Shown piece by piece: positions 1 through 64,000 of a stretch of 64,000 nucleotides of DNA. Every line of letters starts with the position of its first letter. Position 1 is the first letter of the stretch. The notes under the pieces are model-generated. The model searched no databases. It was not told the DNA's origin and worked only from the letters and a program-made list of their open reading frames with translations. The position numbers and the translations under genes are program-made. Source of the stretch: Actinomadura physcomitrii (lineage in GTDB: Bacteria; Actinomycetota; Actinomycetes; Streptosporangiales; Streptosporangiaceae); assembly GCF_008923205.2 (NCBI RefSeq), contig NZ_WBMS02000028.1, forward strand, positions 46,931-110,930, in the 5' to 3' direction.

Positions 1-1
1 T

Positions 2-23
2 GGTTATGAGGCGCCTCATAACC
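2..23. promoter_or_regulatory. perfect 22-bp palindrome, candidate operator
   Basis: The half-site GGTTATGAGGC is followed directly by its exact reverse complement, giving a 22-bp palindrome with no spacer. Size and perfection suit a dimeric repressor site of TetR type. It lies 110 bp beyond the 3' end of the leftward gene at 132-1214, so the gene it would control is probably off the left edge. Function is inferred only from symmetry. Confidence 0.5.
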
Positions 24-57
24 ACGACACGCCACAAGTCAACGACCGCGGCAGGCG

Positions 58-92
58 AACGCCCGTCCCGGGGGGTGGACGGGACGGGCGTT
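58..92 (-). terminator. intrinsic terminator of the secreted repeat protein
   Basis: Twelve-base perfect arms (AACGCCCGTCCC at 58-69 and its complement at 81-92) enclose an 11-nt loop, 40 nt beyond the stop of the leftward gene. No U-tract is seen, as is common for high-GC actinomycete terminators. Confidence 0.7.
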
Positions 93-131
93 CGGGCCCG
101 GCCGCGGCTCAGGGGGCGCCGCGGCGCGGGG

Positions 132-1214
132 TCAGCTGTAGTACTCGACGAAGGGGACCTTCTTGTCGGGCTGCGTCGCGGTGCCGGCGCTGACGACCGC
201 GGTGGTGCCGGGGCGGGCGTCGGCGTCGGACGCCTGGACGGTGCCGGTGCGGGCGGGCCCGTTGAGGGTCGTCCAGGACGTGCCGTTGTAGTGCATGTAC
301 TGGGTCCGGGTGCCGGTGGTGATCGGCAGCATGACCACGCCGCCCTTGCCGTCGGCCGACAGCCCGATGCCGGCCGTGTTCAGCGGCGTGTTGATCGTCT
401 TCCAGGTCTTGCCGTCGTAGCGCAGGATCGCGTTGGTGATCTGGGCGTTCTGCCGGACGCGCAGCACGTACACGTTCGTCGGCGAGTTCGCCACGATCTT
501 GTACAGAGTGCCCTGGTAGGCGGGGACGCCGAGGGAGCCCGGTACGGCGATCTGCTTCCACGCCGTGCCGTCGTAGTGCATCACCAGGCCGGTCACGGAC
601 GTACCGGTGGCGGACGTCGTCCCGGCCAGCCAGACGTCGTTCTTGGACTTCACGTCCACCGCGGTGATCGCGGACGAGGCGGGCAGCGGGACCTTCGCGT
701 CCACCCAGGCGGTGCCCGTCCAGCGCAGGACGGCGCTGAGGCCGCCCGCGGTCGCGTCGATGCCCGCGAGGGAGTAGGCGGTGCCGTCCGGCGCGGCCGC
801 GACCTGGCTCGGCAGGCCGACCAGCGGGTAGGTCACGCTGCTCCACGTGGTGCCGTTCCAGTACAGGCCGACGGTGCCGCCGAGGTTGTAGCCGATGATC
901 CACGCCTTGCTCGCGCTCGCGACGGCGACGTCCGTCGGGGTGAACCCGACCGGGCTCGCCTGCGCGACCCACGCCGACCCGTTCCACTTGGCGATCTTCG
1001 CCTGAGGGCTGAAGAACGAGCCGGCGGCGCCGACGGCCCAGCCGGCGTTCGTCGCGCCGAAGTCGACGTGGTCGAGGCTGCCGTTGTAGTTCAGCCCGGC
1101 GCCGCCGACGTTCTTCCACCCGGCGGCGGCCTGGGCGGGCGCGGCGGCGAGGGCGAGCGTTCCGGCACCGCAGGCGATGGCCAGGGCCGCGGCGGATACC
1201 GCGTTCCGTCCCAT
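132..1214 (-). CDS. secreted repeat protein, beta-propeller-like
   Basis: A 360-aa exported protein of unknown function. Residues 1-30 form a Sec signal peptide with a hydrophobic alanine-rich core and an Ala-x-Ala cleavage site. The mature part repeats a motif of roughly 45-60 residues built around W-x-G/N-x-x-W, D/S-V-x-V and L-x-Y-x-G-x-x-W, typical of actinomycete secreted proteins predicted to fold as beta-propellers. The ATG at 1214 is chosen over an in-frame TTG at 1226 because GGGAG lies 5 nt upstream of the ATG. It is monocistronic, with its own terminator at 58-92. No catalytic motif is visible; binding or surface roles are only guesses. Confidence 0.8.
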   Translation of the reverse strand: MGRNAVSAAALAIACGAGTLALAAAPAQAAAGWKNVGGAGLNYNGSLDHVDFGATNAGWAVGAAGSFFSPQAKIAKWNGSAWVAQASPVGFTPTDVAVASASKAWIIGYNLGGTVGLYWNGTTWSSVTYPLVGLPSQVAAAPDGTAYSLAGIDATAGGLSAVLRWTGTAWVDAKVPLPASSAITAVDVKSKNDVWLAGTTSATGTSVTGLVMHYDGTAWKQIAVPGSLGVPAYQGTLYKIVANSPTNVYVLRVRQNAQITNAILRYDGKTWKTINTPLNTAGIGLSADGKGGVVMLPITTGTRTQYMHYNGTSWTTLNGPARTGTVQASDADARPGTTAVVSAGTATQPDKKVPFVEYYS

Positions 1215-1384
1215 AGAAGCTCCCAAGATCAGTTCAAGCGCACGGCAAAGAGTACGGGAAGACTTACTTCCGAGTAAGAGGGACTTTCCAGGCGGCCGGA
1301 ACAGGCCGCTTCCGTCCCGCGCACCCCACCGGTCCCGGGAACGGCGAACGCCCGGAGCCGTTGCGGCCCCGGGCGTCCGGCACG

Positions 1385-1429
1385 CCGCGGGCGGTGACCG
1401 GAGCGCGTCCCTCCGGTCACCGCCCGCGG
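1385..1429 (-). terminator. strong terminator hairpin after the crotonase operon
   Basis: A perfect 19-bp stem (arms 1385-1403 and 1411-1429) with a 7-nt loop lies 60 nt downstream of the leftward crotonase stop. It is one of the most stable hairpins in the window and presumably ends the SDR-crotonase transcript. Confidence 0.8.
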
Positions 1430-1489
1430 ATCACCGACGGAAGGCGATCGCCGCGACAGCGGTCACTCCGAGGCGGTCACCGAAGGCGG

Positions 1490-2254
1490 TCACTCGCCCT
1501 TCCAGTTCGGCTTGCGCTTCTCGGCGAAGGCCGCCGGGCCCTCCTGCGCGTCCTTGGAGGTGAAGACCGGCAGCGTGATGTCCTGCTGCTTCTTCCACGC
1601 CTCGGCGGACGACCAGTCGGCGGACTCGACGATGACCTTCTTGGTCGCGGCGAGCGCCAGCGGGGCGTTCTCCGCGACCTTCAGGGCCAGCTCCTTGGCC
1701 GCGGCGAGCGCGCCGCCCGGCTCGGCGAGCCGGTTGACGAACCCGAGCTCGGCCATCCGCTCCGCCGGGTACTTGTCGCCGGTCAGGGCGATCTCCATGG
1801 CGATGTGGAACGGGATGCGCTGCGGCAGCCGCAGCAGCCCGCCGCCCGCGGCGACCAGGCCGCGCTTCGGCTCGGGCAGCCCGAACTGCGCGTCCCGGGA
1901 CGCCACGATCATGTCGCAGGACAGCGCGACCTCGCAGCCGCCGGCCAGCGCGTAGCCCTCCACCGCGGCGATCAGCGGCTTGGCCGCCGGGCGCTCGGTG
2001 ATGCCGGCGAACCCGCGGCCCTCCACGGTCGGGTTGTCGCCCGTGAGGAAGCCCTTGAGGTCCATGCCGGAGCAGAACGTGCCGCCGGCGCCGGTCAGGA
2101 CGCCGATGGACAGGTCCTTGCGGGAGTCCAGCTCGTCCAGCGCCGCCGCGATCCCCTTCGCCACCTCGCCGTTGACCGCGTTGCGGGCCTCCGGCCGGTT
2201 GATGGTGATGACGAGGACGGCGCCGTCTTCTTCGGTGAGAACAGCGTCGGTCAT
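1490..2254 (-). CDS. enoyl-CoA hydratase/isomerase (crotonase)
   Basis: A 254-aa crotonase-superfamily enzyme, full length for the family. The oxyanion-hole segment CSGMDL is at about residues 61-66 and a second glycine-rich strand (LAGGCEVA) at 103-110. Both hydratase-type glutamates are recognisable, E108 in GGCE and E128 in LPEPK, so genuine 2-enoyl-CoA hydratase chemistry is plausible. It lies 8 nt downstream of a short-chain dehydrogenase on the same strand. The pair matches consecutive hydration and oxidation steps of acyl-CoA breakdown. The acyl substrate cannot be read from sequence. Confidence 0.9.
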   Translation of the reverse strand: MTDAVLTEEDGAVLVITINRPEARNAVNGEVAKGIAAALDELDSRKDLSIGVLTGAGGTFCSGMDLKGFLTGDNPTVEGRGFAGITERPAAKPLIAAVEGYALAGGCEVALSCDMIVASRDAQFGLPEPKRGLVAAGGGLLRLPQRIPFHIAMEIALTGDKYPAERMAELGFVNRLAEPGGALAAAKELALKVAENAPLALAATKKVIVESADWSSAEAWKKQQDITLPVFTSKDAQEGPAAFAEKRKPNWKGE

Positions 2255-2262
2255 TCAGTGCC

Positions 2263-3036
2263 TCACTTCGGCTGGAAGCGGATGCCACCGTCGAAACGGA
2301 TGGTCTCGCCGTTCATGTAGTCGTTCTCGATGAGGGACTTGACCAGGTGCGCGAACTCCGACGCCTTGCCCATCCGCTTCGGAAACGGCACCGGCGCGGA
2401 CAGCTTGGCCTTGAACGCGTCGGCGGCCTCGCCCTCGCCGTAGATGGGGGTGTCGATGATGCCGGGGCAGATGGTGTTGACGCGGACGCCGATCGCGGCG
2501 AGGTCGCGGGCGGCCGGCAGCGTCATGCCGATGATGCCGCCCTTGGAGGCCGAGTAGGCGATCTGCCCGGTCTGGCCCTCGATGCCGGCGATGGACGCGG
2601 TGTTGATCACCACGCCGCGGGCGCCGTCGGCGTCGGCGGGCTCGGTCTTGGCGATCGCCGCGGCGCCGATCCGCATCAGGTTGAAGGTGCCGATCAGGTT
2701 GACCCGGATGACGGTCTCGTAGGACGCCAGGTCGTGCGGGGAGCCGTCGCGGCCGACGGTGCGCGAGGCCCAGCCGATGCCGGCGCTGTTGACGATGACG
2801 CGCAGCGGGGCGCCGGTGTCGACGGCGGCCTGGACGGCGGCCTGCACCTGCTCCTCGCTGGAGACGTCGGTCTTGACGAAGACGCCGCCGACCTCGTCGG
2901 CGACCTTCTTGCCCTTGTCCTCGTTCATGTCGGCGACGACGACCTTGGCGCCTTCGGCGGCCAGCGCGCGCACGGTGGCCTCACCGAGGCCGCTCGCGCC
3001 ACCGGATACGACGGCGGAAACTCCGTTCAGGTCCAT
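2263..3036 (-). CDS. short-chain dehydrogenase, 3-hydroxyacyl-CoA type
   Basis: A 257-aa SDR with the NAD-binding motif GGASGLG near residue 12, NSAG, an active-site serine in NTASIAG, and YSASK. The overall pattern resembles type II 3-hydroxyacyl-CoA dehydrogenases of the HSD17B10 kind, which oxidise 3-hydroxyacyl-CoA with NAD+. The ATG at 3036 is preferred because AAGGTG sits 7 nt upstream; a GTG nine bases earlier lacks a spaced ribosome-binding site. It is the first gene of a two-gene operon with the crotonase downstream, which supports a beta-oxidation-like role. Substrate identity is inference. Confidence 0.88.
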
Positions 3037-3201
3037 AAGCAGCACCTTACGTGAGGGACCGAATGTGGTTCGGGATGATGTTACCCAGACGTCATCCCGG
3101 TGTTCTGCTCACACCCCGGCGGATTGCCCGGGCGCGATGTTACTCGGGAGTCACAATACGGCGAGCGTTTGCCGCAGGACGCCCCGGGCACCCGTCGGTG
3201 C

Positions 3202-4050
3202 ATGACCGAACCTCCGGCACAGAGCCAGTCCTACCCAGGCCACACGGGGGACATGACGCCCGAACCGCGCGACGAGATGCGCGGGTACACCGGCAGCGGC
3301 CTCCTCGACGGCAAGCTCGCGCTGATCACCGGCGGCGACTCGGGCATCGGCCGCGCGGTGTCCGTGGCGTTCGCCAAGGAGGGCGCCGACGTCGCCCTCA
3401 CCTACCTCGACGAGGACGACGACGCCCGGCGCACCAAGGCCCTCGTCGAGGCCGAAGGCCGCCGCTGCTTCACCTTCGGCGGCGACCACGCCGAGGAACG
3501 GCACTGCCGCGAGACCGTCGAGCACGCCGTCCGCAATCTCGGCGGACTCGACGTCCTCGTCCTGCACCACGGCACGCAGACCCCGGTCAAGGACGTCCGC
3601 GAGATCGACGACGCCCAGCTCCAGCGGACGTTCGCCGTCAACGTGTACGCGCTGTTCTGGACCGTCCAGGAGGCCCTCGACCACATGGGGCCCGGCTCGT
3701 CCATCGTCTTCACCGGGTCCATCAACGGGCTGCGCGGCAACAAGACGCTGATCGACTACGCCGCCGGCAAGGCCGCCGCGATGACCTTCGCCACCTCCCT
3801 CGCGCAGAACCTCATGGACCGCGAGATCCGCGTCAACTGCGTCGCCCCCGGACCCGTCTGGACGCCGCTGATCCCCGCCACCTTCGACGCCGAGCGCGTG
3901 GAAGGCTTCGGCGGCCAGGCCCCGATGGGCCGCCCCGCCGATCCCGACGAGATCGCCCCCTCCTACGTCTTCTTCGCCGCGAACCGGCAGTCGTCCTACT
4001 ACACCGGCCAGACGCTGGTGCCCGCCGGCGGCGAGATCCACCCCGGCTGA
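3202..4050 (+). CDS. SDR oxidoreductase, general-stress GSP39-like
   Basis: A 282-aa SDR whose roughly 35-residue N-terminal extension (P/Y/G-rich, then GSGLLDGKLALITGG) is typical of the general stress protein 39/YhdF group. The cofactor loop GGDSGIGRAV contains the D-S-G-I-G variant usual for this group. FTGSING carries the catalytic serine and YAAGK the Tyr/Lys pair, so it should be active. The substrate is unknown. It is transcribed divergently from the SDR/crotonase pair. The start at 3202 is the first ATG consistent with family length; longer reading upstream is non-homologous. Confidence 0.88.
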   Translation: MTEPPAQSQSYPGHTGDMTPEPRDEMRGYTGSGLLDGKLALITGGDSGIGRAVSVAFAKEGADVALTYLDEDDDARRTKALVEAEGRRCFTFGGDHAEERHCRETVEHAVRNLGGLDVLVLHHGTQTPVKDVREIDDAQLQRTFAVNVYALFWTVQEALDHMGPGSSIVFTGSINGLRGNKTLIDYAAGKAAAMTFATSLAQNLMDREIRVNCVAPGPVWTPLIPATFDAERVEGFGGQAPMGRPADPDEIAPSYVFFAANRQSSYYTGQTLVPAGGEIHPG

Positions 4051-4057
4051 GACGCCC

Positions 4058-4577
4058 ATGGAGTTCCAGCGCAGCGACCCCTCCGAACCCGGCTTCGCGC
4101 GGCGCAGGTGCGGCAAGGGCTTCACCTACCTCGGCCCGGACGGCCGCCCCCTGTCCGACCCCGCCGAGCGCGAGCGGATCCGCGCCCTGGTCATCCCGCC
4201 CGCCTGGCAGGACGTGTGGATCTGCCCGGACGCCGACGGCCACATCCAGGCGATGGGCACCGACGCCGCCGGGCGCCGCCAGTACCTGTACCACGAGGCG
4301 TGGCGCGAGCAGCGCGACCGCGAGAAGCACGACCACGTCCTTGAGCCTGACGGCGGCCGACAGCACGCGCTCGCGGCGGTAGCAGGTCGCCGCCTACCTC
4401 GGCAACACCCCGGCCGTGGCGCGCGTCTCCTACATCGACCCGCGCATCATCTCCCTCTACGAGTCCGGCCGGACGATCGCCCCGGTTCTTACCAAACTCG
4501 GCGTGGACGCCTCCCCCGGCGAACTGGCCACCCAGGGCCCGGTCGAACAAGCCGTCATCGACCTCCTGCAACCCTGA
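4058..4577 (+). pseudogene. DNA topoisomerase IB, internally deleted remnant
   Basis: The first ~90 codons encode a clear bacterial topoisomerase IB N-terminus (YLGPDGRPL, IPPAWQDVWICP, GHIQAMGTDAAGR, YHEAWR). After about 4325 the homology stops. From about 4384 a different frame encodes the family's C-terminus (VAAYLGNTPAVARVSYIDPR, LYESGR, ending LLQP, stop 4575-4577). The central catalytic core with its Arg/Lys residues, about 200 residues, is missing and the frame has shifted. This is therefore a deletion-plus-frameshift pseudogene of a gene that normally relaxes supercoiled DNA. It starts 7 nt after the SDR stop, so it was once co-transcribed with it. Confidence 0.85.
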
Positions 4578-4589
4578 CCCCGAACACCC

Positions 4590-4925
4590 ACCGTCTCCAG
4601 ACGACCACCGGACTAAGTAACGATCACCAGCCCAGAACGCCCCCGCCTTCGAACGACCACCAGCCCCAGGCCGCCACCGGACTTTGAAACGATCACCAGC
4701 CCGGGGACAGCCACCAGACCCCAGACGACCACCGGCCCGGACGACCACCGAGCCCAAGCGGCCACCGGTCCCCAGGACGGCCACCAGACCCCGAACGATC
4801 ACCAAGGCCCCAGACGACCACCGGCCCTGAAACGATCATTCAGCCTCAGGCGGCCACCCACCCCAATGATCATCAGACTGCGGACGATCACTAGACCTCC
4901 GGGCGCTCACCAGGTCTCGGGACGG
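4590..4925. repeat. degenerate tandem repeat, about 17 copies of a ~20-bp unit
   Basis: Imperfect copies of ACGAYCACCRGCCC separated by 4-9 variable bases fill most of the 368-bp gap between the topoisomerase remnant and the phosphoesterase gene. Spacing is irregular and no unit is precisely conserved, which argues against CRISPR. No protein-like frame runs through it. Function unknown. Confidence 0.75.
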
Positions 4926-4945
4926 GCATCGGCCCCCGGCGGGGG

Positions 4946-5716
4946 TCACCAGGCGGAGACGCGCTCCTCGGCGCGTCCGGCGCCCGCTGCTCCGGCCGTC
5001 TCCGGGATCTCCAGGTAGTACAGGGCGTAGGCGTGCTGGATCACCGGCAGCGCGACGTTGCGCACCCGGACACCGCCCTGCGTCATCCCCTTCTCCGTCC
5101 CCTTGTGGGCGTGCCCGTGGATCGCCAGGGCCGGCGCCGCCGCGTCGATCGCCTCCCCCATCAGGTAGCTGCCGAGGAACGGGTAGATCTCCGGCGGCTC
5201 GCCCTCGAGCGTGTCCTCGGCGGGCGAGTAGTGCGTCAGGCTCACCCGCACGTCCGCGTCCAGTTCCAGCAGCGCGGTGCCGAGCCGGTCGGCGAACGAC
5301 TTGGTGTGCCGGATGAACGCCTTCATCTCCGGCTCGCCGAAGTCGCTCGCGCACTTCCCTTCGAACCCGCCGCCGAACCCCTTGCCGCCCGCCACGCCGA
5401 GCCGCGCCCCGTCGCAGTCGACGACCGTCCCGTCCCCCTCCAGCACGATCGCCCCCGCCTCGCGCAGGACGTCGGCGATCTCCTCCTCGTGGTCGGAGTG
5501 GTAGTCGTGGTTGCCGAGCACCGCAATTACCGGCACGCCGAGATTCCGGAGCTCGCCCGCCGCGACCCGGCCCTCCTCGACCGTCCCGTGCCTGGTCAGG
5601 TCGCCCGCGACGAGGAACACGTCCGCCTGCCGGGCCAGCTGCCCGAGCCGTCCCCGGTACGCCCCGGCCATGTCGGCCCCGACGTGCAGGTCCCCGGCCG
5701 CCGCCACACGGATCAT
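4946..5716 (-). CDS. calcineurin-like metallophosphoesterase
   Basis: A 256-aa phosphoesterase with every metal-ligand motif in order: GDLH near the N-terminus, GDLTRHG, GNHD, THYSP and GHAHKG. It should bind two divalent metals and hydrolyse a phosphate ester; the substrate is unknown. ATG 5716 overlaps the TGA of the upstream BON gene (ATGA) and has GGAGGA 9 nt upstream, so it is chosen over GTG 5725. It is the last gene of a three-gene operon with a BON-domain protein and a nucleotidyltransferase. The C-terminal 20 residues are alanine/glycine rich and dispensable-looking. Confidence 0.9.
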   Translation of the reverse strand: MIRVAAAGDLHVGADMAGAYRGRLGQLARQADVFLVAGDLTRHGTVEEGRVAAGELRNLGVPVIAVLGNHDYHSDHEEEIADVLREAGAIVLEGDGTVVDCDGARLGVAGGKGFGGGFEGKCASDFGEPEMKAFIRHTKSFADRLGTALLELDADVRVSLTHYSPAEDTLEGEPPEIYPFLGSYLMGEAIDAAAPALAIHGHAHKGTEKGMTQGGVRVRNVALPVIQHAYALYYLEIPETAGAAGAGRAEERVSAW

Positions 5717-5949
5717 GACAGCCACTCCTCCCCCTCGGGCTCCGGCACCGCGACGACGTGCACCTCGTTGCAGATCTCGTGCCCCTCCGCCGCCGCCCGG
5801 GCGGCCTCCTCGACCTCCCGGCGCTGGTCCTCGCTGGCGACCTCGCCGCGCAGATGCACCACGTTCCCGCGCACGTCGACGCGGATGCCCAGCTCGTGCG
5901 CGCGCGAGGCGAGCGTCTCCTGGATGTGCGCCGGCAGGTACTCGGTCAC
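5713..5949 (-). CDS. small BON-domain protein
   Basis: A 78-aa protein consisting of one BON domain: an amphipathic start, then IRVDVRGNVVHLRGEVAS (the beta strand and glycine typical of BON), a charged helix EDQRREVEEAARAA, and a closing NEVHVV strand. BON domains generally bind lipids or partner proteins at membranes or cell surface; no signal peptide is present here, so it is probably cytoplasmic. GTG 5949 overlaps the upstream stop (GTGA) and GGGAG lies 8 nt upstream. It is the middle gene of the three-gene operon. Confidence 0.85.
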   Translation of the reverse strand: MTEYLPAHIQETLASRAHELGIRVDVRGNVVHLRGEVASEDQRREVEEAARAAAEGHEICNEVHVVAVPEPEGEEWLS

Positions 5950-6587
5950 GGCACGCTCCCTTCGATGACGCCGAGCCGGGACAGCAGGGTCAGGAAGGCG
6001 TACGCGTAGGGCGACTTCGCCGTCTCCTCGGCCACGTACGGCCAGTCGACCTGCTCCCGCAGCGCCCGGCTGACATGCAGGAACCCGCTGAAGTCGCATG
6101 CCGTCTCGCTGAACGCCAGCAACCGCATGATCACCAGTTCCGTGGCGGGCAGCACCGGCATGTACACCGCGCCGACCGCCATCTCCGTGGCCCGTCCGAG
6201 GAGGGCGCCGTCCACGGGACGGCCCGACGGCGTGTGGATCAGGTCGATGAGGTGCTCGCCGTCGCACACCTTGGCGAGCCAGTTCTCCGGGCTGTCCATG
6301 TGCCCCATGCCGGCTCCGGCGAGCGCGGTGAGCGCGTCGTCGACGTCCCGCTCCCGCACCACGAAGTCCACATCGTGCGTGGACACGGCGGCGCCGTGCG
6401 CGTACGCCGCGAACCCGCCCGCCAGCGCGTACTCGACCCCGGCGTCGCGCAGCGCGGCGGCGGCCCGCTTGAGGCTCAGGAGCAGGCCGTCCCCGGCACC
6501 GCCCGGGCCCGGCGATCCGCTGCCCCGGACCACTCCGAGGTTCGGCACGCTGCCCGCGCGCCTCGTCCCGGCCTGCACATCCCCCAC
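5946..6587 (-). CDS. nucleotidyltransferase-fold protein
   Basis: A 213-aa protein with a minimal nucleotidyltransferase core from about residue 45: AGGFAAYAHG, then HDVDFVV carrying the D-x-D metal pair, and a third acidic strand HLIDLIH. This pattern matches the AbiEii/DUF6036-like group. The family includes toxins of toxin-antitoxin pairs and antibiotic-modifying enzymes, but no antitoxin-like partner is adjacent; the downstream neighbours are a BON protein and a phosphoesterase. The N-terminal 35 residues are low complexity, so the GTG at 6587 may be too far upstream. Function inferred from fold only. Confidence 0.72.
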   Translation of the reverse strand: MGDVQAGTRRAGSVPNLGVVRGSGSPGPGGAGDGLLLSLKRAAAALRDAGVEYALAGGFAAYAHGAAVSTHDVDFVVRERDVDDALTALAGAGMGHMDSPENWLAKVCDGEHLIDLIHTPSGRPVDGALLGRATEMAVGAVYMPVLPATELVIMRLLAFSETACDFSGFLHVSRALREQVDWPYVAEETAKSPYAYAFLTLLSRLGVIEGSVP

Positions 6588-6833
6588 ACGAACCCCTGTT
6601 TCCTAGCGCTCACCGCGCCGGTACCCCGGAAACCCCAGCTCATGCCACATCCCAGCCGCAGCCGCGCCGCGTCCCCGACCGCATTCCGTCACCACGGTCG
6701 GCGCCCCGGGCGCGCGACAGACGGCGGGCGACGGACGGCGGGCGACGGGACGACAGGCGACGGGACGACAGGCGACGGGCAGGGAGCCGGCGGTCGGCAT
6801 CGCCCTTCGCGACAGCGCGGCTCGGTGTCCGGG

Positions 6834-8219
6834 TCAGCGGGCTGGGGCCCGGTAGGTGGCGGGCGGGGTCGGGGTCGTGCCGAAGCAGGTGGCGACCGGG
6901 TCCTCGACGGAGCACCAGCCCGGCCGGCGGACCGGCACGTATCCGGCCGGGACGCCCCGGCCGGCGATGATCGAGCGATACGTCGCGACGGCGTCGGTCG
7001 GCCGGCGGCTCAGGGACGGATCGGTCAGCGCGTCCACCGTGTAGAGGCCGAAGCGCGGCTCGTAGCTGCCCCATTCGTAGTTGTCGGTGAGGCTCCAGTA
7101 GTTGTAGCCCATCACCTCGACGCCGTCGGCCATCGCCCGCTGCACCCAGTAAATGTGGTCGCGGAGATGGTCGCTCCGCGTGTAGCCGTCGGGGCGGGGC
7201 TTGCCGTTGTCGGTGGACATGCCGTTCTCGACGACGTAAACGGGCAGTTTCGGCAGCCGCCGCTGGTAGCTCTTGAGGACGTAGTACAGCCCCTCCGGCT
7301 CCGGGTCGATCTTCCAGAACTCGCCGGTCAGCGAGTAGCCGGCGGTCAGGTTCTGGGCGTTGGCGCCGTAGTAGTAGTCGATGCCGAGGAAGTCGAGCTT
7401 GTCGGTGACGTCGTTGAAGAGCGCGGCGTCGAAGATGCCGTTCAGCGCCGTCCCGTAGGCGACGTTCGTGGAGACGGGAGCGCCCGGGTCGAGCTTGTGG
7501 ATCATGTCGTAGGCGGCGCGGTGGGTCCTGGTGAGCGCGGTCCGCATGGCGGCGAGCTGCCCGAGGTTCATCGGCCGCATGGTCAGCTCTTTGTACATGT
7601 AGGCGCTGGCCTCGTTGAACGTGATCCAGATGACGCCCTGGTGCTTGTAGCGGTGGACGATGAACCGGGCGTTGCGCAGCCAGTCCGCCTGCGTCTCCGG
7701 GGCGTCCCAGGCGCCCTGATCTGCGACCCATCCGGGGTACACCCAGTGGTCCAGCGTGATCATCGGCCGCATGCCGGCGGCGCGGATCCGCCGGACGAGG
7801 TCGTCGTAGTAGGCGATCGCCTTGGGATCGCGGACGCCCCGCTTCGGCTCGATCCTGGCCCACTCGATCGAGGTGCGGAACACCTTCACGCCGAGCTTGC
7901 GCGCGAGGTCGATGTCGCCCGGGTAGCGGTGCAGGAAGTCGACGGACTTCTTGTACGGGTCGCTGATGCCGGGCGCCTTCCGCTCTATGTAGCGCGTCCA
8001 GTTGCTGTCGGGGAACGAGCCCTCGCCCTGGAAGCCGGACGTGGCGACGCCCCAGAGGAAGTCCCGGGGGAACTTGGCGGTCGTCGGGGCCTTCGCGGTG
8101 GACGGCACAGGGCCGGTACGGGCGCGGGCGGCGGGTGAGGCGGTCACCGTGACGGCGGCCGCGAGGGCGAGAGCGGGGAGCACGCGCGCGAGACGCGTTC
8201 TGCCGGACCTGCGGAACAC
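6834..8219 (-). CDS. secreted GH1-family beta-glycosidase
   Basis: A 461-aa glycoside hydrolase family 1 enzyme with an N-terminal signal peptide (twin-arginine-poor, R-rich n-region, A/V/L core, cleavage near ARA). Motifs in order: FLWGVATSGFQGEG, DIDLARKLGVKVFRTSIEWARIEP, ITFNEAS with the acid/base glutamate (NEP is usual, here NEA), YVVENGM with the nucleophile glutamate, and YNYWSLTDNYEW near the C-terminus. Both catalytic residues are present. GTG 8219 is preferred over GTG 8237 because GGAGGGA lies 5 nt upstream of it and would fall inside the coding region of the longer form. It probably hydrolyses beta-glucosides outside the cell. Confidence 0.9.
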   Translation of the reverse strand: MFRRSGRTRLARVLPALALAAAVTVTASPAARARTGPVPSTAKAPTTAKFPRDFLWGVATSGFQGEGSFPDSNWTRYIERKAPGISDPYKKSVDFLHRYPGDIDLARKLGVKVFRTSIEWARIEPKRGVRDPKAIAYYDDLVRRIRAAGMRPMITLDHWVYPGWVADQGAWDAPETQADWLRNARFIVHRYKHQGVIWITFNEASAYMYKELTMRPMNLGQLAAMRTALTRTHRAAYDMIHKLDPGAPVSTNVAYGTALNGIFDAALFNDVTDKLDFLGIDYYYGANAQNLTAGYSLTGEFWKIDPEPEGLYYVLKSYQRRLPKLPVYVVENGMSTDNGKPRPDGYTRSDHLRDHIYWVQRAMADGVEVMGYNYWSLTDNYEWGSYEPRFGLYTVDALTDPSLSRRPTDAVATYRSIIAGRGVPAGYVPVRRPGWCSVEDPVATCFGTTPTPPATYRAPAR

Positions 8220-8692
8220 GGGACTCCCTCCGGGCACCGGACATGAATCTCTTTCGGACTACAGGCCCGGGAGGGGCCGCAGTCAATCCCCACTCCATGG
8301 CCGGATCCGGCAACGCAGCGTCCCCGATCCGCCACACGGTGGAGGGAAGTGACGCAACTAACACCTTCACCGCCATTGATCTATCCCCTTCTAGCAAGCG
8401 GAAACCGCCTTCGGATCCCGCGACCGCTCCAGTCGACCAGCCCCGCCCGAACAACGGAACCAGAACCGTGTTCTGTGGATAACTCCGCCGTGAGACGCCC
8501 GTCCAGAACGGGGAATCGTCCGGCCCGGCTACTAAGCCGAACATGGACGGACGCACACGCCGGGGCGCAAGCCCAAGCGCGCGCACAGGCGAGGGCCCCG
8601 CACCGGTCGACACCGGCGCGGGGCCCTCGGCCTGAGGCCCGTTCGGACCAGGCTTGTCCAGACCCAAGCGTGCCCTTGCGAGGCAGATCCCT
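8220..8692. other. intergenic region between GH1 and OYE genes
   Basis: This 473-bp stretch contains the upstream region of the leftward GH1 gene, a locally A/T-richer segment around 8340-8400, and the terminator at 8591-8628. I see no convincing coding frame. Confidence 0.5.
8591..8628 (-). terminator. terminator of the OYE reductase gene
   Basis: An 11-bp perfect stem (GAGGGCCCCGC at 8591-8601 with 8618-8628) encloses a second nested 5-bp stem (CCGGT/ACCGG). It lies 65 nt past the leftward OYE stop. Very stable; no U-tract. Confidence 0.78.
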
Positions 8693-9766
8693 TCAGGACA
8701 GGGCGGGGTAATCGGTGTAGCCGCCGTGGTCGCCTCCGTAGAAGGTGGCAGGGTCGGCCTCGTTGTAGGGACCGCCGGCCTTGATGCGGGCGGGGAGGTC
8801 CGGGTTGGCGAGCCACAGTGCCCCGAACGCGATCGCGTCCGCGACACCCTCCCTCAGCGCCTCCACGCCGTCCTCCGGCGTCGACGGGAAGGACTCGGGC
8901 GACGGGTGCGGATTGAGGATGAGCGTGCCGGGCCAGGCGGCACGGATGCGGCGCGTGCGCTCCCGGTCGCCCAGCTCCAAGATGTGCAGGTAGGCGAGCC
9001 CCAGCGGCGCCAGTGCCTCCACTAGTGCGGCGTACAGGTCGTCGGTGTCGCTCTCACTGACGCCGTTGGCGTCGCTACCGGGCGACACCCGGAACCCGAC
9101 GCGTTCCGGTCCGATCGCGTCCGCGACGGCCTTCGCCACTTCCACGCCGAAGCGGATGCGGTTCTCGACGCTGCCGCCGTACGCGTCGGTCCGCCGGTTG
9201 CTGCCGTCCCCCAGGAACTGATGGATGAGGTAGCCGTTGGCGCCGTGCAGCTCCACTCCGTCGAACCCGGCGGCGACGGCATTGCGTGCCGCGGCGGCGA
9301 AGTCCGCCACGGCCTCGGCGATGTCGTCCAGGGTCATCTCACGGGGCTCGGGGTGGTCGAGCATGCCGTCCGGCGTCCACATCTTCTCGCCCGTGGCGAT
9401 CGGGGACGGCCCCATGGGCAGCCCGCCGTCCGGATAGAGCGAGGGGTGCCCGACGCGTCCCGCGTGCATGAGCTGCGCGAAGATGACGCTGCCTTCCGCA
9501 TGAACGGCTTCGGTGACCGCCCGCCACGCCTCCACTTGCTCGTCGCTGTGCAGCCCTGGTGTCCAGACATAGCCCTGCCCGCGCACGCTCGGCTGCGTCC
9601 CCTCGGTGACGATGAGGCCCGCGCCGGCCCGCTGCGCGTAGTACTCAACGTGCAGGGCCGTCACCTTGCCGTCGTGGACGGCTCTGCTGCGCGTCATCGG
9701 GGCCATCACCAGACGGTTGGACAGCTCCAGCTTCCCGGCCGACAGCTTCTCGAACAGTACGTCCAT
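8693..9766 (-). CDS. Old Yellow Enzyme family ene-reductase
   Basis: A 357-aa FMN-dependent alkene reductase. Recognisable motifs: NRLVMAPMTRSRA near the N-terminus, the active-site region GFDGVELHGANGYLIHQFL, the following DAYGGSVENRIRF, and the C-terminal FG-LAN-DLP phosphate-binding stretch. Family members reduce activated C=C bonds such as enones, nitroesters or quinones with NADPH. ATG 9766 has GGAGG 6 nt upstream, so the in-frame codons before it are not used. It is divergent from a LAL-type LuxR regulator across a 101-bp gap, which may contain its control site. Confidence 0.92.
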   Translation of the reverse strand: MDVLFEKLSAGKLELSNRLVMAPMTRSRAVHDGKVTALHVEYYAQRAGAGLIVTEGTQPSVRGQGYVWTPGLHSDEQVEAWRAVTEAVHAEGSVIFAQLMHAGRVGHPSLYPDGGLPMGPSPIATGEKMWTPDGMLDHPEPREMTLDDIAEAVADFAAAARNAVAAGFDGVELHGANGYLIHQFLGDGSNRRTDAYGGSVENRIRFGVEVAKAVADAIGPERVGFRVSPGSDANGVSESDTDDLYAALVEALAPLGLAYLHILELGDRERTRRIRAAWPGTLILNPHPSPESFPSTPEDGVEALREGVADAIAFGALWLANPDLPARIKAGGPYNEADPATFYGGDHGGYTDYPALS

Positions 9767-9844
9767 GACGTCCTCCAAGTGGCGTTCTCACTGGTGAAGA
9801 AGCTACGAGCGGGCCGCTGCACGGCGAATCAGTAAGGTTTCGGT

Positions 9845-9859
9845 AGTACGCCCCGTACT
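9845..9859. promoter_or_regulatory. inverted repeat in OYE/LAL divergent promoter region
   Basis: AGTACG and CGTACT flank a CCC spacer, 9 nt upstream of the LAL regulator GTG start, inside the divergent intergenic region. Position and symmetry suggest a regulator site or transcript-start element; direct evidence is absent. Confidence 0.35.
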
Positions 9860-9867
9860 TTGGATTC

Positions 9868-12501
9868 GTGCTTTACGGGCGGAACGACGAACAGGCGCGG
9901 ATCTCCTCGCTGCTCGCAGGCGCGCGCGACGAGGGGCGCAGCGGTGCGCTGCTCCTGCGCGGCGAGGCGGGCATCGGCAAGTCGGCGCTGCTTGAGCACG
10001 CCGCGGAACTGGCTTCGGGTGACGCCGGGGCGCGCGTCCTGCGGGTCACCGGCATCGAGGTGGAGTCGGGCATCGCGTTCGCCGGGATCAACCAGCTGCT
10101 GTGGCCCGTCCGCGACCGCCTGGCGGGCCTTCCCGGACCGCAGGCCGCGGCTCTGAACGCCGCACTGAGCGGTTACGGGCCGTTCGGTGACGTCCCGGCC
10201 GGCCGGGACCGGTTCACGACCGGCCTCGGCGTCCTGACGCTGCTGGCCGACCTCGCCGAGGACGGCCCGGTGCTCTGCCTGGTCGACGACGCCCAGTGGC
10301 TCGACGGCGCGACGGCCGAGGCGCTGCTGTTCGCCGCCCGGCGGCTCGCGGCCGAGGCGGTGGTGATGCTGTTCGCCGCGCGGGACGACGCGTTCACCGG
10401 CACCGGCCTCCCCGAGCTGCCGCTGCGGCGGCTGGGGCGCGACGACGCCGTGCGGTTCCTCGTCGAGCACGGTGTGTCGCGGGACGCGCGGGATCGGATC
10501 GTGCACGACGCGGACGGCAACCCGCTGGCGCTGCGCGAGTTCGGCATGACCGGGGACCGGCTGCCGGACGGGCCCCGCCCGCTGCCCGTCGCCGATCGCG
10601 TCGTCGCGCGGTTCCAGAGACGGATCGACGAACTTCCCGACAAGACCCGCCTGATGCTGCTCATAGCGGCGGCCGAAGGACGCGGATACATGCCGAGCCT
10701 GCTGGGCGCCGCGCGCGAATTGGGGGTCGGCCTAGAGGACTTGGTACACGCGGAACGGGACGGGCTGGTTGAGGTGAGCGGACGTTCCATCGCCTTCCGC
10801 CACCCCCTCATCAGAGCAGCCGTTTACCAAGGCGCTGTAGCGGCATGCCGCATCTCCGTGCATCAGGCATTGGCGTCGTCCTCAGAGGACGGCGATTGCC
10901 GCGCGCGGCACCGTGCATCGGCGGCTCTCGGGCCGGACGAGGACGTCGCAGTGGATCTGCAGGCCGCCGCAGAGCGCGCGCGGAAACGCACCGGCTACGT
11001 CACTGCGGCGAGGCTCTACCAGCAGGCGGCGGACCTCACGCCCGCCCGTGACGCACGGGCCGCACGGTTGCGCGCCGCAGCCGACATGATGCTCCAGGCG
11101 GGACGTCCGGACGAGGCGGAAGACCTCGCGTCCACAGCGGGCACGCTCACCGACGACTCCGCTGAGCTCGCCAGGCTCGGCCGTGTGCGCGCGGTGGTGG
11201 AGTACGAACGCGGTAACAGGCCCGCGGCCGCGCGCATGATGGTGGAGCACGCCGCCTATGCGGAGCCAGACGACAAAGCCGCGATGCTGCGAACGGGCGC
11301 CTCGTACGCCTGGGTTTCCGGAGAGACTCCGGCGCTGCTGCGCGCCGCCGAAGCGCTGCCGGACGACGCGGTGGTCCGCGGCCTGGCGCACCTCGCCGGG
11401 GACGACCTGACACACGGGGTCCCGCTGCTCGCCGGGCTGGTCGCGGTGGCGCGCGCGGCCACCCCGGAGCCGGCCGGGGCCGCCGGCCTGGACGAGGCCG
11501 CGGGGCTCGCGCTGATCCTCGGCGACGACGAGGCGGCGCTGGAACTGGCCGCCGCCGAGGCCGCGCGCTGCCGGCTGAACGGCCTGATCGGAGCGCTGCC
11601 GGGCGTGCTGCGGACGCAGGCGCAGGCACAGGTCGCGACGGGCCTGCACGCGGACGCGGAGGCCACACTGATCGAGGCGATCTCGCTGGCCTGCGACACG
11701 GGCCTGCCCAGCGGCGACTGGCGGCTCTCGGCGGTGTTCGCCCGCGTGGCCGCGGTGGAGGGCGACGAGTCGCGGCTGCACGAGATGCCGGAGCGGACCG
11801 ATGAGGCGCTCGGCCTCCTCGAACTCGGCCTCGGACGCTACGACGACGCGCTCCGCCACCTCGAGGCCGTGCACCACCGCTACAGCGCGGACGCCATGCT
11901 CGCCGTGGCGGACCTCGTAGAGGCGGCCGTGCGCGCCGCACAGCCCGAACGGGCGCGCGCGCCGTTCGACCGGTTCCGTACCTGGGCCGATGCCGTGCAG
12001 CAGCCGTGGGCATCCGCCATCGCGCTGCGGTGCGAGGGGTTGTTGGACGACAGCGAAGAAGCGTACGCACAGGCCGTCCGCCTGCACGAAAAGGCAACGC
12101 GCCCCTTCGAGAAGGCCCGCACGGAACTCCTCTACGGGGAGTGGCTACGCCGCGCACGCCGCCGCTCGGACGCCCGTACACCGCTTCGCTCCGCGATGGA
12201 GGTCTTCGACCGGCTCCGCGCCAAGCCCTGGTCGGACCGCGCGCGCGCCGAACTGCGCGCGACCGGTGAGTCGGGCTCCGCGTCGGAGCCCACCGCGCCC
12301 GTGCTGCTCGACCGCCTCACCCCGCAGGAACTCCAGGTCGTCCGGCTCGCCGCCGAGGGCATCAGCAGCCGCGAGATCGCCGCGCAACTGTTCCTCAGCC
12401 GCCGGACGGTCGAGTACCACCTGTACAAGGCTTATCCCAAGCTCGGCATCTCCTCCCGCAAGGAACTGTCCCGCCTCACTCTGGAACCCTCCACCACATG
12501 A
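9868..12501 (+). CDS. LAL-type LuxR family transcriptional regulator
   Basis: An 877-aa large ATP-binding regulator of the LuxR family. It has an N-terminal AAA/NACHT-like module with Walker A GEAGIGKS near residue 32 and Walker B LCLVDDAQWLD near 140, a long alpha-helical TPR-like middle, and a C-terminal LuxR HTH (LTPQELQVVRLAAEGISSRE, AAQLFLSRRTVEYHL). Such proteins are ATP-dependent activators. The GTG start at 9868 gives the normal N-terminus LYGRNDEQARI. The divergent OYE gene is the obvious candidate target. It ends just before a convergent dienelactone hydrolase gene. Confidence 0.92.
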   Translation: MLYGRNDEQARISSLLAGARDEGRSGALLLRGEAGIGKSALLEHAAELASGDAGARVLRVTGIEVESGIAFAGINQLLWPVRDRLAGLPGPQAAALNAALSGYGPFGDVPAGRDRFTTGLGVLTLLADLAEDGPVLCLVDDAQWLDGATAEALLFAARRLAAEAVVMLFAARDDAFTGTGLPELPLRRLGRDDAVRFLVEHGVSRDARDRIVHDADGNPLALREFGMTGDRLPDGPRPLPVADRVVARFQRRIDELPDKTRLMLLIAAAEGRGYMPSLLGAARELGVGLEDLVHAERDGLVEVSGRSIAFRHPLIRAAVYQGAVAACRISVHQALASSSEDGDCRARHRASAALGPDEDVAVDLQAAAERARKRTGYVTAARLYQQAADLTPARDARAARLRAAADMMLQAGRPDEAEDLASTAGTLTDDSAELARLGRVRAVVEYERGNRPAAARMMVEHAAYAEPDDKAAMLRTGASYAWVSGETPALLRAAEALPDDAVVRGLAHLAGDDLTHGVPLLAGLVAVARAATPEPAGAAGLDEAAGLALILGDDEAALELAAAEAARCRLNGLIGALPGVLRTQAQAQVATGLHADAEATLIEAISLACDTGLPSGDWRLSAVFARVAAVEGDESRLHEMPERTDEALGLLELGLGRYDDALRHLEAVHHRYSADAMLAVADLVEAAVRAAQPERARAPFDRFRTWADAVQQPWASAIALRCEGLLDDSEEAYAQAVRLHEKATRPFEKARTELLYGEWLRRARRRSDARTPLRSAMEVFDRLRAKPWSDRARAELRATGESGSASEPTAPVLLDRLTPQELQVVRLAAEGISSREIAAQLFLSRRTVEYHLYKAYPKLGISSRKELSRLTLEPSTT

Positions 12502-12572
12502 CCGCACCCGCCCCGGCACGCTCGCACGCCGCGATGCGCGTGGCGCCCATTGGCGCATAGTTCGCGGGCGAC

Positions 12573-12610
12573 CCGGCGGAGGCCGCCGACCAGGCGGCCT
12601 TGTCCGCCGG
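12573..12610. terminator. bidirectional terminator between convergent genes
   Basis: A long stem CCGGCGGA+GGCCGCC pairs with GGCGGCC+TCCGCCGG around a 5-nt loop, interrupted only by a 3-nt bulge. It lies between the stop of the rightward LAL regulator and that of the leftward hydrolase. Confidence 0.65.
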
Positions 12611-12636
12611 GGTGACACCCCCTTGACTGCGCCGTT

Positions 12637-13338
12637 TCAGGAGGCGGGCAGGTGGCGGTGGAGGAAGTCCTCCGTGAGCCGCCACGCCCGGTCCGCGGGC
12701 TCCGGCTGGTAGAACATCGGCGCCTTCCGGTTGTGGAAGGCGTGTCCGCCGTCCTCCTGGACGTGGATCTCCATCCGGTCCCGTCCGGCGACGGCGCGCT
12801 CCACCGCCGCGACGTCCTCTCTCGGGATGTAGTCGTCGGACCCGCCGAAGTGGAACTGCAACGGCGACCGCACCGCGTCCAGCGCCCCCAGCGCACCTGG
12901 AACACCGCTGCCGTAGAAAGAGACCACGGCGTCCGCCTCGGCCCGCGCGGCGAGCAGGTACGCCAGCGTCCCGCCGAAGCAGAACCCGAGCACGCCGACC
13001 CGACCGTCCACCTCGGGCAGGCCCTTGAGCGCCCCTAGCGCGGCCTCCACGTCGTCCTGGCCCTTGTCCCAGTCGAACTGCGACACCATGGACATTCCCT
13101 TGGGCAGGGCCTCCTCGGTGTGCTTCGTCGTCCAGTTCGGCTCGATCCGCCAGAACATGTCCGGGGCGGCCACCACGTAGCCCATGGCCGTCAGGTCGCC
13201 CGCGACGGCCTCCATGTAATCGCCCACGCCGAAGATCTCCTGGATGAGCAGGATCCCCGGCCCGCGCCCGCTCTCGGGCGTCCACACGTGCAGCCGGAAC
13301 TCGCCGTCCGGCACCTGCACCGTCTCGGTTCTCGTCAT
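12637..13338 (-). CDS. dienelactone hydrolase family protein
   Basis: A 233-aa alpha/beta hydrolase of the dienelactone hydrolase family. It has IQEIFG early on, the nucleophile elbow GFCFGG with cysteine rather than serine, the aspartate in GSDDYIP, and the histidine in GGHAFHN: a complete Cys-Asp-His triad. It should hydrolyse lactones or esters in the cytoplasm. ATG 13338 lies one base after the stop of the upstream thioesterase gene (TGATATG), so the two are co-translated. No chlorocatechol pathway genes are nearby, so the specific substrate is open. Confidence 0.88.
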   Translation of the reverse strand: MTRTETVQVPDGEFRLHVWTPESGRGPGILLIQEIFGVGDYMEAVAGDLTAMGYVVAAPDMFWRIEPNWTTKHTEEALPKGMSMVSQFDWDKGQDDVEAALGALKGLPEVDGRVGVLGFCFGGTLAYLLAARAEADAVVSFYGSGVPGALGALDAVRSPLQFHFGGSDDYIPREDVAAVERAVAGRDRMEIHVQEDGGHAFHNRKAPMFYQPEPADRAWRLTEDFLHRHLPAS

Positions 13339-13339
13339 A

Positions 13340-13747
13340 TCACCCGATGATCGCGTAAACGGCACTGGCCTGCGCAACGGTCGCGTCGTTCGCCGTCATC
13401 ACGATGTCGGCGAACGCCAGCGTCCGCCCCAGCTTGCCGAGCTTCACCGTCACCGACACGTCCGTCCCCACCACGGGCCGCATGAACGCCGTGTTGAGCT
13501 GGACCGTCGTCATCGGCACAAAGCCGCCCTTGGCCCCCGCCACAGCGATGACCACGGCCGTGTCCGCGGCGGCCATGAGCGCCTGCCCCGACATGGCGCC
13601 GCCCTCCCGCGCCAGCCGATCCGACCACGGCAACCGCAGCACCGCGGTCCCGTCCCCCACCTCCTCTACGACGAGCCCCAGTTCCAATACCCAGGGCGCG
13701 AAGTTGTCACGAAGGATCCCAGCAGCGTCCTCAGGCTTCACCGTCAC
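13340..13747 (-). CDS. PaaI-like hotdog thioesterase
   Basis: A 135-aa hotdog-fold protein. The segment REGGAMSGQALMAAADTAVVIAV matches the PaaI/ACOT13-like long helix with the G-G-x-x-x-G start; TTVQLNTAFMRPV and ADIVMTANDATVAQASAVY are the following strands. Such enzymes hydrolyse acyl-CoA thioesters. The start is GTG 13747 or GTG 13741; neither has a strong ribosome-binding site. It is the first gene of a two-gene operon with the dienelactone hydrolase and divergent from the P450. A long frame continuing leftward through the P450 on this strand is only an antisense shadow. Confidence 0.82.
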   Translation of the reverse strand: MTVKPEDAAGILRDNFAPWVLELGLVVEEVGDGTAVLRLPWSDRLAREGGAMSGQALMAAADTAVVIAVAGAKGGFVPMTTVQLNTAFMRPVVGTDVSVTVKLGKLGRTLAFADIVMTANDATVAQASAVYAIIG

Positions 13748-13771
13748 ACCGTCATGATGCACGCTGTGGGC

Positions 13772-15058
13772 ATGCACGAGGAGATCTTCCATCCCGCCAC
13801 CTATGCCGCCGGCGTCCCCTACGGCGTGTTCCGGAAGCTGCGCGCCGAATCCCCGGTCGCCTGGATCCCCGAACCCGCCGTCGGCACCTGGCCCGCCGGC
13901 ACCGGCTACTGGGCGGTCTTCTCGCACGCCGACGTGAAACACGTTCTGCGCTCCCCCGAACTGTTCTCGTCCCATCTCGGCGCCACCCAGATCCGCGACC
14001 CCGACACGCCCGAGGACCTCGCGTTCGTCCGCGCGATGATGCTCAACCAGGACCCGCCCGACCACTCCCGCCTGCGCCGCATCGTCGCCGCCGCCTTCAC
14101 CCCCCGCGCGGTACGCGCCCTGGAGGAAACGATCGACGAACGCGCCCGCGCCCTCATCGCCTCGGCCCTCCACAAGGAGACCGACTTCGTCGAACTGGCC
14201 GCCGACCTGCCCGTATGGACGCTCGCGCACATCATGGGCGTGCCCGACGAGGACCGCCGGCTCCTGTACGACTGGGCGTCCCGCGTCATCGGCTACCAGG
14301 ACGACGAGTACGCCGGCCTCTCCACCGCGGACGCCGCGTCCATGAGCCCCATGGCCCAGAAGGCCATGCAGTACCGCCCCACCTCGTTCACCCACCCCGA
14401 CGGCCGCCCCGTCAACCCGCGCTCCTACACCGCGCTCGCCGACATGTTCGCCTACGCCCACGCGCTCGCGGCCGTCAAGAAGGAGAACCCGACCGCCGAC
14501 ATCATGTCCCGCATGCTCGAGGGCGGCCTCACCGACCACGAGTTCGAGAACATGTTCTTCCTCTTCGCCGTCGCCGGGAACGAGACGCTCCGCAACAGCA
14601 TCCCCGGCGGCCTGCTCACCCTCCTCGACCACCCGTCCGAACTCGCCCGCCTGCGCGCCGACCCGTCCCTCCTGCCCACCGCCGTGGACGAGATGCTCCG
14701 CTACTGGCCGCCCGTCATGGACTTCCGCCGCACCGCCACCCGCGACGTCACCCTCTCCGGCCAGAAGATCGAAGCCGGTCAGAAGGTCGTCGTCTACCAC
14801 GCGTCCGCCAACCGCGACGAGACCGTCTTCCCCGACCCGGACCGCTTCGACGTCTCCCGCACCCCCAACGACCACGTCAGCTTCGGCTTCGGCCCCCACT
14901 TCTGCCTCGGCGCCCACCTGGCCCGCACCCAGATGCGCGCCGTCTTCCGCGAACTGCTCCCCCTCCGCATCGAACGCACCGGCCCCGCCGTCCGCCTCGC
15001 CTCCAACTTCCAGAACGGCCTCAAGCACCTCCCGGTCCGCCTAACCCCCGCCCGGTAA
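13772..15058 (+). CDS. cytochrome P450, CYP125/CYP142-like
   Basis: A 428-aa P450 with DPPDHSRLRRIVAAAFTP (C-helix), the I-helix oxygen-activation motif AGNET (A-G-x-E/D-T), the E-x-x-R motif in the K-helix, and the heme-binding loop FGFGPHFCLGAHLAR with its cysteine. The long insert around residues 195-240 and AGNETLRNSIPGG resemble actinobacterial steroid/fatty-acid oxidising CYP125/124/142 types. That assignment is from memory of patterns, not alignment. In-frame ATGs at 13754 and 13757 are alternative starts. No ferredoxin gene is adjacent. Confidence 0.9.
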   Translation: MHEEIFHPATYAAGVPYGVFRKLRAESPVAWIPEPAVGTWPAGTGYWAVFSHADVKHVLRSPELFSSHLGATQIRDPDTPEDLAFVRAMMLNQDPPDHSRLRRIVAAAFTPRAVRALEETIDERARALIASALHKETDFVELAADLPVWTLAHIMGVPDEDRRLLYDWASRVIGYQDDEYAGLSTADAASMSPMAQKAMQYRPTSFTHPDGRPVNPRSYTALADMFAYAHALAAVKKENPTADIMSRMLEGGLTDHEFENMFFLFAVAGNETLRNSIPGGLLTLLDHPSELARLRADPSLLPTAVDEMLRYWPPVMDFRRTATRDVTLSGQKIEAGQKVVVYHASANRDETVFPDPDRFDVSRTPNDHVSFGFGPHFCLGAHLARTQMRAVFRELLPLRIERTGPAVRLASNFQNGLKHLPVRLTPAR

Positions 15059-15101
15059 CCCCGTCGCGAACCCCACCCCGCTCTCGGTACGCTTGCTGGA
15101 C

Positions 15102-15174
15102 GGGTCGCTAGCTCAATTGGCAGAGCTCCGGACTTTTAATCCGTAGGTTGTGGGTTCGAGTCCCACGCGACCCA
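15102..15174 (+). tRNA. tRNA-Lys (anticodon UUU)
   Basis: The acceptor stem GGGTCGC pairs with GCGACCC. The D arm GCTC...GAGC, anticodon loop CTTTTAA (anticodon TTT) and the T arm GTGGG-TTCGAGT-CCCAC are all intact, and CCA is encoded at 15175-15177. It is the last chromosomal-type gene before a stretch of mobile and defence genes, so it is the likely integration target of the element to the right. Confidence 0.96.
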
Positions 15175-15187
15175 CCACCCCTGACCA

Positions 15188-15207
15188 GGGCAAACGTGAA
15201 TTTGCCC
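15188..15207 (+). terminator. short terminator after tRNA-Lys
   Basis: GGGCAAA and TTTGCCC form a perfect 7-bp stem with a 6-nt loop 11 nt after the encoded CCA. It is well placed to end tRNA transcription. Confidence 0.6.
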
Positions 15208-16141
15208 AGCTTGTCCAGCGCCCGACCTGTCCCAGTTTGTCCCCGTGGCAGCTCGGTGGCGGCTCGGCGGCTCGATCCGGGCCCTGCATCGGCGCTGGTA
15301 GCACCCCGAACCCCGGGTACTCGTCGCCCGCTCAAGCCGGTTATGTCACCCCACAGAACCAGCGGCCAGGGCCGCCAGAGCAGTCAGCACTACTCTTCCG
15401 CAGGCGCGAATCCGCAGGCTCGCATCCAGGCGCAGGCGACTGAGGTGCCACGCCCCGCCTCGCCGCCGAGAGGGTAATCGGGCCATGCTGATCGCGCTTC
15501 ACGGCACCGCCTTCGTGAGGCCGGGTTCAGTCGGGCCTCCGGGGTAATCGTCAGGCTCGCCCGCTGCATCACCATGGTCATCATCTGGAACGACCTGGCC
15601 TGCGGCGACTGCGAAGCCGCCGCCGTCCTGGTCGCCCTCAACTCGGTGTTCTAGGTCGTCGCGTTCGACATGCTCGGCTGGTTCTACCTGCAGATCCTGC
15701 CGGGCTGGCGCGGCCTGGACACAAGCCGTCTGGACATCTCCACCGGCAAGATCATGGTCAACGTACTGGTGCACGATCCTCGCGATGGCTCCTGGCCGCC
15801 TGGACGGCTGCCCGCGTTGCGTAGAGGTGGCCGTCCAGGCCAGTGTCCAGCCAGGTGACCGGTTGCATGGACGCCACGGAAAGCCCCTGCTTCGGTAGCC
15901 GAATCGGGACTCAACGATCAGTCATGGATTGCTGCCCTGGCTGTCCGCGTGATCAGCACCAACGAAACGGCGGGTTCCGCCGATCCTGAGCAGACAACAC
16001 TGGCTCCGTCCCAGCAGCCGCGCTCACCGCTGACGGAAGCGCAATCACATCCGCCCCGGAGACCAGTAGCCAGCTCGTCTGGACTTCCTGCTTTGTCAGA
16101 CCAACGGCGTAACATTCGGGGTCAGCGCGACAGGGGGCGGG
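15208..16141. other. gene-poor junction beside tRNA-Lys
   Basis: About 930 bp without an intact gene. It contains the ACR3 transporter remnant (15541-15783) and otherwise only non-coding or scrambled sequence. This is the expected appearance of an integration hot spot with repeated insertions and deletions. A copy of the tRNA 3' end was not found here. Confidence 0.6.
15541..15783 (+). pseudogene. ACR3-type arsenite efflux transporter fragment
   Basis: One frame encodes a continuous stretch typical of ACR3 family membrane transporters: [32 protein letters not shown], then a TAG at 15652-15654 where the family has glutamine, followed by VVAFDMLGWFYLQILPGW, GLDTSRLDIS and GKIMVNVLV. It breaks off at about 15783 in unrelated sequence, and the upstream half of the protein is absent. 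The intact protein exports arsenite through the membrane. With an internal stop and both ends missing it cannot work. No arsR or arsC lies nearby. Confidence 0.82.
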
Positions 16142-16210
16142 ATGTCGAATCCGAACTCGGCTCAGAAGCATAGGACACGTGGTCCAGACTCGCCGGCGAG
16201 GCGCGGGTGA
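16142..16210 (+). other. 22-codon leader reading frame overlapping the DREN-APAZ start
   Basis: ATG 16142 is preceded closely by a G-rich stretch (AGGGGGCGGG). The frame runs 22 codons (MSNPNSAQKH...) and its TGA (16208-16210) overlaps the GTG start of the downstream nuclease gene (GTGA). This layout would couple translation of the defence operon to a leader peptide. Whether it is translated is unknown. Confidence 0.35.
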
Positions 16211-17544
16211 AGAAGATCGGTTTGGGATCGCACATCGGTGACAGCGGGGTTGCGCTCATCCACCAGATGGTCAACCGGATGGGTTTCGTGTGGCACGAGC
16301 GCACCGGAACCCTTGATGCGGGGATCGACGGAGAGATCGAGCTGCGCGACCCGTCGACAGGGGAGGTCGCCAACAGGGTGATCTTCGTCCAGAGCAAGGC
16401 AAGCGACCGCCCCTTCCCCGGAGAGAACGACCAGAGCTTCCACTACCTCTGCAAACAAGCTGACATCGACTACTGGATGAGCGCCGACAATCCCGTCCTG
16501 CTGATCTGCTCTCACCCGCAAACCGGCGAAGCGTGGTGGATGCACATCCAAAGCTGGTTCGCCGACCCGAGCCATCGCGCCTCAGGGCGCATCGACTTCG
16601 ACAAGCGCACGCAGAGTTTCGACCACAGCACATCCCACCGGCTGCTCAACCTCGCCGATCCGCACGGCCACGCCCACGTTGCAGTGGCCGACGACCGACA
16701 GGAGAGCCTGACCAGCAATCTCCTCAAGGTCACCATCCCCGCGCTCCTCTATCGCGCTCGGACCACTATCACCGATCCTCGCGAGGTGATCACCCAGCAG
16801 CAGGAGAGCGGCACCGCGGACCTGCGACGCGACTTCATCCTGCGACGCGGATACCTCCATAGCTGGCTGCCCCCGCAGGAGACCACGCTCGGCCATGTCA
16901 CCAGAGGCGCCACCGACGCGATCGAGACGGCGGAATGGGCCAGTGATCCCAACCGGCAGCGCTGGCTCGTGCAACTCCTCAACTACGCCCTGCAACGCGA
17001 CGTGAACGTCGACTGCGACTGGCACAACGGGCGCAAGATCGTCTACTTTCGGGCCACCGCCGATCTCAGGCAGCGCCAGATCCGCGGCGCGAGCGGGCGA
17101 GCGCGATCGGTGTTTCACCCCAAGTTCAAGAAGAACAAGCCAGAGGAGATCAGCTACTGCAAACACGCCGCCCTGGAATGGAAATTCCTCCAGTTTGGCG
17201 GCGAATGGTACTGCGCGCTGAGCCCGACTTTCCACTACACCCGTGACGGCTACCGCGACTCGCTGTTCCTGTCGGAGTATCTGACCGGCATCAAACAACT
17301 CGACCGCAACCCTGCTGTCTGCGGCCACACCCGTATGTGGGCGACGTACCTCAAGGGTGATGAAGGAGTCCTCGTTCCCCGCGAGACGATCTTGACCTAT
17401 GGCAACCTGCTGGACTTCACCGCCAACCGGGCCATCGACGATGCCTCATGGTTGGCTGACACCCGCGAGACTGACACCGACGACTCGGCCAGCAAGGAAT
17501 CTCCTGATGCCGACGAGCTGGCATTGTTCGAGGTGAAGCAGTGA
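16207..17544 (+). CDS. DREN (DUF4365)-APAZ effector of a short-Argonaute system
   Basis: A 445-aa two-domain protein. Residues ~8-150 are a DUF4365 restriction-like nuclease: GTLDAGIDGEIEL with D41, then VIFVQSKAS giving Q62-x-K64, i.e. a PD-(D/E)xK core of the Q-x-K type. Residues ~165-440 look like an APAZ domain (RGYLHSWLPP, HVTRGATDAIETA, ALEWKFLQFGGEWYCALSPT, SLFLSEYLTGIKQLDRN), which replaces the missing N-PAZ half of short Argonautes. In characterised SPARDA systems this subunit is the DNA/RNA nuclease set free by guide-target recognition. GTG 16207 has GAGG about 5 nt upstream. The stop overlaps the Argonaute start, so the two subunits are translationally coupled. Confidence 0.9.
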   Translation: MKKIGLGSHIGDSGVALIHQMVNRMGFVWHERTGTLDAGIDGEIELRDPSTGEVANRVIFVQSKASDRPFPGENDQSFHYLCKQADIDYWMSADNPVLLICSHPQTGEAWWMHIQSWFADPSHRASGRIDFDKRTQSFDHSTSHRLLNLADPHGHAHVAVADDRQESLTSNLLKVTIPALLYRARTTITDPREVITQQQESGTADLRRDFILRRGYLHSWLPPQETTLGHVTRGATDAIETAEWASDPNRQRWLVQLLNYALQRDVNVDCDWHNGRKIVYFRATADLRQRQIRGASGRARSVFHPKFKKNKPEEISYCKHAALEWKFLQFGGEWYCALSPTFHYTRDGYRDSLFLSEYLTGIKQLDRNPAVCGHTRMWATYLKGDEGVLVPRETILTYGNLLDFTANRAIDDASWLADTRETDTDDSASKESPDADELALFEVKQ

Positions 17545-18971
17545 AGCTGACCGTCCTGGACGAGCCACCGCTGGAGTTCAGCGGCGGTGCCCGCCACATA
17601 GACCCGCGTCACGGCATCACCGACTACGGGCCCGCAGACGCCGCCAACACCGCTGTGCGTACCATCCGCGTCGGCATCGTCGGTGCTCCCGCGTCCATCC
17701 AAGGCCTGCGCCGCTGGTTGGATGGCTCCCGTCGCCCCATCGCCGCCAAGGACAGCCGCCTCGGGCGGCTATTCGTCCCTTTCCCCGGCTTCGACACCAG
17801 CACGGGCTTTCGCTCCACACTCGTGTGGGACTCGCGGCTGGAACGGCCAATCCGCGACCGTGATCTCAAGCACCTGGCCAACCTGCCGCCCCAAGCCGCG
17901 GTCAAGGCCGCCGTGGATCTCTACGCTGCGGAACTCGACGTTCTCGACGAAGAGCCCGGTTGTGACGTCGTCCTCATCGCCCGGCCCGAGCATCTCCCCG
18001 AACGGCCCGTACCCGAGGTTGATCCAGAGGCCCCCTGGAAGAAAGCACCGCCCGCTGAACCGGTTGACGACTTCCGCGCCCTCCTCAAAGCGGCAGCCAT
18101 GCGCTACAGCCGCCCCATCCAGCTCATCCGACGCACCACCTGGGACTCCTCCTACGTGCCGCCCGGCAAAGAAAAGCCGCGTCTTCAGGACGAAGCCACA
18201 CGGGCATGGAACCTGCACACCGCCCTCTACTACAAGGCCGGCGGCGTACCCTGGCGCCTACCACGCAAATCCACCGACCTCGACAGCTGCTATGTCGGCG
18301 TCACCTTCTACCGCAGCAGCAACCACACCACCCTGGAAACCAGCGTCGCCCAGGTCTTCAACCAGCGCGGCGACGGCGTCATCGTACGCGGAGCCCCCGC
18401 CAAGGTCTCCCACCACGACAAACAACCCCATCTCAACGAGAACGACGCCCACACCCTCCTATCCGACGCACTCGGCCGCTACCGCAAGGAGCATCGCCAC
18501 CTGCCCGCCCGCGTCGTACTGCACAAGACCTCCTCATACACACCTGAGGAGATCGCCGGATTCCGCGCGGCTGCCGACACTGCGGACATCGACATCATTG
18601 AGCTGATCTGGTTCCCCGGCCACGACCCGGTACGGCTGTTCCGGCTCGCCACGCATCCGCCCCTACGGGGCACCCTGCTCAGCCTAGACGCGAGCCAGCA
18701 CGTCCTCTACACCCGAGGCAGTGTCCCCTTCTACGGGACCTATCCCGGCATGTACATCCCGACGCCCCTGCCATTCCGCATGATCCAGACCGAGTCCAGC
18801 CCGGAATACTTGGCCGAAGAGTTGCTCGCACTCACCAAGATGAACTGGAATCAGACCCAACTCGACGGACGAGAGCCGATCACCCTGCGCACCGCAGATC
18901 GAGTCGGGCAGATTCTTCGCCATCTCCATCCGCGAGACCGCCCACAAGGCCGCTATGCCTTCTACATGTGA
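17541..18971 (+). CDS. short prokaryotic Argonaute (MID-PIWI)
   Basis: A 476-aa Argonaute of the short class. The MID region (~130-245) has RPIQLIRRTTW, resembling the guide-5'-phosphate pocket segment, and the family signature NLHTALYYKAGGVPW at 224-238. PIWI (~246-476) has DSCYVGVTF, QVFNQRGDG, PARVVLHKTSSYTPEEI, IELIWF, and a C-terminal GTYPGMYIPTPLPFRM plus ALTKMNWNQTQ. The first catalytic aspartate of active PIWI domains is replaced by threonine (GVT near 254), so it probably guides and senses without cutting. The partner DREN-APAZ protein would be the effector. GTG 17541 overlaps the upstream TGA. The N-terminal ~120 residues are unusual for the class and worth modelling. Confidence 0.92.
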   Translation: MKLTVLDEPPLEFSGGARHIDPRHGITDYGPADAANTAVRTIRVGIVGAPASIQGLRRWLDGSRRPIAAKDSRLGRLFVPFPGFDTSTGFRSTLVWDSRLERPIRDRDLKHLANLPPQAAVKAAVDLYAAELDVLDEEPGCDVVLIARPEHLPERPVPEVDPEAPWKKAPPAEPVDDFRALLKAAAMRYSRPIQLIRRTTWDSSYVPPGKEKPRLQDEATRAWNLHTALYYKAGGVPWRLPRKSTDLDSCYVGVTFYRSSNHTTLETSVAQVFNQRGDGVIVRGAPAKVSHHDKQPHLNENDAHTLLSDALGRYRKEHRHLPARVVLHKTSSYTPEEIAGFRAAADTADIDIIELIWFPGHDPVRLFRLATHPPLRGTLLSLDASQHVLYTRGSVPFYGTYPGMYIPTPLPFRMIQTESSPEYLAEELLALTKMNWNQTQLDGREPITLRTADRVGQILRHLHPRDRPQGRYAFYM

Positions 18972-19249
18972 GATCAACACTCGCACCACTGTTCAACGCT
19001 CGCGACTCCCGACCAGATAATATTCTGGTGGGATGCGACCGGAATTCGCTGCACCGTCGAAGCGCCTGGATTTCTCCATGTTAAGACGGGTAACTCGGAA
19101 TGATAAACTATCGGGGCCGTCACTGTTGATATCTGCACTACGCCACATTCATCCCGGCAGCGGCGCTGATCGCTCTCGTGGCCGGGCCTGAAGAAGACTC
19201 GATAACGCAGCGAAATCGAGATCGCGGCTCGGCCCCGGCGGAGGAGAGG

Positions 19250-19264
19250 ATGATACGCCTGTGA
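19250..19264 (+). other. 4-codon mini-ORF overlapping the start of the next gene
   Basis: GGAGGAGAGG directly precedes ATG ATA CGC CTG TGA. The TGA overlaps the GTG start (19261) of the deoxyribosyltransferase-like gene. The only strong ribosome-binding site serves the mini-ORF, so the real gene may depend on termination-reinitiation. It mirrors the leader frame before the Argonaute operon. Confidence 0.4.
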
Positions 19265-20151
19265 GCGGCAATGAACCTTCTTTTAGGATCCACTCCCGCC
19301 CCCCTCTCGTCTTCCTTTCCGCAGGTTTGGGCACAGACGTTCGGCCAGTGTCGTTGATGCTCGGCGGCGGCGGGTTCCAGCCGTTGCAGTGGACCGAACT
19401 GCCCGAAGGGGGAATGGCCCGCGGCCTGGCCTCCACGCTGAGCAGATGCACCGCCTTGGTCGCGGTTGTCGACCGGCCACAGGTGGGGTCTGCGGTCATC
19501 CTAGAGATCGGCGCGGCCCTGGGGCGGGGCCTGCCGGTGGTCATCCTGGCGACGAACGCCGATGCCGCCACGGGTATCGGACCGGTGATCCAAGACCTGC
19601 CGACAATCGTGGTCAAAGGTGATCACGAGGCAGCTGGTACCCGCCTAATCGAGACCCTCCACGCGCTGATCGAGGCGCAATCGGCTGATCCCGGCACCGG
19701 TCTCAGATCGGTCCCTGTTATCCAGAGCGGATCCACCTTCACTGCCGGTGTCACCTTTGAGACGAAGGTCGCCAGCATCTTGGAGGAGCAGGGAGCGCGA
19801 GTCCTCCCCGAGAGGCTCGATCAGACGCCAGACACCGGGTATGACCTAGCGGTCTGGGTCGACGGGCTTCCCCACCCCAGCCTGAACCCGGTACTAATCC
19901 AGGTTAAACGACAACTTAAAACCGGCAGAGGCAACGACAGCATGGCCTTTGCCAAGAAACGCCTCCAAGCGACACTAGCCGCCCACAAGTGCGTCCTTGG
20001 ACTAATCGTCGTCAACGGTTCACAGGAGCCCGACTGGAGCATCAGCTCGGGGTCTGCGATCGCAACGATTGGAGCCGAGACCCTTGCACGGATCAACCTC
20101 GCCGCGCTTCTCAACAGCGGGCGCAACCGATGGGTGCACCAGGCCGGATGA
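19261..20151 (+). CDS. deoxyribosyltransferase-like domain fused to PD-(D/E)xK nuclease
   Basis: A 296-aa fusion. Residues ~15-140 form a Rossmann-like domain of the nucleoside 2-deoxyribosyltransferase/DRHyd type: VFLSAGLG, then ALVAVVD with D71, and VILEIGAALGRGLPVVIL with E82 in the E-x-G-x-A-x-x-x-G-x-P-V pattern. Residues ~160-290 are an Mrr-like nuclease: FETKVASILEEQGARVLPE, GYDLAVWVDG (D195), VLIQVKRQ (Q214-x-K216). Domains of the first kind act on nucleotides or sense nucleotide signals in conflict systems. The fusion suggests signal-gated DNA cleavage; this is inference. It overlaps the next gene by 4 bp and sits beside a SPARDA operon. Confidence 0.78.
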   Translation: MSGNEPSFRIHSRPPLVFLSAGLGTDVRPVSLMLGGGGFQPLQWTELPEGGMARGLASTLSRCTALVAVVDRPQVGSAVILEIGAALGRGLPVVILATNADAATGIGPVIQDLPTIVVKGDHEAAGTRLIETLHALIEAQSADPGTGLRSVPVIQSGSTFTAGVTFETKVASILEEQGARVLPERLDQTPDTGYDLAVWVDGLPHPSLNPVLIQVKRQLKTGRGNDSMAFAKKRLQATLAAHKCVLGLIVVNGSQEPDWSISSGSAIATIGAETLARINLAALLNSGRNRWVHQAG

Positions 20152-20678
20152 CCGCCTACGATCTGGCGCGTATCCAGCGAGAGCTCGCGGGAATGGATAA
20201 CGCCGCGAACACCACCGCCAAGGGCAACAATCTCCAGCACTTGACCGACTACCTGCTCAGCCAGATCCCAGGCGTCACCATTCGGGCCAAGAACATTCTC
20301 GACCACACCCGGAGCGATGAGAAAGACCTCTGGATCCGCCATTCGGGTGTGTGCAGTCTCCCGTTTTCCGACCTGTACCTGCCGGTGGAGTGCAAGAACG
20401 AGCAGCGATCCACCTCCGCGAGCGAGATCCGTGACTTCGCCGCCAAGATCCGTTACAGCTCGGGGACCGACGGGCTGCTGGTTACCCGGACAGGGCTGAG
20501 CGGCACCCCGGGAAACCGGGCGCATGACGCGATCCATCTGGAGCTCGCCAATCAGGTCCGGATTACAGTGATCACCTGCGCTGACCTCGACAAGCTTACA
20601 GATACTGACGACCTCGTCGAGCTTCTGAACGAACGCTTCTTCGAACTGAGGTCGAACAAGACATACGTCACTATCTGA
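20148..20678 (+). CDS. stand-alone PD-(D/E)xK restriction-like nuclease
   Basis: A 176-aa protein with the order usual for small restriction-like nucleases: AKGNNLQHLTDYLLSQIPGV near the N-terminus, an acidic strand DEKDLWI with D60, and PVECKNE with E81-x-K83. The catalytic core therefore looks complete. ATG 20148 overlaps the TGA of the upstream fusion gene (ATGA), and the two are presumably produced in a fixed ratio. No methyltransferase or specificity subunit is adjacent, which argues against classical restriction-modification. It may be the second subunit of an undescribed two-gene defence system. DNA target and trigger unknown. Confidence 0.78.
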   Translation: MTAYDLARIQRELAGMDNAANTTAKGNNLQHLTDYLLSQIPGVTIRAKNILDHTRSDEKDLWIRHSGVCSLPFSDLYLPVECKNEQRSTSASEIRDFAAKIRYSSGTDGLLVTRTGLSGTPGNRAHDAIHLELANQVRITVITCADLDKLTDTDDLVELLNERFFELRSNKTYVTI

Positions 20679-20870
20679 ACCGGCCCATGCTTCGGGAACT
20701 ACCGTCGGGCCGAGATCATGTGGCGGCCATCAGGTCGGTGCGGGCGATCGGTGTTCACGGCGAAGGCTATGGAAGTCGTGAGGCTTCTGGAGCGCAACTG
20801 CGAACGTATTCATCGCTACGCGCGGCGTGCCTGGTTGTGGCGGAATGGGCGCCATCGGCAGCCAGGAACG

Positions 20871-21197
20871 ATGATGAACGGCCGACCTCCCACGCCGTGT
20901 CGGCGCGATCCGCTGGAGCCTGATGAACCGTGGCGTATCAAGCCACGTGTCAGCCACCGCCGGCAACGCGATCGCCGACGGGCGGCGCCTGCGATCACCG
21001 GCATGATCGCCGTTGCGGGGTTGGCGGCGATGTTTCAGCTCGGTCACTGGTCGGGTGGTCGAGCATCGTCGGGTTCGGCCCACCAGGCGAGCGCGAGGAC
21101 TCATTCGACGGCCCCGCTGGCGCCGGACGCCGAGGCACGGCGTCATGTGACGGCTTCCTCGGTTCCCCGCACCCCGCCATCCGTCTCGGCACGATAG
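20871..21197 (+). CDS. hypothetical small membrane-anchored protein
   Basis: A possible 108-aa protein: a basic N-terminal half (RVSHRRQRDRRR), one hydrophobic helix AITGMIAVAGLAAMFQLGHW around residues 42-61, then a Ser/Ala/His-rich tail. AGGA lies 4-5 nt before ATG 20871. The topology would leave the N-terminus in the cytoplasm. I recognise no family, and the reading frame could be chance in GC-rich DNA. Confidence 0.35.
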   Translation: MMNGRPPTPCRRDPLEPDEPWRIKPRVSHRRQRDRRRAAPAITGMIAVAGLAAMFQLGHWSGGRASSGSAHQASARTHSTAPLAPDAEARRHVTASSVPRTPPSVSAR

Positions 21198-21259
21198 CGG
21201 GCATCTCCCTGGACGGTCGGCGGCCGGCCCACCGACCCTGGAGTTTCCGTCACGCGCCG

Positions 21260-21286
21260 AGCTGCGGAAGCCGTGGTTCCGCAGCT
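21260..21286. terminator. hairpin, 10-bp perfect arms
   Basis: AGCTGCGGAA and TTCCGCAGCT flank a 7-nt loop. It could end transcription from either the small upstream gene or the integrase operon. Confidence 0.45.
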
Positions 21287-21450
21287 GGAGGGCAAGCCGC
21301 GCGAGCACGTTGATCGTCTCCGTCCACGCCACCGGCAGCATGTTCACAAGCAACGCCCAGGGACGGCGGACACCGGCATGGGCGGGTCGGGAGTGCCTTC
21401 GCCGGTTTCCCGCACGACCGCACCCGTCAGGCCGCCTGCGTGTCGGCGCT

Positions 21451-21494
21451 GCGCGGGTATTTCGGCTGACTGGCGTCAGCCGAAATACCCGCGC
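21451..21494. terminator. 20-bp perfect hairpin after the integrase gene
   Basis: The arm GCGCGGGTATTTCGGCTGAC (21451-21470) and its exact complement (21475-21494) enclose a 4-nt loop, 31 nt beyond the integrase stop. It is a plausible terminator, although so perfect an A/T-containing stem could also be a recombinase or resolution site. Confidence 0.6.
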
Positions 21495-21525
21495 GCCAAC
21501 GGCCAGGCGGCCAGCGAGTTGCTGG

Positions 21526-23196
21526 TTAGGACGCGTCGGCTGCGGCCGCTGGTTCGGTGGTGTCGCCTTCGTTCTCGGCCGTTCCGTGGTCTGCTGTCGG
21601 TATCTCGGTGACCTTGGCGCTGGCTGGTCGGCGGCGCGGGCGGTGGGCGCCCAGGACGACGGCGGCGGCGTCTTCGGCCGATTGCTGCGCGAGTTGCGGC
21701 AGGACGCTGGTGTAGATGTCGGCGGCGATGGCCAGGGATGACAGGCGCAGGGTCTCTTGGACGACTTTGAGGTCGTATCCGGCGGCGAGCAGGAAGGTGG
21801 CGGCGCCGTGGCGCAGGTCGTGCAGCCGGACCGGTGGCAGTCCGGCCTCCATCGACAGTTGCTCGAACTGCTCGGTGACATCGTTGGGGTCGACCGGGCT
21901 ACCGGTGGGTGTGGTGAACACGAATCCGGTCTCGGTCCATGCGTCGCCGGCGGCGAGGCGCTCGGTGTTTTGTCTCGCCTTATGGGCGCGGAGTTCCTTG
22001 ATGGTGGTCTTGTCGAGGTTGATGGTGGCCTCTCCGGCGTCGGTCTTGGGTTTGCCTTCGAAGGTGTCGGGGCCTATCTGGGTGATCTGCCATCGGATCG
22101 TCGCGGTGCCGGAGGTCAGGTCGAGGTCGGCCCAGCGCAGCCCGCATGATTCCCCGCGTCGCAGGCCACGGAAGGCGATCAGGTGGAACTGGGCGTACAG
22201 CTGGTGCCCGCGGGCGCGGTCCAGGAACGTGCGGGTCAGAGCGGGTGTCCACACCATGACGCGTGACGGGCGCGGGGCGCCGATGTAGGCGTCCAGGCGG
22301 TTGATGTTCTGTCCGATCCGTTTGTGCGGCTCGAGTTGGGACAGGCGTCGGCGACGGGCGTTCATCGTCTCGATGTGCGCGGCGAAGTCGTGCTGCCATT
22401 GGGTGATGCGTTCGTCGGTCCACACCAGCGCCTTGGGTGCCTTGCCCGAGGGGAGTTCGACCAGGGCGGCGACATTGATGTCGATGAGGCGCTCGCGGAC
22501 CGCCTTGGCCAACGCTGAGCGCAGGGTGGCGCGGATGCGGTGCTTGGTGGCCGCGCCAACCATCCGCTGTCCCTTGACCTTGGCTCGCAGTTTGGGGTCG
22601 AGGGTTTCGCGGGCACGGGCGACCTGCTGGTTGCGTTCGTCGATGGCGTCGAAGACGCGGTCGACGTCGCCGACCCGCAGCCGGTTCAGTGGGATGTGCC
22701 CGAGGTGGGGGTTGAGGTAGAGGCGGATGTGCTGGGCGTAGCTGCGGCGGGTGCCCTCGCGCAGGTTGCGGCGCCCGGCCAGCCACTGGTCCAGGTATTC
22801 CCCCACCGTCACCGACCGCGACAGGTCCTGCCCAGTGCGGATCTTGCGCCGCACCTCCTCTGGTTCGGGCAGTTGCTTGGTGGCCCGGACGGTGGCGGTG
22901 ATGAGGTCGGCGATCTGCACTCGCGCGGTCTCGTCGGCGCCGGCGATGGCCAGGAGTTCCTTGGCCCGGTTCAGTTCGGCCTCGGCGTCCTCCTGGCGGG
23001 TGAATCCTTCCTTCCGGAGCGGGTTGCGGCGGACGCCTGCGGCGGTCAGCGGGAGTTCCAGCTGGTATTTCCAGGTTCCGTGGGTGCTGCTCCAGCGGCC
23101 GTTGCTGCGTCGGAGCTTCGGGCAGTTCTTACCCAGGCGTTTGCCGTCGTCGTTGCGGCATCCGCAGGTCTTGAACGTGCTTCCTTGAGCGGTCAT
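21526..23196 (-). CDS. int: tyrosine recombinase/integrase
   Basis: A 556-aa phage-type integrase, long because of an ~80-residue N-terminal segment with a C-x-C...C pattern (TCGCRNDDGKRLGKNC) and an extended linker. The core-binding domain (~130-270) includes SVTVGEYLDQWLAGRRNLR and RSYAQHIRLYLNPHLG. The catalytic domain has FRGLRRGESCGLRW with Arg near 345, HDLRHGAATFLLAAG (H-x-x-R near 457), and AADIYTSVLP with the nucleophile Tyr near 492. All catalytic residues are present. ATG 23196 directly abuts the TGA of the excisionase gene. It should integrate and, with Xis, excise the element, probably at tRNA-Lys. Confidence 0.93.
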   Translation of the reverse strand: MTAQGSTFKTCGCRNDDGKRLGKNCPKLRRSNGRWSSTHGTWKYQLELPLTAAGVRRNPLRKEGFTRQEDAEAELNRAKELLAIAGADETARVQIADLITATVRATKQLPEPEEVRRKIRTGQDLSRSVTVGEYLDQWLAGRRNLREGTRRSYAQHIRLYLNPHLGHIPLNRLRVGDVDRVFDAIDERNQQVARARETLDPKLRAKVKGQRMVGAATKHRIRATLRSALAKAVRERLIDINVAALVELPSGKAPKALVWTDERITQWQHDFAAHIETMNARRRRLSQLEPHKRIGQNINRLDAYIGAPRPSRVMVWTPALTRTFLDRARGHQLYAQFHLIAFRGLRRGESCGLRWADLDLTSGTATIRWQITQIGPDTFEGKPKTDAGEATINLDKTTIKELRAHKARQNTERLAAGDAWTETGFVFTTPTGSPVDPNDVTEQFEQLSMEAGLPPVRLHDLRHGAATFLLAAGYDLKVVQETLRLSSLAIAADIYTSVLPQLAQQSAEDAAAVVLGAHRPRRRPASAKVTEIPTADHGTAENEGDTTEPAAAADAS

Positions 23197-23448
23197 TCAG
23201 TTCTCTTTCTGATGGTGTGCAGGCGGCCCGTCCGGGGTCGGCCGGTCGTGGGCGAGCCCGAGGACGGTGAGCAGGTCGGCGGTGCAGACGCGGTAGCTGC
23301 GCCCGACCTGAAGCACCCGGCAGGGGAAGCGGCCGGTGCGGGCGAGCTGGTAGGCCTTGGTGCGTCCGACCCCGAACACCCGTCCCGCGGTGACCAGGTC
23401 GATGGTGGCGGGCAGCGAATGGATCTCCGCCGCAGTCAGCCCTCTCAC
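23197..23448 (-). CDS. xis: excisionase/MerR-like helix-turn-helix DNA-binding protein
   Basis: An 83-aa protein dominated by an HTH_17-type motif: IDLVTAGRVFGVGRTKAYQLARTGRFPCRVLQVGRSYRV, the pattern of actinomycete excisionases. GTG 23448 overlaps the TGA of the upstream gene (GTGA), which fixes the start; its own TGA touches the integrase ATG. The tight linkage to the integrase supports a recombination directionality role. A purely regulatory role in the int operon is possible. Confidence 0.85.
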   Translation of the reverse strand: MRGLTAAEIHSLPATIDLVTAGRVFGVGRTKAYQLARTGRFPCRVLQVGRSYRVCTADLLTVLGLAHDRPTPDGPPAHHQKEN

Positions 23449-23900
23449 CGCACGCCACCGGCACCCGAGCCGCCCCAGCGGGGGGTGAAAGCGTCGTGCG
23501 GTGCATGAGCGTCCTTCAGCGGATTGGTGTAGTCCCGGTGGCCTGGGCGGCACGCGACATCCTGCGGACGCCCGTGGCCATGCAGTCCGGAGCGTCGGTA
23601 TGCACCCTTGTCTCCGGGTCGCCGGTCAAGCCCCCGCTGCCAGCGCGGTCCGAAGACCCGAACGACAGTGACGGGAGGAGCGACGAACTGCGGCGCATTG
23701 GTTGAGGTGAGGTGCCAGGCGTTTCCGCACCGGTATGCGCGCAGCCGGGTCCCGGGAGCGGCGATTCGGGCGGCCCGGCGCGCATCGGCTCGGGTGGCAT
23801 AGCGGGCTCGCCCGCACCGCCCGCAAAGGCCGAGCTGCAGTACCGCCAGCATTTCGCTGACCCGATCGGGTCTCCGGTCGTGGTCGGTTGTGCGGGCCAT
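23445..23900 (-). CDS. zinc-finger-like ICE accessory protein
   Basis: A 151-aa protein with LGLCGRCGRARYATRADARRAARI, then LRAYRCGNAWHLTS: two cysteine positions, a basic helix, and a C-x-x-x-W-H-L ending. Small proteins with this C-x-x-C/Y-x-C-x-x-x-W-H-L arrangement are common on actinomycete mobile elements and look like zinc-binding nucleic-acid proteins. The C-terminal half (HGRPQDVACRPGH...) is unconserved-looking. ATG 23900 overlaps the methyltransferase stop by one base and its TGA overlaps the xis start. Function unknown. Confidence 0.7.
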   Translation of the reverse strand: MARTTDHDRRPDRVSEMLAVLQLGLCGRCGRARYATRADARRAARIAAPGTRLRAYRCGNAWHLTSTNAPQFVAPPVTVVRVFGPRWQRGLDRRPGDKGAYRRSGLHGHGRPQDVACRPGHRDYTNPLKDAHAPHDAFTPRWGGSGAGGVR

Positions 23901-24793
23901 CACCGGTCTCCCTGAAGGTCGGCGGCTCGGTGGAAGAGCAGCAGGTCTTCGTGGGCGGTGGCGCAGGCGGGAAGACCGCGGTCGCGGGCGCGGCGGGTCT
24001 CCAGCATCTGGAAGAACGAGGCTCTGTTGACCAGTCGGCCTCCGCGCAGCCCGGCCAGCAGCGCCGCGTAGCGGCTGGCCAGGATCAGGCCGTTGCGGGC
24101 GGCGGTGTCGATCACCATGCCGGGCAGATCGATCAGCTCGCCCTTGACCCGGATCGGGCGGACGGTCACCGCGACCACACCGCACGGACGCAACAGCAGG
24201 GCGCTGCCGGCCAGGATGCGCCCGAAGCTGTCCAGCAGGCCCAAGAGGGGCTGGTGGGCGAGATTTCCGCGGTCGGTGGAGTAGCGGTGGTGGCGTTTGA
24301 GGACCTTGCCACCGCCGTTGTCTCGACTGGAACGGATGTGCCCATGGGTGTGGGAGCCGTAGGGCGGTGAGGTCAGGACCAACGCTGCCTTTCCGCGCAG
24401 TTCCTTATAGACGGTGGCGATGGTGCGGGCGTCACCGCAGGCCAGCTGGTAACGACCGGTGGCGCCCTGCGCGTGGGCGTGGCGGAGGTTGTTCAGGGTG
24501 AGGTCGACGAAGGCGCGTTCGTACTCCATGCCGGCGGCGTCGCGGCGGAGATGGATGGCCTCGACGAGGGTGGTGCCGATCCCGCACATCGGGTCGATGA
24601 CCAGGTCTCCGGGCTGGGTGAAGGCGTCGATGACGGTGGAGGCGATGGCGGGCAGCATCTTGCCCGGGTGACGCATCGACTCGGGCGTGTAGCGGCCGTG
24701 GCGCTGCAGCCGGGATGGGCGCTGCCCGGTCGCCAGCACCGATGCCAGGAACTCCCGTCGAGTCAACTCGTTGCGGGTCGGCTGGTGGTTCAT
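23900..24793 (-). CDS. DNA amino-methyltransferase (N4/N6 type)
   Basis: A 297-aa SAM-dependent DNA methyltransferase. RHPGKMLPAIASTVIDAF precedes the SAM motif GDLVIDPMCGIGTTLVEA near residues 61-78. The catalytic motif TSPPYGSHTHGH near 140 marks an adenine-N6 or cytosine-N4 enzyme. No cognate restriction gene adjoins it. On a conjugative element such orphan methylases can protect incoming DNA from host restriction; that is inference. ATG 24793 overlaps the stop of the upstream degenerate paralogue (ATGA). Part of the leftward methylase-xis-int operon. Confidence 0.87.
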   Translation of the reverse strand: MNHQPTRNELTRREFLASVLATGQRPSRLQRHGRYTPESMRHPGKMLPAIASTVIDAFTQPGDLVIDPMCGIGTTLVEAIHLRRDAAGMEYERAFVDLTLNNLRHAHAQGATGRYQLACGDARTIATVYKELRGKAALVLTSPPYGSHTHGHIRSSRDNGGGKVLKRHHRYSTDRGNLAHQPLLGLLDSFGRILAGSALLLRPCGVVAVTVRPIRVKGELIDLPGMVIDTAARNGLILASRYAALLAGLRGGRLVNRASFFQMLETRRARDRGLPACATAHEDLLLFHRAADLQGDR

Positions 24794-25659
24794 CGCGTCC
24801 TCCCGCCGTTCGGGCCTTCGGGACCGTCCGATTCCGCAATCCTTGGTGGTTTGGTGAACAGCGAGACGGTGGCGTGGACGTTGACGGTGGGCGGCAGCGA
24901 CGCCGAACCGGTGTCGCGCAGCTGGGCCAGATCGGCGGGGCCGGCCTGGACGACCAAGGCGTCGCCGTCAATGGGGACCCGCAGGGCGATGACGTGCTGG
25001 GCGTAGCGGAACCCGACGCGTTGGGCGTGACCGATGATGCGGGGCGCGGGGTCGATGAGGCGTCCGGCGTGGTGGTGGAGTGTGGTGATGACCGCCAGGA
25101 CGCCACCGGGCCGCAGGACTCGCCACGCTCCGGCCAGGAACAGCCCGAGCTGCTGGCTGGTCAGCATCCACAGCTCGGCCCGGCACGCCGCACACTCGCG
25201 TTCGGTGGGCTGTCGCGGCGGGCGTCCGCCGGTCTCATAAGGCGGTGGCGCGGCGATGACCAGGGCGACGTCGCCGAGCCGGTCGGCCAGCCCGCGGGTG
25301 ATCTGGTCGGGCCGTGTCGGGCGCATCTGCACGCGTCCCAGCTGGGCGGTGTTCAGGGTGGCGCGCAGGCGGGTGCCGATGTGCTGGGCGAGCGGGAAGT
25401 GCGGGACCAGCGCGATGGCGCGGCGGTCCAGTTCTGCGGCGGCGGTCAGGGTGGCCTCGCTGGTGGTGAAGCCCTCGGCGACCAGGTCGCCTTCGCGCGT
25501 GCAGGTGCCGATGAGGTGGCGGGCCAACTCGCGGCCGACGGCTTGGCGGTGCCGGACGCAGATGGTGGCTGACGTGGGCCGTTTCGGGTGAGCGTCGGTT
25601 CGAGCCGTCGGGTTGTTTTCGGGAGAGTCCGAGCACAGCCAGACGGTCAATGGGACCAT
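24790..25659 (-). CDS. degenerate methyltransferase-like paralogue
   Basis: A 289-aa protein with the architecture of its downstream neighbour but altered key motifs. The SAM loop is EGDLVAEGFTTSEATL instead of D-P-x-C-G-x-G-T-T, and the catalytic motif is VIAAPPPYE instead of TSPPY. WRVLRPGGVLAVITTLHHHAG and a C-terminal HVIALRV strand still match the fold. It is probably inactive as a methylase and may be a partner subunit of the active enzyme. Start ATG 25659 (MVPLTVWL) is chosen by likeness to family N-termini; ATG 25725 and GTG 25776 are alternatives. First gene of the leftward operon. Confidence 0.65.
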   Translation of the reverse strand: MVPLTVWLCSDSPENNPTARTDAHPKRPTSATICVRHRQAVGRELARHLIGTCTREGDLVAEGFTTSEATLTAAAELDRRAIALVPHFPLAQHIGTRLRATLNTAQLGRVQMRPTRPDQITRGLADRLGDVALVIAAPPPYETGGRPPRQPTERECAACRAELWMLTSQQLGLFLAGAWRVLRPGGVLAVITTLHHHAGRLIDPAPRIIGHAQRVGFRYAQHVIALRVPIDGDALVVQAGPADLAQLRDTGSASLPPTVNVHATVSLFTKPPRIAESDGPEGPNGGRTR

Positions 25660-26181
25660 TCGCCGCTGAATCGGGCGATTATTGCTGCTCGGCAAGCGAT
25701 TCGGGTCGGACGGTGTGCAATTCATGTGCTGGGTGACCCGTGGCGGCCACCCGATCCCCGTGCACTTATGAAGCACCGCTGAACAGCCTGGTTTTCAGGA
25801 TCTGCTGCGTCAGTATCTGGTCAAGATGACGGGACCGGCTTTTGGGCTGTGTGCTCGCTGGGGCGTGGCCGCCGAGAAGCTGTGAACTTGTTGTCGGGTG
25901 GGGTTTCCGGGTGAAGGAACCGCTCTATCAGTGCTTCAAAGATTGATCAAGAAATGCGGCCGATCTCTGAATTCTGGGCTGCTGGGCGGTGCTTCATGGG
26001 TGCCAGTCGAGATCACCGGTGAACGGTGCGGGCCTCGGGCGGACGGCCAGAACCCGGTCCCCGCCGCACCATTCCGTCACTCGTGTCCAGCCAAGGAGGA
26101 CACCCGAAGCCCAGGGCCGCACCGCTCCTGGTGATCCGGCTGGCAGCCGAATCCGCACCGACTCGTCCCGGAGACGCTGCC
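25660..26181. other. divergent control region of the ICE
   Basis: About 520 bp between the leftward methylase-int operon and the rightward transfer operon. It is less GC-rich than its flanks around 25890-25980 and holds the palindrome TTGATCAA at 25943-25950 and scattered short repeats. It is the natural place for divergent promoters and perhaps the transfer origin, but I cannot point to a nick site. Confidence 0.45.
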
Positions 26182-26643
26182 ATGCGCACCCGCAAAAGCC
26201 CACAGCCGATCGACCGCCATCCGCGGCGGCCCGCCGCAGGCCTGTCCACCACCGTCCGAACATTCATCGCCCCCGGTGCCGAACGCAGGCCCCGACCATC
26301 CCGGCGGCGGCTGGTGGCCGCGTCGCTGGTGTGGACGGCCGGATGCGCGGCGACCGCGCTGCTGGTGCCCGGAGTGGCCGATGCCAGCACGCACCTCGCC
26401 GCAGCGGCTTCGCTGAAGGAGGTGATCGACAACCTGCGGAATGTGATCGTGGGGCTGCTGGTGGGGTTGGCGACGCTGTTCGCCACGATCGGCGGGGTCC
26501 GCTACATGCTCGCCGGTGGCGACCCCGGCGAGGTGGAGGCGGCCAAGAAGACCCTGCGGTACGCCGCGATCGGGTACTCGGTCGCGGTGCTGGCGCCGCT
26601 GCTGGTGAAGATGCTCCAGAGCATCGTCGGTACGCCCTCGTGA
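26182..26643 (+). CDS. VirB2-like pilin subunit
   Basis: A 153-aa precursor. A basic N-terminus leads to a signal-like helix (LVAASLVWTAGCAATALLVPG, cleavage near VADA), followed by two closely spaced hydrophobic helices: VIDNLRNVIVGLLVGLATLFATIGGVRYMLAGG and YAAIGYSVAVLAPLLVKMLQSIV. This two-helix hairpin with a short GD-PGEVE loop is the TrbC/VirB2 pattern of conjugative pilus or channel subunits. ATG 26182 has GGAG 8 nt upstream. It is the first gene of a chain of overlapping transfer genes. Confidence 0.8.
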   Translation: MRTRKSPQPIDRHPRRPAAGLSTTVRTFIAPGAERRPRPSRRRLVAASLVWTAGCAATALLVPGVADASTHLAAAASLKEVIDNLRNVIVGLLVGLATLFATIGGVRYMLAGGDPGEVEAAKKTLRYAAIGYSVAVLAPLLVKMLQSIVGTPS

Positions 26644-28475
26644 CCGCAACCGCTAGCCGACCCGCCTGGACGCGTAGGTCTGCGGCGTTCACCCTGGCGG
26701 CGGCGCCGCTGATCGTGTTGATGGCCGCCGCGCTGGTGTATGCAGGAGCCTGTCCGGCCCTGGGAGCCGCTGACCCTGCGCCACATCCGACGGTCAACCC
26801 GTCACCGGATGCACCACAGACCCCGCCGCCACAGTCCCCGTCCCCGCAGACCGCGCCGCCGCACTCTCCAGCGCCCGCATCGCAGCCGCCTTCCGAGCCT
26901 GCTCCGCCGCCCGGCGGTCCGGCGCCGTCACCGACGCCGGGGCGCTCGCCGGCTCCGGCGACTCCGGGCGGTCAGGACCCGGCCAACGGCGAGGACGGTT
27001 CCGGGTGCGGGTTCATGGACATGGGGTGCATGGCCAAGCAGGCGGTGAACGGCTGGTTCGCTGATCTGGTCACCAGTGCCGCCAAGCCGATCTTCAACCT
27101 GCTGGCCGAGACGGTCCTGGCCACCCCGCCGCTGGACTCGCCGGACATGGCGCGCGCCAAGGACCTGTGGGGTGTGGCGCAGACCATCGCCAACACCTGC
27201 TACGTGCTGATCATCACCGTCGGCGGAGTGCTGCTCATGGCCGGGCATTCGCTGCCCGGCGGCGAGCTCACGCCCGGGCAGCTGGTGGCGCGGCTGCTGG
27301 GGGCGTTCTTGGCCTCCAACCTCAGCCTCATCGTCATCGGCTACGGGATCACGTTCGCCAACGGCTTGGCCGGCGCGTTCCTCAAAGCCGGGGCCGAGGC
27401 GGTCGACCCCGGCCGGGTCGCCAAGGTGATCGCCGGATACGTGGTCGCCAATCTGGTCCCGGCGCAGCCGTTCACGATCCTGATCGGATTGGGCGTGGTG
27501 GTGCTGGCGCTGTGCGTGGGGTTCATCTATATCGTCCGCATCGCGCTGACCATGGTGTTGATCGCCGCCGCACCGGTGGCGTTGATTTTCCATGCCCTGC
27601 CGGCGACCGACGGGCTGGCGCGGTTGTGGTGGCGCAGCATCACCGGGGTGCTGGCCATCGGAGTGTGCCAGTCGCTGATCTTGGCGACCGCGTTCCGGCT
27701 GATGTTCTCCAGCGTCAAGGGAACCGACGGCCACTTCCCGGGCCTGGCCTCCAACAGCACCGTCGACCTGCTGCTGGCGCTATGCCTGCTGTGGGTGATG
27801 GTCCGCGTCCCCGCCTGGGTCGCCCGCACCATCTGGCGGCAGGCCCAGCCGCGCCTGCTCACCGGACTAGTCAAGAGCCTCATCCTCTACCGCGGCCTGG
27901 GCGCCCTGATGAACCGCCGCGGCCCCGCGAGCAACTTCTCAACCCCATCGCCTGCTCCACCAACACCGCCGCCGACACTGCCACCTCCGTCGCCTCCGTT
28001 CCCACCGCCGACCCCTCGTCCAGGGCCGGCCTTGCCCAGCCCGTCTCGCGCTGCTTTGGCGCTGCCCGGTGCTTCACGCACACCGCTGGAGCTACCGAGT
28101 TCCGCGGAGCCGCCGGCGCTGCCCGGCGGGGCAATCCCGATGCCACCAGGAGCGATCCCGATGCCACCAGGACGACCGTCCGGCCCCGAGTCCAACAGCG
28201 ATAGGCAAGGAGCCCACCACCCGATGCAGCTGGCGCTACCGAGCCCCGCCCAACCCGCGCCTGCCACCACGCCCAGGGCGCGTCGGCCGAGGCAACTGGC
28301 TCTGCCGATCCCCGTAACCCGAGTTCCCCGGCCGTCCACTCCGAGCACATCAGCGCCGCCGAATGCGCCGGCGCGGTCGCGACAGCTGATGATCCCCGGC
28401 ATGCCCAGACGGCCTGTCCCGCGCCGACAGCTGACCTTGTGGATCGACCAGCCGAAGTCCCGGAGGCACCGATGA
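26640..28475 (+). CDS. VirB6/TrbL-like channel membrane protein
   Basis: A 611-aa polytopic protein. It has an N-terminal hydrophobic helix (residues ~12-40), a ~75-residue proline-rich spacer, a soluble stretch, then about six membrane helices between ~180 and ~420 (AQTIANTCYVLIITVGGVLLM, LGAFLASNLSLIVIGYGITFA, ILIGLGVVVLALCVGFIYIV, LTMVLIAAAPVALIFHA and others). The last ~170 residues are proline-rich and low complexity. The family forms the inner-membrane channel of type IV secretion systems. GTG 26640 overlaps the pilin TGA. Confidence 0.82.
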   Translation: MTATASRPAWTRRSAAFTLAAAPLIVLMAAALVYAGACPALGAADPAPHPTVNPSPDAPQTPPPQSPSPQTAPPHSPAPASQPPSEPAPPPGGPAPSPTPGRSPAPATPGGQDPANGEDGSGCGFMDMGCMAKQAVNGWFADLVTSAAKPIFNLLAETVLATPPLDSPDMARAKDLWGVAQTIANTCYVLIITVGGVLLMAGHSLPGGELTPGQLVARLLGAFLASNLSLIVIGYGITFANGLAGAFLKAGAEAVDPGRVAKVIAGYVVANLVPAQPFTILIGLGVVVLALCVGFIYIVRIALTMVLIAAAPVALIFHALPATDGLARLWWRSITGVLAIGVCQSLILATAFRLMFSSVKGTDGHFPGLASNSTVDLLLALCLLWVMVRVPAWVARTIWRQAQPRLLTGLVKSLILYRGLGALMNRRGPASNFSTPSPAPPTPPPTLPPPSPPFPPPTPRPGPALPSPSRAALALPGASRTPLELPSSAEPPALPGGAIPMPPGAIPMPPGRPSGPESNSDRQGAHHPMQLALPSPAQPAPATTPRARRPRQLALPIPVTRVPRPSTPSTSAPPNAPARSRQLMIPGMPRRPVPRRQLTLWIDQPKSRRHR

Positions 28476-29470
28476 CCGCTCGCCACCAGCAATATGCCGA
28501 AACGCCGATGAGCGTGAAGATCCCCGCCGACGTCGACCAGCCCGACAAGATCCTTTACGGACTCACCACCCGGCAACTGGCGATCCTGGCCGGCACCGCC
28601 GCCACCACCCTTTGGATCTTTTTCACCCTCGGCCCCTTGATGCCTTTCCCAGTGCTAGCGGCGCTGCTGGTCCCGGTCGCGGCGGTCGGATTCGTGCTGG
28701 CGGTCGCCCGCCACGACGGCATGAACCTCGATCGCTACATCCTGGCCGCCCTACGTCACCTGCGTGCCTCCAAAGAACGCGTCACCGCCGCAGAGTCGGT
28801 ACAGCCGCCACCGGCCTGGTGCCGGATGCGCGGACGCTTGCCCGAACCCTTGCGGCTACCCGTGCATGCCGTCCGCGAAGACGGTGCACTGGAACTGGCC
28901 GACGGCGGTGTCGCAATCATCGTCCGCGCCGGCACGCTCGCCTTCGGGTTGCGGACGCCACGCGAGCAGGCCGGGCTGGTGGCGGTGTTCGGCCGCTGGC
29001 TCAACTCCCTGGACGCGCCCGTCCAGATCCTCATCCAAGCCAGCCCAGTCGACCTGACCGGGCTGGCCGACCACCTCAGCCAGCACGCACCTGCCCTTCC
29101 GGATCCGGTTCTGGAGCAGGCCGCGTTCGAGCATGCCGCGTTCCTCACCGACCTCGGCGACACGCACGACCTGCTCATCCGGCACGTACTCATCGTCATC
29201 ATCGGCCACGTCCCAGCTTCACCCCCTTCTTCCGTCCTGGCGTGGCGGCAGCACGAACGGCGCCGGGTGGGACGTGACTCAGCCGCTGCAGTCGCCTTGC
29301 GACGCGCCGCCGAAGCGGCGCAAAGCCTGGCCGCCCTTGCCGTCCCGGCCGAGGTCCTCGACGCCGACAGCGCCATCGCCGTCCTAACCGAATCACTGTC
29401 CCCAGGAGAGGCCCATCTTGTGGATAACTCCACTCTTTGTGACGTGATCACTCACCGGCAGGAGGCATGA
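28472..29470 (+). CDS. PrgI/SCO6880-like transfer protein
   Basis: A 332-aa protein. The N-terminus VKIPADVDQPDKILYGLTTRQLAILAG followed by two membrane helices (ATTLWIFFTLGPLMPFP, LAALLVPVAAVGFVLAVA) is the PrgI/VirB3-like signature. The soluble C-terminal ~220 residues contain a domain seen fused or adjacent to VirB4 ATPases in actinomycete elements (GVAIIVRAGTLAFGLRTPREQAGLV, RWLNSLDAPVQILIQASPVD). ATG 28472 overlaps the preceding TGA. It probably anchors VirB4 to the membrane channel. Confidence 0.8.
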   Translation: MTARHQQYAETPMSVKIPADVDQPDKILYGLTTRQLAILAGTAATTLWIFFTLGPLMPFPVLAALLVPVAAVGFVLAVARHDGMNLDRYILAALRHLRASKERVTAAESVQPPPAWCRMRGRLPEPLRLPVHAVREDGALELADGGVAIIVRAGTLAFGLRTPREQAGLVAVFGRWLNSLDAPVQILIQASPVDLTGLADHLSQHAPALPDPVLEQAAFEHAAFLTDLGDTHDLLIRHVLIVIIGHVPASPPSSVLAWRQHERRRVGRDSAAAVALRRAAEAAQSLAALAVPAEVLDADSAIAVLTESLSPGEAHLVDNSTLCDVITHRQEA

Positions 29471-31338
29471 TGCGACCTTCACTCAGCGCACTCGCACGCA
29501 CGCTCGGCCTCACCGCCCCGGCCGCCCCCGGAAATGGCCTTGTGGAAGACGGCCATGGAGATGGCCTGGGCCTTCCGAGATTGGGTCCGTCGGCGGTGCG
29601 CGTCAACGCCCGGTCGCTGGAGCTGCCAGCCGGCTTGTGCGCGTCATTCGTGGTGACCGGCTACCCGCGAGAGGTCGGCGCGGGCTGGCTGGAACCGCTG
29701 CTCACCTACCCCGGACGCCTCGACGTCTCCCTGCACATCGACCCGGTTCCACCGCTGGTCGCCGCACAGCGGCTGCGTCGGCAACTCGCCCGCCTGGAGT
29801 CGACGTCGCGGGCCAACGCCCAGCAGGGCCGACTGGCCGACTTCGCCGCCGAAGCCGCAGCAGACGACGCCGCCGAACTCGCCGCCTCTCTCGCTCGCGG
29901 CCACGGCCGCCTCTTCCGCGTCGGCCTGTACCTCACCGTCCACGCCCCGGGCGCCGGCGTGCTGGAGGGCGAGGTGCAGCGGGTGCGCGCGCTTGCCGCG
30001 TCCCTGTTGTTGGACGCACAGCCCACCACCTTCCGCGCGTTGCAGGGCTGGACCACCACTCTGCCTCTCGCCCGCGACACGGTCGGGGCGCGGCGGGTCT
30101 TCGACACCGCCGCCCTGGCGGCCTCCTTCCCCTTCACCTCACCCGACCTGCAACCGGCGCTGGGCGACACACCAGTGTTGTACGGGCTGAACGCCTACTC
30201 CGCCGGAGTCCTGCTTTGGGACCGGTTCGCCCAGGACAACTACAACTCCGTCACCCTCGCCCGCTCCGGCGCCGGCAAGTCCTACTTCACCAAACTCGAA
30301 ACCCTCCGGCTGCTCTACCAGGACGTCCACGTCGCCGTCATCGACCCCGAAGACGAATACCAGCGCCTGTGCGACCACGTCGCCGGCACCCACATCGCTC
30401 TCGGCGCTCCCGGCGTCTGCTTCAACCCCTTCGACCTCCCGCAGGACAAGGACGACGACACCCTCATCCGCCGCGCCCTGTTTCTGCAGACCCTCATTGC
30501 GGCCATGCTGGCAGAGCCGCTCACCCCGGTCGCGCGGGCGGTGCTGGACCGCGCGATCCTTGCCGCCTATCGAGCCCGCAGCATCAACTCCGACCCCCGC
30601 ACCTGGGCGCGCCCCGCACCCGTGCTGAGCGACCTCACCACCCAACTCGACGCCCTCGCCCGTACGGAGGCGCCGGACGCAGGCACGGCAGCCGATCTGT
30701 CGGCGCGGCTGGTGCCGTTCGTCACCGGCTCCTACCGCGGTTTGTTCGCCGGCCCCACCACCACTCGCCCCGCCGGGCACCTGGTGGTGTTCTCGCTGCG
30801 CGACCTGCCCGACGAGGTCCGCACCGTCGGGATGCTGCTGGCTCTGGATGCGATCTGGCGGGCCGTCGCCAATCCCGACGACCGGCGGCGCCGCCTGGTC
30901 GTGGTCGACGAAGCCTGGACGCTCATGCGCGAGACCGAGGGCGCCCGGTTCCTCTACCGGCTCGCCAAGTCCGCCCGCAAACACTGGGCCGGACTCGCCG
31001 TCGTCACCCAGGACGCCGGCGACCTCCTCTCCTCCGACCTGGGGCGCGCCGTGATCGCCAACTCCGCCACCCAGATCCTGCTCCGCCAAGCACCCCAGGC
31101 CATCGACCAGATCACCGACGCCTTCGACCTCACCGACGGTGAGAAGACCTTTCTGCTGTCCGCCGACCGAGGCCAGGGACTGCTGTGCGGCACCGGTGCC
31201 GGGTCAGACCGGGCCGCTTTCACCGCCATCGCCAGTCCGAACGAACACCGGCTCGTCACCACCGACCCCGCTGAGCTCGCCATGCGCACCGAACACCACA
31301 AGACCACCGCAGCCATGAACACGGAGGCCGACCAGTGA
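29467..31338 (+). CDS. VirB4-like conjugation ATPase
   Basis: A 623-aa secretion ATPase. Walker A is SVTLARSGAGKSYFTK near residues 262-276, followed by DVHVAVIDPEDEYQRL. Walker B is RLVVVDEAWTLMRE near 478-490, and AGLAVVTQDAGDLL and QILLRQAPQAIDQI continue the VirB4/TraC core. It powers substrate or pilin movement through the channel. ATG 29467 overlaps the upstream stop; ATG 29470 is equally possible, with GGAGG 4 nt ahead. Full length for actinomycete members. Confidence 0.92.
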   Translation: MMRPSLSALARTLGLTAPAAPGNGLVEDGHGDGLGLPRLGPSAVRVNARSLELPAGLCASFVVTGYPREVGAGWLEPLLTYPGRLDVSLHIDPVPPLVAAQRLRRQLARLESTSRANAQQGRLADFAAEAAADDAAELAASLARGHGRLFRVGLYLTVHAPGAGVLEGEVQRVRALAASLLLDAQPTTFRALQGWTTTLPLARDTVGARRVFDTAALAASFPFTSPDLQPALGDTPVLYGLNAYSAGVLLWDRFAQDNYNSVTLARSGAGKSYFTKLETLRLLYQDVHVAVIDPEDEYQRLCDHVAGTHIALGAPGVCFNPFDLPQDKDDDTLIRRALFLQTLIAAMLAEPLTPVARAVLDRAILAAYRARSINSDPRTWARPAPVLSDLTTQLDALARTEAPDAGTAADLSARLVPFVTGSYRGLFAGPTTTRPAGHLVVFSLRDLPDEVRTVGMLLALDAIWRAVANPDDRRRRLVVVDEAWTLMRETEGARFLYRLAKSARKHWAGLAVVTQDAGDLLSSDLGRAVIANSATQILLRQAPQAIDQITDAFDLTDGEKTFLLSADRGQGLLCGTGAGSDRAAFTAIASPNEHRLVTTDPAELAMRTEHHKTTAAMNTEADQ

Positions 31339-33857
31339 TGATCCGAACGGCAATCCTGCCGGACGCCACCAGCGGTACCGGCGTGCACAGGCTGCTCTCG
31401 GACCTCGCAGACCCGCCGCACAGGCTCGTCGAACTGGCGGCCGAGTACGGCCCCATCGCCGCGCTGGGCATCGTGGGAGCTGCCGCTGCTTGGACAAGTG
31501 CCCGCTGGCTGTTGTGGGACTGGCGCAACAGCAGGTTCGCCCTCGGCGCGCGATTGGTCGAGGTGGCAGTGCCGCCGAAGGTGGAGCCGGCCAGCGCCGC
31601 CGCTTGGTGGGCCCGCCTCATCGGCCTCACCTTGCCCTGTTGGAAACGCCTGGCTTTCGGGCAGCCCCACCTGGCGTTCGAGTACCGCGCCGACCACAAC
31701 GGTGTCCGCTTCCACGTCTGGGTTCCCGGCAGCATCCCGCCTGGTCTGGTCGAGAAGACCATCCAGGCGTCCTGGCCCGGCGCCACACTCACCACCCAGC
31801 CGGCTACCTCGCCACTCCCACGCGACCAGGAGCACAAGGCAGCAGGCGGGCGTCTGGTACTAGCCCGGCCCGAGCACTTCCCGCTCGCCAGCGACCACGA
31901 TGCCGACCCGCTACGCGGGCTCCTCGGCGCAGCGTCCGGGCTGGCCGAGGGCGAGCACCTGGCTGTGCAGATCCTGGCCCGCCCCGCCACTGGCCACCGC
32001 CTCACCAAGGCCTACCGGGCCGCCTCGGCGCTGCGCGGTGCACGGTCCACCGCGACGCAAGGTCACCTATTCGACCTGCTCACGCCCGGAATGTCCGGGC
32101 ATCGCAACCCCAGCGAACTCACCCGGCAGCATCCCGAACGCGCCGAACAACTGCGCGCCATCCTCGGCAAAGCCGCCCGGCCCCGCTTCGAGGTCCAGAT
32201 CCTGTACGGCGTCGCCAGCCGCCACCCCGACCAGATCGACAACGGATGGCTGCGCGCGCATGCCCATGAGACCGCCTCGACCTTCGCGCTGTTCACCTCC
32301 GGCCACCAGTACCTGCGCCGCCGCCGACTTCACAACCCGGCCGCACGGCTGGACGAGCGGCGCCTGCACCGCGGCTACCTGCTGTCGGTCGACGAACTCG
32401 CCGCGATCGCGCACCTGCCCTACGACCTGGCGGCACCCGGCGTCACCCGGGCCGGTGCTCGCCCGGTCGCGCCCTCACCGGCCGTCCCTGTCTCCGGCAA
32501 CGGCGTCCGCATCCTGGGTGACTCCGAGGCCGGTGCCCCGCGGCCGGTCGGACTCACCGTGGAAGGCGCCCGCCAGCACCTGCACGTCCTCGGCCAGACC
32601 GGCGTCGGCAAATCCACCTTCCTGGCCAACCTCATCCTCTCCGACGCCACCGCCGGACGCGGCGCTCTGGTGATCGACCCCAAAGGCGACCTGATCGCCG
32701 ACGTCCTCCAACGCCTCCCCGAACGCGCCATCGGCCGAACCGCGGTCTTCGACCCCGCCGCACCAGGACGGCCGCCATGCCTGAACGTCCTCGCCGGCCA
32801 CGATGCCGCGTTCGCGGCCGAGTCGATCGTCACCACCTTCCGCCGCTGCTTCACCTCCGCCTGGGGACCCCGCCTGGACGACCTGCTCCGCTCCGCCTGC
32901 CTCACCCTCACCCGCGTCAACGGGACCCGGGCCACCCTCGGCGACATCCCCACCCTGCTGACCGATACCGCCTACCGCGCCCGTGTCACCTCACGCCTCA
33001 CCGACGAACTCCTCCGCGGCTTCTGGGCCGCCTACGACGAACTCACCCCAGCCGCACGCGCTTCCATGATCAGCCCAGTCATGAACAAACTCCGCGCCGT
33101 CCTGCTTCGCCCCTTCATCCGCGACACCCTGTCCGGCGGCACGTCGACCGTCGACCTTGCAGACACCCTCGCCTCCGGCGGCCTCATCCTCGCCCGCCTC
33201 CCCAAAGGCGTCCTCGGCGAAGACGCCGTCCGCCTCTTCGGATCACTCCTGCTCGCCCACACCTGGCAGGCCATCACCCCACGCTCCGCCCAAGCCGAGG
33301 ACGACCGCCCCGACGCCGCCGCCTACATCGACGAAGCCCACAACTTCCTCAACCTGCCCGGCTCGATCAGCGACATCCTCGCCGAAGCCCGCGCCTACCG
33401 ATTCAGCCTCACCATCGCCCACCAGCACCTCTCCCAGCTCCCTAAAGATCTCCGCGAAGCCGTCTCCGCCGACGCCCGCAACAAGATTTACTTCGCCGCC
33501 TCGCCCGAAGACGCTGCCGACCTCGCCCGCCACACCACGCCATTACTGTTCCCGCACGACCTCTCCCACCTGGGCGCCTACCAAGCCGCCGCCCGACTCA
33601 TGGACGGCAACGCCCCAACCCCGGCCTTCACCTTCCGCACCCGCCCGCTCCCCGACCCCATCCCCGGACGAGCAACCGCCGTCCGCCACGCATCCCGCGA
33701 ACGATTCTCACCGCAGCACACCGCACGCTCGATCCCTGAAGTCGGATTGCGGGACCTGGACGCCTTCCCGCTCGCACCGTCCGCTTCCCCTGAACTGCCT
33801 GATGGAGCGGCCACAATGACCGCGCCTGTCATACCGCCTGCGGAGGAGCGGCGATGA
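31335..33857 (+). CDS. VirD4/TraG-like type IV coupling protein
   Basis: An 840-aa membrane-anchored ATPase. A hydrophobic segment near residues 38-55 (YGPIAALGIVGAAAAW) precedes a long soluble domain. Walker A LHVLGQTGVGKSTF is near 416-430, ALVIDPKGDL follows, and Walker B AAYIDEAHNFLNLPG is near 660; FSLTIAHQHLSQLP is a helicase-like sensor. It would recruit the processed DNA to the channel. GTG 31335 overlaps the VirB4 TGA, with GGAGG 7 nt upstream. The C-terminal 60 residues are variable. Confidence 0.9.
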   Translation: MMIRTAILPDATSGTGVHRLLSDLADPPHRLVELAAEYGPIAALGIVGAAAAWTSARWLLWDWRNSRFALGARLVEVAVPPKVEPASAAAWWARLIGLTLPCWKRLAFGQPHLAFEYRADHNGVRFHVWVPGSIPPGLVEKTIQASWPGATLTTQPATSPLPRDQEHKAAGGRLVLARPEHFPLASDHDADPLRGLLGAASGLAEGEHLAVQILARPATGHRLTKAYRAASALRGARSTATQGHLFDLLTPGMSGHRNPSELTRQHPERAEQLRAILGKAARPRFEVQILYGVASRHPDQIDNGWLRAHAHETASTFALFTSGHQYLRRRRLHNPAARLDERRLHRGYLLSVDELAAIAHLPYDLAAPGVTRAGARPVAPSPAVPVSGNGVRILGDSEAGAPRPVGLTVEGARQHLHVLGQTGVGKSTFLANLILSDATAGRGALVIDPKGDLIADVLQRLPERAIGRTAVFDPAAPGRPPCLNVLAGHDAAFAAESIVTTFRRCFTSAWGPRLDDLLRSACLTLTRVNGTRATLGDIPTLLTDTAYRARVTSRLTDELLRGFWAAYDELTPAARASMISPVMNKLRAVLLRPFIRDTLSGGTSTVDLADTLASGGLILARLPKGVLGEDAVRLFGSLLLAHTWQAITPRSAQAEDDRPDAAAYIDEAHNFLNLPGSISDILAEARAYRFSLTIAHQHLSQLPKDLREAVSADARNKIYFAASPEDAADLARHTTPLLFPHDLSHLGAYQAAARLMDGNAPTPAFTFRTRPLPDPIPGRATAVRHASRERFSPQHTARSIPEVGLRDLDAFPLAPSASPELPDGAATMTAPVIPPAEERR

Positions 33858-34789
33858 CCCGACCGCACACGACGAGCACTCGGCTGCGCGGAAGCCAAAT
33901 CCGTGCGCCACGTGTTTCCGCAGAGGTGGTCGCGGAGCTGGCCTATCGGCTGACCGCCCGCGACCGGGAGGTGCTGACCCTGGTCTGGGAACACCGCGTC
34001 CTGACCACCGGGCAACTCACCCGGCTGTTCTTTCCCACCCCGGAGCGGGCACGGCAGCGCCTCAACCACCTGCACCGCCACCACGCACTCCTGCGGTTCC
34101 GTCCCTGGACGCCCGTCGGCTCCAAACCCTGGCATTGGGTCCTCGGGCCCGTCGGCGCGCACGTCCTGGCCGTCGAGCACGGCCAGAACATTACCGAGTT
34201 CGGATACCGGCAGGACACCGCCACCGCCATTGCCGTCTCGCCTCGCCTCGCACACCAGATCGGCGTGAACGAGTTCTTCGTCTCGCTCCATGTCTGCGCT
34301 CGGCGCCAAGCCGGCGCTGTGGAGCAGTGGTGGTCGGAACAGCGCTGCGCGGCCCTGTGGGGCGATCTCGCCCGGCCGGATGCCTTCGGCCGCTGGACCC
34401 AGACCCGCGCCGACGGCGCATCGAGCACGCTGGACTTCTTCCTCGAGCACGACACCGGCACCGAAACCCTCGCCCGGGTGGTGGCCAAGCTCAGCGGCTA
34501 CGCCGACCTCGCCGAAGCCACCGGCACCACCACACCCGTCCTGTTCTGGCTTCCCTCACCAAAACGAGAAGCCAACTTCCGGCGCCTTCTCGGCACACCC
34601 GAGGTACCGGTCGCCACCGCCGTTCACACACCCACCACATCGGTCGACGGGCCCGCCGGACCCGTCTGGCAGCCCGCCGGCGGCGCCACCGGTCCCCGAT
34701 ACCGCCTTGTCGACCTGGCGAACCTGTGGACGATCGTCACCCGGCGCGACCAACCCCGAGCCAACAACGATGATCCGGCGGGTTACTGA
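33854..34789 (+). CDS. replication-relaxation family protein
   Basis: A 311-aa protein. The N-terminal winged helix LAYRLTARDREVLTLVWEHRVLTTGQLTRLFF, RARQRLNHLHRHHALLRF, and the later acidic strands (STLDFFLEHDTGTETLARVVAKLSGY) match the replication-relaxation family of actinomycete plasmids and ICEs. The D-F-x-x-E...K pattern resembles a nuclease-type fold. Members are thought to start transfer or replication, but the chemistry is not established. It is the only relaxase candidate in the window. ATG 33854 overlaps the coupling-protein stop and GGAGG lies 7 nt upstream. Confidence 0.85.
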   Translation: MTRPHTTSTRLRGSQIRAPRVSAEVVAELAYRLTARDREVLTLVWEHRVLTTGQLTRLFFPTPERARQRLNHLHRHHALLRFRPWTPVGSKPWHWVLGPVGAHVLAVEHGQNITEFGYRQDTATAIAVSPRLAHQIGVNEFFVSLHVCARRQAGAVEQWWSEQRCAALWGDLARPDAFGRWTQTRADGASSTLDFFLEHDTGTETLARVVAKLSGYADLAEATGTTTPVLFWLPSPKREANFRRLLGTPEVPVATAVHTPTTSVDGPAGPVWQPAGGATGPRYRLVDLANLWTIVTRRDQPRANNDDPAGY

Positions 34790-35739
34790 TGCCACTGGCA
34801 ATCGGGGGACTCGTCGGCGTCCTCGTGCTGATGGGCATGCTCGTCGCGGTGATCAGCGCCATCATCCCCAGCTCCGGACAGACCGTCTGTCAGCCTCCGC
34901 CCGGTAGCTCCGCCGCCGCGATTCCGCCTGCGTATCTGCTCCTCTACCGCAAGGCCGGAGCCGAGTACGGAATCGGCTGGAACGTGCTGGCCGCCGTCGG
35001 AAAGGTCGAGTCCGACCACGGTCGCGGCCCCGGCTCGGGCATCCGCTCGGGCACCAACTCAGCGGGCGCCGCAGGACCCATGCAGTTCCTCGCCGGGACT
35101 TGGAAAGCATTCGGGGTCGACGGAAACAAAGACGGACGAACGAACATCTACGACCCGGCCGACGCGATCCCGGCCGCTGCCCGTTACCTCAAGCACAACG
35201 GCGCGCCCGGAAAAATCCGCGCCGCGCTCTTCCAGTACAACCACTCCGACCAGTACGTCGACCTCGTCCTCCGCCAAGCCCGGGCCTACGCGGCACAAGG
35301 AGACGAGACGGCCGGCGGCGGATGCGCCATCCCTGGAGTCTTCGCGGCGATGCCGCCAGGGAAGGCGGCCGCCGCGATCGCGTTCGCCCGTGCGCAACTC
35401 GGCAAACCGTACAGGTGGGGCGCCGAAGGCCCGAAAGCCTTCGACTGTTCCGGCCTGGTCTATGCCGCCTACCGCGCCGCAGGCGTCACCATCCCGCGCG
35501 TCTCCGGCGACCAATGGCGCCAAGGCCACCACATCACCAATGGCCAAGAACAACCAGGCGACCTGGTCTTCTTCAACTCCGGACCCGGCACCTCCACCGC
35601 CAACCCCGGACACGTCGGTCTGGTCATCGGCTCCGGAAAGATGATCGCCGCACCCCACACCGGCACCGTCGTGCAGATCCAGCCCTACACCCGTCCCAGC
35701 CTCCTCGGCTTCACCCGCCCCACCGCAACACGCTCATGA
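34789..35739 (+). CDS. VirB1-like bifunctional peptidoglycan hydrolase
   Basis: A 316-aa secreted wall hydrolase. A membrane/signal helix occupies residues ~5-28. An SLT-type lytic transglycosylase follows (GIGWNVLAAVGKVESDHGRG with the catalytic glutamate, AGPMQFLAGTW, YDPADAIPAAARYL). The C-terminal NlpC/P60 domain has FDCSGLVYAAY with the catalytic cysteine, PGDLVFF, and GHVGLVIG with the histidine. It opens the peptidoglycan for the conjugation channel. ATG 34789 shares one base with the upstream TGA. Confidence 0.93.
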   Translation: MPLAIGGLVGVLVLMGMLVAVISAIIPSSGQTVCQPPPGSSAAAIPPAYLLLYRKAGAEYGIGWNVLAAVGKVESDHGRGPGSGIRSGTNSAGAAGPMQFLAGTWKAFGVDGNKDGRTNIYDPADAIPAAARYLKHNGAPGKIRAALFQYNHSDQYVDLVLRQARAYAAQGDETAGGGCAIPGVFAAMPPGKAAAAIAFARAQLGKPYRWGAEGPKAFDCSGLVYAAYRAAGVTIPRVSGDQWRQGHHITNGQEQPGDLVFFNSGPGTSTANPGHVGLVIGSGKMIAAPHTGTVVQIQPYTRPSLLGFTRPTATRS

Positions 35740-36453
35740 ACGCACACAGCCGCAAAGAAGACTGGGCACGCTCCCCCGACCGGGCACAGCAGGCGGCGGT
35801 ATGGGCCGACCGTCTGACGCAGGCCACCACGGCCCTCGCCGTGATCGCGGTCGCGAGCGTCGCCGCGGTCATCTCTTACCAGCACATCCTCGAACTCACC
35901 CGCTCCCACGGAGAGGACGGCCTGACGGCGCGGCTGGTGCCCGTCACCGTGGACGGGCTGATCTGGGCCGCGTCAATGGTCGTACTGGACGCCGGGCGCC
36001 GCAGCTGTCCGGCGCCCCGCGCTGGCGCGGTGGAGCCTGGCAGCGGGCATCGTGGCGACCGTCGGTGCCAACGTGGCGCACGGCGCCGCGCACGGCGTCA
36101 TCGGGGCCCTGATCAGCGCATGGCCCGCGCTCGCCCTCATCGGCTCCTTCGAACTGCTGATGATCCTTATCCGCAACGCGATACGGCGCTGCACCGACGC
36201 CGGACCCCGGCAATGCACCACGCTGGAGCAACCGGTTCCCGGGCGCGCCGAAGTGGAGCAGACCGTGGAGCAAGCGGTGCTGGCCGAATACCAGGCAAGC
36301 CTCAACGGCCCCGGCCGCCCCTTGTCACAGCGGCATCTGGCTGAGAAGTACGGCCTCGACCGCCGCAAGGTCAAGCAGATCATCAGCGCCGAGACCAGCC
36401 CGTCCCCAGTTGATTCGTCTTCGAGCGACGGAGCGTTGCAGATATCAACATGA
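35736..36453 (+). pseudogene. DUF2637 protein interrupted by a frameshift
   Basis: The 5' part encodes a normal DUF2637 start (TQATTALAVIAVASVAAVISYQHI, LVPVTVDGLIWAASMVVLDAG) from ATG 35736, overlapping the upstream stop. Near the C-run at 36015-36018 the homology jumps to another frame, continuing ALARWSLAAGIVATVGANVAHGAAHG and WPALALIGSFELLM. A C-terminal helix-turn-helix (LSQRHLAEKYGLDRRKVKQII) ends at 36453. The intact protein would be a four-helix membrane protein with an HTH tail, common on actinomycete elements. One base gained or lost explains the break; a sequencing error is possible. Confidence 0.8.
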
Positions 36454-36519
36454 TCAAGGGCCCGCACTGCAGCGCAGGGCCTGCTCGGGCCGCCGACGCT
36501 CTTCCCTTCTGCTCCGGCT

Positions 36520-36918
36520 CTAGCCGTCTGTTGCCCAGCCCGGTTGCTCAGGCACGTTGAGCGGGAAGCCCTCGCGAGCAGCGTACTCGGCGCGCAGGCC
36601 CCGGAGCAGCGCCAGGACCGTCGTGTCGTCGTCGCACAGGGCGACCCGCTTGTATCCACGGCGGCCCTGGTCGTTCCACTCGGCGAACACCTCGTAGGCG
36701 AACGCGTTGCTTCCGGACGAGGCGAGTTCATCGCCGGGTACCGGCGGCGGGTCAGTGCGGGCAGCAACGATGTACTGCAGCAGGACCTCGTACTTGTTTC
36801 CTGCCACCACGATGGTCAGTTCGTGCCGTTCCCGCTTGTCATCCCATGTGTAGTCGACATGGTCGAAGTCGAAGTCGCCGGCCAGGGCGCGGGCCATGTC
36901 CTTGAGAGTGTCGGTCAT
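36520..36918 (-). CDS. hypothetical protein
   Basis: A 132-aa acidic soluble protein. Alternating strands and helices (DFDHVDYTWDDKRERHELTIVVAGNKYEVLLQYIVAA, VLALLRGLRAEYAA) suggest a compact alpha/beta fold. No motif is recognised and there is no signal peptide or membrane segment. ATG 36918 gives the N-terminus TDTLKDMARALAG. It converges on the DUF2637 gene and belongs with leftward accessory genes of the element. Confidence 0.65.
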   Translation of the reverse strand: MTDTLKDMARALAGDFDFDHVDYTWDDKRERHELTIVVAGNKYEVLLQYIVAARTDPPPVPGDELASSGSNAFAYEVFAEWNDQGRRGYKRVALCDDDTTVLALLRGLRAEYAAREGFPLNVPEQPGWATDG

Positions 36919-37000
36919 CGGTGTCTGTCTTCCGTGGTGATGCGATGGGTCGTGGTCGCGTGACGTCAGCGTCTGGCCAGCACCAGCCCGGTGGTTCGGC

Positions 37001-37363
37001 TCACGCACTGTCGTCTCCGACCAAGGCGCGGGTGGCCATGTCCAGCGGGGACGTCGAGACCCGGTGCGCGTGGTGGCAACAAGGAGCCGTGCCGGTGTGG
37101 GGGCAGTGTCGGGCCGCCCTTTGACGCGCGGCGGTATCCCGCAGTGCGGCGGCCAGGACGTCTCGAGCGCCCAGAATCGGCTCGGCGGCGCCCAGCGTGT
37201 TGCGGACGGCGACGATCAGCTCGTCGCTGATCTGCCGATAGGCATTCGGGTGCCGGGTACGGTCGGTGATCACCACGCGCTGCAAGGCTTCGCCCAGCAG
37301 TTCAAGGTGGTCGAGAAGAGAGTGGGGCTCGGGGCCGTAGGCGGTACTCGGGGTGGTGTCCAT
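37001..37363 (-). CDS. hypothetical protein
   Basis: A 120-aa mostly helical protein (LLDHLELLGEALQRVVITD, DELIVAVRNTLGAAEPIL, LAAALRDTAARQRAARHC) ending in a Cys/His cluster C-P-H-T-G-T-A-P-C-C-H-H that could bind a metal. ATG 37363 has AAGGGA 6 nt upstream, a good site. No family recognised. It lies upstream of the 36520-36918 gene on the same strand, with an 82-bp gap. Confidence 0.68.
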   Translation of the reverse strand: MDTTPSTAYGPEPHSLLDHLELLGEALQRVVITDRTRHPNAYRQISDELIVAVRNTLGAAEPILGARDVLAAALRDTAARQRAARHCPHTGTAPCCHHAHRVSTSPLDMATRALVGDDSA

Positions 37364-37799
37364 CGGTAATCCCTTCATTGATCGGTGAGGTCGACGGCGG
37401 CAAGGCCAACTCGTCCTTCGGCTGAGCCGGCTGCTGGCCTGTGGTGCTGCCGTCGAGTCATTCCGGGCGGTGAATCCTTGGAGAGCCAATCCGTGGGAGT
37501 CAATGCTGGGTGTCGGCTCGCGCCGCCTTCCAGGCGCCACGCGGCCCTTGGCATAGCGGCGACCTGCGCCGACCACCAGTAACTCCACTCAGGCGGGGGC
37601 GCACGAGCACGTTGTGGCGGTCACCTGGTTGCGTTATGCGGGCCCTGCGGCCCGGTACCGGTCGGTGTCACGCGGGTGCAATGTGCGCCGTGTGGTCGGC
37701 CATGGAGTCTCCGTGCAGGTGTGCGGTTCGGCGGGGTGCCGATCGGTGTGCTGGTCGCGCCCCGCCCGGGTTCGCACCCGGGCGGGGCGCGGCGGGGGT
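37364..37799. other. intergenic region, no gene seen
   Basis: 436 bp between two leftward genes. It includes an inverted GC-rich tract near 37765-37795 (CGCCCGGG...CCCGGGCGGG) that could terminate the vWA gene at 37800. No supported reading frame. Confidence 0.45.
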
Positions 37800-39760
37800 C
37801 TATGTGCTGCGGAGAGCGCGGGTGGCGGCGGTGCCGATGGTTTCGGCTGTCTGGGCAGGGTCGGTGAGGGTGAGCCGGTGGGCGCCGCGCATGACGGTGG
37901 CGTGCTGGTCGGGGGCGAGCCACAGCACCGCGCACCCGGACGTGGTGAGCCGGTCGAGACGTTTCTGCCCGAGGGCGGGGTGGTCGTCTTTGAAACGGCC
38001 GTCAGAGACGATCACCAGCAGGCGGGCGGCGCCGGGACGGGTCAGGTCCAGGGCGGCGTCGAGGGCGTCTATAGCGGTGGTGAAGTCCTCTCGCGGGTCG
38101 TTGGCGGCGAATACCGGGACCGTGGCGGCGGCACGTCCAGGCTGGGTGAGGGCCCGTACGCGGGCGCCGAAGATGACGGAGGCGGAGACGGCGTCGGGGA
38201 CGTGTGCGGCGGCGCGGGCGATGATCCAGGCGGCGGAGGCGACGGGAGCGGCGAAGGCGTTCATGGATCCGGACACATCGCAGGCGATCCCGACTCGTAG
38301 CGGCGGGGCGGGCACGTGGCGGCGGATCGTCTGGGTGAAGGGTTCGGCGGTCGGGGTGGCCCCGGCGGCGCGCTGTGCCTCGGCTGCGAGGGCGCCGCGC
38401 ATGCTAAGGCGTCCGGGCGGGGTTGGGGAGGTGGTGCGGGTCGTGACGCGGTCGCGGTGTGCGGCGGCGCGCAGTTGCCGGGCCAGACGGCGGGCGGCGG
38501 CTTGTTCGGCGGGGGTGGGGGTGCGGGTGCCGGTGATGGCGGTGGCGCCACGCCGGTGGTCGGGGTGGTGCTGGGTGCGAACACCCGCCGCGCCGCCCGC
38601 TGCGCCTGTTCGCGCGCGTTCTTCTCTTGCCGGCGTTCTTCTCCTCGGTCGGTAGCGGTGACTTCTGGTGCGGTGCCGGGTGCGGTGGCGGCGGTGTCGC
38701 GCGCGTTGTGCACGGCGATCAGAGTGTCGCCGACCGCCTTGACCAGAGGTGAGGGGTCGCCGGAGGCGCCGGGCGTGCCGGGTGGCGGGGTGGGTGCGGG
38801 GTGATCGGGGCGGGTGCCGATGATCCGGCACCACCGGCGCCCGAGTTCCAGCATCGCCTCGCCGTCGGTGTCGGGGGTGGTGTGGGCGATGTGCCACAGC
38901 GCCGACAGCGCGCTGAGCCGTGACTCACCGAGCACCTCGACCACGACTGTGCGTAGCTTCGCGGTTTCGGCGGTGGTGAGGATTCCGGCGGCGGTGCGGG
39001 CCAGTAGCAGCGCGGCGGCGCGTCCGGCGTTCCACGGCGTCATCGCGGCCCCCGGCGTGGACACCGCCGCCCCCGCAGCGGCACCCCCGGCACCGGACGG
39101 CGTACTAGCGGACGGTGCGCTCGCAGAGGCGGCGGCAGGGCCGGGGGTGCCGGTCGCACCGGTCGAGGCGGCGGGCGCCGGGTGGGTGCGGGTTGAGGTG
39201 GTGGGAGCGAAGAAGTCGTTGAGGATGAGGTGGGTGGCTGAGGCGCGCAGCCAGGGCCGGTCGGCGGGACGGCGCCGTACCTGCGCCGCCTCGATCCGCG
39301 ACTCCTCCAATGCCATGGCCGCGTCGATCGCAGCGGCGGGCGCGCCGGTCTGGGGTTCCCAGCGGGTGTGGGTGGCGTGCGCGGCCTCGTGCACCAGCAC
39401 GCCCCACAGCGCCGCGTACCGGGCCCGATCGGCGGGGCGGGTGGGGTCGCACGTCTCGGGCCGCTGGCGGAGGTGCGCACCGTCCAGTTCGATGGTGGCC
39501 AGCGCGGGCACGAAACACCCCGGCGCGCCGCGCCCGAGCCCGGGCGCACACTGCACGGTGAGGTCTTCGCGGTCGGTGAGGTCGGCTACGGCGTCGGTGA
39601 ACGCGGCCGACAACCGCAGCCACTGCCCGCGCACACCGCCCCCGGCGGGCGCGGCGCCGGGCGCCGGGGCGGCGGCGCCCGGGCCCGGGGCGGGTGCGGG
39701 GCCGGTTGCCGTGGTGGTGGTCGGGCCGGTAGCGGGTGCGGTAACGATGTGCGCGGTCAT
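37800..39760 (-). pseudogene. HEAAH-motif/vWA domain protein, frameshifted
   Basis: The 5' half (from ATG 39760, with a G-rich site AGGGGGAAC upstream) encodes a metallopeptidase-like domain with VHEAAHATHTRW (H-E-x-x-H) and ALEESRIEA. Around 38530-38570 this frame degenerates into Pro-rich nonsense. Another frame carries on as TPTPAEQAAARRLARQLR, then GRLSMRGALAAEAQRAAG and a von Willebrand A domain with a MIDAS site (GIACDVSGSM, VIVSDGRFKDDHP), ending at 37800. The two halves look like one ~620-aa protein split by an indel. The MoxR ATPase upstream is its usual partner. Confidence 0.75.
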
Positions 39761-39828
39761 GTGTTCCCCCTGGTGAGTGGTGAATGGGTGCCTGGGCGGG
39801 CGCGGCGTGCGTGGGCGGGTGGTGCGGG

Positions 39829-41136
39829 TCAGAGTTGGCGGCCGAGGGCCAGCGGGGCGACGGCGCGCCCGTAGACCGAGCTGATGACCTCGGCGACCGC
39901 GTCACGGTCCTCTTCGGGCGCGACCCCGAGCAGGTTGGCGACCGCCGCCTCGGCCCCGAGTACCTCGGTGATCTTCTGGAAGGCGATCAGCTCGCGCAGC
40001 TGCGGCGCCCACCCGATCTCACCCGAGGCCTGACGGCGGGAAAGGTTTCGGGCGACGCGCACCGCGCGGGGTTCGATCTTCAGCGTGGTCGCGAGGTCGT
40101 AGTCGGTGGACACCTGAATCTGTGCGGCGAACCGTGAGGCGAGGGCCTCCGTCAGGACGGCGCCGTGTACACCCGGGTTGTGACCGGCGACCACGTAGAA
40201 GCCCTCTTTGGCGGTGATCGTCTCGCCCTTGTGGGACTTCACTGTGATCTGGCGGCGCCCGTCCATCGCCGGATACACCACTGCAAGCACCTTCGGCGAG
40301 ATGAGTGTGGCGTCGTCGATGAACAGGCACCGGCCCTCGGTCATCGCCGTGACCAGGGGCCCGTAGACGAACTCGTAACCGCCGCCCGGGGCCTGGGTGT
40401 ACTCGCCGATGAAGTCGGCGACGGCGGTGTCACCGTCACCGGCGACCGTGATCAGGTCCGGGAACGCCGCCTCCACCAGGGACGTCTTCCCGGTGCCGGG
40501 CGGTCCGTACAGCAGCGCCGCGATCGACGCCTCACGCAACCGCCGCAGCGCCGCCACGTCCGGCAGGTCCGCCAACCGGCGCGGGTGGTAGGTCTGACCG
40601 TTCGGACGCACCACCGGCCCCCGCCCGAACCGCGCCGCCGCTTTTCCACCCGCCCCCGCACCGCTACCGACGCTGGACGTGGCACCGGGTGCCGGGCTGC
40701 CAGTCGCGGTGCTTGCGACGGTCGCGGGGGCGGTCGGCGCGGTGCGCGCCGACCGCCGCGTCCCGGCACCGGTGCCGTTGCTGCCTGTGAGGGCGTCCCG
40801 GGTGGTGGACGTGGCGCCGTAGCGGCGCGGCCGCCCCGACACCTGTTCAGCCTGCCCGCGCCCAACCAAGGTCTCCAACGCATTCGCGACCGCACCCGCC
40901 GACCGCCCCAGCTCTTTGGCGATCTCACCCGGCGTGAACACGGTCTGCGGACGGTCAGCCAGCACACCGGCGACCCGGCGCCGCAGCTCCCCCTGCCCCA
41001 GGCGACCGCCTGACGGCGACGCGGCGGGCGCGGCGCCTGGCACGGTGGAGCCAGTGCTGGACGCTACGGCGGCGGTAGACGCGGGGCCGGTGATCGGCGG
41101 GGCGGTGGTGGACGCGGTAGCGGGAACGGTGGTCAT
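39829..41136 (-). CDS. MoxR-type AAA ATPase with N-terminal winged helix
   Basis: A 435-aa protein. Residues ~40-95 form a winged-helix domain (TVFTPGEIAKELGRSAGAVANALETLVGRGQAE). After a low-complexity linker comes an AAA_5/MoxR module: Walker A LLYGPPGTGKTSL near 190, Walker B RCLFIDDATLI near 250, and sensor YVVAGHNPG. MoxR ATPases act as chaperones with vWA proteins, and one lies just downstream. ATG 41136 has GGAGG 6 nt upstream. The wHTH closely resembles one in the next gene upstream, suggesting duplication. Confidence 0.87.
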   Translation of the reverse strand: MTTVPATASTTAPPITGPASTAAVASSTGSTVPGAAPAASPSGGRLGQGELRRRVAGVLADRPQTVFTPGEIAKELGRSAGAVANALETLVGRGQAEQVSGRPRRYGATSTTRDALTGSNGTGAGTRRSARTAPTAPATVASTATGSPAPGATSSVGSGAGAGGKAAARFGRGPVVRPNGQTYHPRRLADLPDVAALRRLREASIAALLYGPPGTGKTSLVEAAFPDLITVAGDGDTAVADFIGEYTQAPGGGYEFVYGPLVTAMTEGRCLFIDDATLISPKVLAVVYPAMDGRRQITVKSHKGETITAKEGFYVVAGHNPGVHGAVLTEALASRFAAQIQVSTDYDLATTLKIEPRAVRVARNLSRRQASGEIGWAPQLRELIAFQKITEVLGAEAAVANLLGVAPEEDRDAVAEVISSVYGRAVAPLALGRQL

Positions 41137-41209
41137 CACATACCTCCTGGCTGCGGTGGTGGTGCGGGGGCAGGCGGTAGGGCGCCCCCCCGTGGCGGTT
41201 GGTGGGCGG

Positions 41210-42238
41210 TCAGCGCGCGGCGGACGCGGCGGCTTTCGCAGAGCGCCCGGCGGTGTGAGGCGCGCAGTTGGCGGCGCCCGACGCGGCGCGGTGGGTGGTG
41301 GTGAAACGGCGGGGACGTTCGCACACCAGCTCGGCCTCACCGGCCTCGGCAAGCCGGTCCAAGGCGTTGGACACCGCCCCCGCCGAATGACCAATCACCC
41401 TCGCCACCTCATGCGGCGTGAACGCCGCATCCGGGTGCGCGTCCAGGTGCCGGGCGACCTTCGCACGCATCGCACCCGGCTGCGACCGCACCCGCCCCGA
41501 CGCCGTCCGCACCGGCCCCCGCGCCGCCGCCCGCACCAACCGCCGCACCAGCCCGGAACCGCTGTAGGCACCCTCAGCCGCCACCAGCGCCGCGTTCCCG
41601 TCCCCGGCCTCCAGCGCCGCCAGCGCCGCCGTGACCCCGTCACGCAACGCCGTCAGCGCGTCCCGCGCCTCCGCGACCGCCGCCGGGTCCAACTTTGCTT
41701 CCGCGTCCTCACCACCATCCGCGTCCGTGGTCGCAGCGCCGGGGGCGGTGGCGTCGATCTCCTCGGCGTCCGTGCCGCCGCCACCGTTCGCCCCGCCGGA
41801 GGGGACCTCCTCCGGCCCGTCGGCGGACACGTCCGGGGCGGGGCCGGTCGGCGCCGCGTCGGCTTCCGTGTTCGCGGGCGCGGCGTCGTCGGGCCCGGTC
41901 GCGTCGGGCCCGGTGGCGTCGGGCCCGGTGGCGTCGGTCGCGTGCCAGGTGTCGGGCTGCTGCTTACCGCCGTCGCGACCGCCGCGCGTCCGCACCGCGC
42001 GCCCGTCGCCCTCCAGGGCGGTCAGCGTGCGCGCCACCGTCGCACGGCTGACACCCGCCATCGCCGCGATCGTTCCTACCGTCGCCCCCGGGTTGGCCGT
42101 CAGCGCGTCCCACACCGCGCCAGCCGCCCCCGCCGGGCGCGCTCCGCCGGGACGTACCCGCCACATCGTCAGCCGCCCCCTGCGCGCCAATGACGCCTTC
42201 CCGGTCGCCGTTCCGGTGGTGATGTTCTTCGCGGCCAT
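41210..42238 (-). CDS. double winged-helix DNA-binding protein
   Basis: A 342-aa protein with two winged helices joined by a long acidic linker. The first (~40-100) is GAVWDALTANPGATVGTIAAMAGVSRATVARTLTALEGDGRAV. The second (~265-310) is AAFTPHEVARVIGHSAGAVSNALDRLAEAGEAEL. The linker includes repeats of A-T-G-P-D encoded by a 15-bp tandem repeat. GGGAG 5 nt upstream fixes ATG 42238. The second domain is nearly the same as the MoxR N-terminal domain. Probably a regulator of the MoxR/vWA cluster, or an element-maintenance protein. Confidence 0.75.
   Translation of the reverse strand: MAAKNITTGTATGKASLARRGRLTMWRVRPGGARPAGAAGAVWDALTANPGATVGTIAAMAGVSRATVARTLTALEGDGRAVRTRGGRDGGKQQPDTWHATDATGPDATGPDATGPDDAAPANTEADAAPTGPAPDVSADGPEEVPSGGANGGGGTDAEEIDATAPGAATTDADGGEDAEAKLDPAAVAEARDALTALRDGVTAALAALEAGDGNAALVAAEGAYSGSGLVRRLVRAAARGPVRTASGRVRSQPGAMRAKVARHLDAHPDAAFTPHEVARVIGHSAGAVSNALDRLAEAGEAELVCERPRRFTTTHRAASGAANCAPHTAGRSAKAAASAAR
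41885..41945. repeat. 15-bp tandem repeat inside the winged-helix gene
   Basis: Four near-identical copies of GTCGGGCCCGGTGGC encode the A-T-G-P-D repeats of the linker. Copy number may vary between strains. Confidence 0.7.
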
Positions 42239-43049
42239 TTCGACTCCCATTCCATTCGTTCCGGCGACCGTGTTTCGGCGCCGTTCCCGTTCATCGGGAG
42301 CTCGACCATTTCTCGACACCGCAACGATGAGCAAGCACCTGCGGCCACTTTTTTAATCACCTCGACGGCTGAACGATGTAACCAATCACGACCACCCGCG
42401 CCCAAACCCAAGCAACCGCAAACATTTATTTCACAATACGAAACCGCACCCACCGCCGATCACCGCGCCGTACCGCAATCTTCCGGCGAATACGTCTCAG
42501 CAAAAGGCGGCGGAACGGCGAGGCGACATCATCCAGGACCGCCGCACCCCCGCGACTCGCGCAACTGAGGTGAGGCCGAGCGCGAGCGCTGCCGAGAGCC
42601 GGCATCCAGGGAGCCGGCATGCATGCAGGTATGACCAGGGAGACGGCCGGCCCATCAGCAGGTGGAGAGCCTGGGAGGGAAGCTGCGTCATGCCGTCGAC
42701 CACACCCGCGCGGACTATTACCAGGAGTCGTCCCTGGTGACGAGTCGGGCTCACGAACAGAAGATGCAACAGCGCGCTGACCTGCATCAATCCGGCTGCT
42801 CGACCCTTCTTGTCATAGCCAGAACCCCGAGGAGAAGACCGAGAAGAAGACCGAACAGAACCCCGAAAAGACGCGACGCCGTTCGACCGCCGCCGCGGGC
42901 CCTGGAGCGGGCAAAGCGCCATGAAGAGGGACGGGCCTCGCCCGCCGCCCGGCAAGCACCGGGTGTGCGGACGAGGCCTCGGCCTCACTGCGGCCTGCTC
43001 TACTCTGTCCTCGAGGGGCCAGCCTGCTAACCCCAGGCTGGGCCCTCCC
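42239..43049. other. 811-bp region without a supported gene
   Basis: The stretch is A/T-richer than its surroundings at 42240-42500, contains a purine-rich run of GAAGACCGA-type repeats at 42828-42880, and shows no frame with good start, codon pattern and family likeness. It separates the element's accessory genes from the next regulator genes and may hold the right-hand junction. Confidence 0.45.
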
Positions 43050-43541
43050 TCACGAGGCCAGCGGCGTCTCCTGCATTGGCGAGGCGGTGGAGCCGCCGCG
43101 CAGGTCGAGGTCCGCCCAGACGGTATGACCGGTCTCCGGGCTGCCGTGGATGCCGACCGACAGCGCGAGCCGGGAGACCATGAGCAGCCCTCGCCCGTTC
43201 ACCCGCGGCTCGCAGCCCGGCTGCTCCGAGCGGATGGTCGGGATGCAGCCGCCCCCCAGGTCGGTCACCGCGATGTAGGCCACGTCCTGCAGCGTGACCT
43301 CTAGCCCGAACCAGCCCCGGTCGTAACCCGACCGCGTGTGCCGGACCGCGTTGCTGGCCAGCTCAGCCACCACCACCGCCACGTCCTCCTCGCGCCCGGT
43401 TCCCGCGAACAGGGCCGCCGCCAGCTGTCGTGCGGAGCTCACCTGGTCTGCTCGGCCCGAGAACACTCGACGCCACCGCATCGGCTCCGGCCCCCACATC
43501 CATTCTGCTGCCGAGCACAGGTTCCAATTTCTCGTTGCCAC
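43050..43541 (-). CDS. HATPase_c_2 (RsbW-like) ATP-binding protein
   Basis: A 163-aa GHKL-fold protein: VAVVVAELASNAVRHTRSG is the N-box, VTDLGGGC the G1-like motif, and VNGRGLLMVSRLALSVGI the G2/lid region. Actinomycetes hold many such orphan anti-sigma-factor-like kinases. GTG 43541 is chosen because GAAGGGA lies 5 nt upstream, rather than a longer start at 43607. A second paralogue lies 225 bp upstream on the same strand. Its sigma or anti-anti-sigma partner is not in view. Confidence 0.85.
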   Translation of the reverse strand: MATRNWNLCSAAEWMWGPEPMRWRRVFSGRADQVSSARQLAAALFAGTGREEDVAVVVAELASNAVRHTRSGYDRGWFGLEVTLQDVAYIAVTDLGGGCIPTIRSEQPGCEPRVNGRGLLMVSRLALSVGIHGSPETGHTVWADLDLRGGSTASPMQETPLAS

Positions 43542-43765
43542 GTTGTTCCCTTCTCGCCTTTGCTGTTGCCCTCCCGTCTCCCAGCCGCAGGGCAGACGGG
43601 CGTACATTGATTAGTGCTCAGCTCGCTACTGTCCGTCAAGTCGACGCTATCGGGTGCGCCTTTTGTGATCTCGCCTCGCGAGCAAGGGGCAATGGGAGCT
43701 ACACCGATTAATCAACCTGACCCGTCCAGAGGACGGGGTAGAGATGAGTGATTCGATTTGTACGG

Positions 43766-44146
43766 TCAAATCGCTAGGAGCGCCCAGACGCTTTTCCCGC
43801 CGGCAGGGGGCGGGCGCACACCCCACGCAGCGGAGACGGCAGCCACCATCAGCAGACCGCGTCCGGAGGTAGCCGCGTAGTTCTCTTGGCGGAGCGTAGG
43901 AAGCCGCGCGCCCTGGTCACTCACCTCGACCGTGGGCAGGCCCTTGGTCTCCTCCCGAAACAGCCGCACGACGATGGCGCCGGCACCATGCAGGAACGCG
44001 TTCGTCACCAGCTCTGACGCCACCAGGCGTCCGTCGAAGTCGTCCAGGCCCCACATCTTCATGTGGGCCGAAACGAAACGCTGGGCCGCTTCAGGAGCCT
44101 GCGAGGTCGGTTCCAGGACGAGGGTGTCCGAGGTTTCGGTGAACAT
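43766..44146 (-). CDS. HATPase_c_2 (RsbW-like) ATP-binding protein
   Basis: A 126-aa GHKL-fold protein with LVASELVTNAFLHGAGA (N-box), VEVSDQGARLP (G1) and TSGRGLLMVAAVSAAWGV (G2). It is shorter and diverged from its neighbour, with the same expected role in binding ATP and phosphorylating or sequestering a partner. ATG 44146 has AAGG 8 nt upstream; ATG 44161 lacks a site. Confidence 0.83.
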   Translation of the reverse strand: MFTETSDTLVLEPTSQAPEAAQRFVSAHMKMWGLDDFDGRLVASELVTNAFLHGAGAIVVRLFREETKGLPTVEVSDQGARLPTLRQENYAATSGRGLLMVAAVSAAWGVRPPPAGGKSVWALLAI

Positions 44147-44357
44147 GGTCGTGGCCTTCATCAGGATGGGTGTGGATGACTCTGGGAGGGACCCGAGCCC
44201 GGATGCGCGAATCTCGGAACGGTTCGGACGGGCACGCCGTGGCCCGCTACCAGCGCGCCAGGGCAGCCCAGAGCAGGCCGGTCGAGACGCCGTGGCCCGG
44301 AGTGCTCGACCGCCCGATCACCTGCTTGGGCCGAGCACGTCCGGCCTGTGGGTGGGC

Positions 44358-44597
44358 TCATTCGATTGCATCTCCCGCCCGCCATCGAGCGATGGTCTCG
44401 GCGAGAGCAGCCGCCGTCTCCCGTTCGACAAGCCGGCCACCGAGCATGGCCCACCAGTGCCTCGTCGCCTCTCCGTACCAGGCACACAAATGAGGAAATT
44501 GCTTCCTCAAGCGCTGCAGTAGGACTTGGCGTAGTTGCTCCGGTGGCGCCTCCGCGTCCGGAACCGCTGGCAGGTCGAACGAGGTGTCGTCCGGCAT
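44358..44597 (-). CDS. hypothetical small protein
   Basis: A 79-aa protein: LRQVLLQRLRKQFPHLCAWYGEATRHWWAMLGGRLVERETAAALAETI. The R-x-x-x-P-x-x-x-x-W-Y-G-x-x-T-x-x-W-W-A pattern matches a small family seen next to XRE regulators in actinomycetes, of unknown function. ATG 44597 has no clear ribosome-binding site, so the start is uncertain. It is divergent from the XRE-TPR gene at 44847. Confidence 0.6.
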   Translation of the reverse strand: MPDDTSFDLPAVPDAEAPPEQLRQVLLQRLRKQFPHLCAWYGEATRHWWAMLGGRLVERETAAALAETIARWRAGDAIE

Positions 44598-44846
44598 GGA
44601 AGGGAAGAGGCCGATCACGCCCGTCGCCGGGGCTCTGTGCCTCGCGACGCCAGGCGGCTCGACGCGGCGCTCGGGGCGGCCTGCGTTCGCCGAGGGTGGA
44701 TGCACGCGACCACTCCCTGCTCTGGTGACGATTGGGTCACCGTTAGTGAACTCGTGGCGGTCGTCGTGGCTCTAGCCGACAATGTTCGACAGCTGGCGAC
44801 ATCTTCACGTTCACCCAGCGGCTGGTAGGTGGCGAGGTGCACGCTC

Positions 44847-46073
44847 ATGGCCTATGAGACGACCCCACAGGTGCGAGCCCGGATGCGCCGTGCGCGGCGG
44901 GCACTGGGCTGGGACATATCGCGTATGGCGCAGGAATTGCGGGACGCCGCCGACCATCCGCACAAGATGCCGAGCATCCGCAGCCTGCGCCGCTATATCG
45001 AGCGCTGGGAGGAAGGCGATGTCGTCCGGATCACCGAGCGCTATCGCATCCTGTATGCCAGGGCACTGAACATGGACGAGGACGACCTGTTCCAGGACGG
45101 CCCCGAGCTTCCGGACCCGCCCAAGCCCAGCGCGGGAGATGTCGAGGCGATCCGGGGCATGCTGAGCGCACTCGTAACGTCCGACCGCCAGTTCGGAGGG
45201 ACGCGCATCCGCCGACAGGCCACCGACTACCTGACCCAGGTCATCGAGCCGCGGTTGCACGGCCACGCGCCTGACGCCGTGCGCCGGAGCCTGTTCGCCG
45301 TGTCCACCGAGTTCGCCATGCGCGTCTCGGCGATGAACCTGGACACCGATCGCCTCGACGCCTCGCTGATGCTGCTGGGCCGGGCCGCGAGCATGGCGAA
45401 CGAGTCCGGCGACCCGTCGTTGACCGCATGGGTGCTGTCACGCCGGGGCGAGCACGAGATGCACCAGGCCGCGCTGGCGACCAGGCCGGCACAGCAGGCC
45501 GGCTTCGTGCAGCAGGCGCTCGCCTACACCGAAGGCGCGGTCGGGATCGCCCGGGCCACGCCGCCGCTGAGCCGGGCGTTCCTGACCACGAAGGCGGCGC
45601 TCGCCTGGTCGCTCACCGGCGATCGCGCCCGAACTCAGCGGATTCTCGGCGACGTCTGGGACGCCTACCAGCGGGCCGGAAGCGCACAAGAACCAAGCTG
45701 GATGGGTGCTTACGGCTGGGGACACCTGCGGCATGAGGAGGCCCGCTGCTACGTGAACCTCGGCATGGGGCGCGACGCCGTCCGGTCCGCTGAGGAGAGC
45801 CTGTCGGTACGCGCGGACCCGCGTCCCCGCGCCTTCACCTTGGGCGTTCTCTCGATCGCCCACGCACAGAGCTTGGACATCGAACAGGCCTGCGCCCGAG
45901 GACACGAGATGCTGGCGCTGGCGTCGCAGATCTCCTCGCGGCGCGTCTGCGTCCGGGTCAACCAGATGCTCGCTGCACTCAAGCCCCACAAAGGCCACCC
46001 GGCTGTTGCCGGACTGCGCGAGGCTGCGCGGCCGGTGCTGGCGGCATGCTCCCAGGAAGGCCGGGAACGGTAG
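44847..46073 (+). CDS. XRE-family regulator with TPR-like domain
   Basis: A 408-aa regulator. The N-terminal HTH (VRARMRRARRALGWDISRMAQELRDAA, SIRSLRRYIERWEEGD) is followed by ~300 helical residues arranged as tetratricopeptide-like repeats. Such proteins sense a peptide or small signal and control neighbouring genes. ATG 44847 has GAGG 9 nt upstream. The next gene (APH-fold kinase) begins 5 nt after its stop, so they form an operon. Confidence 0.85.
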   Translation: MAYETTPQVRARMRRARRALGWDISRMAQELRDAADHPHKMPSIRSLRRYIERWEEGDVVRITERYRILYARALNMDEDDLFQDGPELPDPPKPSAGDVEAIRGMLSALVTSDRQFGGTRIRRQATDYLTQVIEPRLHGHAPDAVRRSLFAVSTEFAMRVSAMNLDTDRLDASLMLLGRAASMANESGDPSLTAWVLSRRGEHEMHQAALATRPAQQAGFVQQALAYTEGAVGIARATPPLSRAFLTTKAALAWSLTGDRARTQRILGDVWDAYQRAGSAQEPSWMGAYGWGHLRHEEARCYVNLGMGRDAVRSAEESLSVRADPRPRAFTLGVLSIAHAQSLDIEQACARGHEMLALASQISSRRVCVRVNQMLAALKPHKGHPAVAGLREAARPVLAACSQEGRER

Positions 46074-46078
46074 CCGCC

Positions 46079-47008
46079 ATGCAGGCACTGCCCAACGGCG
46101 TCCAGACGATAGTGCGAGCAGTCGCTGACCTGTGCGGCGCATCTGTGGACGACGCCCGCATGCTGCATGAACACAGCAACGCCGCCATCGCGCTGCCTGC
46201 GGCGCGACTACTTGTTCGAATTGCCGGCAGCCCCGAGGCGTTCGATCGGATCCGGCAATCGGTAGAAGTAACGCGATGGCTCGCGCAGCGCGACTTCCCG
46301 TGCGTAAAGCCGCACGACCTGCTCCCCTTCCGCGTCGAGGACCGCATCGTATCCGTGTGGCAACTCCTCGATGCCGTCGAAGAACCTCCGGGCACTGGCG
46401 CCGAACTGGGGCGCATATTGCGTGCTCTGCACGGGCAGCCCGCCCCTCCCTTGGAGTTGCGCCGGCTGACCGACCCGCTGGCAAGCGTTGCTTCCGCTAT
46501 CGAGCAACATCCGGACGGAATGACGCCGCAAGACCGGTCATGGCTGACGAACCGCATCGACGAACTGCGTAGCGCTTGGGCAACGCTAACTCCCCCGCTC
46601 AGCCCCGGCTTGATCCACGGCGACGCCCACTCCAACAACCTCATCCGACTTCGCAGCGGTGACATCGTCCTTGGCGACTGGGACCACGTCGCGCACGGCC
46701 CGCGCGAATGGGACTTGATCCAGCCGCACTACATGCGGCGGCACTTCAACCGACACAGCGAGCAAGAACTCCGCGAATTCACCGACACTTACGGATGGGA
46801 CGTCCGGTCGTGGGACGAATTCCCAACTCTGATCCAGGTCCGCGAGATCACCGGCTTGAGCCCCTACATCCGTAAGGCACCCGGACAAGACTGGGCTCGG
46901 GAGGAGGTAGCGCATCGGGTCGCCACCCTGCGCGATGAGGATTCCGCTGCTCTCTGGAACCCACCGCCCAACTCTGGGATACAGACGAAAGTCGTAGCCC
47001 CACAGTGA
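46079..47008 (+). CDS. aminoglycoside-phosphotransferase-fold kinase
   Basis: A 309-aa protein of the APH/choline kinase superfamily. The Brenner-type catalytic loop LIHGDAHSNNLI near residues 179-190 has the aspartate and asparagine; IVLGDWDHVAHGPREWDL has the metal-binding aspartate. VWQLLDAVEEPPGTGAELGRILRALH is the hinge region. It phosphorylates an unknown small molecule; drug resistance cannot be claimed. Co-transcribed with the XRE-TPR regulator upstream and followed by a strong terminator. Confidence 0.87.
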   Translation: MQALPNGVQTIVRAVADLCGASVDDARMLHEHSNAAIALPAARLLVRIAGSPEAFDRIRQSVEVTRWLAQRDFPCVKPHDLLPFRVEDRIVSVWQLLDAVEEPPGTGAELGRILRALHGQPAPPLELRRLTDPLASVASAIEQHPDGMTPQDRSWLTNRIDELRSAWATLTPPLSPGLIHGDAHSNNLIRLRSGDIVLGDWDHVAHGPREWDLIQPHYMRRHFNRHSEQELREFTDTYGWDVRSWDEFPTLIQVREITGLSPYIRKAPGQDWAREEVAHRVATLRDEDSAALWNPPPNSGIQTKVVAPQ

Positions 47009-47017
47009 CGAATCAGA

Positions 47018-47044
47018 CCCCGGAGCGGCAAGCTCCGGGGTCGT
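47018..47044 (+). terminator. terminator of the regulator-kinase operon
   Basis: GACCCCGGAGC pairs perfectly with GCTCCGGGGTC around a 5-nt loop and is followed by the T-rich GTTGTCGTT. It begins 10 nt after the kinase stop: a textbook intrinsic terminator. Confidence 0.9.
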
Positions 47045-47128
47045 TGTCGTTACGGAAGCCAGTCTTCTGTGACTGCTGGGACCGGAGGGACAGGCGCGCA
47101 GGAGCGCCCCGGCCCGACGGATCACGGG

Positions 47129-47722
47129 TCAGCGCCACCCGTGCGCGTCCGGCCGGTAGGGCCGGTAGGGCCTCGGTCCGGCGAACGGAGCCGGCGCCAC
47201 CAGACCATCTCCTGGCCAGAACGGCGCCCGCGCCACGAACGCTCGGACGTGCCCTTCCAATTCGCGCAGGCGCTCCATGCGGTCGGCGCCCCCATACTCG
47301 GTGCCCGTCCCGTCCGGGTGGTGCATCGTGAGCGTGGTGTGCGGGCCGCCGGCCAGCAGTGCCGCCGACACCTGCGGCAATCCCAGCGGCATCGCATCGC
47401 ACCGGTCGGCACGCGCGAGGGCCACCACGGCGTCGGTCACCCGTTCCCAATCACCTACTGCGCCCCACAGCCGACCGCCGTTCAGCTCGTAGGTCAGCGT
47501 CGAGAGCGGCACCACGCAACCGGCGCTGCGGCCGGGGAACTCGGTCAGGCACCGGTACATGCGGCCGCCGTCGGGCTGCGGCACCGACGGATGCAGGAGC
47601 GTGGCGGCGTGCACGATCGTGGCGTTGATCGGCACCGGGTGCCGTTCCTCCTCATAGGGCTCGTGCAACGTCAGCAGATACACCTCGACACACTCGCGAT
47701 CAGCATCATTCAGGCCGGTCAT
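47129..47722 (-). CDS. hypothetical protein
   Basis: A 197-aa soluble protein of unknown family with mixed alpha/beta character (VEVYLLTLHEPYEEE, TIVHAATLLHP, TLTYELNGGRLWGAVGDWERVTDAVVALARAD) and a Pro/Tyr/Arg-rich tail. ATG 47722 is selected; GTG 47731 is three codons upstream. Neither has a strong ribosome-binding site. No signal peptide or membrane helix. Confidence 0.62.
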   Translation of the reverse strand: MTGLNDADRECVEVYLLTLHEPYEEERHPVPINATIVHAATLLHPSVPQPDGGRMYRCLTEFPGRSAGCVVPLSTLTYELNGGRLWGAVGDWERVTDAVVALARADRCDAMPLGLPQVSAALLAGGPHTTLTMHHPDGTGTEYGGADRMERLRELEGHVRAFVARAPFWPGDGLVAPAPFAGPRPYRPYRPDAHGWR

Positions 47723-47860
47723 GCGCGGCACAGTAGCGGTCCAACACGCCTTCCGTTGGCCAGCCCCTTATAGACCCTCTCGGTGCGCTGTCCGCCATCC
47801 GCGCCGACTCTTATCGGTGTCTGCGCCGCGGCCGTCGTTGGCCGTCTCTATCTTCATGCC

Positions 47861-48382
47861 GTGACATCAGCTGCCGAGATGATCAGTGCTCAGGACCTGG
47901 CGGTCGCCGCCGACCACGGTCAGGTCTACATCTACTCCCACGTCGACTGGGGTGATGATCCAAATACCAGCCCGTACCTTGAAGCACTGGCCGACGCCAA
48001 GGACTCCAGGCGGTATGTAGGGGCCTCTCGGGGACTGGTCGATCTGATCACACCCGGTCAGTGGAACTGGAAGACCCCGATGCGAGTGGAAATCTGGACC
48101 GGTGAGCCACCGGCCGACACCAGCGAGTGGGACAACGAGGTCGACCTCGACTTCGACGCCCCGACCGGCGGCATCACCTTCGAGCCCTCTGGTGGCACCG
48201 AACACATCAGCGGCGCTTCCCTGCCGGCGGGGCGATACCGCATGCGAGTCTCCGGCCGCGGGTTCGGCGACCCGTCGACAAACACCCCCGCGGCCGACCA
48301 CTACCGCCTGCGACTGTGGCCACGGCTCCAGGACTCGCCGGCGGCTCTGCGCCGGAGCTGGCCGCACTGGGGAAGCCGCTAA
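47861..48382 (+). CDS. hypothetical protein
   Basis: A 173-aa acidic protein (DLAVAADHGQVYIYSHVDWGDD, EVDLDFDAPTGGITFEPSGGTEHIS, LPAGRYRMRVSGRGFG). The later part looks like an all-beta fold. Similar small proteins occur as scattered accessory genes in actinomycetes, function unknown. GTG 47861 and ATG 47879 are both possible starts; neither shows a clear ribosome-binding site. Confidence 0.6.
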   Translation: MTSAAEMISAQDLAVAADHGQVYIYSHVDWGDDPNTSPYLEALADAKDSRRYVGASRGLVDLITPGQWNWKTPMRVEIWTGEPPADTSEWDNEVDLDFDAPTGGITFEPSGGTEHISGASLPAGRYRMRVSGRGFGDPSTNTPAADHYRLRLWPRLQDSPAALRRSWPHWGSR

Positions 48383-48640
48383 GCAGCGACAGTCACAAGT
48401 CCGAGAGGCAGTCGGAGACGGCTCCGGGCTATCAAGTGGAAGATGATCTTGCTTAGCGTGGAATCCGGTGGTGCGGGGGGTTCGCATTGTCGCTGATCAA
48501 AGCGTTTCGTCAGTAGCCCACCGTCCCGGCTGAAGTTCCGAAGGGAGTCGGGGTAGGGCGAGCCCCATGTCCTGCTTGGCCTGGTGGCCCGTTCTGGCCT
48601 GCGGTATCAAGACGCGGCAGTCTGGCTAGAGGATCCATGC

Positions 48641-48994
48641 GTGAAGCTGTCGATGTTGCTCGCCCTCACTGGCCTGGCCGTCGTGGCCCTGGCGTTCATC
48701 CTCGGTCTCTGGCCGGTCCACTACACCGTGAACGGCGTCCCCTTCTCATGTGGTTCCGCGCTGCGGCCGCACCGAACCATGGACTCGTACACGCCGATCA
48801 ACGACATCGGCGGCCTGGTCGGACAAATGAATCAGGGCATCGACGCGTCATGTGACACGGCTCGCAGTACGCCGACCTTCCTTGCGCGGGTCGCCGGGTT
48901 CACTGGGATTGCTTTGTTGCTGGCGGCCGGAGCCGCACGCCGCTACAGAGTGACGATCAGCACTACAAGAGCGGCCAACGAAGACAACCGATGA
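48641..48994 (+). CDS. two-helix membrane protein
   Basis: A 117-aa protein. One hydrophobic helix at the N-terminus (LLALTGLAVVALAFILGLW), an extracytoplasmic loop of ~55 residues with two cysteines (FSCGSAL, DASCDTAR), and a second helix (VAGFTGIALLLAAGAA) form a hairpin topology. The cysteines could pair outside the membrane. GTG 48641 with AGAGGA 8 nt upstream is preferred over the longer GTG at 48584. Function unknown. Confidence 0.62.
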   Translation: MKLSMLLALTGLAVVALAFILGLWPVHYTVNGVPFSCGSALRPHRTMDSYTPINDIGGLVGQMNQGIDASCDTARSTPTFLARVAGFTGIALLLAAGAARRYRVTISTTRAANEDNR

Positions 48995-49381
48995 GCGCTC
49001 ACCGCAGCGGCCGGATCGCCCGATAGAAGTCGCCAGGCGACGAGGCTGCAGTCCGCTGCCCGCATCTGCGCTCGGCGCGCAGGACCGGCCCGATCCTGTG
49101 GGCAGCGCGCCCGGCTCCCAGAACGGGATCCGCCGGAGATCCTTTACCAAGGAATCTCGGGCTCGATGAACACGCAGGTCAGCGACGATCTGAGCACGTG
49201 AGCGGCTTTACCTGGCCGGCGTTGACGCTTGCCGCCGACCGTGTTCATGCAGGTCACAGTGGATCTGAACACTCCATGAGCACATCGTCAGCACCGCCTC
49301 CTGCTCATGGAGCGCTCATCCGGTGCTCACGCCCCCGAGGACACCTGACGCCATCGAATCGTCACGACCTTCGGGGGCGTC
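48995..49381. other. upstream region of the Tad-locus regulator-like gene
   Basis: 387 bp with no supported gene. The segment 49185-49300 repeats GAGCAC/CTCATGAGC-like words several times, and a long-range 10-bp stem (49329-49338 with 49371-49380) ends one base before the ATG at 49382. Confidence 0.45.
49329..49380 (+). promoter_or_regulatory. 5'-UTR hairpin ending at the start codon
   Basis: ACGCCCCCGA pairs perfectly with TCGGGGGCGT across a 32-nt loop. The 3' arm contains the only G-rich stretch near ATG 49382, so folding would hide the ribosome entry site. A regulatory role is inferred from position. Confidence 0.45.
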
Positions 49382-50176
49382 ATGACCAACCGCAAGAACC
49401 ACGACCAGAACCTCGCCGCTACGGCCGCGGGGGTGCGCACCGGACGGGCGCTCAACGTGGCGCAGCGTTCCTTCTACCTGCTGACGACGGGTCCGCGCCC
49501 GCTGGCCGTGGACGGGCAGGCAGTAGGGCACGGCCTGCCCGCCCGGACTGTGGATCTGGCTGAACTCCGAGAGCTGGTTCTGGCGCCGGACGCGTCCGAC
49601 GAGTTGAAGGACGCGGTCTGGCGCGTGCTCGTCCGTCGGGCTCGGGCTGGCGATCCGGCATGGGTGGTCGGGTGCGTCGGGGTGGCGATGCCGGGCCTGA
49701 AGAACACGGCCGCGCAGGTCATCCGAATCAGCCCGAGCCAGCTCATCGACGACATCGTGTCGGAGATGCTCACCGAGTTCGTCGCGCAGCTGGCGCGCGT
49801 CGATCTGGAGAGCCCGCACATCGTGGGCCGCCTGCTGAAGTGGGCGCGCAAGGGAGCCTTGCGCGCCCGATGCCGCGCGATGCGCGAGCTGCCCGCGGAC
49901 CCGTGCGAGCTGCCCGACCGCAGGGCCTTCACCGAGGTCGAGCCGGCCCTTCTGGTGTGGGACGCGGCTCGCCAAGGGGTCATCACCTCCGCGGATGCGG
50001 AACTCATCGTCACGACACGGCTGAAGGGCCGGTCCGTCCAGGACCTCGCGCAAGCCCAGGGCGTAGCGGCATGGCGGCTGTACACGGGCCGGCAGGCCGC
50101 CGAGGCCGAGCTCGCCGCCGCGATCAGGGCTGGGCGCGTCTCCGTGGAGACCATCGTTCCCAGCGCGGGGATGTGA
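49382..50176 (+). CDS. sigma-like/HTH regulatory protein
   Basis: A 264-aa protein. The middle (SQLIDDIVSEMLTEFVAQLARV, IVGRLLKWARKGALRARCRAMREL) is a helical block resembling sigma region 2-type helices. The C-terminal VITSADAELIVTTRLKGRSVQDLAQAQGVAAWRLYTGRQAAEAEL is a region-4-like helix-turn-helix. No strict sigma-70 signature is visible, so it may be a sigma-related regulator. It precedes the Tad-like pilus genes and is the best candidate for their control. Start ATG 49382 follows directly on a hairpin. Confidence 0.68.
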   Translation: MTNRKNHDQNLAATAAGVRTGRALNVAQRSFYLLTTGPRPLAVDGQAVGHGLPARTVDLAELRELVLAPDASDELKDAVWRVLVRRARAGDPAWVVGCVGVAMPGLKNTAAQVIRISPSQLIDDIVSEMLTEFVAQLARVDLESPHIVGRLLKWARKGALRARCRAMRELPADPCELPDRRAFTEVEPALLVWDAARQGVITSADAELIVTTRLKGRSVQDLAQAQGVAAWRLYTGRQAAEAELAAAIRAGRVSVETIVPSAGM

Positions 50177-50402
50177 TCCGAAGGCGTTCCCGAGGCCCCT
50201 TCACATCAAGGGCATATGGAGCAATTCGCGCCACAAGTCGCCAGATGTGGACTCAGATATACGGGGATTTACCCTCGCGACAGTGCGACTTGAAGAAGCG
50301 CTCCTTCATTCACCCTTACAATCGCTCGATGTCACAATCGTGGCGCCGCTCCAGCGGCCCGCGAGAGCGCATGCCGATGATCAAGGTTCGGGAGGTTGGG
50401 AC

Positions 50403-50951
50403 TTGCTCTGGATCGGTCGACAGATGGCAGCTCGGTTCTGCTGGATTGGCGCGGCAAGCGCCATCGTGCTCTTGTCCGGATGCAGCAGCCACCAGGAGGC
50501 CGTCGCCCTCCCATCGCCGACCGAACCCACAACAGCCGGAACGGCATCGGCCAGCGCTGATGAGAGGGCAGCGGAGTCGACTTACAAGAACTTCGTCGCA
50601 ATGCTCGACCGCGCGGACTCCCTGCCGAGCGATACGCGAAGGCAGCAACTCTCAACTCTGATGGCCGAGCCACAACTCTCGCGAGTCCTGAAACGCATCG
50701 ATGAGATGAAGAGGCAGCATCTCACCACCTACGGAAAAGTCATCCCGCACGTGACGAGTGTCGAAGTCGACGGCAACAATGCGACCATTCTCGACTGCCA
50801 GGACACCAGAAACGCAGGGCTCATCAATGCCGCCACGCACAAGAAAGTCAATCGCGGAATCAGAGAAGACCACACCAAGGCACTGCTCGTAAAAGGAAGC
50901 GACGGCAACTGGCGGGTCAGCAAGTCCATCGAACTCGGGGAAGGTTGCTGA
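50403..50951 (+). CDS. secreted lipoprotein, NTF2-like
   Basis: A 182-aa lipoprotein. After a short n-region comes FCWIGAASAIVLLSGCSS with the lipobox L-S-G-C, so it should be lipid-anchored outside the membrane. The mature part (AAESTYKNFVAMLDRADSL, IPHVTSVEVDGNNATILDCQD, ALLVKGSDGNWRVSKSIELGEG) reads like a helix-plus-curved-sheet NTF2-type fold. TTG 50403 is chosen: GGAGG lies 7 nt upstream and the n-region is then complete; ATG 50424 would leave almost none. It is followed 1 nt later by another exported protein. Confidence 0.78.
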   Translation: MLWIGRQMAARFCWIGAASAIVLLSGCSSHQEAVALPSPTEPTTAGTASASADERAAESTYKNFVAMLDRADSLPSDTRRQQLSTLMAEPQLSRVLKRIDEMKRQHLTTYGKVIPHVTSVEVDGNNATILDCQDTRNAGLINAATHKKVNRGIREDHTKALLVKGSDGNWRVSKSIELGEGC

Positions 50952-50952
50952 C

Positions 50953-51708
50953 TTGAATGCTGCTCTTCTCCTCTTCACGAGTGCCCTGACATCCCCTTTC
51001 GCGCCACCTCCTCAGGATCCGATTCCGCCGACGACCAACATCTACAGCTACAAGTTCGGAGCAAGTGACGACGGGAACGCTCCAAGTTTCGGTGGCTCGG
51101 AGCCGAAATCCAGCCACCACCCGGTCGAGGAATCAGACCAGATGGAATCGCACGACTGCCGCACGCTGAGCGACAACGTCCAGGTCTGCGAGCCGGCGCG
51201 ACCGCACGGGAGCGGTAGGAGACACGGTCCATCGCCGGCACAGTTGGCGTTGGCGAAGTGGGCTCGAATGCCGATTCCGGCGCCAGTGGTGCGTACGGCT
51301 CCGCCTCGTGGGCGCCACGGGTTGGTGGGCTTACCGGAATGGTTCTGGGTGACGAACTGGCATCCGTTGAACGGCCGCGTTTCTGCTCGTGGCGTTTGGG
51401 TCGAGGTGACCGCCCGGCCGCGGAGCATGACCGTCGACCCGGGTAACGGCGAGCCGGCCGTCCGCTGCTCTGGGCGCGGTACCGCCTATGACAAGGCGCG
51501 TCCGGCCGCGTCCCAGCGCACGAACTGCTCCTACACCTTTTCGCGGTCGTCGCTGCACGAGCCCGGCCATGCGTATCGGGTGCGGGTGACGGTGACCTGG
51601 GGCGGAACGTGGCGGGGTTCAGACGGGTCGGGTGGTGTGCTGCCGCCCTTGAGCCGGTCGACCACATTCCGGTTGCGAGTCGCCGAAGCGCAGGCGCTGT
51701 ATGGATGA
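50953..51708 (+). CDS. secreted protein of the Tad locus
   Basis: A 251-aa exported protein. TTG 50953 has GGGGAAGG about 8 nt upstream, followed by a short hydrophobic leader (AALLLFTSALTSPFAPPP). The region after ~110 (LGLPEWFWVTNWHPL-like, VWVEVTARPRSMTVDPGNGE, NCSYTFSRSSLHEPGHAYRVRVTVTWGGTW) is an all-beta domain with two cysteines, of a type commonly encoded beside actinomycete SAF/CpaE/CpaF genes. Role unknown, perhaps pilus assembly on the outer face. Its stop overlaps the SAF gene start. Confidence 0.75.
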   Translation: MNAALLLFTSALTSPFAPPPQDPIPPTTNIYSYKFGASDDGNAPSFGGSEPKSSHHPVEESDQMESHDCRTLSDNVQVCEPARPHGSGRRHGPSPAQLALAKWARMPIPAPVVRTAPPRGRHGLVGLPEWFWVTNWHPLNGRVSARGVWVEVTARPRSMTVDPGNGEPAVRCSGRGTAYDKARPAASQRTNCSYTFSRSSLHEPGHAYRVRVTVTWGGTWRGSDGSGGVLPPLSRSTTFRLRVAEAQALYG

Positions 51709-52418
51709 GGAGTGCTGTGAAGGCGAGTACGAGGACGCTGGACAAGCCGAGGTTGCCGAAGGAGTCAGGCGGCCGGACGCAGGTGCCGTCGAGGCGGCTG
51801 GCGCGTCAACGTCGGCCGGGATGGATCGCCTTCGGGGTCTCGCTCGTGGTAATCGCCGTGATCGCGAACGTCTACCTGGTAGAGGCGTCCGGGAACCGGG
51901 TCGCGGTGGTGCGGCTTGCGCGCGACGTCCCGATGAACCGCCAGATCGCCAAAGCCGATCTGGCCGTGACCAAGGTGGCGGTGGACTCCACCGTCGCGAC
52001 GGTTCCGGGCCACCAGCTCGGAGAGGTCGTCGGTCGCCGGGCGGCGGTCGGCCTGCGGAAGGGATCGCTGCTGGCCGCCACGCAGCTCGCCGCAGGTCAG
52101 AGCCCGCCGTCTGGGAAGGCACTGGTGACCGTCCCGCTGAAGTCGGGCACGGTACCGCCTGGGCTGGCGCCGGGCTGGCAGGTCCGGGTGGTGTTCACGA
52201 CCGGGTCCCAGGACCAGCCTTCGGAGGAGGCCAGTGCGCAAAGCCGTCAGGTGACCAGGCTCCGGGACGTCCCCGCAGTGGTGGACCAGGTGGACGGGCC
52301 GGACGAGCAGGGCGCGATGTCGGTGTCACTTCAGGTGAACGACTCCGATAGCTCCGCGGTGGCCCGCCAAGCGGCGGCCGGGCTCGTCGTACTCGTCGTG
52401 ACCGGAAGGAACGGGTGA
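51705..52418 (+). CDS. cpaB: SAF-domain protein, CpaB/RcpC-like
   Basis: A 237-aa membrane-anchored protein. Basic N-terminus, one helix (WIAFGVSLVVIAVIANVYLVEA, ~35-57), then a SAF domain (VVRLARDVPMNRQIAKADLAVTKV, LGEVVGRRAAVGLRKGSLLAATQLA) and a second beta-rich part (LVTVPLKSGTVPPGLAPG). The layout matches CpaB/RcpC proteins that support Flp pilus export. ATG 51705 overlaps the upstream stop (ATGA); GTG 51717 with GAGGAG 4 nt ahead is an alternative. Confidence 0.82.
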   Translation: MRSAVKASTRTLDKPRLPKESGGRTQVPSRRLARQRRPGWIAFGVSLVVIAVIANVYLVEASGNRVAVVRLARDVPMNRQIAKADLAVTKVAVDSTVATVPGHQLGEVVGRRAAVGLRKGSLLAATQLAAGQSPPSGKALVTVPLKSGTVPPGLAPGWQVRVVFTTGSQDQPSEEASAQSRQVTRLRDVPAVVDQVDGPDEQGAMSVSLQVNDSDSSAVARQAAAGLVVLVVTGRNG

Positions 52419-53200
52419 AGGTGGCCCTGTACTGCGTGATCTCACCTGGTGGATCCCCAGGGGCCACGACCACGGCGCTGGGTTTGTCCTTGACATGGCC
52501 TGGCCGGGTGCTCCTGGCCGAATGCGATCCGATGGGCCGGCGGGTCCTGCCCGGCTTCATGGCCGACCGCATGCGCCAGCCTGCGGGACCTGGGCTGCTG
52601 GGGCTGGCGATGGCCGTCGGCACGGGATCCGGACCCGTTCCGCTCGAGGAGTACGTCGTGCCGATCGTGGACGACGACCGGGTCGAGCTGCTGCACGGTG
52701 TCCGCGATCCGCGGCACGGGGCGCGTTTGGAGTCGCTGTGGCCCCGGCTGGCCGAAGCGGCGGCTGCTCGGGACGGCGACGTTGTCGCGGACTTGGGGCA
52801 GATCGGCGGAACGGACACACCGACCGAGATGCTGCGAGCTGCTGACGGGATCGTCATGGTGCTGAAGCCCACGCTCTCTCAGGTCGACGCGGCCGCACCA
52901 CGGCTGGACGCGCTGAAGGAATTGCCAAGCGACCGCAAGACAGTGGGACTGTGCCTGATCGCGGACGGCCCCTACGATGCCGCTGAGGTCGAGCGGGCTC
53001 TTGGCGTTCCGGTGCTGGGCGAGCTCCCGTACTCGCCGGCGCACGCTCGTGTCCTTTCCGATGGCGCACGGCCGCGCTGGTCCTTCGAGGGTTCCCTGCT
53101 CATGCGCCTGTTGGGCCGCCTTGGCCGGCGGATGCGCTCGTCCACCGCTGAGGGTGTTCCAGGGAAGGCCGTCCCGGCGGTTACGGGAGGGCGCCAGTGA
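52415..53200 (+). CDS. cpaE: CpaE/MinD-like ATPase
   Basis: A 261-aa P-loop protein of the MinD/ParA type. A deviant Walker A (SPGGSPGATTTALGL) lacks the usual lysine pattern; LLAECDPMG is the switch-like strand, and DVVADLGQIGG and VMVLKPTLSQVDAA follow. In Tad systems this protein localises the machinery. The missing P-loop lysines suggest weak or no ATP hydrolysis. GTG 52415 overlaps the upstream TGA, with GGAAGGA ~5 nt before. The receiver domain of CpaE is absent. Confidence 0.82.
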   Translation: MKVALYCVISPGGSPGATTTALGLSLTWPGRVLLAECDPMGRRVLPGFMADRMRQPAGPGLLGLAMAVGTGSGPVPLEEYVVPIVDDDRVELLHGVRDPRHGARLESLWPRLAEAAAARDGDVVADLGQIGGTDTPTEMLRAADGIVMVLKPTLSQVDAAAPRLDALKELPSDRKTVGLCLIADGPYDAAEVERALGVPVLGELPYSPAHARVLSDGARPRWSFEGSLLMRLLGRLGRRMRSSTAEGVPGKAVPAVTGGRQ

Positions 53201-54579
53201 GCAGGCCGGGCTGGACGTCCATGAGGCCACAGCCCCTCCAACAGGTCCCTCCGGCTTCCTTAGGGACCGCTTTCCGAGAACGGTCGGCCGAGGACGCACT
53301 CGACATGTGGGCTGCGTTGCGGGAGATATCGGCGCAGTTGGTGGACGTGCTCGGAGAGGGTGTGGACCGAGTGCGGGCACGCCAGCTCATCGACGCCCAG
53401 GTACAGGCGTGGGCGCACGAACATGCGGGAGCGGGGCGGATCGCCTCTGCGCAGGAACAGCGTCAACTGGCACGGCTGGTGTTCGACCGGCGCTTCGGCC
53501 TCGGTCCGTTGCAGCCGTTCCTGGAACGCTCCGATGTGGAGAACATCGTCGTCAACGGCTGCCGGCAGACATGGGTCACCTACACCGACGGCATCAAGAG
53601 GCCTGGCCCGCCCGTCGCCGAGACCGATGACGACCTCATCGAATGGGTGCAGCTGCTCGCGCGGCGCGGGAACACCGGCCGAGAGTTCTCGCACGCCTCG
53701 CCGCTGCTGGACGTCGCGATCTCCGACGGCGTGCGGCTCGCGGTCGTCGGCTGGGTGTCGCGGCACCCGCACCTGGCGATCCGCGTGCACCGCCTGGTGG
53801 ACGTCACATTGCCCCAGCTCACCCGCCTCGGCACTCTGACCGAGCCGCTGGAGCAGTTCCTGCGAGCGGCCATCAAGGCACGCCGCAACATCATCGTGTG
53901 CGGCGAGGTCAACACCGGCAAGACCACGCTCGTCCGCGCCCTGGCCAACGAAGCCGCGCCCGACGAGCGGATCATCACGCTGGAAAGCGACTTCGAACTC
54001 TTCCTGGACGACCCGCGCCTGGCGCACCGCCACCACGACGTCGTCGCCTTGGAGGCCCGCCAAGCCAACGCCGAAGGGACGGGCGAGGTCCGACTTCAAG
54101 ATCTTGTGCCGGCGTGCCTGCGGCTCAACCCCGATCGGGTGATCGTGGGCGAGGCCCGGCACGGGGAGCTCGCGCCGATGCTGGAGGTGATGTACTCGGG
54201 CGCGCGCGGCTCGATGTGCACACTCCACGTCCACCGCCCCGAGCACGTCTTCAGCCGCGTCGTCCAGCTCGGACGCCGCGCCGACCTCGGCCTGGACGCC
54301 GACGACGTACACCTGATGTTCGGGCTCGCCGAACCGCTGATCGTCTACTTGCAGCGCGACCAGGCGAGCAACGAACGGTTCGTGTCCCAGGTGATGGAGA
54401 TCGGCCCGCCCGCGGATTCGACCGAGCCGACCCGCAACCTGGTGTTCGCGCCGGGTTCCGACGGGCGTGCCACGCCGGCGGGAGGCAGCATCAGTACCGC
54501 ATTGCTGGACGAGCTGGCGGGGCAGGGCTTCGATCCCGCATCGCTCAGGTCCACCACGACCACCGGGGGCTGGTTGTGA
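53197..54579 (+). CDS. tadA: CpaF/TadA secretion ATPase
   Basis: A 460-aa type II/IV secretion ATPase. The N-terminal domain has RFGLGPLQPFLERSDVENIVVNG, typical of CpaF. Walker A IIVCGEVNTGKTTLVRAL is near 232-248, ERIITLESDFELFLDD is an Asp-box-like strand, DRVIVGEARHGEL is Walker B, and CTLHVHRPEHVFSRVVQL is the His box. It powers Flp-type pilus assembly. GTG 53197 overlaps the CpaE-like stop. Confidence 0.93.
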   Translation: MSRPGWTSMRPQPLQQVPPASLGTAFRERSAEDALDMWAALREISAQLVDVLGEGVDRVRARQLIDAQVQAWAHEHAGAGRIASAQEQRQLARLVFDRRFGLGPLQPFLERSDVENIVVNGCRQTWVTYTDGIKRPGPPVAETDDDLIEWVQLLARRGNTGREFSHASPLLDVAISDGVRLAVVGWVSRHPHLAIRVHRLVDVTLPQLTRLGTLTEPLEQFLRAAIKARRNIIVCGEVNTGKTTLVRALANEAAPDERIITLESDFELFLDDPRLAHRHHDVVALEARQANAEGTGEVRLQDLVPACLRLNPDRVIVGEARHGELAPMLEVMYSGARGSMCTLHVHRPEHVFSRVVQLGRRADLGLDADDVHLMFGLAEPLIVYLQRDQASNERFVSQVMEIGPPADSTEPTRNLVFAPGSDGRATPAGGSISTALLDELAGQGFDPASLRSTTTTGGWL

Positions 54580-55460
54580 TGATCTTGCTTGCCGTCCTCG
54601 CCGGCCTGTGCGCCGCCGGGGCCGTCTTCGCGATAGCGGCGGGATTCCGGGGAGGCAGCACCCGAGAACAGCCGACCCGTCCCCCGTCGCGACTGCGAGC
54701 CCTTCGGAGCTCATCCGCGTGGCGAGGGCGCCGTAACCGCATGCTCGCCGCAGCCGCACTCGTTCTGGTGGTCTTGCTTGTGACGAGATGGCTTGTCGCG
54801 GCCGTTGCCTCTGGGGCCGGCGCGTACGCGGTGCCACCGATGCTGTCCGGACGTGAGTCGCAGCGTCGTATCGCGCGGTTGGAGGCGTTGGCGCAGTGGT
54901 CGCGGCGGCTGGCGGAGATGATGGGCGCCAGCCGCGGCTTGGAGCAGGCCCTTGCCGACAGTGCCCGGATCGCGCCGGAGGCGATCTGCGGGCCGGTGGG
55001 TGTGCTGGCCGAGCGGCTGAACAACCATGCCGATACCGAGCGCGCGCTTCGGTCGTTCGCTGACGAGCTGGACGATCCGATCGCTGATCTGATCGCGTGC
55101 GCGCTGGTGCTGGCCGCCCACCGTCGTGGACCGGGGACGCGGGAAGCGTTGAGCCTGCTGGCCGACGCCGTCGAGCACGAGGTGCTGGTGCGCCGGGACG
55201 TCGAGGCAGAACGCGCCGGACTGCGCACGACACTGATCGTGATCGTGGCGTCCGTCGTCGGCTTGAGCGCGTTGTTCGCGTCCTCCCGGACGTTCGCCGA
55301 TCCCTATGGCACCGCGTTGGGGCAGACGGTCCTGGCCGTCGTCGCGGCGATTTACGGGGCCGGCCTGTGGTGGATGCGGCGGCTGGCGGTCCTGTCGACC
55401 GGCGCGCGCTTCATGCACACCACCCAGCCGATGCCAACCTCGGCGGGAGCAGAGCTGTGA
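54576..55460 (+). CDS. tadB: TadB-like inner membrane platform protein
   Basis: A 294-aa protein with an N-terminal helix (MILLAVLAGLCAAGAVFAIAAG), a second (AAALVLVVLLVTRWLVAAVAS), the cytoplasmic T2SSF domain (RIARLEALAQWSRRLAEMMGASRGLEQALADSAR, PIADLIACALVLAAHRRGPG, LLADAVEHEVLVRRDVEAERAG) and C-terminal helices (TTLIVIVASVVGLSALFA, VLAVVAAIYGAGLWWM). It pairs with TadC as the assembly platform. GTG 54576 overlaps the TadA stop. Confidence 0.88.
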   Translation: MMILLAVLAGLCAAGAVFAIAAGFRGGSTREQPTRPPSRLRALRSSSAWRGRRNRMLAAAALVLVVLLVTRWLVAAVASGAGAYAVPPMLSGRESQRRIARLEALAQWSRRLAEMMGASRGLEQALADSARIAPEAICGPVGVLAERLNNHADTERALRSFADELDDPIADLIACALVLAAHRRGPGTREALSLLADAVEHEVLVRRDVEAERAGLRTTLIVIVASVVGLSALFASSRTFADPYGTALGQTVLAVVAAIYGAGLWWMRRLAVLSTGARFMHTTQPMPTSAGAEL

Positions 55461-56347
55461 CCGTCGCTGCTGCTTTGACCGGATGCTTGGGTGCCGTCGG
55501 CCTCATCGTGCTCGTACGCGAGTTGAGCTCTGCGCCTCCCCGCCTGGACGCCGCGCTGGCCCGTATCCAACCCACGCTGCTTCGCCCCCTTCCGGCTGAC
55601 TCCCCGGACACCGCCGACCGGGTCGGACGATGGCTGACCGAGCGCTTCACGCGTCCCGCCGGAGCGCTCGCGATTCCGCGCACCGATCTGGCGTTGCTCG
55701 GCCGTCCGGTCGAGCGCTTCATGCTCGACAAGCTGGCGCTACTCGTCACCGGGCTTGCCGTACCGCCCGTCTTCTGTGGCTTGGTCGCTGCGGCCGGAGG
55801 TTCGCTGCCGTGGACGTTCCCGCTGCTGACCGGGCTCATCCTGGCTGCGGTCCTGTGGTTTGCGCCGGACTGGAACGTGCGATCACTGGCTCGTCAGCGT
55901 CGCCGCGACTTCCGGTACGCCTTCACCTCGTACCTGCAGCTCGTCGTCCTGGAACGGGAGGCCGGCGCTGCGCTCAACGCCGCGCTGGAGAATCCAGCGA
56001 AGATCACCGATGGATGGCCGTTCCAGCGTGTGCATGAGGCGCTGACGCGGGCCCGCCACGGCCAGGAACAACCCTGGCGTGCACTGGCCCGGCTCGGCGA
56101 AGAGATCGGCGTCCGCGACTTGATCGACCTGGCTCACACTGCCGAGATCGCCGGCAGTGAGGGCGCGAAGATGCATGACGTCCTGGTCGCCAAGATCACC
56201 TCAATGCGACACGAGGCGTCCGCCGCCGCACGCGCCGAGGCCAACTCCCGCACCACCGCCATGTGGGTACCGACCAGCCTGCTCATGCTCGGCTTCGTGA
56301 TCCTGGTCGGCTTCCCGTTCTTCTCCAAACTCCTGGCGTCCGGCTGA
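55457..56347 (+). CDS. tadC: TadC-like inner membrane platform protein
   Basis: A 296-aa protein with the same architecture as TadB but diverged: an N-terminal helix (ALTGCLGAVGLIVLV), two mid helices (LALLVTGLAVPPVFCGLVAAA, FPLLTGLILAAVLWFA), T2SSF block (RYAFTSYLQLVVLEREAGAALNAALE, LIDLAHTAEIAGSEGAKMHDVLVAK) and a C-terminal helix (SLLMLGFVILVGFPFF). GTG 55457 overlaps the TadB TGA. Confidence 0.88.
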   Translation: MTVAAALTGCLGAVGLIVLVRELSSAPPRLDAALARIQPTLLRPLPADSPDTADRVGRWLTERFTRPAGALAIPRTDLALLGRPVERFMLDKLALLVTGLAVPPVFCGLVAAAGGSLPWTFPLLTGLILAAVLWFAPDWNVRSLARQRRRDFRYAFTSYLQLVVLEREAGAALNAALENPAKITDGWPFQRVHEALTRARHGQEQPWRALARLGEEIGVRDLIDLAHTAEIAGSEGAKMHDVLVAKITSMRHEASAAARAEANSRTTAMWVPTSLLMLGFVILVGFPFFSKLLASG

Positions 56348-56377
56348 GCCGCCGGAGCCTTCACACATCGGGGGATC

Positions 56378-56602
56378 ATGAACACACTCAACGCTGTGGC
56401 CATCCGTGCCGCGCTCGCTGTCCACGACCGAGGCCTCCGCCTCGCTGCCGCCTTGCGCGACCGGGGAGACCGCGGCTCGGGGGTGGTGGAGACGATCATC
56501 ATCGTCGCGGGCTTCGCCGGGCTGGCCTTCGTCGTCTACATGGCCGTTTCCAGCAAGGTGCACGGCTGGATCAACAAGATCCCCGGCTCCACCGGCCCGT
56601 GA
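56378..56602 (+). CDS. Flp-like pilin subunit
   Basis: A 74-aa protein with a hydrophilic leader and GSGVVETIIIVAGFAGLAFVVYMAVSS: a small residue before a hydrophobic helix with E at position +5, the type IV pilin/Flp processing pattern (cleavage expected near the RGS-GVVE junction). It lies right after TadC with a G-rich site 7 nt before ATG 56378. Probably the major pilin of the locus. Very short mature chain. Confidence 0.8.
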   Translation: MNTLNAVAIRAALAVHDRGLRLAAALRDRGDRGSGVVETIIIVAGFAGLAFVVYMAVSSKVHGWINKIPGSTGP

Positions 56603-56994
56603 ACAGGCCCCGCCGAGTACGGCGGCGAAGGGACGCGGGATCGGCAACGGTCGCAACCGCCATCACCTTCCCGGCCGTCGGGCTGCTGTTCCTGGCGCTG
56701 GCGCAGGCGGTGATGGTGTCGGTCGCCCGCGACGTGGCGCAGTCGGCCGCCGAAGAGGGGCTCCGCGTCGCCCGCGCCCGCCAGGGCACCTTCACACAAG
56801 GACGCGCCGCCGCCGCGTCCTTCGCCCGCCACGAGCCCGTCCTGCAAACGCTCACCGCCACCGTGTCCGGCGCCAACACCATCGTCGTACGGGTCACCGG
56901 GCACGCCCCGTCGCTGCTGCCGGGCGTCGACATCACCGTGTCCAGGACCGTACGCGGTGCCCGTGAGCGGTTCACCACGCCGGGGCCAGCGTGA
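56599..56994 (+). CDS. TadE-like pseudopilin 1
   Basis: A 131-aa protein: basic leader (RPRRVRRRRDAGSATVAT), hydrophobic helix (AITFPAVGLLFLALAQAVMVSVA), then a soluble domain of ~80 residues with QSAAEEGLRVARARQGT. TadE family. GTG 56599 overlaps the pilin TGA. It would be a minor subunit. Confidence 0.82.
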   Translation: MNRPRRVRRRRDAGSATVATAITFPAVGLLFLALAQAVMVSVARDVAQSAAEEGLRVARARQGTFTQGRAAAASFARHEPVLQTLTATVSGANTIVVRVTGHAPSLLPGVDITVSRTVRGARERFTTPGPA

Positions 56995-57425
56995 ACACGC
57001 GGAGGAACCGGGGGCGGGATGCGGGCAACGCCGTCGTGGAGACCGCGATTCTGGCGCCCGTGTTCATCACCTTCCTGGCCGGGCTGCTCGTGGTCATGCG
57101 GGTCGTGCACGGCAGCGCCGTGGTCGCGCAAGCCGCCGCCGACGCGGCACGACAAGCCTCCATCGCCCGGACGGCCCGAGAAGCGCAAGCCGCCGCGAGC
57201 ACCAGCGCGATGCGCACCCTGCACGACCGCGGACTGCACTGCGCACCGTCCGTCCGGCTCGACCTGTCCGGCTTCAACCGCCCCGTCGGCCAACCGGCCG
57301 TGGTCTCAGCACGGGTGACCTGCGCGATTCGGCTCAGCGACGTCGGACTACCCGGGATGCCCGGCGTCCGGACGGTCGTCAAGACCCACCGATCGCCGAT
57401 CGATCCTTACCGGGGCGGCGGGTGA
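56991..57425 (+). CDS. TadE-like pseudopilin 2
   Basis: A 144-aa protein: leader RRNRGRDAGNAVVETAILAPVFITFLAGLLVVMRVVHG, then QAAADAARQASIARTAREAQAAA and a cysteine-containing C-terminal domain (LHCAPSVRLDLSGF, VTCAIRLSDVGLPG). The N-A-V-V-E-T and adjacent helix are textbook TadE. GTG 56991 overlaps the preceding TGA. Confidence 0.85.
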   Translation: MNTRRNRGRDAGNAVVETAILAPVFITFLAGLLVVMRVVHGSAVVAQAAADAARQASIARTAREAQAAASTSAMRTLHDRGLHCAPSVRLDLSGFNRPVGQPAVVSARVTCAIRLSDVGLPGMPGVRTVVKTHRSPIDPYRGGG

Positions 57426-57883
57426 TCGGCATGGCGTGCACTCGACCGACCTCCTTGAATAGTCAGAGGCAGCGTGATCGCGGAAGCGTAAGCGTCTTCG
57501 CCGTCATCGTCACGCTGGTCGTCGTGGTGTTCTTCGGCGCCGTCGTCGACTTCGAGCAGGTCCTGGAAGCGCGGCAGGACGCCAATACCGGCGCCCAGGA
57601 AGCCGCCCGTGCCGGTGCCGGACGAGTCGACCGGAACCGCGCCTACACCCGCGGAAGGTTCGTCGTGGATCGCCAGTCCGGCGTCCGCGCCGCCCGCTCC
57701 TACCTGAGAGCCGCCGGGTACACGGGCACCGTGACCACGGCCGGGACCAGCGCCATCCGCGTCCACGTCTCCATCACTCGACCGGCCCGCTTTCTGTCGC
57801 TGATCGGGATCTCCGACCTGCACGCCGATGCCACGGCGACCGCGAACCTGACCACCGGAGTGGAAGGACCTCAGGAACCGTGA
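57422..57883 (+). CDS. TadG-like pseudopilin 3
   Basis: A 153-aa protein: RDRGSVSVFAVIVTLVVVVFFGAVVDFEQVLEARQDANTGAQEAARAGA, where G-S-V-S-V-F and the helix-plus-acidic segment match TadG/Flp-assembly pseudopilins. The soluble tail (RAARSYLRAAGYTGTVTTAG, IRVHVSITRPARFLSLIGI) is short and lacks the vWA part of long TadG. GTG 57422 overlaps the preceding TGA. Confidence 0.82.
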   Translation: MIGMACTRPTSLNSQRQRDRGSVSVFAVIVTLVVVVFFGAVVDFEQVLEARQDANTGAQEAARAGAGRVDRNRAYTRGRFVVDRQSGVRAARSYLRAAGYTGTVTTAGTSAIRVHVSITRPARFLSLIGISDLHADATATANLTTGVEGPQEP

Positions 57884-60669
57884 CCTACACCGGACGCAAC
57901 CGCCTTGCCGACTTCGCACGAGGACTCGGCGCCCTGGCGATCTTCAGCTTCCTCTTGGTCGGATTCCCCGTCGCGATGTACAAGATGTGCGGCTCTCCCA
58001 TCCCGGACAGAGTTCCGTCCTGGGACGAGATCAGCACAACGCTGATGCGCCCCGACTACGACAACCGACTGTTCCTCGTCACCATCACATTGATCGGCTG
58101 GGGTGCATGGGTCCTGCTCGTCCTCATCAGCCTTGCGGAGATGATCGGGTACTTGGCCGACCGCTCTACGACCATCCTGCGGGGTCCAGTACGGCCGCTG
58201 CAGCAACTGATCAGGGAGCTGGTCGCCACCGCGGCCCTGACCTTCTCCACCGTCGCGTCCATCGCCAGTTCGGCCTCCGCCGCAACGCAGGCGCACGCCG
58301 CAACGGGCATCGTCGCCGCTGCCGTTCCGGAGCCCGGCACCCCAGGTCACCAGACGTCTGGAGATAACGGACCGCAGCAACGCCCGACGGCTTCCAACTC
58401 GGCTCCACTGCTGATGGAGCAGACGTCCGGTTCTCCAGAGCATGAACACCCCTGGCGGACCCACACCATCGAGCGGGGTGACACTCTGTGGGACCTGGCC
58501 CGCCGCAGCTACGGCTCTGGCGTCCTCTACCCCAAGATCTTCGAGAGCAGCCGGAACATCGCCCAGCCCGATGGCGTGCCGCCCCTGACCGATCCCGACA
58601 TGCTCCATCCAGGCCAGCGCGTCCGACTGCCACGGCTCGGCGAACCAGATGTCCCGTCTTCACCATCGCGCCCGCCCCACCCGCAACCACCCGCGCATTC
58701 GGCGTCGCCCAAACAGGACAAGACGAGTGGCGACCGAACTCCAGCACCGCTCAGGTCACCTTCGGCTGAGGCCGCGCAAAGTCCGGTGACGGCGCCGCCC
58801 ACCGACCACTCCTCGAGCCCGGCACCTGGGACACCATATGACCAGGACGCCGGTCACTCACCATTGGTGATCTCGCTGCCGTCCGGTTCGCGCATCGGCC
58901 TTGGTCTCGCCGCTGCGGTCAGCCTGGCCGTCGCCTTCACCCGTCTGCACCGACGCCGCCGACACCCGCTCACTTTCGAGCCGGACTCTGTCGGCAGGGC
59001 CCCCGAGCCCCCACTGCCGGCTGCGGCTCTCAAGGCCCGCCAGGCGCATATGAACACCTACTCCGATCGGGACGAGCCCGCTCCCTCCGACCCCGACCTC
59101 GTACGCGAAGACCTCAAGGCCACGCAGCCCGGCCACCTCGTTATTGGGACCCGGGGCGACCACGCGGTCACCGTCCCCCTGGCCGGGCTCAGTCTCGGCC
59201 TGTCCGGGGACGGCGCCCATGCCGTCGCCCGCGCCATCACCACCGAACTCTTGGCCAAAGCGCGCCGGGATCGCGTCGAGATCGTCGTCCCTCATGCCGA
59301 CGCGCAGACGCTCTTCCCCGGCGACGACATCACCGCAGTCGCCGCGGCCCTGGAGGGTCTGATCATCGCCTCGTCAACGAGTGCGGCCACCGACCATCTG
59401 GAAGCCGAACTCGTTCGCCGCCACCGCGTCCTGGAGATGACCGAGCAGCCTGACGTGCCTGCCCTGCGCACCCACGACCCCGCAGAACCTCTCTCGACCA
59501 CACTGCTGGTAGCAACACCCTCCGCCGAGAACGCCGCCACCATACGCACCCTTGCAACGCGCGGCCACCGGTACTGCATCGGCGTCCTGGTGCTCGGTGA
59601 CTGGCCGGCTGGCACCAGCCTGAACCTCGCTGACGACGCGACTGTCACCAACGCTTACGGCGCCGACGCCGAACAGTTCAACAAGGCCCACCTGTTCCAC
59701 CTGACCGCCGACGACGCCGCCGGCATGCTGCAGACAATCCGAACCGCCACCGGCTTCGAACGCACCCAGACCCCGCCGCCCGTCGCCACCACTCAACCAT
59801 CCGACATCGAGACCCTGGCCGATCTTGACGAACCGAGCACCGCCAACCAGGTCCCACCGCCCCGGGCGGCCACCGAGGTGCGCGAGAAGCCTGCCCGCCT
59901 CCAAGTGCTCGGAGCGGTCCTCCTGCACACCGCCAACGGCCCCATCACCACCGGCGTCCGCGACTACTCCGAAAAGCTTCTCGCCTACCTCGCCCTCCAC
60001 CCCAAGGGCGTCATCCGCGATCAAGCCATCAGCGTCCTCTGGCCCGACCGCACCCCCGATTCGGGAGTCATCGCCTTCAACTCCGCCACAACCAACATCC
60101 GCAAGCTCCTGCGTGCAGGCACAGGGCTCACGAAACCCATGTACCTCAATTACATCGGCGGGCGCTATCACATCGACCCCAACCTTATCGAGATCGACCT
60201 CTGGCAACTGACCGCCACCCTCGATGAGGCCGAGCGGGCCACCAGTGACGCCGAACGCATCAAGGCGCTCGCCGCGGTCAGCGATCTCTACACCGGCGAG
60301 TTCGCCAGCGGCTTCGAATCCGAATGGGCCCAAACTCACCGCGAATACCTTCGCCGCACCGTCGTCAATGCCCTGGGCCGTTACGTCCAGCTCATCCATG
60401 GCGACGATCCCGACAGGGCGCTCGCCACGCTCGAACGAGCCATCACCCACGACCCCTACTCCGAACCCCTCTACCGGGAGATCATGCGGCTACAAGCCCG
60501 CCTCGGCCGCCTGGACGCCGTCCAACGCACCTACCAACTCCTCGCTAGCCGCCTCAGCGAAATCGACGCCGAACCCGGCAAGGACTCGCGCCAACTCCTC
60601 ACCGAACTCCGAAGCGTCAGCCTGTCCACTGGATGCCGACCGTCCAAGGGGCAGGGTGAGAGCCTATGA
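57880..60669 (+). CDS. membrane LysM-BTAD regulator-like protein
   Basis: A 929-aa multidomain protein. Three hydrophobic helices at ~18-38, ~65-90 and ~110-130; a LysM domain at ~196-250 (HTIERGDTLWDLARRSYGSG, LHPGQRVRLP); a Ser/Pro linker; another helix near 330-350 (IGLGLAAAVSLAVAF); an uncharacterised ~300-residue middle; and a C-terminal BTAD/SARP-type winged-helix plus TPR (ARLQVLGAVLL, SEKLLAYLALHPKGVIRDQAISVLWPD, SEPLYREIMRLQARLGRLD). It may sense cell-wall or pilus state through LysM and signal through BTAD. Last gene of the Tad operon; GTG 57880 overlaps the TadG stop. Confidence 0.87.
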   Translation: MTYTGRNRLADFARGLGALAIFSFLLVGFPVAMYKMCGSPIPDRVPSWDEISTTLMRPDYDNRLFLVTITLIGWGAWVLLVLISLAEMIGYLADRSTTILRGPVRPLQQLIRELVATAALTFSTVASIASSASAATQAHAATGIVAAAVPEPGTPGHQTSGDNGPQQRPTASNSAPLLMEQTSGSPEHEHPWRTHTIERGDTLWDLARRSYGSGVLYPKIFESSRNIAQPDGVPPLTDPDMLHPGQRVRLPRLGEPDVPSSPSRPPHPQPPAHSASPKQDKTSGDRTPAPLRSPSAEAAQSPVTAPPTDHSSSPAPGTPYDQDAGHSPLVISLPSGSRIGLGLAAAVSLAVAFTRLHRRRRHPLTFEPDSVGRAPEPPLPAAALKARQAHMNTYSDRDEPAPSDPDLVREDLKATQPGHLVIGTRGDHAVTVPLAGLSLGLSGDGAHAVARAITTELLAKARRDRVEIVVPHADAQTLFPGDDITAVAAALEGLIIASSTSAATDHLEAELVRRHRVLEMTEQPDVPALRTHDPAEPLSTTLLVATPSAENAATIRTLATRGHRYCIGVLVLGDWPAGTSLNLADDATVTNAYGADAEQFNKAHLFHLTADDAAGMLQTIRTATGFERTQTPPPVATTQPSDIETLADLDEPSTANQVPPPRAATEVREKPARLQVLGAVLLHTANGPITTGVRDYSEKLLAYLALHPKGVIRDQAISVLWPDRTPDSGVIAFNSATTNIRKLLRAGTGLTKPMYLNYIGGRYHIDPNLIEIDLWQLTATLDEAERATSDAERIKALAAVSDLYTGEFASGFESEWAQTHREYLRRTVVNALGRYVQLIHGDDPDRALATLERAITHDPYSEPLYREIMRLQARLGRLDAVQRTYQLLASRLSEIDAEPGKDSRQLLTELRSVSLSTGCRPSKGQGESL

Positions 60670-60723
60670 CGCCGACGCTCCAGCACATTGACCCACGCTG
60701 CCGCGGGGACCGAGGCTCCTCAT

Positions 60724-61545
60724 ATGACCGAACACGTCACCACCATCACCTTCCGAAGCCTGGACGGGCTACGCCTGGTCGGCACGCTGGTCAATCCTGA
60801 CAGCATCCAGGGAGCCTCGACGGTGCTTGTCCACGGCGGCGGCGTGACGCGCGAGGAGGGTGGGTTCTTCTCCCGGCTGGCCTCAGGCCTGGCAGCTGCA
60901 GGGCTGCCCTCGCTTCGATTCGACCTACGCGCCCATGGGCAAAGCGAGGGCGAGATGCGGGAGCTCACCCTGTCCGGTGTCGTGAACGACATCCGAGCAG
61001 CCGTTGAAGAAGCGCACAAGGTCAATGCCGGAAATCCCGTGAACCTGCTCGCCGCGAGTTTCAGCGGCGGCCTGGCCGCCTTCTTCGCAGCCCGCTACCC
61101 CGGCCTCGTCAACAGACTCGTGCTGATCAACCCGCTGCTGCACCACAAGCGCCGCCTCATCGACGAGAAGCCGTATTGGCGAGATGACCACCTCGACGAC
61201 GGCGCGGCGCAGGAACTGGCGACGCAAGGCGTCCTCGATCATTCGCCGACGTTCAAGCTGGGCCGGCCGCTCCTGAACGAACTCTTCTACCTGCGGCCCG
61301 ACGAGGTGCTCGGAGAGGTGACCGCGCCGACGTTGATCCTGCACGGAACCGCGGACACCTTCATCTCGGTCGACTCGTCACGAGACGCCGTCGGGCGCTT
61401 CGGCGGCGAAGCCCGGCTGATCGAGATCCACGGGGCCCAGCACGGGATAGCCGTCCACGACGACCCTCGGTACCTGGACCCTCAAACCCAGAAGTGGCAG
61501 GCCGACAGCATCATCGCGATCGCCGACTGGCTGCACGCCGGATAA
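60724..61545 (+). CDS. alpha/beta hydrolase
   Basis: A 273-aa serine hydrolase of the acyl-peptidase/feruloyl-esterase-like group: TVLVHGGGVTREEGGFF (oxyanion loop), LRFDLRAHGQSEG, nucleophile elbow AASFSGGLAAFF, APTLILHGTADTFI with the aspartate, and GAQHGI with the histidine. Triad complete. Substrate unknown. ATG 60724 with GAGG 10 nt upstream. Convergent with the XRE-TPR regulator. Confidence 0.87.
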   Translation: MTEHVTTITFRSLDGLRLVGTLVNPDSIQGASTVLVHGGGVTREEGGFFSRLASGLAAAGLPSLRFDLRAHGQSEGEMRELTLSGVVNDIRAAVEEAHKVNAGNPVNLLAASFSGGLAAFFAARYPGLVNRLVLINPLLHHKRRLIDEKPYWRDDHLDDGAAQELATQGVLDHSPTFKLGRPLLNELFYLRPDEVLGEVTAPTLILHGTADTFISVDSSRDAVGRFGGEARLIEIHGAQHGIAVHDDPRYLDPQTQKWQADSIIAIADWLHAG

Positions 61546-61594
61546 CCCAAAATCGGTCGTCGCCGACTATCTACATCGCATGGGGCTTACGGGG

Positions 61595-62926
61595 TCATAC
61601 GAGAAGGGCGTGTTGGAGTTCCTGGACCGCGGGCCGCTGTTGCCAGGTGCGGAGTCGGCCGGCGACGCGGAGGATCTCTCGGTGGGTTCGAGCGGAGTTG
61701 GTCGCCCTGGCGATCTCCAGTGCGGACAGTGCGATCGTCGCGGAGTCGTCGGGATTTCCGTCAGCGGCGTGTGCCGCGCTCTTCAGTGACAGGAAGTATC
61801 CGTAGTCGCGCTTCCTGAAGGCGGTCTCGGTCAGGTTCGCCTCGTAGAGTTCGAGGGCACGGGCCGGCCGTCCGGCCTCGCTGTAGCAGATCGCCACCTG
61901 CAGCTCGAAGAGGGCTTCGTTGAAGTGGGGGCCGATCCCCGCAGGGGACGCAGCGTCGATGAGCAACTCGCGCGCTCGCTCGATCTCGGTCTCCGCGGCG
62001 TTCACGTCTTGGTCGAGCATTGCATGGGCTCGTGCCGCTTGTTGCGCAGCCTCAGCTCGCACGTACGACGGCAAGTGCCATGGGCCGTCCTGGACCGCTT
62101 GGACGAAGGACCGCATCGCGACGGCGTCTCGTTCGTCCCATGCTGCCTGGGCCTTTTTCAGCAGGACGTAGCCCTGCATTGCCGAGTCGGCGGCCGTCTG
62201 TGCCCACTCCATCGCCCGATCCCGCCAGTAACTGGCCGGTTGGCCTGCGCCGAGGTCGCGGTAGAACCATCCGAGGAGCTCGGCGGCGAGCGCGGCGGTG
62301 CGCAGGAGCGCGCGGCGAACATCGGGGCGGGCATCGCGGGCGGTTTGGTCGATGGCGGTGACCAGGCCAAGGACGGTCGGGATGCCGGCGGCCGCGCCGG
62401 TGGTGCGGTCAAGGTCGGCCGCCTCGTCGATGCAGCGGCGGAAATGCCCGACCAGCGCCGCGTCGGCGTATCGGCGGGCGTCCTCCAGGGCGGCGGCGAT
62501 GTGCTGAAGCTCCCCGACACCGACCGTCGGCAGCGCGATCGCGGCGATCCCGTGCTTGAGAAATGTTCGGCGCAGCAGTTCGCTCACCTGGGTCCATTCG
62601 TCACCGGCTTCGGCCGGTCCGGTTGGCGGGAACGGGGCCGCTGGCTGCTCTGCCCACGCCTCTCTTCCCGCGCCGGGATAGGCTCGCCTCCGATCGCGCT
62701 CGGCCGGGGCCTCCAGTACAGCACGGTCGACAACGAGGGCGGTCGCCAGCGCGGCGAGCCATGCTTCCGGGCGGCGCCTTCCCCGTTCCCATCGAGACAC
62801 TTCGGCTCGGGTGACGGTCGCGGTACCGGTGATGGCGCACAGTCGTGCGGCGAGATCGGACTGCGACATTCCGGCCTGCTCCCTGAGCTGTTTCAGGAGC
62901 ACCGGAAGCTCTGCGGCAGTGGTCAT
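61595..62926 (-). CDS. XRE-TPR regulator next to lanthipeptide genes
   Basis: A 443-aa regulator. The N-terminal HTH_3 domain (LLKQLREQAGMSQSDLAARLC, VTRAEVSRWERGRRRPEAW) precedes a linker and ~320 residues of helical repeats (LRRTFLKHGIAAIALP, then TPR-like units ending RTHREILRVAGRL). Divergent from the lanthipeptide genes at 63062 onwards across 135 bp, so it likely controls them. ATG 62926 starts the HTH correctly. Confidence 0.88.
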   Translation of the reverse strand: MTTAAELPVLLKQLREQAGMSQSDLAARLCAITGTATVTRAEVSRWERGRRRPEAWLAALATALVVDRAVLEAPAERDRRRAYPGAGREAWAEQPAAPFPPTGPAEAGDEWTQVSELLRRTFLKHGIAAIALPTVGVGELQHIAAALEDARRYADAALVGHFRRCIDEAADLDRTTGAAAGIPTVLGLVTAIDQTARDARPDVRRALLRTAALAAELLGWFYRDLGAGQPASYWRDRAMEWAQTAADSAMQGYVLLKKAQAAWDERDAVAMRSFVQAVQDGPWHLPSYVRAEAAQQAARAHAMLDQDVNAAETEIERARELLIDAASPAGIGPHFNEALFELQVAICYSEAGRPARALELYEANLTETAFRKRDYGYFLSLKSAAHAADGNPDDSATIALSALEIARATNSARTHREILRVAGRLRTWQQRPAVQELQHALLV

Positions 62927-63061
62927 GACCTGCGGTCTCCGTCTAGGCCACCAGGGGCCGGTTAGGGGCCTGCGAACGGGCTCTCCCCCTACATCGAGGA
63001 GCGAGAGAGGTTTGTTGCGTCCACGTTCACAGATGCGACGACTTCGGTGAGAGGACCGGTC

Positions 63062-63454
63062 ATGTTCTCCGCTCGTCCCAGCGGCGCGAGCTTCTCCTCC
63101 GTTTCGGCGGGCCGGGAGGAGTTGCGGACGCGCGCACGAGATCTGCTTCTGGCGCTGGCCGCGGACCTGGAGCGGCTCGGCCTGCGCACCCGTCTGGTCG
63201 AGCGGGTGTCGCGACCGGTCACGTTGCGAGTCTGGGAGCCGGGTCGGCAGAGCGGCTCGGCCGAGGTGGTGGCAAGCCCGCGCATCGATGACGGATTCGT
63301 CTTCGTCCTCATGAACGGCGGCCCCGTGAGGATGCCTGCGGCCGTCGCCCCTGCCGATGTACCAGCAGTGGCCGCACGGAAGTTCGCTGAGAGCTGGCCG
63401 GCTCGAGGGCGAGGCATGACAGGCACTACGCGACCGGAACCGCCCGGCTCGTGA
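63062..63454 (+). CDS. hypothetical protein of the lanthipeptide cluster
   Basis: A 130-aa basic protein: EELRTRARDLLLALAADLERLGLRTRLVERVSRPVTLRVWEPGRQSGSAEVVASPRIDDGFVFVL. One N-terminal helix followed by a five-strand-like beta region. ATG 63062 has GAGAGGA ~8 nt upstream. It is 74 nt upstream of the precursor gene on the same strand. No family recognised; position suggests an accessory role. Confidence 0.68.
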   Translation: MFSARPSGASFSSVSAGREELRTRARDLLLALAADLERLGLRTRLVERVSRPVTLRVWEPGRQSGSAEVVASPRIDDGFVFVLMNGGPVRMPAAVAPADVPAVAARKFAESWPARGRGMTGTTRPEPPGS

Positions 63455-63528
63455 GACGGCTTCCGGCTCCGTGGACCGCCCCGCGGATTCAAGACCCATC
63501 ACCCCTGAAGGAAAACGGAGGATTCCCG

Positions 63529-63693
63529 ATGAGCCCCAAGCCTGTGGAGACCGAGACGCGTCCGGCCGACACCGACAGCGCTTTCGACCTGGACGTGCGC
63601 CTGCTGGAGATCGCCGACCCCGCCGGCCTCGTCAACGTGACCGACGACGGATGCACCAGCACGTGCGGGGCGTGCGTGAGCGGCGCGGTCTGA
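63529..63693 (+). CDS. FxLD-type lanthipeptide precursor
   Basis: A 54-aa precursor peptide. The leader contains F-D-L-D at residues 19-22 followed by VRLLE, the hallmark FxLD motif of this lanthipeptide group. The C-terminal core is V-N-V-T-D-D-G-C-T-S-T-C-G-A-C-V-S-G-A-V, with Cys 42, 46 and 49 and Thr/Ser at 38, 43, 44, 45 and 51 as ring donors and acceptors. ACGGAGGA lies 6 nt before ATG 63529, a strong site. A terminator-like hairpin follows, then a LanB-type dehydratase. Final product structure and activity are unknown. Confidence 0.88.
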   Translation: MSPKPVETETRPADTDSAFDLDVRLLEIADPAGLVNVTDDGCTSTCGACVSGAV

Positions 63694-63722
63694 GCAACGC
63701 GTCGCCACTTCCCCCAATGCGC

Positions 63723-63756
63723 GGCGCCGCCGCACGGGCCTCCGTGCGGCGGCGCC
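63723..63756 (+). terminator. attenuator-like terminator between precursor and LanB
   Basis: A perfect 15-bp GC-rich stem (63723-63737 with 63742-63756) has a 4-nt loop, 30 nt after the precursor stop and 36 nt before the dehydratase start. Partial termination here would give excess precursor mRNA over biosynthetic mRNA. Confidence 0.82.
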
Positions 63757-63791
63757 AAGGCAGATGTCGGATCGTCGATTCGGAGGTTCCC

Positions 63792-64000
63792 GTGCGTGCC
63801 CCCACCCGCCCGGAGGTCTTCCGGGCCTCAGGTGCTGCACTTGTCCGCGCTGCCGCCTACGAGGGCCCGGCTCTTCCGCCATGGCCCGACTTGACCGATT
63901 CGACGTCCGCGCATGTGCCCGCGTGGATCGCGTGGCTGCAAGCCGTCTGGGAGATCGATGACGTCGCCGAGGCGCTGTGCCATGCCAGCCCCGCGCTCGC
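63792..64000 (+). CDS. lantibiotic (LanB-type) dehydratase, 5' partial
   Basis: The first 69 codons of a larger gene cut by the window edge. GTG 63792 has GGAGG 5 nt upstream. The peptide (FRASGAALVRAAAYEG, LPPWPDL, AWIAWLQAVWEIDDVAEALCHASPAL) matches N-termini of lantibiotic dehydratases, which glutamylate and eliminate Ser/Thr of precursor peptides. It would act on the FxLD precursor. The rest of the enzyme, the cyclase and transporter must lie to the right. Confidence 0.85.
   Translation, partial: MRAPTRPEVFRASGAALVRAAAYEGPALPPWPDLTDSTSAHVPAWIAWLQAVWEIDDVAEALCHASPAL

Follow-up and report, generated by a model that had tools for sequence, protein, structure and literature searches.

The window analysed here, a stretch of 64,000 nucleotides from Actinomadura physcomitrii, comprises bases 46931-110930 of a 123,459-base contig, and its right end holds the beginning of an FxLD lanthipeptide gene cluster, as the first-pass annotation had proposed. 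Because the window lies inside a longer contig, what truncates the cluster is the end of the window, not of the assembled sequence. The contig runs 12.5 kb further to the right, where LanB continues and is followed by LanC, a lyase/methyltransferase fusion and then a 373-aa protein (past the edge, a window coordinate equals the L006 coordinate plus 62069). The annotation would have failed if no biosynthetic genes lay beyond position 64000; LanB, LanC and the FxLD-system methyltransferase are all encoded there. The interval originally singled out, 63062-64000, does contain the precursor gene and the start of LanB, but it opens with a separate 130-aa ORF located between the regulator and the precursor.

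The precursor gene lanA (63529-63693, forward strand) begins with an ATG at 63529, downstream of a GGAGGA sequence, and ends with a stop codon at 63691-63693. It encodes a 54-aa peptide, MSPKPVETETRPADTDSAFDLDVRLLEIADPAGLVNVTDDGCTSTCGACVSGAV, which matches TIGR04363 with 42 bits (cut-off 30, E 6.9e-11), confirming the precursor with an F-D-L-D leader recognised at first sight. The FDLD motif occupies residues 19-22 and the cysteines residues 42, 46 and 49. The peptide is 93% identical in A. violacea (L122) and in a genome of the same genus (L118), with dN/dS values of 0.11 and 0.16, respectively, and is therefore not a chance ORF. The core reads T38-D39-D40-G41-C42-T43-S44-T45-C46-G47-A48-C49-V50-S51-G-A-V54 and is identical in A. 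violacea. The C-T-S-T-C-G-A-C stretch first taken for the core is present but is not the whole of it, since the T38-D-D-G-C42 ring motif runs into it. Nor is this core unusually dense in ring partners, as had been thought: three Cys are found in 54/62 related cores, most with much the same layout, in counts that rely on a pattern demanding T.D.C and are therefore no proof of Asp conservation. Tested directly, T38-D-D-G-C42 fits the TxDGC target of LanSA methyltransferases, a motif that methyltransferase-linked precursors carry according to the available text of PMC13001092 and PMC10787088. A looser search returned one precursor-like ORF without the motif (L120), and no precursor was found in 11/73 classified loci. 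More distinctive are Thr43, at a place occupied by Gly in 40/62 related cores, the C2-C3 distance of 3 instead of 4, seen likewise in 8/46 extra-lyase clusters with three Cys, and Ser51, which occupies the place of the syn-lyase target (Thr in 33, Ser in 10 and another residue in 3 of the 46 readable extra-lyase clusters). Cores of the form TDDGC[TS]STCGAC define a sub-group of 8 loci, the window's own included.

Other precursor arrangements also occur. A family search of the same genome returned only one second place, on contig C1, where another FxLD cluster (L051, 9143-16356; core TGDGCGSTCQGSACNSYIDDPF) has its methyltransferase gene upstream of the precursor, a separate syn-type lyase domain, and a LanB lyase with Ala and Tyr as the equivalents of R784 and R786. 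On contigs C56 and C79, DNA similarity had hinted at further FxLD precursors, but these were rejected, as no listed ORF there resembles a precursor. L082, a relative, encodes two different tandem precursors (15579-16136, minus strand), one with TDDGC and the other with TTDGGC. In L110, a TDDGC precursor lies beside a truncated LanB, and no methyltransferase was found in the 20-kb stretch; it is probably a decayed cluster.

The lanB gene starts with a GTG at 63792 on the forward strand; its first 69 codons lie inside the window (63792-64000) and it ends at 66902 (L006:1723-4833). The dehydratase start noted after the precursor is thus that of a complete, full-length LanB of 1036 aa with both domains (PF04738 and PF14028; Lant_dehydr_N 711 bits, Lant_dehydr_C 104 bits). 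In alignment, its own lyase domain keeps the equivalents of NisB R784, R786, R826 and H961, the last of which is required in NisB according to the available text of PMC4341554. The glutamylation motif Y..R...R.TPFG also aligns with NisB. LanC (413 aa; 66899-68140, beyond the window) matches PF05147 with 143 bits and aligns with NisC across the CYG and CHG zinc-ligand stretches. The LanB domains and catalytic residues together with the LanC cyclase would, as judged from sequence, make this a class I lanthipeptide cluster, and the precursor above the TIGR04363 cut-off with a TIGR04364 methyltransferase nearby makes it an FxLD one.

The methyltransferase is part of a 695-aa fusion (68171-70258, beyond the window) whose residues 6-259 form an extra Lant_dehydr_C domain and residues 295-694 a TIGR04364/PCMT methyltransferase (TIGR04364 453 bits, cut-off 320; PF01135 E 4.9e-45). 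In the predicted model of this protein, residues 1-264 adopt the LanB-lyase fold (MadB Z 19.9, rmsd 3.2, 248 aligned; NisB Z 19.4) and the part after residue 264 the PIMT fold (Z 31.7). Structural relatives of the extra domain also include the pyridine synthases PbtD and TbtD (Z 16.5-17.8), and a PDB sequence search with this domain alone returned three weak, apparently unrelated matches (best E 0.039). The extra domain keeps Lys48, and the equivalents of R826 and H961 are Ala and Val. The next gene encodes the 373-aa protein (70263-71384, beyond the window; L006:8194-9315), without Pfam/NCBIfam match, which occurs in 49/62 clusters with the extra domain and in 3/11 without. Its predicted model is helical, with a TPR-like repeat (pLDDT 94.4); the only Foldseek match below E 0.001 is a designed protein, and the best VIA Z, 14.1 (Scc4), is within the tool's range for helical models. 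It possibly corresponds to CoiH. A DUF6879 protein (71504-72043, beyond the window), an XRE-DUF5753 regulator and a HATPase protein follow.

On the left side, the 130-aa ORF (63062-63454, forward strand), also without Pfam/NCBIfam match, keeps 75/130 residues in A. violacea and was found in 3/8 loci sharing the core. The divergent regulator already noticed in the first pass (61595-62926, minus strand) combines an HTH with an NsdA-family match (NF053720 160 bits, cut-off 75); it stands in the same place in 4/8 loci sharing the core (the window's own, L118, L122 and L085), a position from which this NsdA-type regulator likely controls the cluster. The adjoining alpha/beta hydrolase gene (60724-61545, forward strand; PF12146 E 5e-21), in the same place in L118, L122 and L085, is a possible cluster member. 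Further left, a series of small membrane-type ORFs (55097-57883) resembles by eye Tad/Flp pilus parts and is followed by a BTAD-domain protein (57880-60669). Between lanA and lanB lies a 15-bp hairpin (63723-63756, forward strand) with a fold z of -2.47, 2/200 shuffles of the window's own locus folding as well. The minimum-energy folds of the lanA-lanB stretch contain a run of at least 11 paired bases in 10/10 loci of differing sequence, the window locus among them. The hairpin is perhaps an attenuator or an RNA-end hairpin, and we would guess that it tunes precursor versus enzyme levels.

The hydrolase, the NsdA-type regulator, the 130-aa ORF, the precursor, LanB, LanC, the fusion, the 373-aa protein and the DUF6879 protein are syntenic in A. 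violacea. DNA similarity to this species (86% identity up to L006:9998) ends just past DUF6879, that is, just after the conserved block, which we therefore consider its natural right border. Reading frames are open throughout the cluster, and dN/dS against A. violacea ranges from 0.09 to 0.37 in nine genes, or parts of genes, for which it could be used. Synonymous divergence between the two species is uneven, about 0.2 for LanC, the fusion and the 373-aa protein (L006:4830-9312) and about 0.5 for LanB, the regulator and the hydrolase, and this difference between gene groups suggests recombination within the cluster. The DUF6879 and XRE-DUF5753 genes (L006:9435-10857), downstream here, lie directly upstream of the precursor in several relatives (L087, L089, L091, L096, L097 and L099) and are perhaps a movable regulator pair. 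Of the functions expected from an extension to the right, the cyclase and the methyltransferase were found; no transporter or leader protease was recognised among the 10 proteins scanned right of the window. Among 38 flanking proteins of relatives that were scanned (from 93 ORFs in 11 relatives), no transporter or protease family occurs in at least two, among the matches listed (25 of 53 families), and one of the 38 has an S15 peptidase match.

Of 106 loci surveyed, 76 had a LanB match and 73 were classifiable, the 30 without a LanB match and 3 with only a partial one staying outside the counts, and L119 being left out of the survey. As loci were picked by a precursor or methyltransferase match, the methyltransferase in 73/73 classified loci is uninformative. 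A full LanB accompanies the extra domain in 43 loci, a lyase-less LanB accompanies it in 19, and 11 have a full LanB alone. The LanB lyase has all four residues in 35/43 of the former and 11/11 of the latter full-length proteins. It is therefore absent (19) or altered (8) in 27/62 clusters with the extra domain versus 0/11 without, in counts of related, hence not independent, loci. On a tree of 71 LanB proteins, built by a quick method (two classified rows were too short), the distribution of the extra domain takes a minimum of one change, and loss or alteration of the LanB lyase a minimum of three. That such losses are confined to clusters with the extra domain looks as if this domain can replace the LanB lyase. 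The strict glutamylation motif Y..R...R.[TS]P[FY]G was found in 17/19 LanBs without lyase domain and in 32/43 and 5/11 of the other two groups, the pattern being too strict to call non-matching LanBs broken.

In a first set aligned with MadB and NisB, all four NisB residues are present in 25/30 LanB domains, and the R826 and H961 equivalents are absent from 35/35 extra domains, with four alignment settings agreeing. In the larger set, R826 is absent in 61/62 extra domains (one row aligns Arg) and H961 in 62/62. The Lys48 place has K in 62/62 extra domains, including the two of this genome, and Y in 39/54 LanB domains. Lack of Arg826 and His961 might be taken to deny the extra domain any lyase function; we dropped this idea because, in this sample, the LanB lyase is lost or altered only beside the extra domain and because the coi papers show a syn-lyase. 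Ala/Val-type replacement of R826 and H961 with retention of the Lys is the published mark of syn-lyases (PMC9486935; PMC9011353, available text). The CoiSA domain is a syn-glutamyl lyase in which the Lys is needed and the R826 place holds a hydrophobic residue (PMC9486935, with the accessible portions of PMC9011353 and PMC9890492), and its K46A variant accumulates glutamylated peptide, as the available part of PMC9011353 reports. This syn-lyase was assigned to Thr57 of CoiA1, which becomes (E)-dehydrobutyrine and then D-allo-L-methyllanthionine (PMC9486935). By its signature residues and predicted fold, the extra domain of our fusion is thus very probably a syn-type glutamyl lyase.

We therefore read the locus, with a probability of roughly 0.9 for this reading as a whole, as a class I lanthipeptide cluster of the coi type, within the group that forms aspartimides (‘lanthimiditides’). 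The genes, their families, the active-site residues and the synteny are directly observed, and the chemical steps and the ring pattern are drawn by analogy from the coi and olv work. The FDLD motif of the leader would bring the precursor to LanB, which would transfer glutamate from Glu-tRNA to Thr and Ser residues of the core. Two lyases would then remove glutamate, one being the anti-lyase domain of LanB and the other the syn-lyase domain in the methyltransferase fusion. LanC would join Cys to the dehydro residues, forming one ring between T38 and C42 and two that overlap, T45-C49 and C46-S51. This follows the coi pattern T43-C47, T50-C55 and C51-T57 (PMC9486935), mapped by the residue numbers of that paper and not by the CoiA1 sequence. 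The C2-C3 distance is 3 residues here and 4 in CoiA1, so that rings B and C must differ from those of coi. The methyltransferase part may methylate Asp40 in the T-D-D-G-C ring, the methylated residue closing to an aspartimide that would open mostly to isoaspartate. Leader removal and export would depend on proteins encoded elsewhere.

The survey thus yielded 19 loci with a lyase-less LanB (L097, L099, L100, L101, L116, L117, L121, L133, L167, L168, L170, L171, L173, L174, L175, L179, L180, L181 and L182). In them, LanB stops right after the glutamylation domain, which leaves the fused syn-type lyase as the sole lyase observed; two weak matches (23 and 17 bits) in L121 were the only trace of a further canonical lyase domain in these loci. 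The tree places L096, a locus with changes in all four LanB lyase residues, as sister row to 15 of these 19. Syn-lyases, fused or stand-alone, are described as occurring alongside a full-length dehydratase in the same cluster (PMC9486935), and almost all such clusters carry two elimination domains (PMC9011353, available text); the 19 loci differ from this pattern as published in PMC9486935 and in the accessible text of PMC9011353. Their arrangement was not named in the titles and abstracts of our literature search and may already be in print. Such loci would allow assays in which no anti-lyase competes with the syn-lyase. The residue before the second Cys (the Thr50 place) is Ser in 18/18 readable cores of these clusters, 18 cases that represent two clades, with L168 not on the tree; Ser is found there in 5/28 clusters with a full LanB and the extra domain (Thr in 23/28) and in 5/8 without the extra domain. 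The position-43 equivalent has its Thr imposed by the search pattern. CoiC took (E)-Dhb only at position 57 and required (Z)-Dhb at 43 and 50 (PMC9486935). Since Ser yields dehydroalanine, which has no E/Z form, it fits clusters unable to make (Z)-Dhb, and its occurrence at this place seems to reflect adaptation to a syn-lyase as the only lyase; L096, with Thr there despite the loss of all four lyase residues, is a counter-case. Ser in 18/18 of these clusters also argues against a strict Thr specificity of syn-lyases.

Points against the coi-type reading are the C2-C3 spacing, the failure to recognise a protease or transporter among the proteins scanned nearby, and Ser51, the equivalent of CoiA1 Thr57, the assigned syn-lyase target. 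As CoiA1-T57S was poorly processed (PMC9486935), no feature of the cluster is more informative than its natural Ser51. One alternative is an olv-like outcome: the LanB anti-lyase would handle Ser51, yielding plain lanthionine, and the syn-lyase would be a relic in this cluster. In its favour, besides the poor handling of T57S by CoiSA, mOlvA has LL-lanthionine in the equivalent C-terminal ring (PMC9486935), and the target place is Thr in 17 and Ser in none of the 18 readable clusters with a lyase-less LanB, against Thr in 16 and Ser in 10 of the 28 readable ones with a full LanB and the extra domain (Fisher p 0.003, the lineages not being independent). On the other hand, the supposed relic is under purifying selection (dN/dS 0.32 versus A. 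violacea) and keeps all signature residues, and CoiB alone stalled without the syn-lyase (PMC9486935). The Ser before C2 in all 18 readable syn-lyase-only clusters points the same way: if that ring forms, syn-lyases act on Ser, again with the proviso of non-independent lineages. On balance, we consider an olv-like outcome unlikely. We view with similar doubt a redirection of the syn-lyase in the TDDGC[TS]STCGAC sub-group: Ser at the target makes elimination geometry irrelevant there, so in the Ser members the conserved lyase may have Thr45 or the additional Thr43 as its substrate instead. If true, (E)-dehydrobutyrine or an allo-methyllanthionine would arise at a place where neither is known from any characterised member. 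The core is a natural version of CoiA1-T57S, and the enzymes of this cluster could reveal whether Ser is accepted by syn-lyases or makes them turn to another target.

A reading in which the extra domain has no glutamyl lyase role here, and instead docks the methyltransferase or catalyses another reaction such as the cycloaddition of thiopeptides, is much less probable. The domain's missing canonical Arg and His, its structural relationship with PbtD and TbtD, and the non-elimination role proposed in the available text of PMC7268733 would agree with this, but the CoiSA domain, with the same signature, eliminates glutamate experimentally (PMC9486935), and the LanB lyase was lost or altered, in at least three tree changes among related loci, only where the extra domain is present. 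Finally, a decayed or chance arrangement without product is hardly credible: neither the unrecognised transporter and protease nor a transposase-like ORF seen by eye near the contig end weighs much against open frames, low dN/dS and a whole block conserved in A. violacea, and the coi and olv clusters are likewise reported without protease (PMC9486935).

The FxLD products were initially thought to be barely characterised, which no longer holds: those of olv and coi have been made and their stereochemistry solved (PMC9486935), and 1305 lanthipeptide clusters with such a methyltransferase have been counted (PMC10787088, available text). The closest known system is coi of Streptomyces coelicolor A3(2) (CoiA1, CoiB, CoiC, CoiSA and CoiH; PMC9486935), which shares the full-length LanB with canonical lyase, LanC, the syn-lyase fused to an isoaspartyl-type methyltransferase, an extra protein of unknown function and the lack of a protease, and whose published ring pattern fits the Thr and Cys positions found here. 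It differs in its C2-C3 spacing of 4, the spacing of 3 here predicting smaller overlapping rings, and in having Thr57 where our core has Ser51. The syn-type lyase domain predicted besides a full-length LanB is what aligns the cluster with the coi type, whereas Thr at the syn-lyase target, a CoiA1 trait not used in PMC9486935 to define the group, is missing. The olv cluster of S. olivaceus (OlvA, OlvSA; PMC9486935 and the available text of PMC13001092) shares LanB, LanC and the LanSA methyltransferase, as well as an N-terminal MeLan ring bearing isoaspartate and a lanthionine in the last ring, both predicted here by analogy; its product exceeds mCoiA1 by one Lan ring, and, as far as these sources go, it lacks the syn-lyase domain present in our cluster, which is thus not of the olv type. 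SapT (spt cluster; accessible portions of PMC9011353 and PMC9890492) has in common a syn-type glutamyl lyase (SptBb) with the conserved Lys and without the catalytic His, but is a morphogenetic peptide made by a split dehydratase, SptBa/SptBb, with SptC, and those portions make no mention of a methyltransferase. The class I families I 1-4 (PMC7268733, available text), together with TIGR04363/TIGR04364, comprise actinobacterial precursors with a conserved core Asp and a PF01135 methyltransferase that is often fused to an elimination domain, as here. TIGR04363 matches occur in 114/298 sampled genomes of the host's family, the host included, and exceed the cut-off in 97/298, so that the cluster belongs to a kind already known and common in this family, to which it adds one more coi-type member with a variant core.
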